A stretch of DNA of 50,001 nucleotides from contig DYRD01000009.1 in assembly GCA_020718905.1 (NCBI GenBank), positions 1 to 50,001 on the forward strand, read 5' to 3'. Positions 1 through 50,001 of this stretch are shown piece by piece. The notes under the pieces were generated by a model. The model had not been told where the DNA came from. It saw nothing but the letters and a program-made list of their open reading frames with translations, and searched no databases. The translations under genes and the position numbers were made by a program. Source of the stretch: Syntrophus aciditrophicus. GTDB lineage: Bacteria; Desulfobacterota; Syntrophia; Syntrophales; UBA8958. Numbering within the stretch: the first letter of the stretch is position 1; each line of letters begins with the position of its first letter.

Positions 1-1
1 G

Positions 2-865
2 AACCAAGGGCAATTTCCCACTTATAAAAACCTGTATCCTGTCCAAACAACCCCACCACCTCTTTATATCATGCGGGAAAGCATTTTCAGCATCGCGGAA
101 GCCAATAATGATATTGATCTCAGAAAGATCGGCCGGGAGATGATCCGGGGTGGCAAGGGGTTTGTGACCTTGAAGAATCATTTCGCCGGGCAGAAGTCCT
201 GGATGTACTACGCCCCCCTACCCTCCCTGGAGTGGTCGATCGGGGTGGTCTTCCCGGAAGACCGGCTCTTCGCAGGCATCGGCAAGCTGGGTGTGATTAT
301 CATGGCCATCAGCGGCGTCGGTTTCCTCGCCCTCCTTGTTGTCATCATCACCATTTCCGGAACCATCACCAAGCCTCTCCGTATCCTTGCCGATAAAGCG
401 GGGGAAATCGCCCGGGGAAATCTGGAAATAGAGGTCCCCAAGCTCCGCTCCCATGACGAAGTGGCCGCCCTTTCCAATTCCTTCCACGAAATGAAGGTCG
501 CCCTGCAGGAGTATATCTGCAACCTTGCCGAAACCACCGCCGCCAAGGAACGGATCGAGAGCGAACTGAAGATTGCCCATACGATCCAGATGAGTTTCCT
601 TCCCAAGCACTTCCCGCCCTTTCCGGAAAAGGAAGAATTTGAAATCTTTGCCACCCTGGAACCGGCCAAGGAAGTGGGAGGAAATCTCTATGACTTCTTC
701 CTGATTGACGAGGAGCACCTATTCTTTTCCATCGGCGACGTCTCCGGCAAGGGGGTGCCGGCAGCGCTGTTCATGGCCGTCACCAAAACCCTGATGAAGG
801 GGATCGCCAGCCAGGCGGTTTTCCCTTCCATGGCCTTGGAGACGGTTAATCAGGCAACTCTGTAA
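2..865 (+). CDS. SpoIIE/RsbU-type serine phosphatase, sensor half (5' end outside window, frameshifted)
   Basis: Membrane sensor part of a phosphatase that would dephosphorylate a STAS anti-sigma antagonist. The frame is open to the window edge, so the 5' end is missing. Visible in order, counted from the ATG at 71: the end of a Cache-like extracellular domain, one transmembrane helix (about residues 72-97), a HAMP domain (ITKPLRILADKAGEIARGNL), a short linker, and the start of the PP2C/SpoIIE fold (GNLYDFF, GDVSGKGVPAALFMA with metal-binding Asp). The frame stops at 863-865. Deleting one base near 854 joins it to the downstream frame as ...NQQLCKENDSSMFVT, the usual continuation of this family, so a one-base frameshift splits one gene. 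A second gene pair of the same pathway lies at 3037-3792. Confidence 0.8.
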   Translation, partial: NQGQFPTYKNLYPVQTTPPPLYIMRESIFSIAEANNDIDLRKIGREMIRGGKGFVTLKNHFAGQKSWMYYAPLPSLEWSIGVVFPEDRLFAGIGKLGVIIMAISGVGFLALLVVIITISGTITKPLRILADKAGEIARGNLEIEVPKLRSHDEVAALSNSFHEMKVALQEYICNLAETTAAKERIESELKIAHTIQMSFLPKHFPPFPEKEEFEIFATLEPAKEVGGNLYDFFLIDEEHLFFSIGDVSGKGVPAALFMAVTKTLMKGIASQAVFPSMALETVNQATL

Positions 866-881
866 GGAAAACGACTCCTCC

Positions 882-1307
882 ATGTTTGTCACCATCTTTT
901 GCGGTATCCTGAATTTCAAAACGGGGGAGCTTCTGTTTGCGAACGCCGGTCACAATCTTCCGGTGCTGATTTCCTCCGGCGGCGAGGTTCGTTGGCTGGA
1001 GTCCCCGCCGGGTTTCCTGCTCGGAATCATGGAAGACGCCCAATTTGAAACCTCCCGCATGATGCTGGCACCCGGCGACACCCTGCTCCTCTATACCGAC
1101 GGGGTAACGGAGGCCATGAATACCCGGCAGGAGTTCTTTTCCGATCAAACCCTGATCGATACCATCACCGGGTGCCGCCCCGATCATCGGAGCCCGGAAG
1201 CGATAATCGACGGTGTCCTCCAGGCCGTCAAGGCGTTCACCGGCGCAGAACCTCAATCGGACGATATCACCATGCTCGCCCTCCATTATCGGGGGAAGAG
1301 TGGTTAG
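882..1307 (+). CDS. SpoIIE/RsbU-type serine phosphatase, catalytic C-terminal half
   Basis: Second half of the PP2C-like phosphatase begun upstream. The reading frame is already coding from about 855 (LCKENDSS precedes the ATG at 882), so this is not a separate gene but the remainder after a one-base frameshift. It holds the core of the SpoIIE domain: FVTIFCGILNFKTGELLFAN, NAGHNLPVL, and the metal-binding Asp residues of LLLYTDGVTEAMN and QSDDITML. Without the upstream half it would be an incomplete fold. The phosphatase, the STAS protein and the ATPase nearby together make a partner-switching module. Confidence 0.8.
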   Translation: MFVTIFCGILNFKTGELLFANAGHNLPVLISSGGEVRWLESPPGFLLGIMEDAQFETSRMMLAPGDTLLLYTDGVTEAMNTRQEFFSDQTLIDTITGCRPDHRSPEAIIDGVLQAVKAFTGAEPQSDDITMLALHYRGKSG

Positions 1308-1322
1308 GAAGGGAGTTTGCGT

Positions 1323-2351
1323 ATGCGAGCCCTTTTTTTTAAAAAGATATGCGATCTGCGCACCGAGCGGCACCCCCTGACCCTGGGTCATGCACCCGAG
1401 CCCCGGGCCGGAGACGATGAGATCATTGTGAAGGTAGGAGTCTGCGGCGTCTGTCATACCGAACTTGACGAAATCGAAGGCCGCACTCCGCCGCTGTTTT
1501 TTCCAATGATTCCCGGCCATCAGGTCGTGGGACAGGTTGTCGAGAAAGGGACCGGCGTGGTCCGGCTTCAGGTCGGCGACCGCGTCGGCGTGGGCTGGAT
1601 ATTCTCCGCCTGCGGGATATGCCCCTGGTGCCGTTCGGAGCGGGAGAATCTGTGCGAACAATTCCGCGCCACCGGCCGGGATGCCCACGGCGGCTACGCG
1701 GAATATATGAAGGTCCGGGAGGCTTTCGCCATTCCCATCCAGGCGGAATTTTCAGACAGCGAGGCGGCCCCCCTGCTTTGCGCCGGGGCTATCGGCTATA
1801 GGTCCTTGCGGCTGTCCGGCATTCAGGACGGCCAAACCCTGGGACTGACGGGCTTCGGCGCTTCCGCCCACCTCGTCCTGAAGATGGCTCATTATCAGTA
1901 TCCGCAATCGGAGGTATTTATCTTTGCCCGCAGCGAAGAGGAACGATTATTCGCCCGGGAGTTGGGCGCGGCCTGGGCGGGGGATACGGAAGAGGCCCCG
2001 CCGGAACAGCTCGCTGCCATCATCGACACCACCCCCGTTTGGCGACCCGTCGTCGAGGCCCTGAAAAACCTGAAAAGCGGCGGGCGTCTGGTCATCAATG
2101 CCATCCGGAAGGAAGATACCGACCAGGGCAGACTCCTGGAAATGGACTACCCCCATCACCTGTGGTTGGAAAAGGAGATCAAAAGCGTCGCCAACGTCAC
2201 CCGCCGTGACATTCAAGAATGCCTCGCTCTTGCCGCCGCCATCCCCATCAAACCGGATTACCGGGAATATGGCCTGGATGAAGCGAATCAGGCGTTGCTG
2301 GAACTCAAGGAACGGCAGATCAGAGGGGCCAAGGTCCTCAGGATCCAATAG
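1323..2351 (+). CDS. Zinc-dependent alcohol dehydrogenase family protein
   Basis: Medium-chain dehydrogenase, about 342 residues. Catalytic-zinc region: GVCGVCHTELDE with Cys, then PGHQVVG. The structural-zinc lobe has four Cys in CGICPWCRSERENLC. The nucleotide-binding loop is GLTGFGASAHLVL, where GFGAS replaces the common GxGxxG, as in the 'zinc-binding alcohol dehydrogenase family' close to AdhP. ATG 1323 is preferred over TTG 1317 because AGGAAGGGAG lies 7-8 bases before it. The gene starts 16 bases after the phosphatase and ends 4 bases from the convergent dsbC-like gene. The substrate cannot be told from sequence. Confidence 0.85.
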   Translation: MRALFFKKICDLRTERHPLTLGHAPEPRAGDDEIIVKVGVCGVCHTELDEIEGRTPPLFFPMIPGHQVVGQVVEKGTGVVRLQVGDRVGVGWIFSACGICPWCRSERENLCEQFRATGRDAHGGYAEYMKVREAFAIPIQAEFSDSEAAPLLCAGAIGYRSLRLSGIQDGQTLGLTGFGASAHLVLKMAHYQYPQSEVFIFARSEEERLFARELGAAWAGDTEEAPPEQLAAIIDTTPVWRPVVEALKNLKSGGRLVINAIRKEDTDQGRLLEMDYPHHLWLEKEIKSVANVTRRDIQECLALAAAIPIKPDYREYGLDEANQALLELKERQIRGAKVLRIQ

Positions 2352-2355
2352 AAAG

Positions 2356-2952
2356 CTATTTCACCGGCGCCCCGAGCAGTTTTTCTATCTCGGGAATGTT
2401 CGCACCGTGAACGATATGCCCGTCAATGATAAATAAGGGGGTACCATCTACATCTACGCCGAGTCGCACCGCCTGCTCCCGGTGGCTTTTCATCAGCGCG
2501 GTTTCTTCGGCGCTCGCACAGGACACCAAAGGCTTTGTGTCCAACTGGCCGCTGAAGACCTCCTTGTAAGCCCCGACACGGTCAGAGGCGCAGAGGATAT
2601 GCCTAATCTTGTCCTCCGAGGCCTTGGAGAGGGGAAGAGTCTTTGGCATCTCCAGGAGGATTGCGTCCTTGCGCTGATTTATTTCTTCTCTTCGCCGCTG
2701 GGTGATGTTTTTTCCGTCTTTGGTGATGATACCTCCTAAAATGATGGCTTCCGCCTCCGGGGCGTAATAGAGGAGTCCCTTATCCGTTACCATTTCGTAG
2801 ACCCCCTTGATGGGGGTCAGCTGAAAACTTTCGATCTTTATATCGGGATATTTCTGCTTCAGGGATGCTTCCGGGGTCAAGTCGGCCCCCCACGCTGCGG
2901 CACTGATGATAAAAAAGCCTGCAATAATGGCAACAATTATCTTCTTTAACAT
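2356..2952 (-). CDS. DsbC/DsbG-like periplasmic protein lacking the CXXC active site
   Basis: 198 residues with a clear signal peptide (MLKKIIVAIIAGFFIISAAAWGA) and SD GGAGGG before the ATG. The N-terminal half matches the DsbC dimerisation domain (IKGVYEMVTDKGLLYYAPEAE, IITKDGKNIT). The C-terminal half matches the end of the thioredoxin fold (KIRHILCASDRVGAYKEVF, VSCAS, GVDVDGTPLFIIDG with the cis-Pro loop). DsbC homologues carry about 45-50 residues between 'DLPLSKA' and 'KIRHILCAS' including FTDPDCPYC. Here the two blocks are joined directly (LPLSKASEDKIRHIL) in frame, so the redox CXXC is gone while the structural disulfide Cys pair remains. As written it cannot isomerise disulfides; assembly deletion is the alternative. 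Confidence 0.75.
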   Translation of the reverse strand: MLKKIIVAIIAGFFIISAAAWGADLTPEASLKQKYPDIKIESFQLTPIKGVYEMVTDKGLLYYAPEAEAIILGGIITKDGKNITQRRREEINQRKDAILLEMPKTLPLSKASEDKIRHILCASDRVGAYKEVFSGQLDTKPLVSCASAEETALMKSHREQAVRLGVDVDGTPLFIIDGHIVHGANIPEIEKLLGAPVK

Positions 2953-3036
2953 TTTCCCTCCTTCGTGGCCGAAACGGCAGGATATCTTTATGAATCCGCC
3001 TTGCCGGCGACTTGCTGATGGCGGCGTTGCCGCCTG

Positions 3037-3480
3037 TTATTCATCGACCGCCCGACTCGTCGTAGTGTTGAAACTGGTCATGGAAAGAAAGTTCTTATTA
3101 TCTTCCCGGCGGTACCCGACCCGGTCCATGAGCTGTTTGACAAGATAAATACCCAGCCCGCCAACGTGACGTTCATATATACCCAGCGAAATGTCGGGAT
3201 CATCGGAGGACAGGATATTGAAGGGAATTCCTGCATCCACGATCTCGATGGTTAAGGCTCCCTCCGGTCCGGAGCGGCACGATATTTCTACCTCCCCCGG
3301 TTCGCCGGGGTAGGCGTAGGTAAAGATGTTAACCAGTATCTCTTCCACACAAAGCTCGATTTCGCCTAAGCGTCGGGGATCAAACCCCAGCCCCTTGGTA
3401 AAGGATAAAACGAAAGCGATTGATTTCTGAAGTGATTTCATATGGGCAGGGACAACGATGGTCTGCACGTTATCGTCCAT
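3037..3480 (-). CDS. RsbW-like anti-sigma-factor serine kinase / HATPase domain protein
   Basis: About 147 residues of a GHKL ATPase domain starting at the ATG whose complement is 3478-3480. N-box Glu/Asn in ELCVEEILVNIFTYAY, the D-x-G of IEIVDAGIPFN, and G2 GGLGIYLVKQLMD are all present. In partner switching it binds and phosphorylates a STAS antagonist and holds a sigma factor or other target. Read as given, it is fused in frame to the STAS domain upstream (one 251-codon frame, 3037-3792). The fusion disappears if one A is removed from the run at 3531-3534, which restores a normal STAS C-terminus with a stop at 3489-3491, nine bases before this ATG. Two coupled genes are therefore more likely than a fusion. 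Confidence 0.75.
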   Translation of the reverse strand: MDDNVQTIVVPAHMKSLQKSIAFVLSFTKGLGFDPRRLGEIELCVEEILVNIFTYAYPGEPGEVEISCRSGPEGALTIEIVDAGIPFNILSSDDPDISLGIYERHVGGLGIYLVKQLMDRVGYRREDNKNFLSMTSFNTTTSRAVDE

Positions 3481-3488
3481 AAAAACGA

Positions 3489-3792
3489 TCAGAACTGCTT
3501 CAGGGCATCTTCCTCGGTATTGTAAATAGTAAAAGATGGAACCGAAGCCTGATATTTTAAAAACATCCTTGACCGGTCCGCGGAGTTCGGAAAAAACCAT
3601 CTTGCCTTCCCTGGGCTTCAGCATCTTGGCAATGGCCAGGATGCTGCGCAGGCCCGCACTGCTGATATATTCCAACTGGTCCATCTTGATGAGAAAGGCC
3701 TTCTCCCCGGCCTCAATCGATTCTGACAGGTTTTTTTCAAAATCCGGGGCGGTAGCGGCGTCAATCCTACCACTAACGGAAACGATTAGCAC
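3489..3792 (-). CDS. STAS-domain anti-sigma-factor antagonist (RsbV-like), frameshifted
   Basis: STAS domain of about 100 residues: VSVSGRIDAATAPDFEKNL, then DQLEYISSAGLRSIL, where the Ser of SSAGLR is the usual phosphorylation site, then MVFSELRGPVKDVFKISGFGSIF. After GSIF the given frame turns into SIFYYLQYRGRCPE, but the +1 frame reads SIFTIYNTEEDALKQF-stop, the standard end of these proteins. The start is also uncertain: the frame opens at GTG 3792, yet an ATG at 3821 with GAGG upstream would add a short N-terminus if one base were changed in the T8 run 3802-3809. It probably works with the RsbW-like ATPase downstream and the phosphatase at 2-1307. Confidence 0.7.
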
Positions 3793-3919
3793 ATCCTTTC
3801 CTTTTTTTTATTTATTTCCATATGGGCGCCTCAATTTCAGGATTTGATGAGAAATATCGTGAAGTGACTGGCATATTTTCCGAACAATGTCAAAGGCAAT
3901 TTCTTTTCAGGAATTGCTC

Positions 3920-3948
3920 TTGACGAGACCCGTGGATTGTCATACATT
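3920..3948 (+). promoter_or_regulatory. Candidate sigma-70 promoter for pdxST
   Basis: TTGACG at 3920-3925 and TACATT at 3943-3948 are separated by 17 bases. They sit 36 bases before the pdxS ATG in a stretch without other coding signal. The match is good but has not been tested against background. Confidence 0.45.
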
Positions 3949-3984
3949 TTGTTCACAATTGAAACAAAGGGGAGGCGTTATAAT

Positions 3985-4866
3985 ATGGATACAAAAAGGT
4001 ACGAATTAAACGTCCAGTTGGCCCAGATGCTCAAAGGCGGCGTCATCATGGACGTGACAAATGTCGAACAGGCAAAGATCGCCGAAGATGCAGGCGCTGT
4101 TGCCGTAATGGCTCTGGAGCGGGTGCCGGCGGACATCAGGGCCCAGGGCGGTGTGGCGCGTATGTCCGATCCGACGATGATTGCGGAAATCAAAAAGTCC
4201 GTTTCCGTCCCGGTCATGGCCAAGGCGCGAATCGGTCATTTCGTCGAGGCCCAGGTCCTCGAGGCCTTGAAGATCGATTACATCGATGAGAGCGAAGTCC
4301 TCACCCCCGCCGACGAAGAATGTCACATCGATAAGTCAAAGTTTGCCATTCCCTTTGTCTGCGGCGCCAGAAACCTGGGGGAAGCCCTGCGCCGCATTGC
4401 CGAGGGGGCGGCGATGATCCGCACGAAGGGCGAAGCCGGGACAGGCAATGTCGTCGAGGCCGTCCGTCACATGCGCACCATGAACAGAGAAATCCGTCAG
4501 CTCAACGGCATGCCCGTAGAAGAAGTGACAGGTTACGCCAAGCTCAACGGCATGCCCTATGAACTGGCGATAAGGGTTAGGGAGCTTGGCCGTCTGCCGG
4601 TGGTCAATTTCGCCGCCGGGGGCATCGCTACGCCCGCCGACGCGGCCTTGATGATGCAGCTTGGCTGCGACGGCGTATTCGTCGGCTCCGGCATTTTTAA
4701 GTCCGCCGATCCCGCAAGACGGGCCCTGGCAATCGTTAAGGCCACCGCCTATTTCCGTGACCCTCTTAAGGTTCTGGAGGCATCCATGGACCTCGGCGAG
4801 GCGATGGCGGGACTGGAAATCGGCGCCATCCCCGAAAATCAGTTGCTGGCCGGTCGGGGCTGGTAA
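3985..4866 (+). CDS. pdxS: Pyridoxal 5'-phosphate synthase lyase subunit PdxS
   Basis: Synthase subunit of the DXP-independent PLP pathway. It makes PLP from ribose 5-phosphate, glyceraldehyde 3-phosphate and ammonia delivered by PdxT. 293 residues, the normal length. Highly conserved blocks include [39 protein letters not shown], the [15 protein letters not shown] segment with catalytic Lys, [11 protein letters not shown] with the second Lys, and [24 protein letters not shown] 3985 is chosen over in-frame codons 48 bases upstream because GGGGAGG precedes it and the N-terminus then matches the family. It is followed 22 bases later by pdxT. Confidence 0.97.
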
Positions 4867-4888
4867 TGATCTTGCCGGAGTCGCTATC

Positions 4889-5536
4889 ATGATCGGGGTT
4901 CTTGATCTACAGGGAGACGTCGTCGAACATCTCGACCATTTGGAACGTCTCGGAGTAGTCTCACGCCGGGTAAAGGAACCGTCCCACCTTCATGATCTCA
5001 AGGGGCTGATCATTCCGGGAGGAGAGAGTACCTGTCTGTCCCGTCTCATAAAAATCTTCGGGATGGATACGGCGATTACGGAGGCCTGTGAACGGGGCGT
5101 GAAAATCTGGGGAACCTGCGCCGGGGCCATTCTCCTGGCCACGCGAATTGTGGGGGAAAAGCCCTATCTGGGACTGATCGACATGGAGATCGAGCGCAAC
5201 AGCTTCGGTAGCCAGCTCGCAAGTTTTGCCGCTACGGCCGCCATTCCGCGGGTAGCGAGCAAGGCCGTTCCCCTGATCTTCATCCGGGCTCCCAAAATAA
5301 GGAGCGTCGGGCCGGGGGTGGAGATCCTGCTGCAGCTGGACGACTACATCGCCGCCGTCGAAACGGCGGACATTCTCGCCACGGTCTTTCATCCAGAATT
5401 AACTAATAATCTTGCTTTCCACCGCTACTTTTCCAGAAAATGCGGACTCACGGCAGAGGAATCGCCACCCCTTGCTGACCCCACTTGGACCCCTACCAGT
5501 TGGACGCGGCACAGCCGTATTGCGGCTTCAGTCTGA
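4889..5536 (+). CDS. pdxT: Pyridoxal 5'-phosphate synthase glutaminase subunit PdxT
   Basis: Class I glutamine amidotransferase that supplies ammonia to PdxS. 215 residues. Family blocks: MIGVLDLQGDVVEHLDHLERLG, LIIPGGESTCLSRL, the nucleophile Cys in GTCAGAILL, GLIDMEIERNSFGSQ, and the catalytic His-Glu pair in FHPEL. ATG 4889 follows GCCGGAG. The last 30 or so residues after the FHPEL-NNLAFHRYF block are longer than usual and low in recognisable signal. The stop at 5534-5536 abuts the end of the convergent lipoprotein remnant, so the tail may be altered. Confidence 0.95.
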   Translation: MIGVLDLQGDVVEHLDHLERLGVVSRRVKEPSHLHDLKGLIIPGGESTCLSRLIKIFGMDTAITEACERGVKIWGTCAGAILLATRIVGEKPYLGLIDMEIERNSFGSQLASFAATAAIPRVASKAVPLIFIRAPKIRSVGPGVEILLQLDDYIAAVETADILATVFHPELTNNLAFHRYFSRKCGLTAEESPPLADPTWTPTSWTRHSRIAASV

Positions 5537-6220
5537 TCATGACTGGATCAACAAGATCCTTTGTTTTATTTTATCAGCTTTTTCGTCTTCCCGACGTTCC
5601 ACGTAAAAAGCATGAAGGCGCTCTGAATAGACCAGGAGGGCCTTTTTCCACCCCTGCCGGGAAGCGGTTTCCACCGCCCCGTTAAGGAGCTACGCGTTTT
5701 CATACCCATAGCGCACCAGGAGCCCCGTCATGACCAATCGGGACAGGGGATCTTCGATCTTGGCCGGACATCCGCCGCGATACTATCCCTTCTGGCAGCA
5801 AGAATGTCGGCAACGGTCCGGGAATACTGGGGAGGCAGCAGGTCGCGATCTGCCTGGGAAAAGTTTCCCTTCAGGAAGGCGTAAAACCCGGCGTGCGCCG
5901 GGTTAGGTTCCGCAGTCTGGATTTTCAGAAAGTCGTCATCCCGAAAAGATTCCAAAAGGGCGGCCTGCACGGCATACCGGTTCAGATAGTCCTTGGCCAA
6001 AAGATTGAGATCCCCGCTTTTCTTGATCTCTGCTACGGCACGCTGAAAGTGTAAATCGGCGGTCCCCGTCTTTCCTTCCAGATAGGCCTTCTTAAAATCC
6101 TCCATCTGGTTGAAGCTGGCATAAGTCCGGTATGGACTGAGAGCCGCCGCAACTCATGAGGAAGACCATGAGCAACACGGCGGGAAGCAGACCCTGCATC
6201 GACATTTCATCCTTTTTCAT
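5537..6220 (-). pseudogene. Mla-associated lipoprotein gene, broken by two frameshifts and a stop
   Basis: Last gene of the minus-strand Mla operon, 18 bases after mlaD. It begins at the ATG complement of 6218-6220 with MKKDEMSMQG, a hydrophobic stretch and a lipobox VFLMSCGG. One extra base near 6133 shifts it into the frame that starts MEDFKKAYLEGKTG and runs to about 5762 (DLHFQRAVAEIKK, LNLLAKDYLNRYAVQAALLESF). Another shift near 5762 gives AKIEDPLSRLVMTGLLVRYGYENA, then TAG at 5690-5692. The same frame continues with AVETASRQGWKKALLVYSERL and ends at 5537-5539. The pieces line up as one protein of about 225 residues, so this is one gene with three lesions. Function unknown; presumed outer-membrane partner of the MCE protein. 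Confidence 0.6.
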
Positions 6221-6238
6221 CTGGAAAATCACCTCTCC

Positions 6239-7084
6239 CTATTTGAACGGTATTTTCTTGTCCAGTTCGTTAATCAGCCGGTTGAGAGAATTGACCGTTG
6301 AGTCAACCTCGCTTCTGAGGAGTTTGAAATCCTGCGTCCCTTCCGCCGTGTTTGAACTGATTTTCGTAACGTTGTCAATAGTATTGCCGATCTTGCCGAG
6401 ATTGGTCACCAGTTCCCTCAGAATCTTGATAACCAGGGGAATGATCCCGTCCTTCCCATAGAGTTCCTCGTCCGTTTTTTTCAGAAGCTGCCCCACCTGA
6501 TCGTTTATGTTTCTGGCATGTTGCAGGGACGCATAAATGGCCTGGACGCTTTTTTCGACACCTACGGCCATTTCGAGAAGGGAATTTTTGGCAGCCAGAG
6601 ATCCCATCAGTCGTTCGACATTGTCCGTAATCAGGGCTACCTGTTCCAGGATGGGCTGGATCTTTTGGATCGCATCATTGATATCATTGACTTCCATCAA
6701 GATGGCAATGGAATCGGAGGACAATAACGAGCTTTTCGGGTTTGTTGTGGTTACGGTGAATTTAGGGGAACCGATGAGGGGCTTTTCAAGGACGAATTTA
6801 CTGTCGGAACGTATCCATTTAGCGTGGTGAGTGGGCACGGTGATCTTGATCATCACCATCCCCTTGTCATTGAATTCCAGTTCTACAACCTTGCCGATCT
6901 TGAAACCGGAAAAATACAGCGGCATACCCACGGGCAAACCGTCTCCCGTCCGGGAGGAAATGGTATAGGTGTTCTCCGGTTGGAAAATGCCTTTTTTGTA
7001 GGCCATATACCCAAGACCGGCAAGGATTAGCACCACGGTCAAGACAATGAAAAGGCCCACTTTCCATTCCGTTTTAAGCGCCAT
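6239..7084 (-). CDS. mlaD: MlaD-type MCE family protein
   Basis: Substrate-binding component of a retrograde phospholipid / hydrophobic-compound ABC importer. 281 residues with one N-terminal membrane anchor (KVGLFIVLTVVLILAGLGYMA), then the MCE domain (YTISSRTGDGLPVGMPLYFS, GFKIGKVVELEF, LEKPLIGSPKFTV), then a long helical tail typical of the family. SD AGGAGG lies upstream of the ATG. Neighbours are MlaE upstream and the broken lipoprotein downstream. The expected ATP-binding subunit MlaF is absent from this operon. Confidence 0.9.
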   Translation of the reverse strand: MALKTEWKVGLFIVLTVVLILAGLGYMAYKKGIFQPENTYTISSRTGDGLPVGMPLYFSGFKIGKVVELEFNDKGMVMIKITVPTHHAKWIRSDSKFVLEKPLIGSPKFTVTTTNPKSSLLSSDSIAILMEVNDINDAIQKIQPILEQVALITDNVERLMGSLAAKNSLLEMAVGVEKSVQAIYASLQHARNINDQVGQLLKKTDEELYGKDGIIPLVIKILRELVTNLGKIGNTIDNVTKISSNTAEGTQDFKLLRSEVDSTVNSLNRLINELDKKIPFK

Positions 7085-7209
7085 GGATCATTCCTCCTGT
7101 GTATCGCTCTTCATTCCAGATATAATCAAAGATATGACATTCCTGATACAGATCATCCACCGAGGTGAGAACATCACGGATAAAGCGGGTGTCATCGCTG
7201 TAGAGTCTC
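7081..7209 (-). pseudogene. Orphan coding-like frame between mlaE and mlaD, possible remnant of the Mla ATPase
   Basis: In the gap between mlaE and mlaD one minus-strand frame stays open and looks like protein (LRLYSDDTRFIRDVLTSVDD, then LYQECHIFDYIWNEERYTGG). It has no start of its own and runs into the mlaD frame offset. It sits exactly where an mlaF ATPase gene would be expected. I could not match it to the ABC ATPase motifs, so identity as an mlaF C-terminus is only a guess from position. Confidence 0.2.
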
Positions 7210-8009
7210 AAATGAGTTTTTCGATCAATGACATGACGATTAATGAGACCACCTCGATAATCATAATGGCGATAAAAACATTCACCATGCCCTGGAGCAC
7301 GGAAACGGGGATGCTGGTCAGTTCATCCGTGGCGCGCATGCCGTAACGGATAGGGATCATGATAATAAAAAATCCCATAGTCGCACAGTTGATCAGCATC
7401 ACGATGATATCAGAAAATTTAGCCGATGTCAGCAGCACCGTCACATAGTCGTTTATACTCATATTAAATAATAAAGCCGAAAAGACGAGGCCGCTGGTAA
7501 GAACAACGATGGAAAAGAGCCAACTAAGCAGGACGACCGAAAGGATGCCGCAGAGAATGCGCGGCAGGAAAAGATAATTGATCACATCGATCCGAAAGAC
7601 ATTAAGGGTATTGAGCTCTTTATTGACCTTCATAACGGCGATTTCCGCATTGACCGCCGAGCTTGAACGCAGGGCAATAAGGAGGACCGTGATGAAGGGG
7701 GCAAATTTCGTTACTACAAAACCCATGAGCAACTGGCCGAAATAGCCAAACAGCCCCAGATTGGTCAGATACTGGCCGATCATGCCGATGGCGATAGCCC
7801 CGGAAATAACCGCAACGGAGAGAAAAAGAGGCAGGATCTGGATGGAGGTAAAATACATCTGATTTATCAATACCATGCGTACGGCGCTGTTGTAAGCCCG
7901 GGGGTCAAACATTCTTGGCCAGAATGTGGAAGGCAAACGTAAGGGTGGCCCGGGAAGCATGGACGACCCGCAGGCCTGATCTGCCGATCTGTTCGATAAT
8001 TGCCGTCAT
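7208..8009 (-). CDS. mlaE: MlaE-type ABC transporter permease, frameshifted near its N-terminus
   Basis: Inner-membrane permease with about five hydrophobic helices. Family blocks: YNSAVRMVLINQMYFTSIQI, ALRSSSAVNAEIAVMKVNKE (the conserved cytoplasmic loop), INYLFLPRILCGILSVVLLS, IPIRYGMRATDELTSIP. The natural start is the ATG complement of 8007-8009: MTAIIEQIGRSGLRVVHASR...HILAKNV then hits TGA near 7906. Removing one base there joins it to DPRAYNSAV. Without this correction the N-terminal residues of the downstream frame (MLPGPPLRLP) are not family-like. First gene of the Mla operon; a palindromic repeat lies directly upstream. Confidence 0.8.
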
Positions 8010-8025
8010 GGCTGTTTCCAGTTAT

Positions 8026-8150
8026 GACGGCATCGAAAAAGTCCGGATGCGACGTGGCGTGGCATCCTTAGTCGCTGCGGCGTACGTCAAGGACGCCTTA
8101 GTCCTCAGGATTGGCGCGCCTTGCCTGCGGATCTTTTTTCGGTGCCATCG
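8026..8150. repeat. Large imperfect palindromic intergenic repeat
   Basis: About 125 bases form an imperfect inverted repeat. The left arm GGCATCGAAAAAGTCCGGATGC starts at 8029. Its partner is the reverse complement of the right arm, GGCACCGAAAAAAGATCCGC, ending at about 8146. Smaller hairpins lie inside (AGGAC-GCCTTA-GTCCT at 8089-8104). It fills the gap between mlaE and the methyltransferase, with no coding signal. From memory, similar long palindromes with a GAAAAAGTC arm are common between genes in deltaproteobacterial genomes. It could act as a terminator or be a non-autonomous mobile element. Confidence 0.5.
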
Positions 8151-8265
8151 ATTATATTCAATGGCCTTTTATAAGGTTCACGAGTTATTATTGCGTCCCT
8201 CAAGGCAGGCCCCTCTCCCTTTTAGCTTTTGTATACCATGTTTGTGAAATAGGCCTCAAGGGCGA

Positions 8266-8970
8266 TTATTTGGTCAGCACCAGGATAAAAAAGGGCCCGG
8301 GGGGTCCTGCCACGATGGCGTCTCGGAATCCAGCCTGTGCGGAGATGGTTTTTAATTCCGCCGCCGTGTAGCTCTTCCCGAAAACGACATTTTTCAGGCA
8401 CCACCGCATCAGTGCATCCCAGATATACCATGCCCGGTAATTTTCTGAAAAGGCAAGGAGCGCTTCCGGAGAAGCAGACCTGTCGGCCTCGGAGATAAAG
8501 GCTTGTCCCCGGGGACAAAGAACCCGTCTGATCTCGGATAGTCCCCGGACGGGATCGGGCCAGTGTTTAATCGAATTGACGCTGACAACCCTGTCGAAGG
8601 CCGCTTCCGCAAAGGGCAGGGCCATGGCATTGCCCTGCTGAAATGAACAATTATGAATCTGCTTCTTTTTTTTCAGCCGCTTCGCCGCCCGCACCTGCAT
8701 CAGGGCATAATCGATTCCGACTACGGTGGCCTCCGGATGAGCCTGCGTCTGGCGCAGGCTCATCACCACCGCCCCGGAACCAACGTCGAGAATCCGGGCC
8801 GGGGCGCCCCGGCCCGTAAGCCTGATTAAAGCGTCAAAATAATCGGCGGCGGCTTTAAAAATCAAGCAGTTGTAAACCGGTCCCTGAAAGAGATCCCATG
8901 CCCATGCCGAGTGATGAATCCGCTTCAAGAAACCTTTAGCACCCAGTGCGATGGGACCCCTTTTATTCAT
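8266..8970 (-). CDS. Class I SAM-dependent methyltransferase (UbiE-like)
   Basis: 234 residues from the ATG complement of 8968-8970. An in-frame ATG 42 bases upstream (9012) is possible, and neither start has a strong SD. Motif I is ILDVGSGAVVMSLRQT, a GxG variant, followed by acidic-loop VVGIDYALMQVRAAKRL, NAMALPFAEAAFDRVVSVNS (motif II) and LSEIRRVLCPRGQAFIS (motif III). This is the methyltransferase_11 pattern of UbiE and small-molecule methyltransferases. Nothing in the neighbourhood points to a substrate. It is transcribed away from the FAH-family gene. Confidence 0.8.
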   Translation of the reverse strand: MNKRGPIALGAKGFLKRIHHSAWAWDLFQGPVYNCLIFKAAADYFDALIRLTGRGAPARILDVGSGAVVMSLRQTQAHPEATVVGIDYALMQVRAAKRLKKKKQIHNCSFQQGNAMALPFAEAAFDRVVSVNSIKHWPDPVRGLSEIRRVLCPRGQAFISEADRSASPEALLAFSENYRAWYIWDALMRWCLKNVVFGKSYTAAELKTISAQAGFRDAIVAGPPGPFFILVLTK

Positions 8971-9117
8971 GCTACCATGTCCGGCTCTCTGCCGTCCTAT
9001 CCGTTTTTGCAACGGATATTCTTGCCTGAAATTGAAGTTCCTCTGTTCAGAATCATTTATGTTGTTTTATTTCGCCCTGTCAAGGGTCTTTTATCTGAAA
9101 ATATCTTTGTTAGCTCC

Positions 9118-9146
9118 TTGACGACGCGGGTAAGCGTTCCTATAAT
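9118..9146 (+). promoter_or_regulatory. Strong sigma-70 promoter for the FAH-family gene
   Basis: TTGACG at 9118-9123 and a perfect TATAAT at 9141-9146 with a 17-base spacer. They lie 28 bases before the ATG at 9175 and support that start over in-frame codons further upstream. Confidence 0.65.
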
Positions 9147-9174
9147 TAAACGATCAACGCCCCCGGAGAAACCC

Positions 9175-9984
9175 ATGAAGATATGCCGATGTCTTACGGA
9201 AGATGGTCAGATCCATTACGGTTTGCACAACCCTGCAACCTCCGGGACAATACATGTTCTTGAGGGGGATATCCTCACTTCCCTCCAGCCTACGGGCAGA
9301 CAGTTGAAGATCTTGGCATATTTGCCCACCGTGACGACGCCGAATATATTCGCCCTCGGGCTCAGCTATCGCAAACATGCCGATGAGATCGGAACGGACG
9401 TGGCTCCTTACCCGATCGTTTTCATCAAGGCGAACACGAGTGTTACCGGGCACAATACGAAGATTCTCCTTCCCGCCGCAGGACCGGATCAGGTGGATTA
9501 TGAAGGAGAACTCGCCGTTATCATCGGGAAGGGAGGGAAGAATATCAAGACAACGGAAGCAATGAGTCATGTCCTCGGCTACACTTGCGCAAATGATGTA
9601 AGCGCCCGGGACTGGCAATTTGAAAAACAGCAAGGGCAGTGGACCAGGGGAAAAGGGTTTGACACTTTTTGCCCCTTAGGTCCCTGCCTTGTCACGAGGG
9701 ATGAGATTCCGGACCCCAACGGCCTCGGCATCTGGACGATGATCAACGATCTGGTCGTACAAGATGCGAGCACTGCGGGCTTGCTTTATGACATCGCAAC
9801 CAATGTCAGCGATTTGAGTCAATCCCTGACATTGCTGCCGGGAACGGTGATTCTGACTGGAACTCCGGAAGGTGTCGGCTTTACAAGGCAGCCCCCTCTC
9901 TTCCTCAGGGAGGGAGATCGTGTGACCGTCACCATCGCCGGTATCGGAACCCTGGTAAATTTGGTACAGAAAGAGCTACATTAA
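9175..9984 (+). CDS. Fumarylacetoacetate hydrolase family protein
   Basis: 269 residues. FAH-superfamily blocks: NIFALGLSYRKHADEIG, metal-binding VDYEGELAVIIGKGGKNI with Glu residues, GYTCANDVSARDWQ, GKGFDTFCPLGP, and LLPGTVILTGTPEGVGF. The family hydrolyses or decarboxylates C-C bonds in dicarbonyl acids; many members close to 2-hydroxyhepta-2,4-diene-1,7-dioate isomerase or acylpyruvase share these motifs, so the exact substrate is open. The start is set by GGAGA eight bases upstream and by the promoter at 9118-9146. It appears to be a single-gene unit. Confidence 0.88.
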   Translation: MKICRCLTEDGQIHYGLHNPATSGTIHVLEGDILTSLQPTGRQLKILAYLPTVTTPNIFALGLSYRKHADEIGTDVAPYPIVFIKANTSVTGHNTKILLPAAGPDQVDYEGELAVIIGKGGKNIKTTEAMSHVLGYTCANDVSARDWQFEKQQGQWTRGKGFDTFCPLGPCLVTRDEIPDPNGLGIWTMINDLVVQDASTAGLLYDIATNVSDLSQSLTLLPGTVILTGTPEGVGFTRQPPLFLREGDRVTVTIAGIGTLVNLVQKELH

Positions 9985-10119
9985 TAGATGTTCATAAATG
10001 TTGAATTTCCCCGAGATGTGTGATAGGGCGCTGCCCGTAATAAGGAATATGCAAACGGCATATTCGTGATCGTACTAATTAATGTAAATCGTAGAGAATT
10101 GGGAGGATACATTCAATCC

Positions 10120-11592
10120 ATGGAAAGCAAGAACCGCAAAACCTTCTTCATGTTTCTTCTGGCCTGCCTGATCGGCTTTTTTATCGTCTCCGTTGTGGAA
10201 GTGCTCCGCTCTTCCTTCCTCGTACCGACGGGGACGGATGTGCAAACGGCATCGGCGGTGGCGCCGGGAGACAACGCCAGAGCGCCCGGATCATTTGCGG
10301 ATCTTGCCGAGAAGGTCAAACCGTCTGTCGTCAACATCGGCACCACAAAAGTAGTTAGAAGAGGCATGCGTTCTCCTTTCGGAGGGGGTGCCCCTTTTGA
10401 TCGTTATTTCGGCGACGAATTCTTTGACCGGTTCTTTGGAGACACCCCGCGGCGGGAGTTCAAACAGCAAAGTCTCGGGTCCGGTTTCATCATCAGTTCC
10501 GACGGTTACATCTTCACAAATAATCATGTCGTGGAACATGCGGATAAAATTATCGTTAAATTGTCCGACGGCAGAGAGTATGAAGCGAAAATCATCGGCA
10601 AAGACGCCAAAACGGATATCGCCCTCATCAAGATCAAGCCCAGTGAAAGCCTGCCCGTTGCGGAAATAGGCGATTCCGATAAACTCCGCGTCGGGGATTG
10701 GGTGCTCGCAATCGGCAATCCTTTTGGTCTGGAGCAGACAGTGACGGCGGGCATTGTCAGCGCCAAAGGCCGGGTCATCGGTGCCGGTCCGTATGACAAT
10801 TTTATACAGACCGACGCCTCCATCAACCCCGGTAACAGTGGCGGCCCCCTTTTCAACATGGAAGGAAAGGTGGTCGGCATCAACACTGCTATCGTTGCCC
10901 AGGGGCAGGGTATCGGTTTTGCCATTCCCGTCAGCATGGCAAAAAACATCCTCCCCGATTTGAAATCCAAGGGTAAGGTCTCACGAGGCTGGATGGGTGT
11001 TTCCGTTCAGGATATTACGGAAGACATGGCCAGATCGCTCCAGTTGAAGGAACGCCAAGGCGCCATTATCTCGGAAGTATTCAAAGGAGATCCGGCGGAA
11101 CGAGCCGGAATCAGAGCCGGCGACGTGGTTACGGAAATCAACGGCAGGAAGATCAAAGACACCCACGATTTGCTCCTCTCCATCGCCTCATTCCATGTGG
11201 GAGACAAGGTAAGTATCAAGGTTATCCGTGACGGCAGGGAAAGGACCTTCCAGGTGATGGTTACGGAGCGAAAGGACCAACCCGAAGTGGCCACCGCCAA
11301 GGGCGGCTCCTATGAGCAATTTGGTCTCGCCGTAGAGGACGTTACACCGGAAATCGCCCGTTATTTAGGAATTCCCAAAAACACGGGGATAATTGTCGTC
11401 CGGGTGCAAAACGGCAGTCCCGCCGACGAGGTGGGGATTCAGCCGCAAGACATTATTCTTCAGGTAAACAAGGTAAGGATTGCTTCCGTCAAAGAGTTTG
11501 TCCGCGAGGTCAACAAGAAGGCCAACAAAGGGAACATCATGCTCCTCATCAAAAGAGGACAGGCGACCTTTTTTGTGGCCCTGCGTAAATAG
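10120..11592 (+). CDS. Do/DegP-type periplasmic serine protease (HtrA family)
   Basis: Periplasmic quality-control protease, 490 residues from ATG 10120 with GGGAGG upstream. A GTG 54 bases earlier is in frame but gives no signal sequence. Order: N-terminal membrane/signal segment (TFFMFLLACLIGFFIVSVVE), trypsin-like domain with His in TNNHVVEHAD, Asp in DAKTDIALIKI and Ser in GNSGGPLF, then two PDZ domains (about residues 280-370 and 390-485; GWMGVSVQDI and FGLAVEDVTPEIARYLGIP). All three catalytic residues are intact. Two PDZ domains fit DegP/DegQ rather than DegS. Confidence 0.95.
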   Translation: MESKNRKTFFMFLLACLIGFFIVSVVEVLRSSFLVPTGTDVQTASAVAPGDNARAPGSFADLAEKVKPSVVNIGTTKVVRRGMRSPFGGGAPFDRYFGDEFFDRFFGDTPRREFKQQSLGSGFIISSDGYIFTNNHVVEHADKIIVKLSDGREYEAKIIGKDAKTDIALIKIKPSESLPVAEIGDSDKLRVGDWVLAIGNPFGLEQTVTAGIVSAKGRVIGAGPYDNFIQTDASINPGNSGGPLFNMEGKVVGINTAIVAQGQGIGFAIPVSMAKNILPDLKSKGKVSRGWMGVSVQDITEDMARSLQLKERQGAIISEVFKGDPAERAGIRAGDVVTEINGRKIKDTHDLLLSIASFHVGDKVSIKVIRDGRERTFQVMVTERKDQPEVATAKGGSYEQFGLAVEDVTPEIARYLGIPKNTGIIVVRVQNGSPADEVGIQPQDIILQVNKVRIASVKEFVREVNKKANKGNIMLLIKRGQATFFVALRK

Positions 11593-11618
11593 GGCAAACT
11601 CGCAGCAAGTCACCATCG

Positions 11619-11647
11619 CCTGCCCACGGCTTTCGCCCGGGGGCAGG
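11619..11647 (+). terminator. Weak hairpin after the protease gene
   Basis: CCTGCCC (11619-11625) pairs with GGGCAGG (11641-11647) across a 15-base loop, 27 bases past the htrA stop. There is no clean T tract, so a rho-independent terminator is uncertain. Confidence 0.25.
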
Positions 11648-11707
11648 AATAACGAAAACAGCCTTTTGCTACTTTTGTAAAACCGCCTTACCCCTTCCTC
11701 GACTTTT

Positions 11708-12367
11708 ATGAATAAGAATGAAAAGTGGACCGCTAATTGGCTTATCGCCGCCTACCACGCCCTGAATGAACACTTCGGAAATCTCCACTGGTGGCCGGGA
11801 GATTCACCTCTCGAAGTGATCGTCGGGGCCATCCTGACCCAGAATACGGCCTGGCAAAACGTGGAAAAGGCCATCGCCAACCTGAAAACGGCGCACCTCC
11901 TTTCCGTGGAGGCGCTCCTCGCCATCCCGGAGTCATCCCTTGCCGCATTGATCCGGCCTTCAGGATACTACAATATCAAGGCCCGGCGGCTGAAGTCCTT
12001 CTTCGCCTTGCTTCAGGATTGTTTTCACGGCAACTTGGAGGTCATGCTGGGAGAGGAATCCCGAACCCTGCGCGAGAAACTGCTGGAAGTGAAGGGTATT
12101 GGCGAAGAAACAGCGGACAGTGTGCTCCTCTACGCTGGCGGGAAACCGGTCTTCGTAGTGGACGCCTACACCCGCAGGATACTGATGCGGCACGGAATTA
12201 GCAGGGATAGGCTTACTTACGGTGAAATCCAGCGTCTCTTCATGGAGCATCTTCCCCTGGACGCTCCCCTCTATAATCAATACCACGCCCTCCTCGTCAA
12301 TACGGGCAAGCACTACTGTCGGAAGCAACCCCGGTGCGAGGTTTGTCCCCTGAATCAGCTCGAATAG
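11708..12367 (+). CDS. Endonuclease III-like DNA glycosylase (MagIII-like)
   Basis: 219 residues of the HhH-GPD superfamily. GAILTQNTAWQNVEKAI at the N-terminus, helix-hairpin-helix LLEVKGIGEETADSVLLYA, and catalytic Asp in FVVDAYTRRIL. The Lys that makes Nth a bifunctional lyase (in LPGVGRKTAN) is Glu here, which points to a monofunctional glycosylase such as 3-methyladenine glycosylase MagIII. The C-terminus has only three Cys (HYCRKQPRCEVCPL), so a standard 4Fe-4S loop is incomplete. Convergent with the SDR gene. Confidence 0.85.
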   Translation: MNKNEKWTANWLIAAYHALNEHFGNLHWWPGDSPLEVIVGAILTQNTAWQNVEKAIANLKTAHLLSVEALLAIPESSLAALIRPSGYYNIKARRLKSFFALLQDCFHGNLEVMLGEESRTLREKLLEVKGIGEETADSVLLYAGGKPVFVVDAYTRRILMRHGISRDRLTYGEIQRLFMEHLPLDAPLYNQYHALLVNTGKHYCRKQPRCEVCPLNQLE

Positions 12368-12454
12368 CTGCAACTATCTGAATCTTATCGGTAATAACTA
12401 TTTGTTTCACTTCCCGTCCGGTCAGGGCCCCTTCCCTCGGCCCCGGCGTTTTCC

Positions 12455-13219
12455 CTATGCCAGCATCCCTCCGTCCACGGGGATGCATGCCCCCGTCGTA
12501 TAGGATGCGGCGTCGGAAACTAGGTAAAGGACCAGTCCTGCCATCTCTTCCGGCTGGGCCGCCCGGTTCAGGGGGATCATGGGGAGGATGATTTTCATGA
12601 TCTCGGGGCTCTGGATCATAAGAGAGGAAAATTTCGTGTCCGTCAATCCGGGGAGAACGGCGTTGACCCGGATGTGGAAAGGAGCCAGCTCCTTGGCAAA
12701 AGACTGGGTCATAGAGATGATACCCGCCTTGGTTATGGAATAGATCCCCTGGAAGGGCGCCGGCCGGACGCCATTAACAGAGGCGACATTCACGATGACC
12801 CCGCCGCCGTGCTCCTTCATGATTTTCGCCCCCGCCTGGCTCATGAAGAAATATCCCTTCAGGTTGACGTCCACCGTCTTGTCCCAGGCCTGCTCGTCGG
12901 CACTGAGGACATCTCCGAAGAAAGGGTTGGTCCCCGCATTGTTCACCAGGATGTCCAGTTTGCCGTATTCGCTCCGGACCTGAGCGAACAGTTGACCGAT
13001 CTGGTCCATTTCTCCCAAGTGACAGGCAATAGCCGCGGCGTTCCCTCCCCCGGCCACAATCTCTTCCGTGACCCGCTTCAGGCCTTCTGCCCACCTCGCC
13101 GTCAGGATCACTCTGGCTCCCTGCTCGGCAAGCATTTTAGCAATCGCCTCCCCGATACCACGACTGGCCCCGGTTACCAAGGCGGTGCGCCCCGCCAGAG
13201 AAAATATATCCTTTTTCAT
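12455..13219 (-). CDS. Short-chain dehydrogenase/reductase (last gene of acyl-CoA operon)
   Basis: 254-residue classical SDR: cofactor loop TGASRGIGEAIA, NNAG at 92-95, catalytic Ser in NVASVNG, and Tyr/Lys in YSITK. TARWAEGL after strand beta-2 (Arg following it) suggests NADP(H). Likely oxidises or reduces a hydroxyacyl/ketoacyl-CoA. It ends a five-gene minus-strand operon, 40 bases after the kinase gene, with SD GGAGGAAG. In the levulinate pathway an SDR (LvaD) reduces the 4-keto group, and the same role is an inference here. It could equally be a 3-hydroxyacyl-CoA dehydrogenase. Confidence 0.88.
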   Translation of the reverse strand: MKKDIFSLAGRTALVTGASRGIGEAIAKMLAEQGARVILTARWAEGLKRVTEEIVAGGGNAAAIACHLGEMDQIGQLFAQVRSEYGKLDILVNNAGTNPFFGDVLSADEQAWDKTVDVNLKGYFFMSQAGAKIMKEHGGGVIVNVASVNGVRPAPFQGIYSITKAGIISMTQSFAKELAPFHIRVNAVLPGLTDTKFSSLMIQSPEIMKIILPMIPLNRAAQPEEMAGLVLYLVSDAASYTTGACIPVDGGMLA

Positions 13220-13259
13220 CCTGCTTCCTCCTTTTTCATATTTCTCCCGTCTTCATGAC

Positions 13260-14303
13260 CTAGTGCGCCTTTTTTTCCAGAACATGGACGGCAAAGATCA
13301 GCATCCCGAATCGCTTGTCTTGCGTCTGTCCATGATAGAAACGATAATATATCTGCTGGGCGATCACGGCAAGGCGAAATAACCCGAAGGCATAGTAAAA
13401 ATCCATGCTCCCTTCCGACAGCCCCATCCTTTTGCAGTAAAGACCGCTGACTTCTTTCCTCGTCATCATCCCGTCCAGATGGGTGGGAACCAGGCGGATC
13501 GCCTGCATCTCCTCTGGATCATCACCGTTGATCCAATATGCGAGGGCTCCCCCGAGGTCCATGAGGGGATCACCGATGGTGGCCATCTCCCAGTCGAGGA
13601 CACCGATGATACGCAGGGGATCTTCCGGAGCCAGGACGACGTTGTCAAAGCGGTAATCATTGTGAATCACGGCGGGCGCCGGTGATGCTGCCGGCATCCG
13701 TTCATGAAGCCAGGCCATGACCGCTTCATAATCCGGGGCATCGGGCGTGCGGGCTCCCCGATAGCGGTCCGACCAACCCTCCACCTGTCTCCGGACATAT
13801 CCCTCCGGCTTCCCCAGTTCCATCAATGCGGTGTGCCTATAATCGACGCAATGAAGCTCGACGAATACTTCGATCAGCCGTTCGCAAAGGATACGGGCCT
13901 CATCTTTGGACAGGGTCATGCCTGGGGGCAGTTCCTTACGCGGAATGATCCCTTTCAGCCGCTCCATAACGTAGAACGGACAGCCCATGACCGATTCATC
14001 CTCCGTATAGGCGAAGGCCTCCGGGCAGTAGGGAAAATGCGGCCGCAACGCCTTCAGCACCCGAAATTCCCGTCCCATGTCATGAGCCGTGCGGAACTTC
14101 CGGCCGAATGGCGGTCGTCTCAGGACGAATTCACGATCCCCGGCGGAGATTAAACAGGTAAGATTCGAATGCCCGCTCGGAAACTGGGCGATGGTAAGCG
14201 GCCCGTTCAATCCAGGAACTGCGTCTTGAAAATATTTCGCTATTCGGGTGAGATCCAGTTCTTCCCCCGCCCGAACAGGTGTTGCATCATCAATCAGCTT
14301 CAT
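13260..14303 (-). CDS. ACAD10/11-type phosphotransferase (APH-fold hydroxyacyl-CoA kinase)
   Basis: 347-residue aminoglycoside-phosphotransferase-fold kinase of the subfamily found as the N-terminal domain of mammalian ACAD10/ACAD11. Matches to that subfamily by eye: QFPSGHSNLTCLI (nucleotide loop), FVLRRPPFG, AHDMGREFRVLKAL, CPFYVMERLKG, catalytic loop HNDYRFDNVVL with catalytic Asp, and metal-binding VLDWEMATIGDPLMDLG. The catalytic loop has HND where HGD is usual. It lies 36 bases after the ACAD gene, giving as two genes the kinase-dehydrogenase pair that is fused in ACAD11. In those systems the kinase phosphorylates a 4-hydroxyacyl-CoA. Confidence 0.88.
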   Translation of the reverse strand: MKLIDDATPVRAGEELDLTRIAKYFQDAVPGLNGPLTIAQFPSGHSNLTCLISAGDREFVLRRPPFGRKFRTAHDMGREFRVLKALRPHFPYCPEAFAYTEDESVMGCPFYVMERLKGIIPRKELPPGMTLSKDEARILCERLIEVFVELHCVDYRHTALMELGKPEGYVRRQVEGWSDRYRGARTPDAPDYEAVMAWLHERMPAASPAPAVIHNDYRFDNVVLAPEDPLRIIGVLDWEMATIGDPLMDLGGALAYWINGDDPEEMQAIRLVPTHLDGMMTRKEVSGLYCKRMGLSEGSMDFYYAFGLFRLAVIAQQIYYRFYHGQTQDKRFGMLIFAVHVLEKKAH

Positions 14304-14339
14304 TGCTTACCTCATATTACGGCCTATAGGACCCGTTCA

Positions 14340-15560
14340 TTACTTACGGGCCCCCAAGTCTGCCGGTTTGCTTATCTGCTTCATGATTCTCTTGGCCACC
14401 GACATCTTGTGGACTTCGTCGGCGCCGTCATAAATACGCGCCGCCCGCTCATGGCGATAGAAAAAGGCAATGGTCGTGTCATCCGTCATGCCCAGGCCAC
14501 CGTGTACCTGGAGGGCCCGGTCGATTACTTTCTGGAGGACATCGGCTACATAAAACTTGATGAGGGAAATATCGTCTCTTGCCTCTTTGGCGCCGAGGGT
14601 CTCGATCTTCCAGGCCACATGGAGGGTCATCAGCCGGGCCGCCCGGATCTCCGCTGCCGACTCGGCAACCCAGGACTGAATAATCTGCCTCGTAGCGAGG
14701 GTCTTGCCGCCCATCCCAATGACCCGCTGCGCCGCCCGTCGGCACATCAATGCGAGGGCCCGCTGGCAGATGCCGATCCAGCGCATGCAGTGATGAATCC
14801 GGCCCGGCCCCAGTCTTTCCTGGGCGATGACAAACCCCCATCCTTCGGGCCCCAAAAGATTCTCCTGCGGAACCCGGCAGGATTGATAAAGGATCTCGCC
14901 ATGGCTGAAGTAATCGCTGCCGGCGTGACCCATTACGGAGATGTTGCGGACCAGGTTAAAACCGGGGGTATCCGTCGGCACAATGATCATGCTTGCCCGC
15001 AGGTGCGGCGCCTCTGCGGGATTGGTCACGGCCATGACAATGGCGAATTCCGACCCGTCTGCGGCGGTGGTGTGCCATTTCTGGCCATTGATCACATAAT
15101 CCCCGCCGTCCCTGATGGCCGTCGTATCCATCATTACGGGGTTTGAGCCCGGCATGTCCACCTCGGTCATGGAAAAACAGCTCCGGATCTTTCCCTCCAC
15201 AAGTGGCGCCAGGTATTTCTCCTTCTGGGCCGCCGTCCCGTATTTGTGGAGGATCTCGATATTACCCGCATCGGGGGCCTGACACCCGAAGACGTAATGC
15301 CCCAGCGGGCTACGGCCCAACACTTCCGAGACGAGGCCGTGCTCCATAAGATCAAGCCCCATGCCGCCAAATTCCTGGGGATGGTTCGGGGCCCAAAGTT
15401 CCATCTCCTTGACCATGCGGCGTTTTTCCGCCAATTCCGGCAACAGGTCCCGAAACTCCTTCCTTAAAAACTCCGGTTCCAGGGGGATCAATTCCTTCTC
15501 GACAAATTCCTCCATCATCCCGATGATGACCTGCATCTTTTCAGAGATGGCAAAATCCAT
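14340..15560 (-). CDS. Acyl-CoA dehydrogenase, ACAD10/11 subfamily
   Basis: 406-residue flavoprotein of the acyl-CoA dehydrogenase fold, full length. Signatures: CFSMTEVDMPGSNP (FAD/substrate site), YVINGQKWHTTAADGSEF, GPGRIHHCMRWIG, ALQVHGGLGMTDD and YDGADEVHKMSVAKRIMK. The RIHHCMR and DG-DEVH blocks are those I recognise from ACAD10/11 and LvaC-type enzymes rather than from short- or medium-chain beta-oxidation dehydrogenases. In that subfamily the enzyme helps convert 4-phosphoacyl-CoA to an enoyl-CoA. SD AGGGAG before the ATG. Lies between the phosphatase (18 bases upstream) and the kinase gene. Confidence 0.9.
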   Translation of the reverse strand: MDFAISEKMQVIIGMMEEFVEKELIPLEPEFLRKEFRDLLPELAEKRRMVKEMELWAPNHPQEFGGMGLDLMEHGLVSEVLGRSPLGHYVFGCQAPDAGNIEILHKYGTAAQKEKYLAPLVEGKIRSCFSMTEVDMPGSNPVMMDTTAIRDGGDYVINGQKWHTTAADGSEFAIVMAVTNPAEAPHLRASMIIVPTDTPGFNLVRNISVMGHAGSDYFSHGEILYQSCRVPQENLLGPEGWGFVIAQERLGPGRIHHCMRWIGICQRALALMCRRAAQRVIGMGGKTLATRQIIQSWVAESAAEIRAARLMTLHVAWKIETLGAKEARDDISLIKFYVADVLQKVIDRALQVHGGLGMTDDTTIAFFYRHERAARIYDGADEVHKMSVAKRIMKQISKPADLGARK

Positions 15561-15578
15561 AATTTCTCCCTCTTTCCT

Positions 15579-16292
15579 TTACCGGTACGTGACCAGCGCG
15601 GAATCTTTCGCCAGGTCCAGATGGGCCCGGTTATTAAAAGACGTCAGACTGAGCTGCTTCGCGTTATAAACGCAGGATGTAACGGAGGTGTTGACAATAT
15701 GCCACACGACCCGGAGGGTTCCCTCGTCGGAGATCCCCGTGGCCATCTGGAAAACCGCCGCAATAGGCCCACCGGACGTAAAGACCAGGACCGTTTTCCC
15801 CCCGTCGTTCTCCGCCCTGACCTTGCTCATTCCCCTCGCCACCCTTTCCCGGAAATCCCGCCAGGAGGTGACTCCGGGAATATCCTTATCGACCGTGAGC
15901 CAGCGCATGATCACCTTCTCAAAGATCCGCTGAAAGGCCTTTTTGTCCGTATAGAAACGGGCCATATCTCCTGCCGGGCCCGGCTCGTCCTTGGCTATGT
16001 CTCTGACCAGGGCCTTTAGTATCATCCCCTTGGAATCATATTCGTTGAATTCCGGCATGATTTTCAGGATCGGAACCTCCCGCCCCGCCTCGCGATAACA
16101 GGATAGCACCTTTTCGGCCGTGTCGATCTGCCGCGTCATCTCCCCCGTATAGACGGCGTCAAAACTCCGGCCGATCTTCAGCAAATATCCCGCCAGCAGT
16201 TCCGACTGGACATACCCCCGGTCAGACAGATGGTCGTAATGATCCGTTCCAAAGCTCGCCTGGCCGTGGCGGATCAGATAGATGCTGCTCAT
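15579..16292 (-). CDS. Histidine phosphatase family protein (phosphoglycerate-mutase-like)
   Basis: 237 residues from the ATG complement of 16290-16292, which overlaps the stop of the acyl-CoA synthetase by 4 bases (ATGA). Phosphoenzyme motif LIRHGQASFG near the N-terminus, then YTGEMTRQIDTAE, EFNEYDSKG and TSGGPIAAVFQMATG. The second catalytic His of the classical RHG...H arrangement is not obvious: the C-terminal GG block has Pro (SGGPI). Placed between the synthetase and the ACAD gene in a translationally coupled operon. A role on a phosphorylated acyl intermediate or as a salvage phosphatase is inference only. Confidence 0.85.
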   Translation of the reverse strand: MSSIYLIRHGQASFGTDHYDHLSDRGYVQSELLAGYLLKIGRSFDAVYTGEMTRQIDTAEKVLSCYREAGREVPILKIMPEFNEYDSKGMILKALVRDIAKDEPGPAGDMARFYTDKKAFQRIFEKVIMRWLTVDKDIPGVTSWRDFRERVARGMSKVRAENDGGKTVLVFTSGGPIAAVFQMATGISDEGTLRVVWHIVNTSVTSCVYNAKQLSLTSFNNRAHLDLAKDSALVTYR

Positions 16293-18495
16293 GCCGTCCG
16301 CCCCTCGTCCCGTGCGCTTTCCCGCTTCAGCCAGGCCTGGTAGTCCACCATCTTCGTCAGGGCCTTGACCGCCCGCTCCGGGGTGAGAAATGCTACCCCT
16401 TGTAAGGGCTTCCCGGCACATCCGTAACGGTCTTCGTATTTTCATCTTCAAGAAGAATGACCCCCAGGATAGGTTTCCCATATTTTTCCATGAGTTTGGC
16501 ACTTTTTTCATAAAATGCCGTTTCTCCCGCCGCTTCCCTCTCCTGGCCCAGCGTCAGGAATTCCTTGGGAAAGTTCGGGTCCGCCGTTGCTACGGCCTTG
16601 ACCATGTTACTGACAAAATAGGCTCTTCCCACAGCCCCAAGGTGGATGACGGCATCGCACTGATCCCACTTGACGAGGGTCTCCAGAACCCTCAGCGACA
16701 AAGCGGAATCGAACTGTCCAACCAGATCCACGGGATTGGAACGACTCCAGTAGGGCGGCAGGATCTTATCGATTTCCGCCATGACGTCGTCGGTCAGGTG
16801 GGGTACTTCGAGACCCGATTCGACACAGAGGTCGGTGGCCACCACCCCCCAGCCACCGCCCAGGGTCAACATGGCCACCCGTTTCCCTTGCGGTAGGGGT
16901 AGGGAAGAAAACGCCGCCGACAGATCAAGGAGGTCCATGGGCTGCTCCGCAATGACCACGCCTGTCTGGCGGCAGGCGGCATTGAAGATTTTGATATTGG
17001 AGGCCATGGCCCCGGTGTGGCTTGCGGCGGCGCGGTTACCCGCCGCGGTGCGTCCGCCCTTGAGGACAATGACGGGCTTCTTCTTCGCCACCCGCCGGGC
17101 GGCGTTAAAAAATCGCCTCCCATCTTTGATGCTTTCTATATAGAGGACCACCGTCTTTGTCAGGTCATCCGTTTCAAAGCTGTACATATAATCCTCAATC
17201 GTAATCATCGCCTCGTTTCCCGATCCCGAGAAGGCACGGATACCGATTCCTTCCCGCTCGGCAAAGGCCAGGAGCTGGGTGCCCAGATTACCCGATTGGG
17301 CCACCAATCCGATCGAACCGGCCCGAGGCCAGACAGGGGTACCCGTACAGTAGAGTTTTCGATGGGGATTGATGATCCCCATGGTATTCGGTCCCAGAAT
17401 CACGATCCCCGCCGCCGCGGCTGCTTTGACCAGTCCCCTTTCCAATTCCCGTCCTTCTTCCCCCAATTCACTGAATCCCGAGGAAATGAGCAGCACATAC
17501 TTAATCCCCTTGGCCTTGAACTTGGGGATGAGCTCCCGGACCTGGGCCGCAGGCAGGGTAACGACACCGAGGTCAACTTTTCCCGGAATAGCGGCAATGG
17601 AGGGATATACCTTCCGCCCGGCGATATCCTGGCCTTTGGCGTTGACCAGATAAATCTCCCCTTCATATCCCCCCGTCACCAGATCGGTCAGGAGCAGATG
17701 ACCCCATTTACCGGGCTGACCGGAGGCACCGATGAAGGCAACGGCATGAGGGTGAAATATCCGGGCAATATGCTCCGTCTTCACGGGCGGCCGTCCCGCT
17801 GCTGCCGCCGGCCGTTCGCCCAGGACAATCAGGGCGTCGACGGCGCAAACCGACCCGTCGGGTCTGATCAGGAGGGGATTGATATCCACTTCGGTGATCT
17901 CGGGCTGTTCCATACCGAGGCGGGAGAGGCCGGTGATCGTTTGGATAAGCTGCTGCCGCCGGGCCCTTTCCTCACCGCGGAAAGGACCCAACAGCGCCCG
18001 GGACCGCAATTCATCGAGCATCATCCCCGCCTGCCCATCGCTTATGGGGGCTACTCGGAACATGGCATCGCCAAGGGCCTCCGTAAATATTCCCCCTAAC
18101 CCGAACATGACGACGGGACCAAACAGGGGATCACAGAACAAACCGGCGACAAACTCCCTTTTTCCTGCAACCATGGGTTGGACGAGAAAGCCTGCGAGAT
18201 CCTCACCAGCGCCCTTCACAATGATTACGGCCGCTGCCAGCACCTGCTCATGGTCTTGCAGATTCAGGTGAACCAGTCCTTTTTCCGTTTTATGAGTCAG
18301 ACGCGCTCCCAGCCCCTTGAGGACAACTGGGTAGCCTATCCTTTCCGCCGCCGCCACGGCGGCGTCTACGGAGAACACCGCTGCTTCCTCCACCACGGGA
18401 ACGCCATACTCCTTTAATATGTTCTTGGATTCCGCCTCGGTGAGGGTATTTCTTCCTGCGGCCCTTGCTTTTTTGATAACATCATAATTGTTCAT
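16289..18495 (-). CDS. ADP-forming (NDP-forming) acyl-CoA synthetase, frameshifted near its C-terminus
   Basis: Acyl-CoA + ADP + Pi = acid + CoA + ATP type ligase, about 735 residues. Domain order: ATP-grasp first (FLVQPMVAGKREFVAGLFCD, MFGLGGIFTEALGDAM), then CoA-binding (FHPHAVAFIGASGQPGKWGH), then the ligase domain with the phospho-His loop ASHTGAMAS. The uncorrected frame stops at 16393 (GSPYKG). Removing one base near there restores LQGVAFLTPERAVKALTKMV...GRTA, ending at 16289-16291 in an ATGA overlap with the next gene. SD AAGGAGAG before the ATG. First gene of the operon; its reversibility would let the cell conserve energy from an acyl-CoA. Confidence 0.88.
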
Positions 18496-18548
18496 TACTA
18501 CTCTCCTTGATGACTTTTAGCGATCGTCCCGCCTCTCAAGGACGCGAT

Positions 18549-18572
18549 ATTATATAAGGCTTTTGGGGCCTT
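18549..18572 (-). promoter_or_regulatory. Candidate promoter with small inverted repeat upstream of the acyl-CoA operon
   Basis: On the minus strand TATAAT (complement of 18549-18554) sits 54 bases before the acyl-CoA synthetase ATG. Immediately upstream, in the spacer, AAGGC (18556-18560) and GCCTT (18568-18572) form an inverted repeat that could be an operator. No good -35 hexamer is present. Confidence 0.35.
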
Positions 18573-18777
18573 GCATACCGGACCAAGTGTTTATCACACG
18601 TCGTCCGCAACTGCAAATAGCATCTACTTTATCCTGATATTTATTGACTTTTCCTGTTGATGAGGCTACGGTTCCTCAAGTATTGCATTGCATTCACGGT
18701 TATGTTGTTTTTTCTGCTCCGCCTGAATCCGATGCCCATTCTTAACTCTCTTTAATTTATGAAAGGAGGATTTAGCG

Positions 18778-19098
18778 ATGCTTGATGCCTTAAGGAAGGC
18801 GGTGCTGTTCGGCGCCGGACTGGCCGTCATGACGACGGAAAAGATGAAGGATTTTGCCGACGAGTTGGTCAAGCGAGGGGAGATGTCTGAGAAAGAGGCC
18901 AGAGAAGCTCTGAAGGAGTGGATAGAGAAGTCCAAGAAGGCCCGCAAGGATATGGAAGCAAAGACGGAATCGGTAGTTAACTCGGTAGTTAACAATGTCC
19001 TGAACCGGATGAACATCCCGTCGCGCTCGGAACTCGACGAACTCAAGGAACGCCTGGCCAAGCTGGAGCAGGCCAAGAAAAGCAAAGAAACGGCCTAA
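18778..19098 (+). CDS. Phasin-like / polyhydroxyalkanoate-granule-associated small protein
   Basis: 106 residues, mostly charged helix: MLDALRKAVLFGAGLAVMTT, KMKDFADELVKRGEMSEKEA, then a coiled-coil-like Lys/Glu-rich tail (ELDELKERLAKLEQAKK). This is the pattern of the PHA-granule 'phasin superfamily' proteins. Strong SD GAAAGGAGG. It ends 8 bases before the UbiB-family gene. I recall such small proteins next to AarF/UbiB genes in deltaproteobacteria. No PHA synthase is in the window, so a PHA link is not shown. Confidence 0.65.
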   Translation: MLDALRKAVLFGAGLAVMTTEKMKDFADELVKRGEMSEKEAREALKEWIEKSKKARKDMEAKTESVVNSVVNNVLNRMNIPSRSELDELKERLAKLEQAKKSKETA

Positions 19099-19106
19099 CC
19101 CCAACT

Positions 19107-20801
19107 ATGCGTCTTCGCAGACTTGGCAGCATCGCCCGGACCTACCGGAACATCAGCCGTTACCGTCAAATACTGACGGTCTTGTTCAGATATGGTTTTG
19201 ACGGGATTATTGATCGCCTGAATCTGGGCCGTTACATCGAGATGGGGGGGGGCCTCGTTTCCAGAAAACAACGGGAAGAGGTAGAGTCTCTCAATAATTA
19301 CGAACGGTTGCGCATGACCTGCGAGGAACTTGGCCCTACCTTCGTGAAAATGGGGCAGGTCCTTTCCACCCGCCCGGACCTGATCCCCATCGAGATGGTG
19401 GAGGAACTCGCCAAACTTCAGGACGATGTCCAGCCTTTTCCCTTTGCCGAAGCGAGGATAATAATCGAAGCGGAACTAAAGGCCCCCCTGGAGGATATTT
19501 TCGCGTCTTTTGACGAGACCCCCCTCGCCGCAGCCTCCATCGCCCAGGTACACCGGGCCCGCCTGACTACGGGAGAAGACGTCGCCGTAAAGATTCAGCG
19601 TCCGGGGATCCCGAAGACCATCAGCGAGGATCTGGGGATCCTTTTTCAGTTGGCCGCCATGCTGGAACATTACATCGAGGAGCTTCGTCTCTACCGCCCT
19701 ACCCGGATTGTGGAGGAGTTCGCCCGGACAATCCGCAAGGAGATCAACTTTAACCTTGAGGCTTCTCACACCGAACGATTTGCCCGGCAGTTTCGTGGCA
19801 ATCCCGCCATTTACGTTCCCAAGGTCTTCCATCATGCCTCGACGGAGAGGCTGCTGACGATGGAGTATATCGACGGGATCAAGATCAACGACATTGCCCT
19901 CCTGGAAGAGAGGGGCTATGATCGGAACCTGCTGGCCGCGCGGGGGACGGATCTCATCCTGGAACAGGTCTTCATTCACGGGTTCTTTCATGCCGATCCC
20001 CATCCCGGCAATATGCTCGTTCTCCCCGGCAATGTGATCTGCATCCTCGACTTCGGCATGATGGGCCACATCGATGCCCGGGATCGTGAACATTTTACCG
20101 AGGTTATCATGGGGTATGTCTATCGGGACATACCCAAGCTCACCGACGCCGTGCTGCAAATCGTCGAATATCATGACGAGCTGGAACGGCGGGCCCTGGA
20201 GCGGGATATTACGACCTTCGCCGATCTCCATCTTTACAAGCCCCTCAAGGATGTCCGCGTCGGAGATATCCTCGAAGATCTTCTTGAGCTCATCTCCCGC
20301 CATCAACTTCGCTTGCCGCCGGACATCTTCTTCATGATCAAGGCGATGATTCAGGTGGAAAGCATCGGCCTCCAGCTGGACCCGGGCTTCGACATTACCG
20401 CCAAGGTCCGCCCCTTCATCAAGCGTCTCATCACGAAGCGCCTGCAGCCCAAGCAGCTCCTCCTGCAGGCCTTCGATTCCACTACCACCCTGCTGGGCCA
20501 TCTCCGTGATCTCCCGGAGGATCTGCTCCTTACCCTCCGGCAGTTCCAGCAGGGCAAGCTGAGCATGGCCTTCGAACACAAGGGGCTGGAACATATCATC
20601 TTTGAACTCAACCGCGCCTCCAATCGCCTCGCCTTCGCCCTGATTATCGCCGCGATTGTCATCGGCTCTTCCTTCATCCTTGCCGCCGAGATCGGCCCGT
20701 CTTTTTTCGGCTTGTCCATCATCGGCCTCATCGGTTTCTCCGTCGCCGGCGTCCTGGGCCTGGCCCTCCTCATCTTTATTATCCGTTCCGGAATATTGTA
20801 G
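19107..20801 (+). CDS. ABC1/AarF/UbiB family atypical kinase
   Basis: 564 residues. KxGQ motif in TFVKMGQVLSTRPDLIP, Ala-rich nucleotide loop LAAASIAQVHRA, VAVKIQRPG (ATP Lys), catalytic HADPHPGNML and metal-binding ILDFGMMG, with two hydrophobic helices at the C-terminus (FALIIAAIVIGSSFILAAEI; SIIGLIGFSVAGVLGLALL). UbiB proteins support isoprenoid-quinone synthesis or lipid handling through an ATPase activity. Start ATG 19107 is 8 bases after the phasin-like stop with no SD, suggesting coupled translation. Upstream of mutM. Confidence 0.92.
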   Translation: MRLRRLGSIARTYRNISRYRQILTVLFRYGFDGIIDRLNLGRYIEMGGGLVSRKQREEVESLNNYERLRMTCEELGPTFVKMGQVLSTRPDLIPIEMVEELAKLQDDVQPFPFAEARIIIEAELKAPLEDIFASFDETPLAAASIAQVHRARLTTGEDVAVKIQRPGIPKTISEDLGILFQLAAMLEHYIEELRLYRPTRIVEEFARTIRKEINFNLEASHTERFARQFRGNPAIYVPKVFHHASTERLLTMEYIDGIKINDIALLEERGYDRNLLAARGTDLILEQVFIHGFFHADPHPGNMLVLPGNVICILDFGMMGHIDARDREHFTEVIMGYVYRDIPKLTDAVLQIVEYHDELERRALERDITTFADLHLYKPLKDVRVGDILEDLLELISRHQLRLPPDIFFMIKAMIQVESIGLQLDPGFDITAKVRPFIKRLITKRLQPKQLLLQAFDSTTTLLGHLRDLPEDLLLTLRQFQQGKLSMAFEHKGLEHIIFELNRASNRLAFALIIAAIVIGSSFILAAEIGPSFFGLSIIGLIGFSVAGVLGLALLIFIIRSGIL

Positions 20802-20809
20802 GTTAGATT

Positions 20810-21592
20810 ATGCCCGAACTTCCAGAAGTGGAAACCCTATGTCGCCAGCTCAGGCAGGTCATCCTGGGAAATCAGATTCGAGACGTCACGATCTACGACG
20901 CCAAGATCGCCTATTTTCCGGAAATGATCGACAGAACCATTAAAGACGTCCGGCGCCGGGGGAAAGGACTGGAAATTGATCTGGGCGGCCCTGTTGTCCA
21001 CCTGCACCTGCGCATGTCCGGGCGGCTCTTCTGGCAGCAGGATCACGTCCTGCCCCCGCCGCCCCACACCCGCTACAGCATCGAATTTGCCCCAGGCCGG
21101 ATGTTATGCATTGATCCCCGCCGTTTTGCCACCCTGGACCTCCGAGATGGCTACGAAGCGGAGAAAACTTTCGTGCCTGATCTTCTTGCCGGGATAGATC
21201 TCGACGCCGTCTGTCTCCAGGCTAAGGGACGGCGCCTGCCCATCAAGGCCTTGCTCCTTGATCAGCGGGTCATGCCGGGAATGGGAAACATCTATGCCTG
21301 TGAAATTCTTTTTGAATCATCCATAAACCCGTGGCGGCCCACCGGCGACGTAACCCCGGCAGAATGGCGGAAGATTGTTACGGCAACCGCGGATATCCTT
21401 AAAACCGCCGTTACCTGCCGCGGTACGAGCATCTCCGACTGGCGGGATCTCTTCAGCGCAAAGGGGGAATACCAGCACCAGCTGAAGGTCTATGGCCAGG
21501 AGGGGAAGACCTGCCCGCGCTGTCACGGTCAAATCGAACGCCGAAAACTCAGCGGCCGGGGGACCTACTACTGCCCGTCCTGTCAGAAGTAA
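20810..21592 (+). CDS. mutM: Formamidopyrimidine-DNA glycosylase MutM (Fpg)
   Basis: Removes 8-oxoguanine and formamidopyrimidines and cleaves the abasic site. 260 residues. N-terminal MPELPEVETLCRQL gives the catalytic Pro (after Met removal) and Glu; the conserved Lys lies in HLHLRMSGRL and its neighbourhood; helix-two-turn-helix VMPGMGNIYACEILF; C-terminal zinc finger CPRCHG...YYCPSCQK with four Cys. Starts 8 bases after the UbiB-like gene. Confidence 0.96.
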   Translation: MPELPEVETLCRQLRQVILGNQIRDVTIYDAKIAYFPEMIDRTIKDVRRRGKGLEIDLGGPVVHLHLRMSGRLFWQQDHVLPPPPHTRYSIEFAPGRMLCIDPRRFATLDLRDGYEAEKTFVPDLLAGIDLDAVCLQAKGRRLPIKALLLDQRVMPGMGNIYACEILFESSINPWRPTGDVTPAEWRKIVTATADILKTAVTCRGTSISDWRDLFSAKGEYQHQLKVYGQEGKTCPRCHGQIERRKLSGRGTYYCPSCQK

Positions 21593-21602
21593 GGAAAATA
21601 CA

Positions 21603-22280
21603 TTGAATCATCCGTACTTAAAATATCTTGCATCCTTGCTACTTTTTTTGGAACCGTCAATAAAACACGGATCTGTTTTCGGCCTGACGAGGAAAACATC
21701 TTCCTCGCTTATCTCAATGTTTTTAATATGCTTATTTTTATTTATACCTGTCTCGGCACCAGCGGGGGTCCTGGAAATCCGGGTCGGCAAAGATACCCTC
21801 CAATCCTTCATCGCAGCGGCCTTCCCCCTGACCATTCAGCAGGAGATCGTCATCCTCGGCGCGGTCAAAGTGCCGGTGGCGGTAACCCTGTCCAATCCCG
21901 GAAAATTGCAGTTTGATAAAGGGGAAGACCCCAAATACCCGGCCCTGGCACTCGCCATGGACTTCGACGTGACGAGCAGCTCCGGACTTATCCAGCAGGT
22001 CCGCGGCCGGGTGAACGGCAGCATCAGGGTCTCTCTCTCCCCGGACCAGGCAGACCTCCTCCTTGCTTTCCAGGGAATCGCACTGGACATCTCTCCCTTG
22101 CTGAAGCTCTTCATCGCACCCTTATCCAAGCCCGTCAAGGTTCCCCTCCCGAAGACCATTCCCATCAAGATCCAGGACAATACCGTTTACGGACGGTTCC
22201 AGGACCTCTCCTTGGCCGTCGACGGCGAGGTCCTGATTGTGAAGGGACAAATCAATTTCGCGAAGCAGCCCGAGCAATGA
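21603..22280 (+). CDS. Exported protein of unknown function (YceB/DUF1439-like appearance)
   Basis: 225 residues from TTG 21603, supported by AAGGA 8 bases upstream and the mutM stop just before. Alternatively ATG 21717 gives a clean signal peptide (MFLICLFLFIPVSAPAG). The mature part has alternating beta strands: VLEIRVGKDTLQSFIAAAFP, VILGAVKVPVAVTLSNPGK, VRGRVNGSIRVSLSPDQADL, then VKVPLPKTIPIKI and LAVDGEVLIVKG. The pattern resembles periplasmic lipid-binding-like DUF1439 proteins but I do not recognise the family with confidence. Convergent with the flavoprotein gene, 5 bases apart. Confidence 0.6.
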   Translation: MNHPYLKYLASLLLFLEPSIKHGSVFGLTRKTSSSLISMFLICLFLFIPVSAPAGVLEIRVGKDTLQSFIAAAFPLTIQQEIVILGAVKVPVAVTLSNPGKLQFDKGEDPKYPALALAMDFDVTSSSGLIQQVRGRVNGSIRVSLSPDQADLLLAFQGIALDISPLLKLFIAPLSKPVKVPLPKTIPIKIQDNTVYGRFQDLSLAVDGEVLIVKGQINFAKQPEQ

Positions 22281-22285
22281 AGCTC

Positions 22286-23398
22286 TCATGACGGCAAGGG
22301 AGGCGGCTTTTTTCGCAACCAGCGCCACGCCGCCATCAGCAAATCCGGATGGCGAAGACCTACTTTGGTCCGTATCCAGGGTTTTCTCACTGCCGCCGCC
22401 TGGAGCAGGTCATCGAAAGCCCCGAAGTTAAGGCCCCGCATCTTCTTGATAATCAAAGTTTCCAGGGCTATTTTCTCTTTCATCAGGGACAGCAGGCTGT
22501 CTTGATATGCGGCAACGCATTGTTTTCCCTTCGTTATTGCCTCCACTGCCAAGGCGGCGCTGATACAGGCCAGATCAATCCCGCCGCCGTGGAGAGGCGA
22601 GGTAAGACCCGCGGCATCCCCGACGAGGATAATATTTTCATGGACCAGCTCGGAAAGGACGCCGGCGGGAATCAGGCCACCCCCCTTTTTGAGAACGGTG
22701 GCCTCCCCCAGGAATTCTCGCTCCATAACTTCATGAAGTAAGCCCTTTATATCCAAAGTGAATGCCCTGCCGGCGCCGCCTGTATAAACCACCCCGACAT
22801 TCGCCGTCTCCTCGTCCCGCGGGAAGATCCAGTAATAACCGAGGAGATATTCCGATTTGATATGAGAGATAAACCCGACCTTGATCGTCCGCGGCAGGTG
22901 CGAAAAATCACCCGCCAGGACATATTGATAGGCGAGGAGACATTCCCGCCGATATTCCCGGGAAAAGCCATATGCCCGGGACGTCACGGACGGCGCGCCG
23001 CTCGCATCGAGGACCAAATCGTAATTGGTTTTTAATTCCGAAAGGTTATGGGGGGTGATTTTTTCTCCCCGGCGGATAACAACGCCGAGCTTAGCCGCCT
23101 CTGTCGCCAGCTGCCGCTGCCAGGCACGGCGGTCCATCATCCAGAGATTGCGGTAATCACCGATGGCCAGCCGATGAACGCCCTGGGCCGCAAACAAAAT
23201 TGTCTCCACTTTATATGACAGACCGGCCGCGGGTTTTTCCAGAAGCCCCAGGGAATCGAAGATGCATTCGCCGCAGACGATATGAGCGCCGATTTCTCCC
23301 TCCTCGCACAAGACGACTTCCATACCCTGCCGGGCGGCAGCGATCGCTCCGGATAAGCCTCCCGGCCCACCACCGATAATTGCCAGACGAAGGCTCAT
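22286..23398 (-). CDS. Geranylgeranyl reductase family FAD-dependent oxidoreductase
   Basis: 370 residues. FAD-binding Rossmann loop LAIIGGGPGGLSGAIAAARQ, then CEEGEIGAHIVCGECIFDSL (the Cys-containing block of the GGR family), DLVLDASGAPSVTS, and NIILVGDAAGLTSPLHGGGI (second FAD motif). The family reduces isoprenoid double bonds in lipids, quinones or related prenyl chains; the substrate is open. The start at the ATG complement of 23396-23398 is chosen because the Rossmann motif then begins at residue 4. The in-frame ATG 90 bases upstream encodes a Lys-rich stretch unlike the family. Confidence 0.82.
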   Translation of the reverse strand: MSLRLAIIGGGPGGLSGAIAAARQGMEVVLCEEGEIGAHIVCGECIFDSLGLLEKPAAGLSYKVETILFAAQGVHRLAIGDYRNLWMMDRRAWQRQLATEAAKLGVVIRRGEKITPHNLSELKTNYDLVLDASGAPSVTSRAYGFSREYRRECLLAYQYVLAGDFSHLPRTIKVGFISHIKSEYLLGYYWIFPRDEETANVGVVYTGGAGRAFTLDIKGLLHEVMEREFLGEATVLKKGGGLIPAGVLSELVHENIILVGDAAGLTSPLHGGGIDLACISAALAVEAITKGKQCVAAYQDSLLSLMKEKIALETLIIKKMRGLNFGAFDDLLQAAAVRKPWIRTKVGLRHPDLLMAAWRWLRKKPPPLPS

Positions 23399-23560
23399 GA
23401 TCCGTTGACCTTTTGTTTTGCCTGCTTTTTGAATACCATGCATAACGGTAAGACGATTTTTAATAATATGAGATAAGCAATCATGCAACTTTTTTGTTGA
23501 TAATCCTGTTTATAACCGGATCGCGGTCCCTTCCCCGGCTCGGGGTGATCCTCGTACGTT

Positions 23561-23962
23561 ATGCCCTGGAGAGTTTGCTCTTTCCCGTGGTCCGTCGGGA
23601 GCTCGGCATTATCTGGTCCTAATCTGGCCGGGTTGCGCGCCGGACGTTTTGGCGGCGCCTTCAACGCGGCGGGGACGCCGGTAATTATCTATGTTTCTCT
23701 GCCACCATGGTGCCAAGAACTAATCAAAGTCACGCTCCCGGGGTGCTATTTCGCCTCCGGCCTCATGGTTGTTGCGGCCCCGGCCCCGCTGACGTTGGGA
23801 ATATATGCGGGTCACTTCTTTTTCGGCAAGATCCGGGAAGAAACATACCGGCGGGTAGGTCTGATCCTGTTCCTGGGCCTCGGCATGTTGTACCTGTTGG
23901 AACGCCGGCTGAAAATCCCGGTGCTATTTCCTTTTCATGTGGATATGACGCTCCGGATGTGA
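23561..23962 (+). pseudogene. TSUP/TauE-SafE permease C-terminal fragment
   Basis: A frame of about 133 codons whose last 100 look like the second half of a sulfite-exporter-type permease: LRAGRFGGAFNAAGTPVIIY, LIKVTLPGCYFASGLMVVAA, then LILFLGLGMLYLL. The family has two such halves in about 250 residues and the first half is missing. The upstream frame is interrupted by stops and gives no membrane helices. The ATG shown is not family-like. Best read as a gene remnant. Confidence 0.45.
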
Positions 23963-24025
23963 TATAGACGCTTCATTCCTCGTTAAATCATTATTTTGTT
24001 ATCCTAAATCCTTTGAGGCGGAACT

Positions 24026-24325
24026 ATGGAAATCAAGATGCCCATCAAATTTCACGGCAACTATGTGCTGTCGATCCGCAGCGGCGACCAGGAAGACCGG
24101 GAACGCTGCCAGAAACTGACGATCCGCCAGCTTGCCCCGGAAGAACAGCAGCAGGCCTACAAGCATCTGTCACCCGGAGAGACGCCCACTCACCAGATCA
24201 CCTTTTACGATTTCGGCTGCAAGCGGATCATCGAGGGAATCATCAAGGAGAATGCCGCCGACAAAGCATCCTTCCTGGTCAAGGAAAAGGAATACACCTT
24301 TTCACCCTTTGTGCCCCGAGGTTGA
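24026..24325 (+). CDS. Small protein of unknown function
   Basis: 99 residues, no signal peptide or membrane segment. Acidic and basic residues alternate (IRSGDQEDRERCQKLTIRQL) and two Cys are present (ERCQK, FGCKRII). GAGGCGG precedes the ATG. A second small unknown gene follows 12 bases later on the same strand, so the two probably form a unit. I do not recognise the family. Confidence 0.6.
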   Translation: MEIKMPIKFHGNYVLSIRSGDQEDRERCQKLTIRQLAPEEQQQAYKHLSPGETPTHQITFYDFGCKRIIEGIIKENAADKASFLVKEKEYTFSPFVPRG

Positions 24326-24337
24326 AGCGATATATTC

Positions 24338-24610
24338 ATGCAGGCATACAGAATTAACAAACTCGTCATTGTCGCCGATATCAAAGAAGAGGCCTGTGAC
24401 TTTTATCGGCGGGAAATTGGCGGCGACCTGCCCGATGCACCAAATATGATTGAAGAACTTCCCTATTTAATGGAAGTATGCTGCGATGACGGAACGGTCA
24501 AAACAATCAAAGCGCGCATCAACGAGGAGCTGGACGCCCGCAATACCTGGCTGAACATGGGTGTCCCCTGCGATCTCCACTGGCCATTTGTCATCGGCAC
24601 CCTGCCCTGA
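24338..24610 (+). CDS. Small protein of unknown function
   Basis: 90 residues: MQAYRINKLVIVADIKEEAC, IGGDLPDAPNMIEELPYLM, then CCDDGTVKTIKARINEELD and a Trp/Pro-rich end (WPFVIGTLP). Paired Cys (CC) and no membrane segment. It follows the previous small gene on the same strand. No recognised domain. It ends before a 50-base gap and the convergent TrpF-like gene. Confidence 0.55.
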   Translation: MQAYRINKLVIVADIKEEACDFYRREIGGDLPDAPNMIEELPYLMEVCCDDGTVKTIKARINEELDARNTWLNMGVPCDLHWPFVIGTLP

Positions 24611-24661
24611 GATTTCTCGCCGCTCCGCTCCTCCCAATGACAAAAACTAAAGCTCTCCCTT

Positions 24662-25465
24662 TCAGGTTTTCTCTACCCGGCGAACTTCCGCGACAAGGCG
24701 CTGCACTCTTTGGAAATCTTTGTGGAAACGGACGGGCATGCCTTGCGGATCCAAGGCATTGGTCCGGGTGCAACTGTCTACCCCCGCGGGGCGCACCCGG
24801 GCAAGCGCGGCAAAGGCATTCTCCGGGGACAAACCGCCGGCCAGGATTACCGGCAGCGGGCTGATCTCGACCAGCCAGGCGGCCACATCCCAGTCGCAAG
24901 TTTCCCCCGTAATGCCCACAAAACCGTCCACAGGCTGTTCGGTTTCCTTACCGACCCCGTCTTGAATCCCCAGCACCGTATCGGTCATGAAAAAATCGCT
25001 GACCGGGCCGAAGGCGGCGACCAGGGCGGCAATACCATTGCGGATGGCATGAGGGGAAATCATCGCCGACGCCGTTGCCGTCCGGGGCAGCGGCAGGGAG
25101 CGCATAATTTGTATCCCCGGATAACGATTTCTGATATTTTGCTGCAAGATCAGGCAATTTCGAATATGTTCGTGTATTTCCGCGTGGTTGCCGCCGGATA
25201 CGGGCATGTACTCGCAAAAATGGATAATGTCGGGCTCGTAGTAGTCCAAAACCCGGAACACTTCCTCCTCGGCGCTGAATAGCGGGATCAGGCTGCTTTT
25301 TGCCGGCGTCCCCGCTGTTAAGCGGACCACCTCCCGGATGGCCGGGTCGCACCAGTTTTCCCGATCCAGGATAACGCTGCCGATGTGATCGACGCCCAAG
25401 TCGATTAATCTTTCCGCTTCCCCCGGGCCCTGGACTTCATAAATCTGAACGATTATTTTCTCCAT
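24662..25465 (-). CDS. TrpF-like (phosphoribosylanthranilate isomerase fold) barrel protein without the catalytic Cys
   Basis: 267 residues from the ATG complement of 25463-25465 (SD AGAGGAAG). TrpF hallmarks remain at the C-terminus: VGITGETCDWDVAAW (compare GGTGxTFDW), PVILAGGLSPENAFAALARV, RPAGVDSCTRTN, and an Asp in FFMTDT. The N-terminal KxCG motif that carries the catalytic Cys of TrpF reads IVQIYEVQG, so Cys is Tyr. The protein is also longer than TrpF (about 200-220). Ordinary PRA isomerase activity is therefore unlikely. It is divergent from cbiR and no other trp gene is near, so a role in nucleotide-loop or sugar-phosphate chemistry is possible. Confidence 0.7.
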   Translation of the reverse strand: MEKIIVQIYEVQGPGEAERLIDLGVDHIGSVILDRENWCDPAIREVVRLTAGTPAKSSLIPLFSAEEEVFRVLDYYEPDIIHFCEYMPVSGGNHAEIHEHIRNCLILQQNIRNRYPGIQIMRSLPLPRTATASAMISPHAIRNGIAALVAAFGPVSDFFMTDTVLGIQDGVGKETEQPVDGFVGITGETCDWDVAAWLVEISPLPVILAGGLSPENAFAALARVRPAGVDSCTRTNALDPQGMPVRFHKDFQRVQRLVAEVRRVEKT

Positions 25466-25608
25466 GTCTTCCTCTTGGGAGTTGATGTGTTGCTGCTTCA
25501 TTATGCTTGCGGGACTTGTAAAAAGTCAACTTCCGTCCTTACCTTCATTTCTTGACAAGGATAGCGCCTGTGTGTTACCGGTTTACGCAATTTGAGGAAT
25601 GAAATAAA

Positions 25609-26487
25609 ATGCTTATCCCGTTCCCATCCCTGCCGTCGCTGAAGGGCCGCTGCCCCTTTCGTCTCGGTACAACCTCCTATATCCTGCCCGATGCCATTGT
25701 CCCCAATGTCCGGTTCACAGGACCTTTTGTTGACGAACTGGAACTGGTCCTGTTTGAAAGTCGCTTTGCGGACAACTTGCCAACCCCCAAGGTAATCGAA
25801 GAGTTGCATGGCTTGGCCCGGGAATATGACCTGTCCTACAACGTGCATTTGCCGACAGACGTATTTTTAGGTCATCCCGACGCGGGAATGCGGCGGCAGG
25901 CCTGCGATACGATCCTCCGCTTTTACGGGCGCACCCTGCCCCTCCGTCCCACTTTATACGTCCTTCACCCGCCGGAAGATACCAGGCATGTTCATACCTC
26001 GGTTTGGCAAGACAATCTCCGCTCTTCCCTTGCATATCTCCTGGAACGGGGCATGGAGCGCAATCTGCTCGGCATCGAAAACATCGCTTATCCTTTCCTG
26101 TGGATTTATCCGCTGATCAGAGAGTTAAACCTGCGCATATGCCTTGATGTCGGCCATCTCCTCGTACAGCAGGAAGAGTTGAGAACATATATAGAGGCAT
26201 ATGGCGAGGAGATCGCCATGCTCCACCTCCACGGTGCGGCAGGGAAGAAGGATCATCGCTCCCTGCAGGAGATACCGTCCCACGACTGGCATATCATATC
26301 AAATTTCTTGATTAATTATCGCGGCGGCGTCTCCCTGGAGGTGTTCTCCCGGGAAGATTTAACCACCTCCCTGGAGAGAATGTCCGCCTTATTGCCCCTC
26401 CCTAAGGATGATCGTATTGATGAATCGGGGCGACCCGCTTTGATCGGGAGCGGAACCGCAGCGGGCAATCCCGTAAGGAGGGCATAA
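25609..26487 (+). CDS. cbiR: CbiR-type cobamide remodelling phosphodiesterase (AP-endonuclease-2-like barrel)
   Basis: 292 residues of the sugar-phosphate-isomerase/AP_endonuc_2 TIM-barrel fold. Blocks I associate with CbiR: FRLGTTSYILPDAIVPNVRF, VDELELVLFES, NVHLPTDVFLG, and barrel metal ligands in VLHPPED, IENIAYPF, CLDVGHLL and LHLHGA. CbiR (characterised in Akkermansia) cleaves the nucleotide loop of salvaged cobamides to yield cobinamide phosphate for rebuilding. Context agrees: it overlaps cobU by one base (TAATG) and heads the cobU-cobS-cbiB cluster. The last 30 residues after ALLPLPKDD are poorly conserved. A generic xylose-isomerase-like function is the alternative. Confidence 0.78.
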   Translation: MLIPFPSLPSLKGRCPFRLGTTSYILPDAIVPNVRFTGPFVDELELVLFESRFADNLPTPKVIEELHGLAREYDLSYNVHLPTDVFLGHPDAGMRRQACDTILRFYGRTLPLRPTLYVLHPPEDTRHVHTSVWQDNLRSSLAYLLERGMERNLLGIENIAYPFLWIYPLIRELNLRICLDVGHLLVQQEELRTYIEAYGEEIAMLHLHGAAGKKDHRSLQEIPSHDWHIISNFLINYRGGVSLEVFSREDLTTSLERMSALLPLPKDDRIDESGRPALIGSGTAAGNPVRRA

Positions 26488-27074
26488 TGGCGGAGATGAT
26501 CGTGATCACCGGGGGAAGCCGTAGCGGCAAAAGCACTTTCGCCCAGCAACTGGCCGAATCTCGCTCCGCAACAAGGATTTATCTTGCCACTTGCCCGATC
26601 ATCGACGGGGAAATGGCGGACCGGATAGAAAAGCACCGCCGGGACCGGCAAGGCCGTAACTGGCAAACCATTGAAGAAGCAACCGACCTAGCGGGCGCCC
26701 TTGCCAAGGGAGTATTGGCAGGCCGCGACCAAGGAAAAGGGGAGATGAGACCGGGAGGAGTGATCCTCGTTGACTGCCTCACCCTTTGGATCAACAATCT
26801 CCTCTATCAGGCCGAAAGACGAGGCGCCTCTTTGTCCGAAGCGGACATCGTCGCAGCCTCCCAGGAAGTCCTGCAGACAGCGCGGTCAGGTAAAGGCGCC
26901 ATTATCTTCGTCAGCAACGAGGTCGGGCTGGGCGTCGTTCCCGATCATTTCTCCGGACGGCTTTTCCGTGATCTGGCCGGACGCTGCAACCAGGTCTTTG
27001 CCAAGGAGGCCGACGCCGTGGTTTTCATGGTCAGCGGCATCCCCATGTGGATCAAAGGAAAGGAATTTAGCTAA
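26487..27074 (+). CDS. cobU: Bifunctional adenosylcobinamide kinase / adenosylcobinamide-phosphate guanylyltransferase
   Basis: 195 residues. P-loop VITGGSRSGKSTFAQQLAES, RIYLATCPIIDGEMADRIEK-H (the guanylylated His lies in EKHRRDR), LVDCLTLWINNLL, IIFVSNEVGLGVVPDH. It activates cobinamide to GDP-cobinamide for CobS. SD AAGGAGG lies inside the end of cbiR. The 78 bases between its stop and cobS carry only a 9-codon frame (MRLLATIMP) that may be what remains of cobT. Confidence 0.94.
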   Translation: MAEMIVITGGSRSGKSTFAQQLAESRSATRIYLATCPIIDGEMADRIEKHRRDRQGRNWQTIEEATDLAGALAKGVLAGRDQGKGEMRPGGVILVDCLTLWINNLLYQAERRGASLSEADIVAASQEVLQTARSGKGAIIFVSNEVGLGVVPDHFSGRLFRDLAGRCNQVFAKEADAVVFMVSGIPMWIKGKEFS

Positions 27075-27152
27075 AGACATGAGATTACTTGCAACGATCA
27101 TGCCGTAGTCCCCCCGTGCCGATGGGGAAGCGCGATCTGCAGCCCATTTTAA

Positions 27153-27614
27153 ATGAAATCTTTCCTTGCCGTCATCCAGTTCCTGACGATTATCCCCGTG
27201 CCGGGAGGTCAAACCATCAGGGATACGGATATCGAGAGTTGCGTCCCTTTCTTCCCCGTGGTGGGCCTGTTGATCGGCTGCCTGATTGCCCTGTGCGACC
27301 ATTGCATTTCCGGTCTTTTCCCGTCCCTCCCCGCTGCCGTACTGACGGTCCTGGCGCTCCTGATCATTACCGGCGGCCTCCACATGGACGGCCTTGCCGA
27401 CACCGCCGACGGCGTCTTCAGCGTCCGGGCCCGGGAGAGGATGCTGGCGATCATGCGGGACAGCCGCATCGGCGCCATGGGGGTCCTGGCCATGGTCTTC
27501 ATCATCGCCCTGAAAATCGCCGCCCTGGTCCCCCTGCCCCTCCCGCAACGCCTGGCCATCCTCGTTTTAATGCCTATCGGCGGCCGTTTCGCCATATTAA
27601 CTGACAGCCGGTAG
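27153..27614 (+). pseudogene. cobS: Adenosylcobinamide-GDP ribazoletransferase CobS, C-terminally truncated
   Basis: 153 residues of a protein normally about 240-260. The N-terminal part is well conserved: FLAVIQFLTIIPVPGG, the metal-binding GGLHMDGLADTADGVFS, MRDSRIGAMGVLAMVFIIAL. It breaks at MPIGGRFAILTDSR-stop, where homologues continue with GGR(W/F)... and several more membrane helices. A 15-base GGTGGGGATGGGGTT repeat (27614-27628) starts at the stop codon, and cbiB follows 22 bases later. The missing third probably makes the protein inactive unless the loss is an assembly artefact. Confidence 0.85.
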
Positions 27615-27628
27615 GTGGGGATGGGGTT
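27614..27628 (-). repeat. Copy of a C-rich repeat motif at the end of truncated cobS
   Basis: On the minus strand this reads AACCCCATCCCCACC, 14 of 15 bases identical to the motif at 44381-44395 inside the archease gene. It begins at the cobS stop codon. Confidence 0.4.
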
Positions 27629-27636
27629 AGGACTTT

Positions 27637-28548
27637 ATGTCTCTTGAATATCAAATTCTTGCCGCCGTCCTTCTTGATCTGAGCTGCGGCGACCCCCGGT
27701 GGTTTCCCCATCCGGTGAAATTTATCGGGCGCTTTGCCCTTTTCTGTGAGCCCGTCAGCCGGAAGGCAATCTCCCATACCCGCCTGGCGGGGCTAATCAC
27801 GGTTATATGTGTATTAGCGGCAACCGCCGGGATTTCCTGGGGTATCGTCCTCGCGGCCGGCTTCCTCCATCCCTTGCTGGGCGACGCCGTCTCTGTCCTG
27901 CTTATTTATACCACCCTCGCCGCCCGGGATCTCTCCCGCCATAGCCTTGAGGTTTATGAGAGCCTCCAGGAGGGAGCTCTGCCCGAGGCGCGCCGGCGGG
28001 TGGACAGCATTGTGGGGCGGGACACGGATATTCTCGATGAACAAGGTATCGTCCGGGCCACCGTGGAGAGCGTCGCCGAAAACACCGCCGACGGCGTCAC
28101 GGCCCCCCTGCTGTTCGCCTTCCTGGGCGGCCCGGTCGGGGCGCTCCTTTACAAGGCCGTCAACACCCTCGATTCGACCTTCGGCTACAAAAACGAACGC
28201 TACCGGGAGTTCGGCTGGGCCGCCGCCCGCCTGACGGCGATCCTCGTCCCCGCCGCCACCGTTCTTACCGGCTTAAATGCTCGTAATTCCATAAAAATTC
28301 TCTTCCGGGACGCCCGCAATCATCCCAGCCCCAATTCGGGCTACCTGGAGGCAGCCATGGCCGGGGCTCTCGGCGTGCAACTCGGAGGCCGGAACTATTA
28401 CTTCGGCCAGCCTTCGCAACGGCCCACCATGGGAGATCCCCTGCGGCCTCTCGCAAGGCGGGATATTATCAGGGTCAACGCCCTGATGTTCGTGACATAT
28501 TCCCTCCTGCTGGCAGGATGCCTGGCTCTTCTTCACACCGTAACATGA
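27637..28548 (+). CDS. cbiB: Adenosylcobinamide-phosphate synthase CbiB
   Basis: 303-residue polytopic membrane protein that attaches aminopropanol (phosphate) to cobyric acid. Family blocks: LLDLSCGDPRWFPHPVKFIG, VGRDTDILDEQGIVRATVES, VAENTADGVTAPLLFAFLGG, NTLDSTFGYKNERYREFGWA, RNHPSPNSGYLEAAMAGALG. All look intact and the length is normal. Last gene of the cobamide cluster, on the same strand as cbiR and cobU. A promoter for the next gene follows its stop. Confidence 0.94.
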   Translation: MSLEYQILAAVLLDLSCGDPRWFPHPVKFIGRFALFCEPVSRKAISHTRLAGLITVICVLAATAGISWGIVLAAGFLHPLLGDAVSVLLIYTTLAARDLSRHSLEVYESLQEGALPEARRRVDSIVGRDTDILDEQGIVRATVESVAENTADGVTAPLLFAFLGGPVGALLYKAVNTLDSTFGYKNERYREFGWAAARLTAILVPAATVLTGLNARNSIKILFRDARNHPSPNSGYLEAAMAGALGVQLGGRNYYFGQPSQRPTMGDPLRPLARRDIIRVNALMFVTYSLLLAGCLALLHTVT

Positions 28549-28619
28549 TCCCAAGACAAAACAGAACCGCCGCCGCCAGAACATATGGAAGCCGGAATCG
28601 GTGATGATTCTTATTTTAT

Positions 28620-28647
28620 TTGACTATCCCATCTTAATATGTATGAT
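28620..28647 (+). promoter_or_regulatory. Sigma-70 promoter for the Kdo8N/LPS cluster
   Basis: TTGACT at 28620-28625 and TATGAT at 28642-28647, 16-base spacer, 28 bases before the ATG of the iron-containing dehydrogenase. It separates the LPS cluster from the cobamide genes. Confidence 0.55.
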
Positions 28648-28674
28648 ACCGCAAAATAAAAAAAGGTGACGACG

Positions 28675-29832
28675 ATGCATAAAATATTTTCCTTTACCGG
28701 GGCCCGGAGGATCGTCTTCGGCAATGGCTCCTTCCAGCAGCTTCCCGAACTGATCCGGGAATTACAGGCCAAACGCCCCCTGATCGTTCTGGACAAACAA
28801 CTGGCCGCCACGGGCATGAAAGAGCGAGTATCCGCTTTGCTGAAGAAAAGCGGCATGGAGAGTCAGATTTTCGATAAGGTCGAGGCGGAACCGAAAATCT
28901 CGCAGGCCGACGATGGGGCGAAACTGGCCCTGAAGGGAAAATGCGACCTCGTGGTCGGCATCGGCGGGGGAAGCGCCATGGACGTGGCCAAGGCCATCGC
29001 CGTCCTAGCCGCCAACAAGGGCAAGGCCGTCGATTATCTCGGCCTGAACAAGGTTCCCGGACGGGGGCTCCCCAAGATCATGATCCCGACCACGTCCGGC
29101 ACGGGCAGCGAGGTCACCTTTACCTCCGTTTTTGTCCGACCCGATCTGAAAAAGAAGGAGGGCATGAACAGCCCCTTCCTTTACCCGGACCTGGCCCTCC
29201 TGGACCCGCTCCTGACGGTGAGCCTGCCACCCGGTCCCACGGCGTCCACGGGGATTGACGCCCTCTGTCACGCCATCGAGGCCTATACGTCCATCAACGC
29301 CTCACCCCTGAGCGAACTGATCTCCCGGGAGGCGATCGCCATGATCACCGCGAATCTTCGGACCGCCGTTCATAACGGTAGCAATATCGCCGCCCGGGAA
29401 AAGATGCTCCTCGGCAGCCTCTATGCCGGTCTGGGGCTGGCCAATGCGGGGGTCACCGCCGTTCATTCCCTTTCTTACCCCCTGGGCGGCAAGTATGGCA
29501 TCCCCCACGGCCTGGCCAACACGGTCCTCCTGCCCCATGTCATGTCCTTCAACCTCCCCGGAGCCCAGGAAAAGTTCGTGGATATTGCCGAGGCCATGGG
29601 GGAAATGGTCGAGGGCGTCTCCCTCCGGGAGGCGGCCTATTTAGCCCTGGAAGCGGTTAACGCCCTGGTGGAAGACTGTGGCATCCAAACCAATCTGGAG
29701 GATCTGGGCATCTCGGAAGATGATTTTGAAGAGATGGCCAAAATCGCCCTGACCGTTGCCCGCCCCTTGGCGAATAATCCCCGGCAACTGACCCTGGAAG
29801 ACGCCGTGGCGATCTATGAGGACGCTTTTTGA
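28675..29832 (+). CDS. Iron-containing alcohol dehydrogenase; candidate Kdo 8-oxidase (KdnB role)
   Basis: 385 residues from ATG 28675 with AAGGTGA upstream. NAD-binding GIGGGSAMDVAKAIAVLAAN, PTTSGTGSEVTFTSVF, and metal site GIDALCHAIEAYTS, VHSLSYPLGGKYGIPHGLAN and HV downstream, as in type III (Fe/Zn) dehydrogenases. By sequence alone it is like butanol or propanediol dehydrogenases. Its position directly before a KdnA-like aminotransferase suggests the KdnB role, oxidation of Kdo C8 to the aldehyde. That is an inference from context. First gene of the cluster. Confidence 0.85.
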   Translation: MHKIFSFTGARRIVFGNGSFQQLPELIRELQAKRPLIVLDKQLAATGMKERVSALLKKSGMESQIFDKVEAEPKISQADDGAKLALKGKCDLVVGIGGGSAMDVAKAIAVLAANKGKAVDYLGLNKVPGRGLPKIMIPTTSGTGSEVTFTSVFVRPDLKKKEGMNSPFLYPDLALLDPLLTVSLPPGPTASTGIDALCHAIEAYTSINASPLSELISREAIAMITANLRTAVHNGSNIAAREKMLLGSLYAGLGLANAGVTAVHSLSYPLGGKYGIPHGLANTVLLPHVMSFNLPGAQEKFVDIAEAMGEMVEGVSLREAAYLALEAVNALVEDCGIQTNLEDLGISEDDFEEMAKIALTVARPLANNPRQLTLEDAVAIYEDAF

Positions 29833-29941
29833 TTATAACCGGCAAGGTTGTGGCGATGGATGCGGCGCTGCCGAACCGGGCACCGCCTGGACGGGTTCAC
29901 GATAGCAATTGACTAAACGGTATTAAGGAGGATTACGGAAA

Positions 29942-31144
29942 ATGGCCGGTTTTGAGGTTTTCGGTAAGGAAGAAAGAAAAGAAGTAATGGACGTCATGGA
30001 AACAGGCGTCCTGATGCGTTACGGATTCGATGCGGAACGGAAGGGAGTCTTCAAGGTCCGCCAGTTTGAAGAGGAATTTGCCGCCTATTGCGGGTCCGCG
30101 TATGCCTTGGGGGTCACCTCCGGCTCAGCGGCCCTCAAGGTCGCCCTGACGGCCCTCGATATCGGCCCGGGCGATGAAGTAATCGTGCCGGCCTTCACCT
30201 TCATCGCCACTTACGAGGCGGTCCTCGAGGCCGGAGCCATCCCCGTCATGGCCGACATCGACGATTCCCTGAACCTTGATCCAGATGATATCATTAATAA
30301 AATGACCACCTACACCAAGGCGGTCATCCCCGTACACATGTGCGGCGCCCCGGCAAACATCGAAAAGATCGTCGACATCGCCCGTAAATCCAACCTGCTC
30401 GTCCTGGAAGACAACGCCCAGGCCGCCGGGGGGGCGTATCATGGTAAAAAGCTCGGTACTTTCGGTACTATGGGCATCTTCAGCCTCGACTACTACAAGA
30501 CCATCACCTCCGGGGAAGGAGGCATGGTCATCACGGACAGCAAGGAACTCTATGACCGGTCCGACTGGTACCACGACCACGGCCATGACCATAACTTCAA
30601 GGTCAGCCGGGCCATGGAAGGGCGGTCCATTCTTGGCTTCAATTATCGGATGAACGAACTTCAGGGCGCCGTCGGTCTGGCCCAGTTCCGGAAACTGGAC
30701 ATGATTATTGCCGCGCAGAAGAAAAACAAGAACGCCATTAAGGACTTATTAAAGGATGTACGGGGACTGCAATTCCGGAACATCTCCGATCCCGCCGGGG
30801 ATACGGCTACCTTTCTGGGGTTCAACCTCCCCGACGCAGCGTCAACCGAGCGTTTTCAGGCCGCCCTCGCGGCGGAAGGCGTGGACACGGTCTGTTATAA
30901 AAGGAACAAGTGGCACTATGTCCCGAACTGGGAACACCTCCTGGCCTGGGCCACGGCGAATTCGAAGAAATTCCCCTTTACCTACCCCGCTTACCGGGGC
31001 AAGGTGGACTACGGCATCCACCTGATTCCCAAGGCGGAAGACCTCCTGGGACGGACGCTGTTCATGGCCATCCCGATCCTGATGCCGGAGGAAAGGTTGG
31101 AGAAGATCAGCCGGGGGATAAAAAAAGCGGCCCTTCAAATTTGA
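29942..31144 (+). CDS. kdnA: DegT/DnrJ/EryC1/StrS aminotransferase; likely 8-amino-3,8-dideoxy-octulosonate transaminase (KdnA)
   Basis: PLP-dependent sugar aminotransferase, 400 residues, SD AAGGAGG. PLP-fold blocks: GVTSGSAALKVALTALDIGP, DEVIVPAFTFIATYEAVLEA, LLVLEDNAQAAGGAYHGKKL, and the Schiff-base Lys in SLDYYKTITSGEGGM. The N-terminus (GFEVFGKEERKEVMDVMETG then VLMRYGF) and the DHGHDHNFKVSRAMEG and GFNYRMNELQGAVGLAQFRK segments match my memory of KdnA of Shewanella, which aminates Kdo at C8 after KdnB oxidation. Next to a dehydrogenase, hldD and kdsB, this supports Kdo8N synthesis. The fallback is a generic nucleotide-sugar aminotransferase. Confidence 0.8.
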   Translation: MAGFEVFGKEERKEVMDVMETGVLMRYGFDAERKGVFKVRQFEEEFAAYCGSAYALGVTSGSAALKVALTALDIGPGDEVIVPAFTFIATYEAVLEAGAIPVMADIDDSLNLDPDDIINKMTTYTKAVIPVHMCGAPANIEKIVDIARKSNLLVLEDNAQAAGGAYHGKKLGTFGTMGIFSLDYYKTITSGEGGMVITDSKELYDRSDWYHDHGHDHNFKVSRAMEGRSILGFNYRMNELQGAVGLAQFRKLDMIIAAQKKNKNAIKDLLKDVRGLQFRNISDPAGDTATFLGFNLPDAASTERFQAALAAEGVDTVCYKRNKWHYVPNWEHLLAWATANSKKFPFTYPAYRGKVDYGIHLIPKAEDLLGRTLFMAIPILMPEERLEKISRGIKKAALQI

Positions 31145-31167
31145 TGAGCTTGTAAAGGGAGTAATTT

Positions 31168-32139
31168 ATGATCGTTGTCACCGGCGGGGCCGGTTTTATC
31201 GGCAGTGCCTTTGTCTGGAAACTCAATCAGCAGGGCATCCATAACATTATCATTGTGGACAACCTCGGGATCTCCGAGAAGTGGAAGAATCTCGCAAACT
31301 TACGATTTCTTGAATATATCCACAAAGACGATTTTCTCCAGATGATTTCCGCCGACCAGGTGCCGTTTACGGTCCGGGCCGTCATCCACCTGGGGGCATG
31401 CTCCGCAACGACGGAACGGGACGCCGATTATCTGTGGCGCAACAATTATCTCTACACCTGTCGGCTGGCCGACTGGGCGATCCGAAACGGGATTCGCTTC
31501 CTCTACGCCAGCTCCGCCGCCACTTACGGCGACGGCGCCCGGGGCTTCTCCGACGATGACACCCTCACCCCTACCCTCAAGCCCACCAATATGTACGGCT
31601 ATTCCAAGCAGGTCTTCGATCTCTGGACCCTGCGCCGGGGAGCGGAAAAGCAGCTCGCCGGGGTCAAGTTTTTCAATGTCTTCGGCCCTAATGAGTATCA
31701 CAAGGGCGATATGGCCTCCGTTGTTTTCAAGGCCTTTCATCAGATCCGCGCCACCGGCCAGGTCCGTCTCTTCAAATCCCACCGGCCGGAATATGCCGAC
31801 GGTGGACAACTTCGCGATTTCGTTTACATAAAAGACTGTATCGAGGTGATGTGGTGGCTCCTGGAAAATAAAGACATAAACGGCATCTTCAACGTCGGCA
31901 CGGGCAAATCCCGGAGCTGGAGCGACCTGATCAACGCCATCTTTGCAGCCATGCAATTGCCCTCCCGGATAGAGTACTTCGACATGCCCGAGGAATTGCG
32001 TAATCAGTATCAGTACTTTACCGAGGCAAAAATGGACAAGCTCCAGGCTGCCGGCTGTCCCGTCACCTTCCGCACCCTGGAGGACTCCGTCCGGGACTAC
32101 GTAACCGGCCACCTGATGCAGGCCGACCCATATCTGTAA
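31168..32139 (+). CDS. hldD: ADP-L-glycero-D-manno-heptose 6-epimerase
   Basis: Last step of ADP-heptose synthesis for the LPS inner core. 323 residues, extended SDR: VTGGAGFIGSAFVWKLNQQG, VDNLG, HLGACSATTERDADYLWRNN, SSAATYGDG, catalytic Tyr/Lys in YGYSKQVFDLW, and VKFFNVFGPNEYHKGDMASV, which is diagnostic for HldD. Lies 23 bases after the aminotransferase and 16 bases before kdsB. Confidence 0.95.
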   Translation: MIVVTGGAGFIGSAFVWKLNQQGIHNIIIVDNLGISEKWKNLANLRFLEYIHKDDFLQMISADQVPFTVRAVIHLGACSATTERDADYLWRNNYLYTCRLADWAIRNGIRFLYASSAATYGDGARGFSDDDTLTPTLKPTNMYGYSKQVFDLWTLRRGAEKQLAGVKFFNVFGPNEYHKGDMASVVFKAFHQIRATGQVRLFKSHRPEYADGGQLRDFVYIKDCIEVMWWLLENKDINGIFNVGTGKSRSWSDLINAIFAAMQLPSRIEYFDMPEELRNQYQYFTEAKMDKLQAAGCPVTFRTLEDSVRDYVTGHLMQADPYL

Positions 32140-32155
32140 AGAGGTTTATTTTCAG

Positions 32156-32902
32156 ATGCAAATCGTTGGTATCATTCCCTCAAGATATGAATCGTCGCGC
32201 TTTCCCGGCAAACCCCTGGCGGACCTGGGCGGCAAGCCCATGATCCAGCACGTCTATGAGCGGGTCCTCCAGTCGGGGTTTGTTTCCCTGACGGCGGTGG
32301 CAACGGACGACGCAAGGATATTTGCGGCCGTAAAGGCCTTCGGCGGACAGGCCGTCCTGACGGCCGCCGTCCACCCTTCGGGAACGGACCGGATCCACGA
32401 GGCCGCCTCGCTGCTCCACCTTGACGATGACGACATCGTCGTGAATATCCAGGGGGATCAGCCGCTCTTCAATCCCATCCAGATCGCAGAGGTCGTGCAA
32501 CCGCTCCGGGATGATCCGTCCATTCCCATGTCCACGCTCATCTATCGTATCATCCGGGAAGAGGAAATCGGCCACCCCAACGCCGTCAAGACCGTTTATG
32601 ACGCGTACGGATTCGCCCTCTATTTTTCCCGGGCCACCGTGCCATACGTCCGGGATCGGGATAAGCGGGCCGACTATTACAAGCATCACGGCATCTACGC
32701 CTACCGCCGGCATTTTCTGCGGACCTTTGCCGCCCTCCCCGTAGGCAAACTTGAACAATTGGAAGCCCTGGAGCAGCTCCGGTCCTTGGAGTACGGCTAT
32801 AAAATCAAGGTGATAGAAACGAGCCACGACTCCGTGGAGGTGGACACGCCGGCGGAACTCGCCAGGGTGCGCCGCTTGTTGCGGAACGAACAAAACGCTT
32901 AA
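32156..32902 (+). CDS. kdsB: 3-deoxy-manno-octulosonate cytidylyltransferase (CMP-Kdo or CMP-Kdo8N synthetase)
   Basis: Activates Kdo with CTP. 248 residues. IIPSRYESSRFPGKPLADLG (nucleotide-binding loop), HPSGTDRIHEAA, VVNIQGDQPLFNP (metal Asp), HHGIYAYRRHFLRTF, LEQLEALEQLRSLEYGYKIK, VDTPAELARVRRLL. In Shewanella a KdsB homologue in the kdn cluster prefers 8-amino-Kdo; the placement here after a KdnA-like gene raises the same possibility, which the sequence alone does not settle. Confidence 0.95.
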   Translation: MQIVGIIPSRYESSRFPGKPLADLGGKPMIQHVYERVLQSGFVSLTAVATDDARIFAAVKAFGGQAVLTAAVHPSGTDRIHEAASLLHLDDDDIVVNIQGDQPLFNPIQIAEVVQPLRDDPSIPMSTLIYRIIREEEIGHPNAVKTVYDAYGFALYFSRATVPYVRDRDKRADYYKHHGIYAYRRHFLRTFAALPVGKLEQLEALEQLRSLEYGYKIKVIETSHDSVEVDTPAELARVRRLLRNEQNA

Positions 32903-32942
32903 GATGGTTTGTGGTTTTCTTCTGCGCGTCAAGGAGGAAACC

Positions 32943-33894
32943 ATGCCAAATACTTATCGGGACTTTTTTTGTTATGGTCGATCTTGAATATCTGCAAAAC
33001 ATAAATCTGGTCGCCATCCCCAGAATGCAGCAATTTCTGCGCACCTTCGCCCTGGGACCAAACTATCACATCTTCCAGAAGGTGGATATTGTTTTTGAAA
33101 ATCCGGAAAATATCCCCAAGGGACAGAACGTCATCTTCGCCATGAACCACACGGACCGGTTCAACTACTGGCCTTTTCAGTATAAATTATCGAGACTGCT
33201 GCACTATCCCTGGACTACCGTTTGGGTGAAAGGCAAATACTATCGCAACAAGTGGCTTGGCCGGGGGCTGGACGCGTGCAATCTCATCCCCGTTCCTTCC
33301 CTGGGCTATCTGATCGAGGAGTTCTACGCCAGGAAATTCAACCGGCGGATCGACAGGGAAGCATACCGCAAGGTACGCGACGCCATTGACGGCAGAGATG
33401 TCGAGACGGAAGAATATGCCGCGAACGTGGCGGAAACGGCACGTCTCTTCGGGGACGGCGTCATCCCATTCATGCGCGACTACTACGAGCAGGTAATGGC
33501 GAAAGTGGCGGAACTCACCCGGTTTGCCCTTTTCGAAAAGGGTCTGAGTATCATCATCTTTCCCGAGGGGACCCGCGGAACCCAATTAGGGGAGGGCAAG
33601 ACGGGCATCGCCCAGGTGGCCCTGCACACGGGGAAAATGGTGGTCCCCATAGGCTGTAACAATTCCGATCAGGTATATCCCGACAGCCTGCCCTTCGCCA
33701 GATCGGGCCGGATCATCTATCGCATCGGGAAGCCATTTTCCGTGGCGGACCGCCTGCAGCCGTTCCGGATTGACGAACCCTTCCGGCTGTTATCCCGGGA
33801 ATCTCAACTGCGGCATAATGACCGCTTTGAAGGGGCGACAACGGTCATTATGGAAAGCATCCATGACTTGCTCGATGAAGCCTACCGGAGATAG
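32943..33894 (+). CDS. Glycerol-phosphate-type acyltransferase (PlsC-like), frameshift in a T7 run near the start
   Basis: About 317 residues. The best start is ATG 32943 with AAGGAGG six bases upstream, giving MPNTYRDFF, but the frame then fails. Removing one T from the seven at 32964-32970 gives MPNTYRDFFVMVDLEYLQN and the rest of the protein. Without that change, translation must begin at ATG 32974, which has no SD. Acyltransferase motifs: MNHTDRFNYWPFQY, where the usual H-x4-D is H-x4-N, and IIIFPEGTRGTQLGEGKTG, then VPIGCNNSDQ. A long charged insert lies between the two motifs. Follows kdsB, so a lipid A or phospholipid role is plausible. A frameshift, phase variation or sequencing error fits the T7 run. 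Confidence 0.75.
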
Positions 33895-34558
33895 CCGGAA
33901 TGGCGATCTGGAGGGCGTGCTTGTTGCCGCGGCCTGGGAATTGGGCCTCACCCTTGCCGAGGGGGAGCTTGCCCGCTTTGCCATCTACAAGCAGGAACTG
34001 ATCACCTGGAACAGGATCATCGGCCTCGTAGCCGTAAAATCCCCGCTCGACCTGCCCATCAAGCATTTCATCGATTCCCTGACGGCCCTCCCCCTGCTGC
34101 CCCGGGAAGGGGGACGCTTGCTGGACATCGGTACGGGGGCCGGTTTCCCGGGCCTGCCCTTGAAGATCATCCGTACCGACTTGGATCTTCATTTGCTGGA
34201 GGCGTCGCGAAAAAAGGTCTCCTTCCTGAAAGAACTGCTCCGCAAATTGAGCCTGCCGGGTGTGACGATCATTCATGAGCGGGTGGAACAGGTAATGAAA
34301 AAAGCGCACCTCCGCGCATCCTTTGCTTGCGTGATCTCCCGGGCCGCCTTTAAGACGCCTGAATTACTGAAGATAGGCCTTCATTTTTTACGGCCCGGGG
34401 GGCTGCTCCTGGCCATGAGGGGCCCCCGGGAAGCAGGAGCAAGCCTCAACTATGGACATCTCTTTGATATCAAAGGTATAATTATTGATAAGATTGTGGA
34501 TTTCCGTCTGCCCCTGGCGGGGGTTTCCCGCAAAATAATTCTTTATAAAAAACTCTAA
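33863..34558 (+). CDS. rsmG: 16S rRNA (guanine-527-N7)-methyltransferase RsmG
   Basis: 231 residues from ATG 33863, overlapping the acyltransferase end by 32 bases, with GGAAAG seven bases upstream. ELITWNRIIGLVAVKSPLDL, IKHFIDSLTALPLL, SAM loop LLDIGTGAGFPGLPLKI, LLEASRKKVSFLKELLRKLS, VISRAAFKTPELLKIGLHFL. Classic position before parA at the replication origin. No mnmG or mnmE gene lies beside it in this window. Confidence 0.95.
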   Translation: MTCSMKPTGDSRNGDLEGVLVAAAWELGLTLAEGELARFAIYKQELITWNRIIGLVAVKSPLDLPIKHFIDSLTALPLLPREGGRLLDIGTGAGFPGLPLKIIRTDLDLHLLEASRKKVSFLKELLRKLSLPGVTIIHERVEQVMKKAHLRASFACVISRAAFKTPELLKIGLHFLRPGGLLLAMRGPREAGASLNYGHLFDIKGIIIDKIVDFRLPLAGVSRKIILYKKL

Positions 34559-34678
34559 TAAATTCGTGATTTTAAATAATAATAATTTATAAAAAATCCC
34601 TTTCAAAAAACCTTTTTTTGTGGTAGTTTCTCCCGGATTAAGTCATTAGAAAAGTCCCGGAAATAACCTAATAATATC
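34559..34678. other. AT-rich intergenic region before parA
   Basis: 120 bases between rsmG and parA, very A/T rich at 34555-34620 (runs of TTTAAATAATAATAATTT and poly-A). No DnaA box and no inverted repeat followed by a T tract was found. It may hold the parA promoter or a duplex-unwinding sequence. Confidence 0.3.
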
Positions 34679-35458
34679 ATGCGCAAAATCATAAGCATTG
34701 CCAATCAGAAAGGCGGGGTGGGGAAGACCACCACGGCCATTAACCTGGCCGCCTCTTTAGCTACGGCGGAACAGCGCACCCTGCTTATCGATTGCGACTC
34801 CCATGGCAACGCCTCCACGGGGGTCGGCATGGACCGGACCCAGATCGGGGAGGTCAATATCTACCACTGCCTGGTGGGGCAGGCGCCTTTGGGAGATATC
34901 ATCAGGAAGACACTGCTCCCCTATCTCGATGTGGCGCCGGCGGATCAGAACCTGATCGGCGTGGAAATAGAATTCGTGGCCATGGCCAACCGGGAGAAGA
35001 AGCTGCGCAATCTGCTCCATGATTTAAAAGACGAATATTCCTTTGTCATTATTGATTGTCCGCCGTCCCTCGGTTTCCTGACCATCAACGCCCTGGCGGC
35101 CTCGGACTATCTGATCGTCCCCCTGCAATGCGAATATTTCGCCATGGAAGGTCTCGGCAACCTCTTAAACACCCTCCGCCTGGTCCGGCAGAGCTTCAAC
35201 CCCACCTTGAATCTCGGGGGAATTCTCCTGACCATGTTCGACGCCCGCAACCTCCTTTCCCACCGGGTCAGCGAGGATGTCCGTAAACACTTCGGCAACA
35301 AGGTATTTGACACCGTCATTCCCCGGAATGTACGGTTATCGGAAAGTCCGAGCCATGGGCTGCCCATCATTCTCTACGACATCAAGTCTCGCGGCGCCGT
35401 AGCCTATATGGACCTGGCCCGGGAGATTATGAAAAACGGGAGGTTATCATGTCTGTAA
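34679..35458 (+). CDS. parA: Chromosome-partitioning ATPase ParA (Soj family)
   Basis: 259 residues. Deviant Walker A NQKGGVGKTTTAINLAASLA, switch DCDSHGNASTGVG, Walker B VIIDCPPSLGFLTINALAAS, QCEYFAMEGLGNLL, and the C-terminal VPRNVRLSESPS-like PRNVRLSESPSHGLPIILYD. It moves the origin region with ParB. Its last 10 bases overlap parB. No parS-like palindrome was recognised in the window. Confidence 0.95.
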   Translation: MRKIISIANQKGGVGKTTTAINLAASLATAEQRTLLIDCDSHGNASTGVGMDRTQIGEVNIYHCLVGQAPLGDIIRKTLLPYLDVAPADQNLIGVEIEFVAMANREKKLRNLLHDLKDEYSFVIIDCPPSLGFLTINALAASDYLIVPLQCEYFAMEGLGNLLNTLRLVRQSFNPTLNLGGILLTMFDARNLLSHRVSEDVRKHFGNKVFDTVIPRNVRLSESPSHGLPIILYDIKSRGAVAYMDLAREIMKNGRLSCL

Positions 35459-36333
35459 AACCATCCCCCGACAAAGGAATGCGAGGGCAGGCCCTCGGTA
35501 AGGGACTCGGGGCTATTTTCCCTAATCTTTTAAATGATCTTGGCGATAAACCGTCTTTTGTCATGTGCGGCATCGAGGAGCTCTCCCCCAACCGCTTCCA
35601 GCCACGCAAGGCCTTTCCCGAAAAGGAACAACGGGAACTGGTCGCCTCCATTCAAAAAAGCGGCATCATCCAACCGATCATTGTCCGCAAGACCGACACC
35701 GGTTATGAGATCATTGCGGGAGAACGACGCTGGCGGGCGGCCCAGCAGGCATGTTTGCAAGAGGTGCCCGTTATCATTCGCGGGGCGGAGGATCAGGAGA
35801 TAGCGGAACTCTCGCTCATTGAAAACCTGCAGCGAGAATCACTGAATCCGATCGAAGAGGCGGAAGCATACCAGACGCTCATCCAGAAATTCGGCGTCCT
35901 CCCGGAAGCACTCGCCAGCCGGGTCGGCAAGGACCGTTCGACGGTGGCAAATACCCTCAGGCTTTTAAAGCTCCCCGGCGAGGTTAAAAAAGCCGTCACG
36001 ACCAAGGCCATCTCCGGTGGTCATGCGAGGGCGCTGCTGGCCTTTGACGCCCCTGCCGAGCAGTTGGAAGCGCTGAAGGTCATCATGACGAGAAATCTCA
36101 GTGTCAGAGAAACGGAACGGCTCGTCGCCCATCTTAGAAAAGCGGTCGCCAAGAAAACGAAAATAACGAAGAAAAATAAATATATAATGGACATGGAAAA
36201 GACGCTTACCGATCGTTTACTGGCTGCCGTCAGGATTCAGCAAGGGCAGAAATCGGGGACTATTGAGATCCGCTTTTCCTCTCTGGATGAACTGAATCGT
36301 CTCTTTCGCAGACTGGCCGATACGGGTTCCTAA
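35449..36333 (+). CDS. parB: Chromosome-partitioning protein ParB (Spo0J family)
   Basis: 294 residues, the normal length. ParB N-domain IEELSPNRFQPRKAFPEKEQ, IVRKTDTGYEIIAGERRWRA, CTP-box-like segment ELSLIENLQRESLNPIEEAE, helix-turn-helix LASRVGKDRSTVANTLRLLK and AISGGHARALLAFD, then a C-terminal dimerisation part. Overlaps parA. The stop is 57 bases before the dnaA start. Confidence 0.95.
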   Translation: MSVKPSPDKGMRGQALGKGLGAIFPNLLNDLGDKPSFVMCGIEELSPNRFQPRKAFPEKEQRELVASIQKSGIIQPIIVRKTDTGYEIIAGERRWRAAQQACLQEVPVIIRGAEDQEIAELSLIENLQRESLNPIEEAEAYQTLIQKFGVLPEALASRVGKDRSTVANTLRLLKLPGEVKKAVTTKAISGGHARALLAFDAPAEQLEALKVIMTRNLSVRETERLVAHLRKAVAKKTKITKKNKYIMDMEKTLTDRLLAAVRIQQGQKSGTIEIRFSSLDELNRLFRRLADTGS

Positions 36334-36346
36334 GGAAATACACAAT

Positions 36347-36355
36347 TTATCCACA
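36347..36355 (+). promoter_or_regulatory. Perfect DnaA box upstream of dnaA
   Basis: TTATCCACA at 36347-36355 matches the consensus DnaA box exactly, 35 bases before the TTG start of dnaA. It fits autoregulation of dnaA or an origin contact. Confidence 0.75.
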
Positions 36356-36390
36356 GGTGTGCATAACATTGTTGGCGAGGGGTTGATTAA

Positions 36391-37740
36391 TTGGATCAAA
36401 CTTGGAAAGAAGCATACAATATAATTAAGGAAAATATCAGCGAGCAGAATTTTGAGACCTGGATAAAGCCCCTCAAAATCATCTCCATTGACGAACAGGA
36501 TGCCCGCCTTGCCGTTCCCAACCGCTTTTTCCGGGACTGGCTGCTGGATAATTATCAGCAGGTAATCGCTGATTCCTTGCGGGCGGCGACGGGGAGATCG
36601 TATCGTATTGAATTTGTAATCTCCTATGAAAAAAAACATGAAAATTCAGTCCCTTCCCAAGCTGCCGAAAAAGACAGCCGGCAACCGGGGAAATCCCAAC
36701 GATTGCATCCACTTACTTTCTTAAATCCTCTTTATACTTTTGAGCGTTTTGTCATCGGCGCCTCTAATCAGTTTGCCCATGCGACGTCGGTCGCCGTAGC
36801 GGAACAACCGGCAAAAAGCTACAATCCCCTTTTCATTTACGGAGGCGTCGGCCTCGGGAAGACACACCTTTTAAACGCCATTGGCCTTCACACCCTGACC
36901 ACCAATTCCGATATGAATGTCGTTTATGTCTCCGCCGAGTCTTTCATGAACGAACTCATCAATTGCATCCGCTTCGACAAGATGCCGAAATTCAGGGAAA
37001 AATACCGAAACATCGAATGCCTCCTCATCGATGACATCCAGTTTATTGCGGGTAAAGAACGGACCCAGGAAGAATTTTTCCATACCTTCAACGCCCTCCA
37101 CGATTCGGGAAAGCAAATCGTTGTTACGAGCGACAAATTTCCCAAGGAAATACCAAACCTTGAGAGTAGAATTCGCAATCGTTTCGAATGGGGATTGATC
37201 GCCGACATTCAGCCTCCGGAGATTGAAACCAAGGTGGCGATCATTGAAAAAAAGGCTCAGGAAAATAATATTAAACTCCCCGCCAATGTTGCGTATTATA
37301 TCGCCTCCAGCGCCGAATCAAACATCAGGGAGATGGAGGGATTTTTACTGAGAATTGTCGCCTATGCCTCCCTGAAACACCGGGAAATAGATATGGATCT
37401 CGTCCGGGACGTTCTGAAACACATAATCGGCAGCAATTCCAAGCATGAGGTTTCGATAGACGAGATTATCAAGGTTGCCGGTGCGAAACTCGAGGTAAAA
37501 ATATCGGATATAAAATCCCGTAAAAAGAACAAAAATATCGTCGACGCCCGGCAAATATGCATGTACCTGGCAAGGAAATTCACCAATTCATCTTTTCCGG
37601 ATATCGGGGACAAAATCGGCGGCAGAGATCATTCCACCGTAATTTATGCATGCAACAAAGTCGAAAAAATTATGGAGACGGATATGAAAACGAAAAAGAC
37701 CATCGCCGACCTCGAGGAGGCAATCACCAACATGAACTAA
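36391..37740 (+). CDS. dnaA: Chromosomal replication initiator DnaA
   Basis: 449 residues from TTG 36391 (GAGGGG eight bases upstream). Domain I IKENISEQNFETWIKPLKII, then TFERFVIGASNQFAHATSVA, Walker A IYGGVGLGKTHLLNAIG, Walker B LLIDDIQFIAGKERTQEEFF, sensor residues, and domain IV VDARQICMYLARKF and GGRDHSTVIYACNKVEKI for DnaA-box binding. Full length and intact. The candidate oriC follows its stop. Confidence 0.97.
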   Translation: MDQTWKEAYNIIKENISEQNFETWIKPLKIISIDEQDARLAVPNRFFRDWLLDNYQQVIADSLRAATGRSYRIEFVISYEKKHENSVPSQAAEKDSRQPGKSQRLHPLTFLNPLYTFERFVIGASNQFAHATSVAVAEQPAKSYNPLFIYGGVGLGKTHLLNAIGLHTLTTNSDMNVVYVSAESFMNELINCIRFDKMPKFREKYRNIECLLIDDIQFIAGKERTQEEFFHTFNALHDSGKQIVVTSDKFPKEIPNLESRIRNRFEWGLIADIQPPEIETKVAIIEKKAQENNIKLPANVAYYIASSAESNIREMEGFLLRIVAYASLKHREIDMDLVRDVLKHIIGSNSKHEVSIDEIIKVAGAKLEVKISDIKSRKKNKNIVDARQICMYLARKFTNSSFPDIGDKIGGRDHSTVIYACNKVEKIMETDMKTKKTIADLEEAITNMN

Positions 37741-37890
37741 CAATTCCGCCAAGAGGTTATGAACAGATAATCCTTTAAATAGCCATTTAAAAATAGTCGT
37801 TTAAATTGTTTATCCGGTTATGAACAAGGCTTTTTACTGATTCTGATTATATTTTAAATAAAAACTTTATAAAAACTAAAGGGAGGTATT
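37741..37890. other. Candidate replication origin (oriC) between dnaA and dnaN
   Basis: 150 non-coding bases, strongly A/T rich. Two identical 11-mers GGTTATGAACA at 37755-37765 and 37816-37826 are 61 bases apart and resemble weak DnaA boxes. TTTATCC (37809-37815) precedes the second one. TTTAAA-containing runs lie between and after them and could unwind. The position dnaA-oriC-dnaN is common in bacteria. The region also carries the SD and leader of dnaN. Confidence 0.45.
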
Positions 37891-39006
37891 ATGGAATTCA
37901 GCATCAACAGAAACGTCTTCCTGGATGGTATCCAGAGGACATTGGGTGTTGTCGAACGCAAAACCACCACCCCGATTCTGAACAATATCCTCATCAGGAC
38001 CCAGGACAATCAGATCAAGATTGTAGCCACAGACAGGGAAATAGGTCTGATATCCAGATATGATGCGAATATTACCGTTCCTGGAGATATCACCCTTTCG
38101 GCAAAGAAAATATACGAAATGGTTCGAGAAACGCAGGGGGAAACTATTCACTTCGTAAAGAATGCCCAGCACCAGGTGACATTGACCTGTAACAAGGCCA
38201 TTTACCGGATACCGGGGCTGCCGGCGGATGAGTACCCCAATGTCGTCGATGTGGAAGGTGTCACCCTGTACAAGGTATCCGGGGCGTTGCTGGCGGATCT
38301 GATCAGAAAAACATCTTTTGCCGTTTCCACCGATGAGATCCGGGTCCACTTGAACGGCGTCTTTTTTGAAACGGAAGGGACGGGAGAAGAGGCCAGGTTG
38401 AAGATGGTGGCCACGGACGGGCATCGGTTGTCGGTGGCCCGGGGTCCGGCGGGAGCGACGGGGGGGCTGGTGATGGAAAAAGGCGTCATCATTCCGAGGA
38501 AAGGACTGATGGAGGTCCGCAAGATCGTTGAAGATGAAACCGATGTCGACATCGGTTTCGACCATGGCATGTTCATTTTGAAGACAAACAATCTTACGAT
38601 CAAAATAAGTTTGATCGATGGAGAATACCCTGATTATCACCGCGTAATACCTGCTGAGAAGGGTGTACTGCTGAATTTCAGCCGTGATACGGTTCTCCAC
38701 GCCTTGCGAAGAATGAGTGTTATTTCCAGTGAGCGTTATGCCGGGGTGATCATTGTTTTGGAAAACAATCGCATGATTCTTGATTCCAACAACCCCGATG
38801 TGGGGGAAGCGAATGAGGAGATAGAGGTATCTTACGCTGATCAGGAAATGCGGGTGAGCTATAATGTAAATTATCTTATCGACGCCATCGAGGTGATCGC
38901 TGAACAAGAGATTTCCTTTGAAATGAATGTCGGTATGAAGCCGGGTATAATCAGGGGCGTGGGTAATGATGACTACCTTTGCATCGTGATGCCCCTAAAA
39001 CTGTAA
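37891..39006 (+). CDS. dnaN: DNA polymerase III beta subunit (sliding clamp)
   Basis: 371 residues, three clamp domains. N-terminus MEFSINRNVFLDGIQRTLGV, VERKTTTPILNNILIRT, middle LIRKTSFAVSTDEIRVHLNG, MVATDGHRLSVARGP, C-terminus VSYNVNYLIDAIEVIAEQE and IVMPLKL, the usual clamp tail (MPxR/KL). SD GGGAGGT. Followed 21 bases later by gyrB. Confidence 0.96.
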   Translation: MEFSINRNVFLDGIQRTLGVVERKTTTPILNNILIRTQDNQIKIVATDREIGLISRYDANITVPGDITLSAKKIYEMVRETQGETIHFVKNAQHQVTLTCNKAIYRIPGLPADEYPNVVDVEGVTLYKVSGALLADLIRKTSFAVSTDEIRVHLNGVFFETEGTGEEARLKMVATDGHRLSVARGPAGATGGLVMEKGVIIPRKGLMEVRKIVEDETDVDIGFDHGMFILKTNNLTIKISLIDGEYPDYHRVIPAEKGVLLNFSRDTVLHALRRMSVISSERYAGVIIVLENNRMILDSNNPDVGEANEEIEVSYADQEMRVSYNVNYLIDAIEVIAEQEISFEMNVGMKPGIIRGVGNDDYLCIVMPLKL

Positions 39007-39012
39007 AGATAG

Positions 39013-41466
<2,454 letters not shown>

Positions 41467-41511
41467 TCTGAATATATCCCTTTTTAATTTTTATCAGGAG
41501 CCCCAATAATT

Positions 41512-44016
41512 ATGGATGATCTCTTTCAAAAGAACCTTCCCGTCAATATCGAAGACGAGATGAAGAAGTCCTATATGGCCTATGCCATGACCGTTATCAT
41601 CGGCCGGGCCGTTCCCGACGTCCGAGACGGCCTGAAGCCCGTCCACCGCCGGGCGCTCTTTGCCATGCACGAAATGGGCAATCGGTGGAACCGGCCCTAC
41701 AAGAAATCGGCCCGTATCGTCGGTGATATTATCGGTAAGTACCACCCCCACGGCGACCAGGCCGCCTACGACACCATCGTCCGTATGGCCCAGGATTTCA
41801 GCATGCGTTACCTCCTCGTCGATGGCCAGGGTAACTTCGGTTCCGTAGACGGAGACCCCCCGGCAGCCATGAGGTATACGGAAATCCGCATGTCGAGAAT
41901 TGCCGAGGAAATCCTGGCCGACCTGGAAAAGTACACGGTGGACTTTATCCCCAATTACGACGAGACCCTGCCGGAACCTGTGGTCATGCCGTCCAAGATC
42001 CCCACCATCCTCCTGAACGGCACCTCCGGCATCGCCGTCGGCGTGGCAACCAACATTCCCCCCCATAACCTCCGGGAGGTTATCGATGGAACGATTGCCT
42101 TCATCCGCAACCCCGACATCAGTATTGACGAGCTCATTGCCTACATTCAGGGGCCCGACTTCCCGACAGCGGGGTTTATCAACGGCAGAGAAGGGATCCT
42201 TGCGGCCTATCGGACGGGACGGGGCAGCATCCGTGTCCGCGCCCGGGCCATGATCGAAAGAAACGCCCGGAACGATCGGGAAAGCATCGTGGTAACCGAA
42301 CTTCCCTATCAGGTAAACAAAGCCAATCTTATTGAAAAGATATCGGAATTTGTGAAGGAAAAAAAGATCGAAGGTATCGCCGACCTGCGGGACGAATCGG
42401 ATCGGGACGGTATCCGCGTGGTCCTGGATCTGAAGCGGGACGAGGTCTCCGGGGTCATCCTCAACCAGCTCTACAAGCATACCCAAATGGAGACATTCTT
42501 CAGCGTTATTATGCTGGCCATTGACAACAAGCAGCCCCGGGTCTTCAACCTGAAGGAAATACTCAGGAGTTTCGTTGACTTCCGTAAACAGGTGGTCGTC
42601 CGGCGGACCCGGTTCGACCTGGCAAAGGCCACGGATCGCGCCCACATCCTGGAAGGGCTGATCATCGCCCTAACCAACATCGACGCCATCGTCGCCGTCA
42701 TCAAAGCCGCGGCCAATCCCCCGGAGGCCGCCGTCGCCCTCTGTGAGAGTTTCGGCCTTACGGAACCCCAGGCCCGGGCGATTCTGGAGATGCGCCTCCA
42801 GCGCCTCACCGGTCTCGAACGGGATAAAATCGACGCCGAACATACGGAATTGATGAAACAGATCGCCTTCCTGAAGGACATCCTAGAAAATCCCTACCGG
42901 GTCCTGGAAGTCATCATCGCGGAACTGGAGGATATCCGGGCCCGCTACGGCGATGAACGGCGGACGGAGATCGTCGTCAGCCCCGATGAAATCGATATCG
43001 AAGACATGATCGTCGAGGAGGACATGGTAGTGACGGTTTCCCACTCCGGGTACGTCAAACGCAACCCCGTCAGCCTCTACCGGAACCAGCGGCGGGGCGG
43101 GAGAGGCAAGATGGGCATGGGGACGAAGGAAGAGGATTTTGTCGAAAAGCTCTTCGTCGCCTCGACCCACCAGTATATCCTGATCTTTTCCAGTTTTGGG
43201 AAGGTCTACTGGCTCAAGGTATACCAGATTCCCCAGGCCGGCCGGGCCGCGAAAGGCAAGGCCATCGTCAATCTGATCAGCCTGACCCAGGGAGAACGGG
43301 TGGCCGCGATCCTGCCCGTCAAGGAGTTTACGGCAGATCGGAATGTGGTTATGGTGACCAGGCAGGGGGTAATTAAAAAGACCAACCTGGCCGCCTTTGC
43401 CAATCCCCGGAGCACCGGCATCATCGCCATCGGCATCGACGCAGGAGACGAACTCATCGATGTCCAGTTGACCCTCGGGAATCAGGATATCTTCCTGGGC
43501 ACCCGCAAAGGTATGGCCATCCGTTTTCACGAGGAAGACGTCCGGGAAATGGGGCGGGGCGCCCGGGGGGTCCGGGGGATCATGCTCGCTCCGGAGGATG
43601 CCGTTGTGGGCATGGAAATTCCTTCGGAAGGAAGCGCCATGGCCACCATCACGGAAAAAGGCTACGGCAAACGGACGACGGTCAGTGAATACCGTCTCCA
43701 GACCCGAGGAGGCAAGGGGACGATCAATCTTAAGACGGCGCCCCGCGTGGGCAACGTCACCGGCATTTGCCAGGTAACGGGCGACGAAGACCTGATGCTC
43801 ATCAGCGACGCCGGCAAGATCATCCGGGTCCGGGTGGAAGAGGTTTCCCTGATCCACCGCAGCACCCAGGGGGTCAGGTTGATCGACCTCGATGAAAATG
43901 AACGCCTCGTCGGCATCGCCCGGGTCGAACGGGAAGAGGAAAGCGAGGAAATCCTGGAAAACGGTGCCGAGGAAACGGACGATTCTCCCCAGGAAACCGA
44001 GCTCTTTGACGAATAG
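41512..44016 (+). CDS. gyrA: DNA gyrase subunit A
   Basis: 834 residues. [40 protein letters not shown], active-site region [17 protein letters not shown], catalytic Tyr in [15 protein letters not shown], and C-terminal beta-pinwheel with the GyrA box QRRGGRGK. The position equal to Ser83 of E. coli is Gln (DQAAYD), while Asp87 is kept. The acidic tail ([17 protein letters not shown]) is typical. Full length. Confidence 0.97.
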
Positions 44017-44047
44017 TCCTGAGTATTATCGGATGGTTAGGGTAGGG

Positions 44048-44593
44048 ATGGGCTATCGAATCCTTGATCATACCGCCGACATCGGCATCGAGGTCCATGG
44101 TGCAACCCTGACGGATCTTTTCTCTCAGGCCGCCTTAGCCCTCGTCGATCTACTGACGGACCGCACCATGCTCACCGGGGAGGGGGAAAGGATTATCCGT
44201 GTGGCGGGTGCCGATCTGGAAGACCTGTGGATAAATTATCTCCGTGAAATCATCTTTCTTTTCAATGGCGATAATTTTCTCGTCAAAGGCGTGCGGAGCA
44301 TCGCTTGCGAGCATTCCCCCCGTCCTGGGGGAGCAGTATTGTCCAAGACAGAAAAATCAGTTGTCTGGGAAGATGACCGTAACCCCATCCTCACCCCGAC
44401 CCTTCCCGGGGAGGGGAGAGAGGCAAACATGGTAACCGGCTTGTCCCTGGTGGCGCACTGCCTTGGCGATATTTACCACCCCCTACGTCATGCCGTCAAA
44501 ACCGAAATCAAGGCCGTCACCTACCACCGGGCCGCCGTAAAGCAGAGGCCCGAGGGTTGGCAAGGCGTCTTCATCGTGGACGTCTTAGGATAA
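44048..44593 (+). CDS. Archease, with an in-frame insert
   Basis: Activator of the RtcB RNA ligase, here directly before rtcB. 181 residues from ATG 44048 (an ATG at 44033 is also in frame; neither has a good SD). Family blocks: YRILDHTADIGIEVHGATLT, DLFSQAALALVDLL, VAGADLEDLWINYLREIIFL, and RHAVKTEIKAVTYHRAAV with the conserved His/Asp-Glu metal site. Archeases are about 140 residues; the extra 40 or so lie between FLVKGVRS and LVAHCLGDIYHP, in a Pro-rich stretch encoded by repeat-like DNA (44300-44430). Confidence 0.88.
   Translation: MGYRILDHTADIGIEVHGATLTDLFSQAALALVDLLTDRTMLTGEGERIIRVAGADLEDLWINYLREIIFLFNGDNFLVKGVRSIACEHSPRPGGAVLSKTEKSVVWEDDRNPILTPTLPGEGREANMVTGLSLVAHCLGDIYHPLRHAVKTEIKAVTYHRAAVKQRPEGWQGVFIVDVLG
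44300..44430. repeat. Repeat-like element inserted in frame in the archease gene
   Basis: C/G-rich inverted repeats CCCCCCGTCCTGGGGG (about 44315-44331) and CCCTTCCCGGGGAGGG (about 44400-44415) flank AACCCCATCCTCACC at 44381-44395. The last matches the minus-strand copy after cobS (27614-27628) at 14 of 15 bases. Translated, it gives NPILTPTLPGEGRE, a peptide style known from palindromic intergenic repeats that have entered genes. The exact ends are uncertain. Confidence 0.5.
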
Positions 44594-44597
44594 TTAA

Positions 44598-45931
44598 GTG
44601 CTGAAAAAGATAGACGATTGCCGTTGGGAAGTGCCGATGGCCGGGGGGATGAAGGTCCACGGCATTATCTACACCAGCGCGCGCCTCTTGCAAGACATGG
44701 GCAGCGACGAGAGCCAAAAACAGGTCGCCATGGATTCCGGGATCATCTCTCCCGGCGGCGTCGGTTACGACATCAACTGCGGCTGCCGTCTTATGACTAC
44801 CCACTTGGCCTACGAAGAGATCCGGGGCAGCATCAAGGAACTGGTCACCGCCCTTTTTCGGCATATCCCCTCCGGCGTCGGCTCGCAAGGGGACCTGAAA
44901 CTATCGGTAAAGGAAGAGAAAAAGGTCCTCAAAGAGGGAGCCGGATGGGCGGTCCGCCAGGGCTTCGGGACGCCGGAAGACCTGGAAAACACCGAAGATC
45001 GCGGTCGGATGGCAGGGGCCGATCCAGAGCTCCTCAGCGATCGGTCCATGGAACGGGGACGGGAACAGCTTGGCACCCTTGGATCGGGCAATCATTTTCT
45101 GGAAATCGAAATTGTTGAGGAGATATTCGACCCCCTGGCCGCGGCGGCCTTCGGTCTGGAGCCGGGCCAGGTTGTCGTGATGATCCACAGCGGCTCCCGG
45201 GGTTTGGGATACCAGGTATGCGACGATTATCTGGCCCGGATGGTCAAGCATAGGGGCGAGTTGGGCTTTCTCCTGCCGGACCGGCAACTGGCCTGCGCCT
45301 TTCTCAAGGACCGCCGGGGGCAGGACTATTACGCCGCCATGGCCACCGCGGCCAACTACGCCTGGGCCAACCGCCAGATGCTCATGCACTGGACCCGGGA
45401 GACATTTGCAAGGACCTTGCACAAAGGCCCCCGGGAAATCGGCATGAGACTCCTTTACGATGTCTGCCACAATATCGCCAAGATCGAAACTCTTCCCGTT
45501 GCTGGTAAAGAGATGCGGCTTTGCGTCCACCGGAAAGGGGCCACCCGGGCTCTCCCCCCCGGCCACGCCGCCCTGCCGCCCGCATATATGAAGGTAGGCC
45601 AGCCGGTCCTGATTCCAGGCAATATGGGTACGGGATCGTATGTCCTGGTCGGAACGGAGAAGGCCTATACGGATACATTCGGCAGCGCCTGCCACGGGGC
45701 GGGCCGGGTCATGAGCCGCACCCAGGCCATGAAGGCCAGCAAAGGGCGGTCCATTCACAGAGAGATGGCCGATCTGGCCATGACCGTCACGCCCAGATCG
45801 GCCGGGGGACTCTCAGTGAAGAGATTCCCGCCGCCTACAAGAATCTCGACGAGGTCGTCGCCGTTGTCCACCGGGCGGGACTCGCCCGGAAGGTGGCCCG
45901 CCTCCGGGCCGTCGGCTGCATCAAGGGATAG
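44598..45931 (+). CDS. rtcB: RNA-splicing ligase RtcB, frameshifted near the C-terminus
   Basis: Mn/GTP-dependent RNA ligase joining 2',3'-cyclic-phosphate (or 3'-phosphate) and 5'-OH ends. Starts GTG 44598, four bases after archease. [14 protein letters not shown] (metal Asp/Cys), [36 protein letters not shown], guanylylated His in [27 protein letters not shown]. After [10 protein letters not shown] the frame slips in the G run near 45808-45813. One more G gives [20 protein letters not shown]...RAVGCIKG, ending at 45931. The uncorrected frame runs on to 45974 with unrelated sequence. Confidence 0.9.
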
Positions 45932-45949
45932 AAGAGTAGATCTGATCCG

Positions 45950-46135
45950 TCAATACGTCATGAACATCCGCTGAATTGCTTGCGCATCCCTTTGTTTTCG
46001 TGAGGGGCCAGCGTCAGGAGGATGCGGGCCCTCTGGGGATTGAGATTGCCGGCTGCCGTGGTTTTCTCTCGGTCGTTCTGATTCCGGCCAATGTTTTATC
46101 CGTTGGCGAGTGGATGAAGGCTTTTTGCCTGACAT
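45950..46135 (-). pseudogene. Possible N-terminal remnant of radC
   Basis: 61-codon frame on the minus strand with a good SD (GGCGGGAGAA). The first 25 residues, MSGKKPSSTRQRIKHWPESE-RPRE, resemble the RadC start (IKDWPEDERPREKLL...). After RPRE the likeness ends and the rest is Pro/Arg/Ser-rich without recognisable RadC blocks. Either radC was deleted after its first 25 codons or this is chance. Between rtcB and the Fic gene. Confidence 0.3.
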
Positions 46136-46204
46136 TTCTCCCGCCTCAACTACTCATAAGAATGTACGCATGAGGTAATGCGCTGCTTTTCAGCGGATCG
46201 ATTG

Positions 46205-47374
46205 TTATTTGGATCGCGTAAAGCCAGGCCAAACAAAACCTTTCTCGTCAACATACAGAAGTTCCTGCTCACGAAGTCTGCTCAAGTCACGCTGTCTGGT
46301 TTTGTCGCCAAGTTTGGCATAGAGCGCCTCATGCCAGGGCGTGCGACGCAGTTCGTCTATCGGCAGTGGTTTGCCGCGTTCCATGACTTGGGTAAGAATG
46401 GCATATTGGCGCAGATTGATTTCTTTTGTATCTCTCAGCTGTTTGATGTGTGATTCAAACAATAGTAATCTGACCATGGCGTTCACCCGGTCTTGGAGGC
46501 GATTAATGCCGGCCAGCATCCCTTCGAGGTGAAACAGGACAAAGGGCGTGTTCGGGCATGCCTTTTTATTATCTGCCCGTTTGCGGCAAAGATTGAACAG
46601 AGTGAAATATTGGTCGATCCGTTCCATATAGTAGCGGGCCATGGCGAAAGGAGCATAGCGAAAGCCGGCGCCATGAAGTATCGCTGCTTCGAGTATTCGC
46701 CCGACACGGCCATTGCCGTCCCAAAACGGATGAATTAATTCAAAATAGTAGTGCATCAATGGCGCCCGTATCAGAGCCGGTATTCCTACGGTTGCCAGTT
46801 CATTGTGCCATGCTACCAGATGATTAACTAAAAGCTCAATGTCGCTTCCATCCTGCGGCGGCTTATAACGGCCACCATGAGCAGTATCGCCCAAGTGGGT
46901 CACGATGTTTTTAGGGTTATTTCGTATCAGTCCAGGCTGATTGTACTTGTGGGGGATGCCATCGGTAATGGCGGCATGTATCTGTTTAATGAAATCGACC
47001 GAACAAAGCCAGTCAGGATTTTGTGCTGTTTTCTGAGCGAGATCATATGCAGTCTTGATGTTGACGGCACGTAGCTGTTCTTTGGCCTGCACCTGGGCGG
47101 GGTCGAGTGCGAGAGCATCTTTCGTTTCTTCTTCAGTGAGAGTGCCACCCTCAATAGTGTTGGTACTGAAGATGCTACTGACAAGAACTTCCTGTTCCAA
47201 GCGGTTGGCCACCTGGGAAAGAGGAGAACTCAAGAACCGTACCTGGGCATCGGCAACACGTTGCAGAAGCATTTCCACTTCACGTTCATCTACGCCTACT
47301 TGAAAAGTAAATGGACCGAATCGTGAGGTTTCAATACGTTCCCTTATATCATCAGGCAATATTTTGTCTCCCAT
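46205..47374 (-). CDS. Fic/DOC family protein (AMPylator), class II with N-terminal inhibitory motif
   Basis: 389 residues. Fic active-site motif HPFWDGNGRVGR, complete; flap segment upstream; inhibitory (S/T)xxxE(G/N) motif in FSTNTIEGGTLT on the N-terminal side, so auto-inhibited; C-terminal winged-helix-like segment (QRDLSRLREQELLYVDEKGF). Such proteins transfer AMP to targets, often their own partners or DNA gyrase-type enzymes. Start: ATG complement of 47372-47374 is preferred; in-frame codons 60 bases upstream read as a Tyr/Ile-rich leader. No antitoxin gene (FicA/Phd-like) is next to it. Confidence 0.85.
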   Translation of the reverse strand: MGDKILPDDIRERIETSRFGPFTFQVGVDEREVEMLLQRVADAQVRFLSSPLSQVANRLEQEVLVSSIFSTNTIEGGTLTEEETKDALALDPAQVQAKEQLRAVNIKTAYDLAQKTAQNPDWLCSVDFIKQIHAAITDGIPHKYNQPGLIRNNPKNIVTHLGDTAHGGRYKPPQDGSDIELLVNHLVAWHNELATVGIPALIRAPLMHYYFELIHPFWDGNGRVGRILEAAILHGAGFRYAPFAMARYYMERIDQYFTLFNLCRKRADNKKACPNTPFVLFHLEGMLAGINRLQDRVNAMVRLLLFESHIKQLRDTKEINLRQYAILTQVMERGKPLPIDELRRTPWHEALYAKLGDKTRQRDLSRLREQELLYVDEKGFVWPGFTRSK

Positions 47375-47435
47375 AATGTCCGGCTGAATTGTTTTGTAAT
47401 GGTATATAAATACAGTATATATTAAATTTATCAAG

Positions 47436-47804
47436 CATAATTTGTCTTAAAATATGTCCGTCACTCACGAAAGGAGAACCAGCGCATCCTCCTCCCCCAC
47501 AGCGCCATGATCGTTGAGAATGGCGGCCATAGAGTTCCGCCCGTCTTTTTGGTTCCGTGGAGGTGATTTGTCCTGTACAGCGAAGCTGGCATATCTTCCA
47601 AGGAAGCACGGGAACAGGAGGGTTGTTAGCTGTGGGGATGTGTGCACGGGGCATGGCCTGCGGATGTGACTCGCAATCCTTGCTATGATCGCAGAGGGAT
47701 TGCCGATTGCGGTCCCAATTAAAATGAGAAGCTTGCCGCCGGTTCGCCGCAGGGCGGATGCGATGATGTGCCTTTCGAAATCCGTCCGGTGGCTTTTCAA
47801 AAGA
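47436..47804. other. Intergenic region, possible NtrC C-terminal remnant
   Basis: About 370 bases between the Fic gene and glnB. On the minus strand just after the glnB stop the frame reads KSHRTDFERHIIASALRRTG, similar to the start of the Fis-type DNA-binding helix region of sigma-54 activators (EFERxLIxxALxRTGGN). It loses resemblance after RTGGK. No intact gene seen. Confidence 0.25.
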
Positions 47805-48146
47805 TCATCCGATGGCCATGCCGCCCCGCTCTCCCGTACTGATTCTTATCACCTCAGGGAGATCGAGGATGAAGATCTTGCCGTCGCCGACCTCGCCGGT
47901 GCTGGCGCTCCCGGTGATGGCTTCTATGGCCGGGGCCACAAAATCCTCGTTGACGGCGATCTCCAGTTTCACCTTTTTCAGCAGGCTGCCCGCTTCCTTG
48001 GTTCCCCGGTACACCTACGTGACGCCTTTCTGCCGGCCCCGTCCCAGAACATTAGACACCGTCACCAGGGGTCTGTCCGATTTTTCGAGGGCCGTCATCA
48101 CTTCGTCCAGTTTATGGAGCTGAATAATGGCAATAATGTATTTCAT
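47805..48146 (-). pseudogene. PII signal-transduction protein (GlnB/GlnK-like) with an in-frame amber codon
   Basis: 113 codons in one frame: MKYIIAIIQLHKLDEVMTAL, VLGRGRQKGVT, then TAG at codon 44 (complement of 48015-48017), then VYRGTKEAGSLLKKVKLEIA, GSASTGEVGDGKIFILDLPE, VIRISTGERG. The normal residue is Glu (KGxTExYRG), so a single base change (GAG to TAG) would explain it. The T-loop lacks the uridylylated Tyr51 context (GTKEAG replaces GAEY), so regulation would differ from E. coli GlnB. It lies 15 bases downstream of amtB and would bind it to stop ammonium uptake. Confidence 0.8.
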
Positions 48147-48161
48147 GGCTTGTCTCCTTTT

Positions 48162-49394
48162 CTATTCGATTACGGTATAGGCGGCTTCACTCTGTTGCGT
48201 CAGATCGAGGCCGATGGTTTCGTCCTTTTCCTTGACCCGGACACACATTATGGCGTCCACCAGCTTGTAGATTATCAAGGTCATGACACCGGCGAAGAGA
48301 GGCGTAACGACGGCCATGATAAACTGCGGCCAGAGTTGGGCGCCACCGAAAAAGAGACCGTTCGCACCGGCGGAATTGACCGCCTTTTCCGCGAAAAGGC
48401 CCACCGCGATGGTTCCCCAGATGCCGCCGACCCCATGGACCCCGAAGGCGTCCAGAGCGTCATCGTAGCCGAGCTTGGCCTTGAGCACGGCGACGGCGAG
48501 ATAGCAGACGCAGGCAACGATAATGCCGATGAAGATGGCATTCATGGGGTTTACAAATCCGCAGGCCGGGGTAATGGCCACCAGTCCCGCTACGGCGCCG
48601 GTAACGGTTCCCAGGATGGTGGGCTTGCCATGTTGCCGCCAACTCGATAAGCGCCCAGGTAAGTCCCGCTGCTGCGGTGGCGAGGTGGGTGGTGACAAAG
48701 GCGTTGGCCGCCAGATCGTTGGCGGCCAGGGCGGACCCGGCATTGAAACCGAACCATCCGAACCACAACATTGCCCCCCCAGGACGGTAAAGGGCAGGTT
48801 ATGGGGCCGGAAAGGGGTCTTCTTATAGCCTAACCGTTTGCCCAACATGACGCACAGGACCAGGGCCGACACTCCGGAGCTGGCATGGACGACAATACCC
48901 CCCGCAAAATCCAGGCCGCCGAGACTCCTCATCCAGCCGCCCGTTCCCCAGACCCAGTGTGCCAGGGGATCATAGACAAAGGTTGCCCAGAGGATCGTAA
49001 AGACCAGAAAGGCGGAGAATTTCATCCGTTCCGCAAAGGCGCCGATCATGAGGGCCGTGGTAATGACGGCGAACATGCACTGAAAGATCATGAAAACGGC
49101 GTGAGGGATCGTGGCGGCATAATCGGCATTGGGCTGCCCCCCCACGTAATTGAGCCCCGCCCATTTCAGGCTGCCGATGATCCCTTTGCCCGTATCGGGA
49201 CCGAAGGAAAGAGAATATCCGCAGAGAGCCCACTGTAAAGAAATGACGCACATGATGATGAAGCATTGCATCAGGATGGAAAGAACATTCTTTCTCCTGA
49301 CCAGGCCTCCGTAAAAGAAGGCCAGCCCCGGTACGGTCATGGCAAAAACCAGGACCGTGGACATCAGTACCAACGCGGTATCGCCTGTATTCAT
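48162..49394 (-). CDS. amtB: Ammonium transporter AmtB, two compensating frameshifts
   Basis: About 410 residues from the ATG complement of 49392-49394 (SD AGGAGG). Blocks: VPGLAFFYGGLVRRKNVLSI, MCVISLQWALCGYSLSFGPD, FMIFQCMFAVITTALMIGAF, FAERMKFSAFLVF, GGIVVHASSGVSALVL (first His of the twin-His pore), ITPACGFVNPMNAIFIG, ALDAFGVHGVGGIWGT (second). Between about 48775 and 48630 the reading frame is wrong (GSVSMPGPPWPP...). The neighbouring frame there encodes the expected AMLWFGWFGFNAGSALAAND and TTHLATAAAGLTWALIE. One G is missing in the C7 run 48774-48780, with a second shift near 48630. Forms an operon with the PII gene. Confidence 0.9.
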   Translation of the reverse strand: MNTGDTALVLMSTVLVFAMTVPGLAFFYGGLVRRKNVLSILMQCFIIMCVISLQWALCGYSLSFGPDTGKGIIGSLKWAGLNYVGGQPNADYAATIPHAVFMIFQCMFAVITTALMIGAFAERMKFSAFLVFTILWATFVYDPLAHWVWGTGGWMRSLGGLDFAGGIVVHASSGVSALVLCVMLGKRLGYKKTPFRPHNLPFTVLGGQCCGSDGSVSMPGPPWPPTIWRPTPLSPPTSPPQQRDLPGRLSSWRQHGKPTILGTVTGAVAGLVAITPACGFVNPMNAIFIGIIVACVCYLAVAVLKAKLGYDDALDAFGVHGVGGIWGTIAVGLFAEKAVNSAGANGLFFGGAQLWPQFIMAVVTPLFAGVMTLIIYKLVDAIMCVRVKEKDETIGLDLTQQSEAAYTVIE

Positions 49395-49745
49395 AATAAA
49401 CCTCCTGACTAAGATATTTTCCTGAAGCGCAGGATAGCCAAGAGAGATCAAAGACCGTGCCAGGAGGGGATTTGTCAGGACATATTGCTGATTACGTTGA
49501 GGTAGTTCTCGCTGGTTCCTCATGCCGCAAGGAAACGAGTTTGAACATTATTGTTTGATCAGGGCGATTATGAACAAAAAAGTATCAATTGCCGCTGGGG
49601 TACGAAGATGGCACGGGAGGAATGGTTGGGAATGCCGTAGGGAAAGAGGATGGTTGGAAGTGCTGGGTCCGGCAGCGTCGGTGTGGCCACTGGGGATCCT
49701 GTTTATGCCATTGCCAGGGTGAGATTAGGAGGGGACGGGTAGTAC
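49395..49745. other. Upstream region of amtB
   Basis: 350 bases with no gene-like frame on either strand. It contains the sigma-54-like element at 49448-49462. G-rich and repetitive at 49600-49745, without clear function. Confidence 0.4.
49448..49462 (-). promoter_or_regulatory. Sigma-54-like promoter for amtB
   Basis: On the minus strand TGGCAC-GGTCT-TTGA (complement of 49448-49462) fits the -24/-12 pattern TGGCAC-N5-TTGC except for the final base, about 54 bases before the amtB start. Nitrogen-regulated amtB genes usually use sigma-54, so the placement supports it. Confidence 0.45.
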
Positions 49746-49786
49746 GGGGCGGGGGGGTATTTCATGATGAAATACCCCCCCGCCCC
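49746..49786 (-). terminator. Perfect 20-base-pair hairpin after the cytidylate-kinase-like gene
   Basis: GGGGCGGGGGGGTATTTCAT (49746-49765) and its exact reverse complement (49767-49786) are separated by one G. It begins 15 bases after the stop of the minus-strand partial gene. There is no T tract after it, so it could be a strong terminator of another type or a repeat. Confidence 0.45.
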
Positions 49787-49801
49787 AGGTAGATTGTCAA
49801 A

Positions 49802-50001
49802 TCAGCGCTTCCAGGAATTGAAGGCGGCAACGATGGCCTTAACGGCGCCGTCGATGGAGATGACCCGCATATTGAGAACCAGGTCATAGTGGACCGGGTC
49901 GTTCGCATCGTGGCGGTGACGCGCCCCAACGGCAATGGCGGCCGCTTCACGACAAAGCACTTCTTCTCAGTCGAGACACGGGGCGGCCCCACCGGCATCG
50001 A
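49802..50001 (-). CDS. Cytidylate-kinase-like family protein, C-terminal part (runs off window)
   Basis: The minus-strand frame ending at the TGA complement of 49802-49804 reads AAAIAVGARHRHDANDPVHY-DLVLNMRVISIDGAVKAIVA-AFNSWKR. The block DANDPxHYDLVLN is the C-terminal signature of cytidylate-kinase-like (AAA_P-loop) proteins in deltaproteobacteria. About 54 codons are in frame. At about 49966 a stop (TGA) interrupts, so a frameshift or an indel probably lies there, and the rest continues beyond the window. Confidence 0.5.

Follow-up and report, generated by a model that had tools for sequence, protein, structure and literature searches.

Five adjacent genes on the minus strand of the window (the whole stretch of 50,001 nucleotides analysed here) form a real and conserved operon, and their sequences indicate that this operon is probably catabolic, channelling acids that carry a 4-hydroxy or 4-oxo group into beta-oxidation. 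Inspection of the open reading frames (ORFs) of the window identified an ADP-forming acyl-CoA synthetase (16393..18495), a histidine-phosphatase-fold protein (15579..16292), an acyl-CoA dehydrogenase (ACAD) of the ACAD10/11-LvaC type (14340..15560), an APH-fold kinase (13260..14303) and an SDR of the PRK07035 family (12455..13219), the last four being separated by gaps of 18, 36 and 40 bases, and the names of all five genes were supported by both Pfam and NCBIfam. Strand, coordinates, gaps and gene names thus agree with the earlier note on this DNA, with the exception of the overlap that it had included, since the 119 bases shared by the ligase and phosphatase ORFs come from an over-extended phosphatase ORF. 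No transporter or lactonase was seen among the operon genes. The search for the same gene order in related genomes that had been proposed at that stage showed that the order recurs in Syntrophales relatives, being kept in the window's genus, in a second genus of the same family and in a second family of the same order. In a set of 149 genomes from the order, the ACAD was present in 22 (E <= 1e-100), every one of which also had the kinase, the kinase in 25 (E <= 1e-30) and the phosphatase in 24 (E <= 1e-20), 21 of these together with the kinase (hypergeometric P = 2e-23 for ACAD and kinase and 1e-18 for phosphatase and kinase, with the relatedness of the genomes ignored). A TetR-type regulator often lies within the cluster (28 of the 37 loci from outside the Pseudomonadaceae).

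Examination of the ACAD, which tree and residues together point to as a putative 4-phosphoacyl-CoA lyase, confirmed the RIHHCMR and DGADEVH blocks described earlier and showed that R626, H634, R637, the catalytic D753 and the pocket proline of mouse ACAD11 are all kept. Structure and modelling defined the ACAD11 residue sets, with mutation as further evidence for the catalytic Asp and for the set of the ACAD (PMC12440821, excerpts), the pocket proline being defined in PMC11342911 (excerpts). In the case of the three phosphate-binding residues of the HCMR helix, all were found in the 39 rows of the ACAD clade, whereas none of the 10 conventional ACADs had any of them; likewise, the catalytic Asp replaces Glu in 39 of 39 clade rows and in none of the 10 conventional ones. 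The tree check suggested by the earlier note gave a concordant answer, grouping the window ACAD with ACAD11 and LvaC (39% identity to the former and 36% to Pseudomonas LvaC) and apart from the 10 conventional ACADs (100/99), with the exact position of LvaC being unsure because long branches meet there. The conventional rows comprised two Pseudomonas sequences and eight from the window's genome, the latter drawn from its 14 PF00441 matches, of which two are module ACADs and eight of the other 12 were entered (L209 was unusable and L210-L212 were left out). The trees covered 22 of the 37 non-Pseudomonadaceae loci, seven of the 43 Pseudomonadaceae loci (for the kinase only) and a few further loci.

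The kinase, predicted from its residues to be a 4-hydroxyacyl-CoA kinase, keeps the catalytic D220 and N225 of the ACAD11 kinase and its CoA contacts R86 and R176. Both of these arginines are missing from three LvaA rows, and the available fragment of the 25-hydroxysteroid kinase (25-HSK) carries R176 and does not cover the region of R86. Phylogenetic analysis tentatively placed the window kinase and ACAD11 apart from LvaA and 25-HSK at an unstarred fork (94/77), the window kinase belonging to a clade of its own (36 rows) that stands next to ACAD11, 3dxp and a further Pseudomonas kinase. A second tree, in which the steroid kinase was omitted and a plasmid LvaA added, separated the four LvaA rows as a clade (100/100) that does not include the window kinase, which is only 21% identical to LvaA. 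The subfamily signatures attributed to this kinase were upheld for the ACAD10/11 residues and not for membership in the LvaA clade. The closest solved kinase by sequence is 9o56 (44% identity), which was not among the best 50 structure matches listed, and no paper was found in the open-access literature describing this entry or the locus tags PA1828-PA1831. Because no experimentally tested member of the window kinase clade was found, the position or the substrate that is phosphorylated may differ from those of the ACAD11 route.

Domain content (Pfam, NCBIfam) bears out the earlier view that the ligase is of the ADP-forming kind, the ATP-grasp_5, CoA-binding and Succ_CoA_lig domains all being present and the NCBIfam matches scoring under the curated cut-offs, and it is plausible that such a ligase would save energy. 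Its best solved matches are ADP-forming 4-hydroxybutyrate- and 3-hydroxypropionate-CoA ligases, with the best of them, the 4-hydroxybutyrate-CoA ligase 8wzu, belonging to the same ligase family but showing a reversed domain order. In the scan of species genomes, which gave 80 loci, the ligase was found next to the module in just two, both from the window's order, and the choice of an ADP-forming ligase may reflect the host because relatives of this ligase lie on six other contigs of the window's genome. Its ORF is shortened to 700 amino acids, the alignment showing one base fewer than in four relatives of the same genus after AAGGG, near 16395, which breaks the frame near the 3' end; three relatives (L035-L037) have a full-length ORF of 735-736 amino acids that shares 4 bases with the start of the phosphatase. 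The remainder of the coding region as read in the relatives is out of frame here (16289..16395, minus strand, from sequence and alignment), with its TGA overlapping the phosphatase ATG. This single-base difference could stem from faulty assembly or from a genuine mutation.

We placed the start of the phosphatase at 16292, yielding a protein of 237 amino acids instead of the 310 of the ORF, because its homologues begin at the RHG block. Pfam, alignment and structure comparison assign it to the histidine phosphatase branch 1 fold (Z 22.2 against 1h2e, 196 aligned residues, rmsd 3.2). The first catalytic His (RHG) is kept in this protein and in 54 of 56 sequences, the other two comprising one RHA and one cut sequence, while the second, which aligns to the His of 9mmh and 5zkk, is replaced by Ser in 55 of the 56 (SGG in the window) and by Ala in one; in this set one contig was counted twice (L036, L083) and the matches of L148 and L157 lie away from the kinase. 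A role of the window phosphatase in main-line catalysis is doubtful because its second catalytic His is Ser, and the conserved Ser-for-His change offers a concrete, testable puzzle. A search of the open-access literature for phosphatases without the second His yielded one paper, on PGAM5.

Taking together the gene content, the kept order, the family memberships and the signature residues, we infer that the route likely proceeds from 4-oxo- or 4-hydroxyacyl-CoA through 4-phosphoacyl-CoA to 2-enoyl-CoA, the reactions, the carbon-4 position and the substrate all being predictions. The ADP-forming ligase would make the acyl-CoA, and the SDR, a predicted 4-oxoacyl-CoA reductase or 4-hydroxyacyl-CoA dehydrogenase, would interconvert the 4-oxo and 4-hydroxy forms. 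The kinase would then phosphorylate the 4-hydroxyl at the expense of ATP and the ACAD would eliminate the phosphate in a flavin-dependent, redox-neutral step, so that the resulting 2-enoyl-CoA could enter beta-oxidation with no need for an external electron acceptor. ACAD10 works without an added electron acceptor, and Burkholderia kinase and ACAD homologues substitute for the ACAD10 domains in vitro (PMC11342911, excerpts). The phosphatase-fold protein may have an accessory role, removing stalled phosphoacyl species as a weak or altered phosphatase or serving as a partner with no catalytic activity.

The same logic of kinase and phospho-lyase might be applied to a different hydroxyl, such as that of a 3- or 5-hydroxyacyl-CoA, of a branched or tertiary alcohol or of the side chain of a sterol or isoprenoid. 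Anaerobic cholesterol oxidation offers a parallel: there, 25-HSK initiates a dehydration that depends on ATP (PMC8449060, abstract). The predicted structure of the window kinase fits 25-HSK (Z 25-27 over about 320 residues) better than ACAD11, whose entry 8v3v ranks 31st, on a par with choline kinases (Z 19.5 over 221 residues), and 19 of the 43 Pseudomonadaceae loci carry an SCP2 lipid-carrier protein ahead of the kinase. The kinase sequence is, however, nearer to ACAD11 (32% identity over 315 residues) than to 25-HSK (26% over a fragment of 227 residues), the accompanying ACAD carries the complete phosphate-binding set, and ACAD10-dependent phosphorylation was reported with 4-hydroxy and not with 5- or 6-hydroxy hexanoate (PMC11342911, excerpts). 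Weighing these points, we regard a different hydroxyl as unlikely. We give still less credence to a biosynthetic or detoxifying role, in which 4-hydroxyacyl-CoAs arising from lipid damage or side reactions would be cleared and not used for growth. Such a role would accord with the 4-hydroxy acid lipids that are substrates of mammalian ACAD10/11 (PMC12440821, excerpts) and with the frequent TetR-type regulator, but the presence of an acid:CoA ligase among the operon genes suggests that free acids are activated, and lipid peroxidation should be minor because no haem-copper oxidase was found in the window's genome.

That these genes are a true lva (levulinate) operon with the histidine phosphatase in the place of LvaB is very improbable, even though their kinds match the kinase, phosphatase, ACAD and SDR of the P. 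citronellolis LA18T region (PMC6692424, excerpts). Comparison with lva features taken from PMC6692424, PMC12440821 and PMC11342911 (excerpts of each) led us to reject lva membership: the kinase falls outside the LvaA clade; DUF6285, which is LvaB by operon context in the lva operons L196 and L223, had no match in the window's genome (97.8% complete); and the ligase in the operon is ADP-forming and not the AMP-forming LvaE. The SDR shares 39% identity with LvaD, a value usual among SDRs in general, and 60% with a Pseudomonas SDR of another cluster. The replacement of LvaB by a phosphatase, as put forward by the earlier note, also fails as a general rule, given that a Stutzerimonas plasmid lva operon has both genes, DUF6285 adjoining a canonical phosphatase. 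The window phosphatase aligns to the latter over 71 residues with 31% identity and belongs to a separate subfamily, its second catalytic His being absent, and the presence of a phosphatase within the P. citronellolis levulinate cluster was already reported in 2019 (PMC6692424, excerpts). From the idea of a levulinate or ACAD10/11-type operon, the ACAD10/11 half is retained on the grounds of residues and ACAD grouping, and the lva half is lost.

The chemistry of the proposed 4-hydroxy and 4-oxo acid route is already known, the genes resembling a bacterial counterpart of the recently elucidated mammalian pathway for degrading 4-hydroxy fatty acids; it is the anaerobic setting and the gene combination that, from what the sequences indicate, appear to be new, and no description of the kinase-ACAD module in anaerobes was found in open-access titles and abstracts among the matches listed. 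If the proposal is true, ACAD10/11 chemistry, known from mammalian, Pseudomonas and Burkholderia proteins, extends to anaerobes, to which the redox-neutral removal of a 4-hydroxyl would be especially useful. The kinase clade is common in Pseudomonas and Desulfobacterota, and a protein set is now available for finding its substrates. More speculatively, and we consider this doubtful, the operon may support oxygen-independent, energy-sparing growth of syntrophs on 4-hydroxy or 4-oxo acids or gamma-lactones, with the phosphatase fold, after the loss of its second catalytic His, now devoted to assisting or regulating the kinase. This function would be new for the fold and shared from syntrophs to Pseudomonas.

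Placing the operon among known systems, 25-HSK (9fsg, 9ft5) has the same fold as the window kinase and follows the same logic, a dehydration driven by ATP in an anaerobic organism, while its substrate is a steroid alcohol and not an acyl-CoA. The Pseudomonas lva operon (LvaABCDE) has in common a kinase, an ACAD, an SDR and a CoA ligase, and in some versions a phosphatase, and differs in its distant kinase, its DUF6285, its AMP-forming ligase and its phosphatase subfamily. Levulinate cluster 2 of P. citronellolis LA18T resembles the window operon in being reported without LvaB in the available excerpts of PMC6692424, although its LvaA and LvaC homologues are 59% and 78% identical to those of KT2440 (same excerpts), compared with 21% and 36% to Pseudomonas LvaA and LvaC for the window proteins. 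Closer in sequence is the (HPH-SCP2-)kinase-SDR cluster, which occurs in Pseudomonadaceae at 43 of the loci L110-L162, with kinases 56-60%, SDRs about 60% and phosphatases about 38% identical to those of the window and with the SGG change shared; the SDR adjoins the kinase in all 43 loci, but the examined flanks, which reach up to 10 kb, contain no ACAD. All 22 of the 22 Pseudomonadaceae genomes searched have an HCMR-type ACAD elsewhere. Mammalian ACAD11/ACAD10 (8v3u/8v3v) share the pair of kinase and ACAD, every tested catalytic and phosphate- or CoA-contact residue and the ACAD grouping, whereas in the window the pair is formed by two separate proteins (32% and 39% identity), the kinase belongs to a separate clade, and an SDR, a ligase and a phosphatase-fold protein are added in the operon.

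The earlier note had described five genes on the minus strand (12455-18495), coding for an ADP-forming ligase, a phosphatase-fold protein, an acyl-CoA dehydrogenase (ACAD), an APH-fold kinase and an SDR, and this arrangement was recovered here with two boundary corrections. The phosphatase start lies at 16292, the position at which its homologues begin, and the ligase ORF is truncated, since at about 16395, near the 3' end of the gene, the sequence is one base shorter than in four relatives of the same genus. In three relatives whose ligase ORF is full-length, it codes for 735-736 residues and shares 4 bases with the start of the phosphatase gene. The source genome is a draft of 3.0 Mb in 319 contigs (the window itself being contig C164) with a completeness of 97.8%, and among the best 80 of 591 loci the closest named relative is a Syntrophus sp. 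MAG, whose kinase is 84% identical.

The reading that we consider probable is that the operon would convert a free 4-oxo or 4-hydroxy acid, through a 4-phosphoacyl-CoA, into a 2-enoyl-CoA. The predicted ACAD10/11-type role of the ACAD is well supported by its residues and its tree position. The requirements reported for the dehydrogenase domain of mouse ACAD11 are R626, H634, R637 and D753 together with a pocket proline (PMC12440821, PMC11342911), and the alignment places equivalents of all five in the window ACAD. The four residues were present in all 39 rows of the ACAD group and none of them in any of 10 conventional ACADs; the proline is not specific, because two of these 10 also carry it, and one of the 39 rows has no data there. 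In the tree the window ACAD groups with ACAD11, LvaC and the Pseudomonas ACADs carrying the HCMR helix motif, which holds phosphate-binding residues, at 100/99, with LvaC as the first branch and subject to a long-branch warning. The last step of ACAD10 is reported to need no external electron acceptor (PMC11342911), and such a step would suit anaerobic life. The haem-copper oxidase family (PF00115), present in 8 of 14 control genomes, gave no match in the window genome; this is consistent with an anaerobic organism without proving it.

Assignment of the kinase requires weighing this reading against the same kinase and phospho-lyase logic acting on another hydroxyl, as that of a 25-hydroxysteroid. 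The residues required by the ACAD11 kinase domain (D220, N225, R86 and R176; PMC12440821, PMC11342911) all have equivalents in the window kinase according to the alignment. In one, midpoint-rooted tree the four LvaA sequences form a clade that excludes it. In another, the fork uniting it with the ACAD11 kinase against LvaA and 25-hydroxysteroid kinase, within which it lies in a clade of its own, received 94/77, under the mark for firm support. It shares 32% identity with ACAD11, 26% with the steroid kinase fragment and 21% with LvaA, which points in the same direction as the trees. The predicted model (pLDDT 91.5) matches structure 3dxp (Z 30.5, 314 aligned residues, rmsd 3.0) and 25-hydroxysteroid kinase (Z 26.7, 318 aligned, rmsd 3.5), with ACAD11 at a lower score (Z 19.5, 221 aligned, rmsd 2.5); the steroid kinase is a warning that fold alone would not fix the substrate. 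Because the ACAD11 grouping is not firm and the steroid kinase ranks higher by structure, we give the 4-hydroxyacyl-CoA reading somewhat less weight and that of another hydroxyl somewhat more, although the latter appears rather unlikely. A predicted ACAD11-type role of the kinase is supported by residues and gene linkage, and to a lesser extent by the tree. The predicted roles of ligase and SDR rest on operon position.

Genes were mapped in 20 longer regions around kinase homologues of the same order, including the second copy in the window's own genome. The contiguous order ligase-phosphatase-ACAD-kinase-SDR was found in nine (six from the window's genus, one from a second genus of its family, and one from each of two genera in another family), with the ligase cut by a contig end in two and the kinase split over two frames in one. 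The remaining 11 deviate, some being cut by contig ends: the SDR was not seen in four, the phosphatase was not detected in one, the ligase was absent from one despite 5.7 kb of upstream sequence, and a TetR gene stood ahead of the kinase or in its place in seven. A survey of 149 genomes of the order gave the kinase in 25 and the ACAD in 22, each of which also has the kinase; the phosphatase was present in 24, of which 21 carry the kinase. Across the phylum 46 of 297 genomes have the kinase (E <= 1e-60). The second copy of the window genome (C138:1-6415), cut by a contig end, comprises a phosphatase, an ACAD (77% identical), a TetR gene and the kinase start. An aldehyde:ferredoxin oxidoreductase gene adjoins it on the opposite strand; this neighbour, also present at locus L044 of another genome, is a hint that the copy may be fed by an aldehyde or acid precursor.

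From 84,980 species genomes 591 candidate loci were confirmed, and the best 80 of these were analysed, counting neighbours at most 1,500 bases apart, with contig ends cutting some loci. In the 37 loci from outside Pseudomonadaceae, at least three of which (L083, L085, L098) belong to the window's order, the kinase was linked to the ACAD in 32, a TetR gene in 28, the phosphatase in 18 and the SDR in nine. Pseudomonadaceae account for the other 43 loci (among L110-L162), where the SDR always follows the kinase, making this the tightest linkage within the family; a phosphatase and an SCP2 protein precede the pair in 18, SCP2 alone in one, and neither lies within 1,500 bases in 24. No ACAD was found in the examined flanks of any of the 43, and all 22 Pseudomonadaceae genomes searched carry an HCMR-type ACAD elsewhere. 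No paper on this pair was found under the PAO1 locus tags. The pairing would suit an SDR whose reaction supplies or removes the hydroxyacyl substrate of the kinase, as described for LvaD in the lva route (PMC6692424).

The ligase has the domain content of ADP-forming acyl-CoA synthetases and its best solved matches are ADP-forming 4-hydroxybutyrate and 3-hydroxypropionate ligases; its scores against the NCBIfam models that it matches are under their cut-off. A close ligase (at least 60%) was found in 13 of the 20 regions of the order. Among the best 80 of 591 loci it was found next to the module in just two, L083 and L085, and in L085 it lies about 2.3 kb upstream of the ACAD (L147 has a 36% match, but on the opposite strand). 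On these data it is an addition made in the window's order. As whole or partial relatives lie on six other contigs of the window genome, the host may typically use this kind of ligase. ADP formation spends one phosphate bond instead of two, and the predicted ligase would offset part of the kinase's use of ATP.

The phosphatase-fold protein (15579-16292) has a standard phosphatase fold in its predicted model (pLDDT 88.5; best Z 22.2, to PhoE). Across the window and 55 other sequences (loci L035-L054 and L083-L162, one contig counted twice) the second catalytic histidine is replaced by serine in 55 of 56 and alanine in one, whereas 54 retain the first motif, RHG; the window serine aligns to the histidine of the solved phosphatases 9mmh and 5zkk. 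Because a main-line phosphatase would undo the work of the kinase, we infer an accessory protein, either clearing dead-end phosphates weakly or acting as a non-catalytic partner. Not being beside every module (18/37 and 18/43 of the best 80 of 591 loci), it would not be essential everywhere.

The module would be a variant of known ACAD10/11-type chemistry. Our literature search, which covered open-access papers, found no description of it in anaerobes. Two lva operons were identified for comparison, in a Pseudomonas vranovensis genome (L196) and on a plasmid of Stutzerimonas stutzeri (L223), both with LvaB (DUF6285) as the small gene after lvaA. A further locus, of Pseudomonas izuensis (L198:5949-8121, in the genome of L145) has an LvaA-like kinase, DUF6285 and an SDR, adjoining genes that by eye are thiolase-like and enoyl-CoA hydratase-like, with no match to the window ACAD within the 10.5 kb examined. 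A phosphatase in a cluster without LvaB is not new: one was described for the P. citronellolis cluster in 2019, where possible phosphate removal was suggested (PMC6692424). The plasmid operon (NZ_CP078510.1, 634-10801; plasmid typed as mobilizable) is a complete lva-type operon whose phosphatase is canonical, with both catalytic histidines (RHG and SHD, by eye from the family pattern), and shares with that of the window one stretch of 71 residues at 31%. The window genome, at its 97.8% completeness, has no match to DUF6285. The plasmid operon carries DUF6285 and the phosphatase side by side; the two are therefore not alternatives, and the proposal of the earlier note that a histidine phosphatase replaces LvaB does not hold generally.
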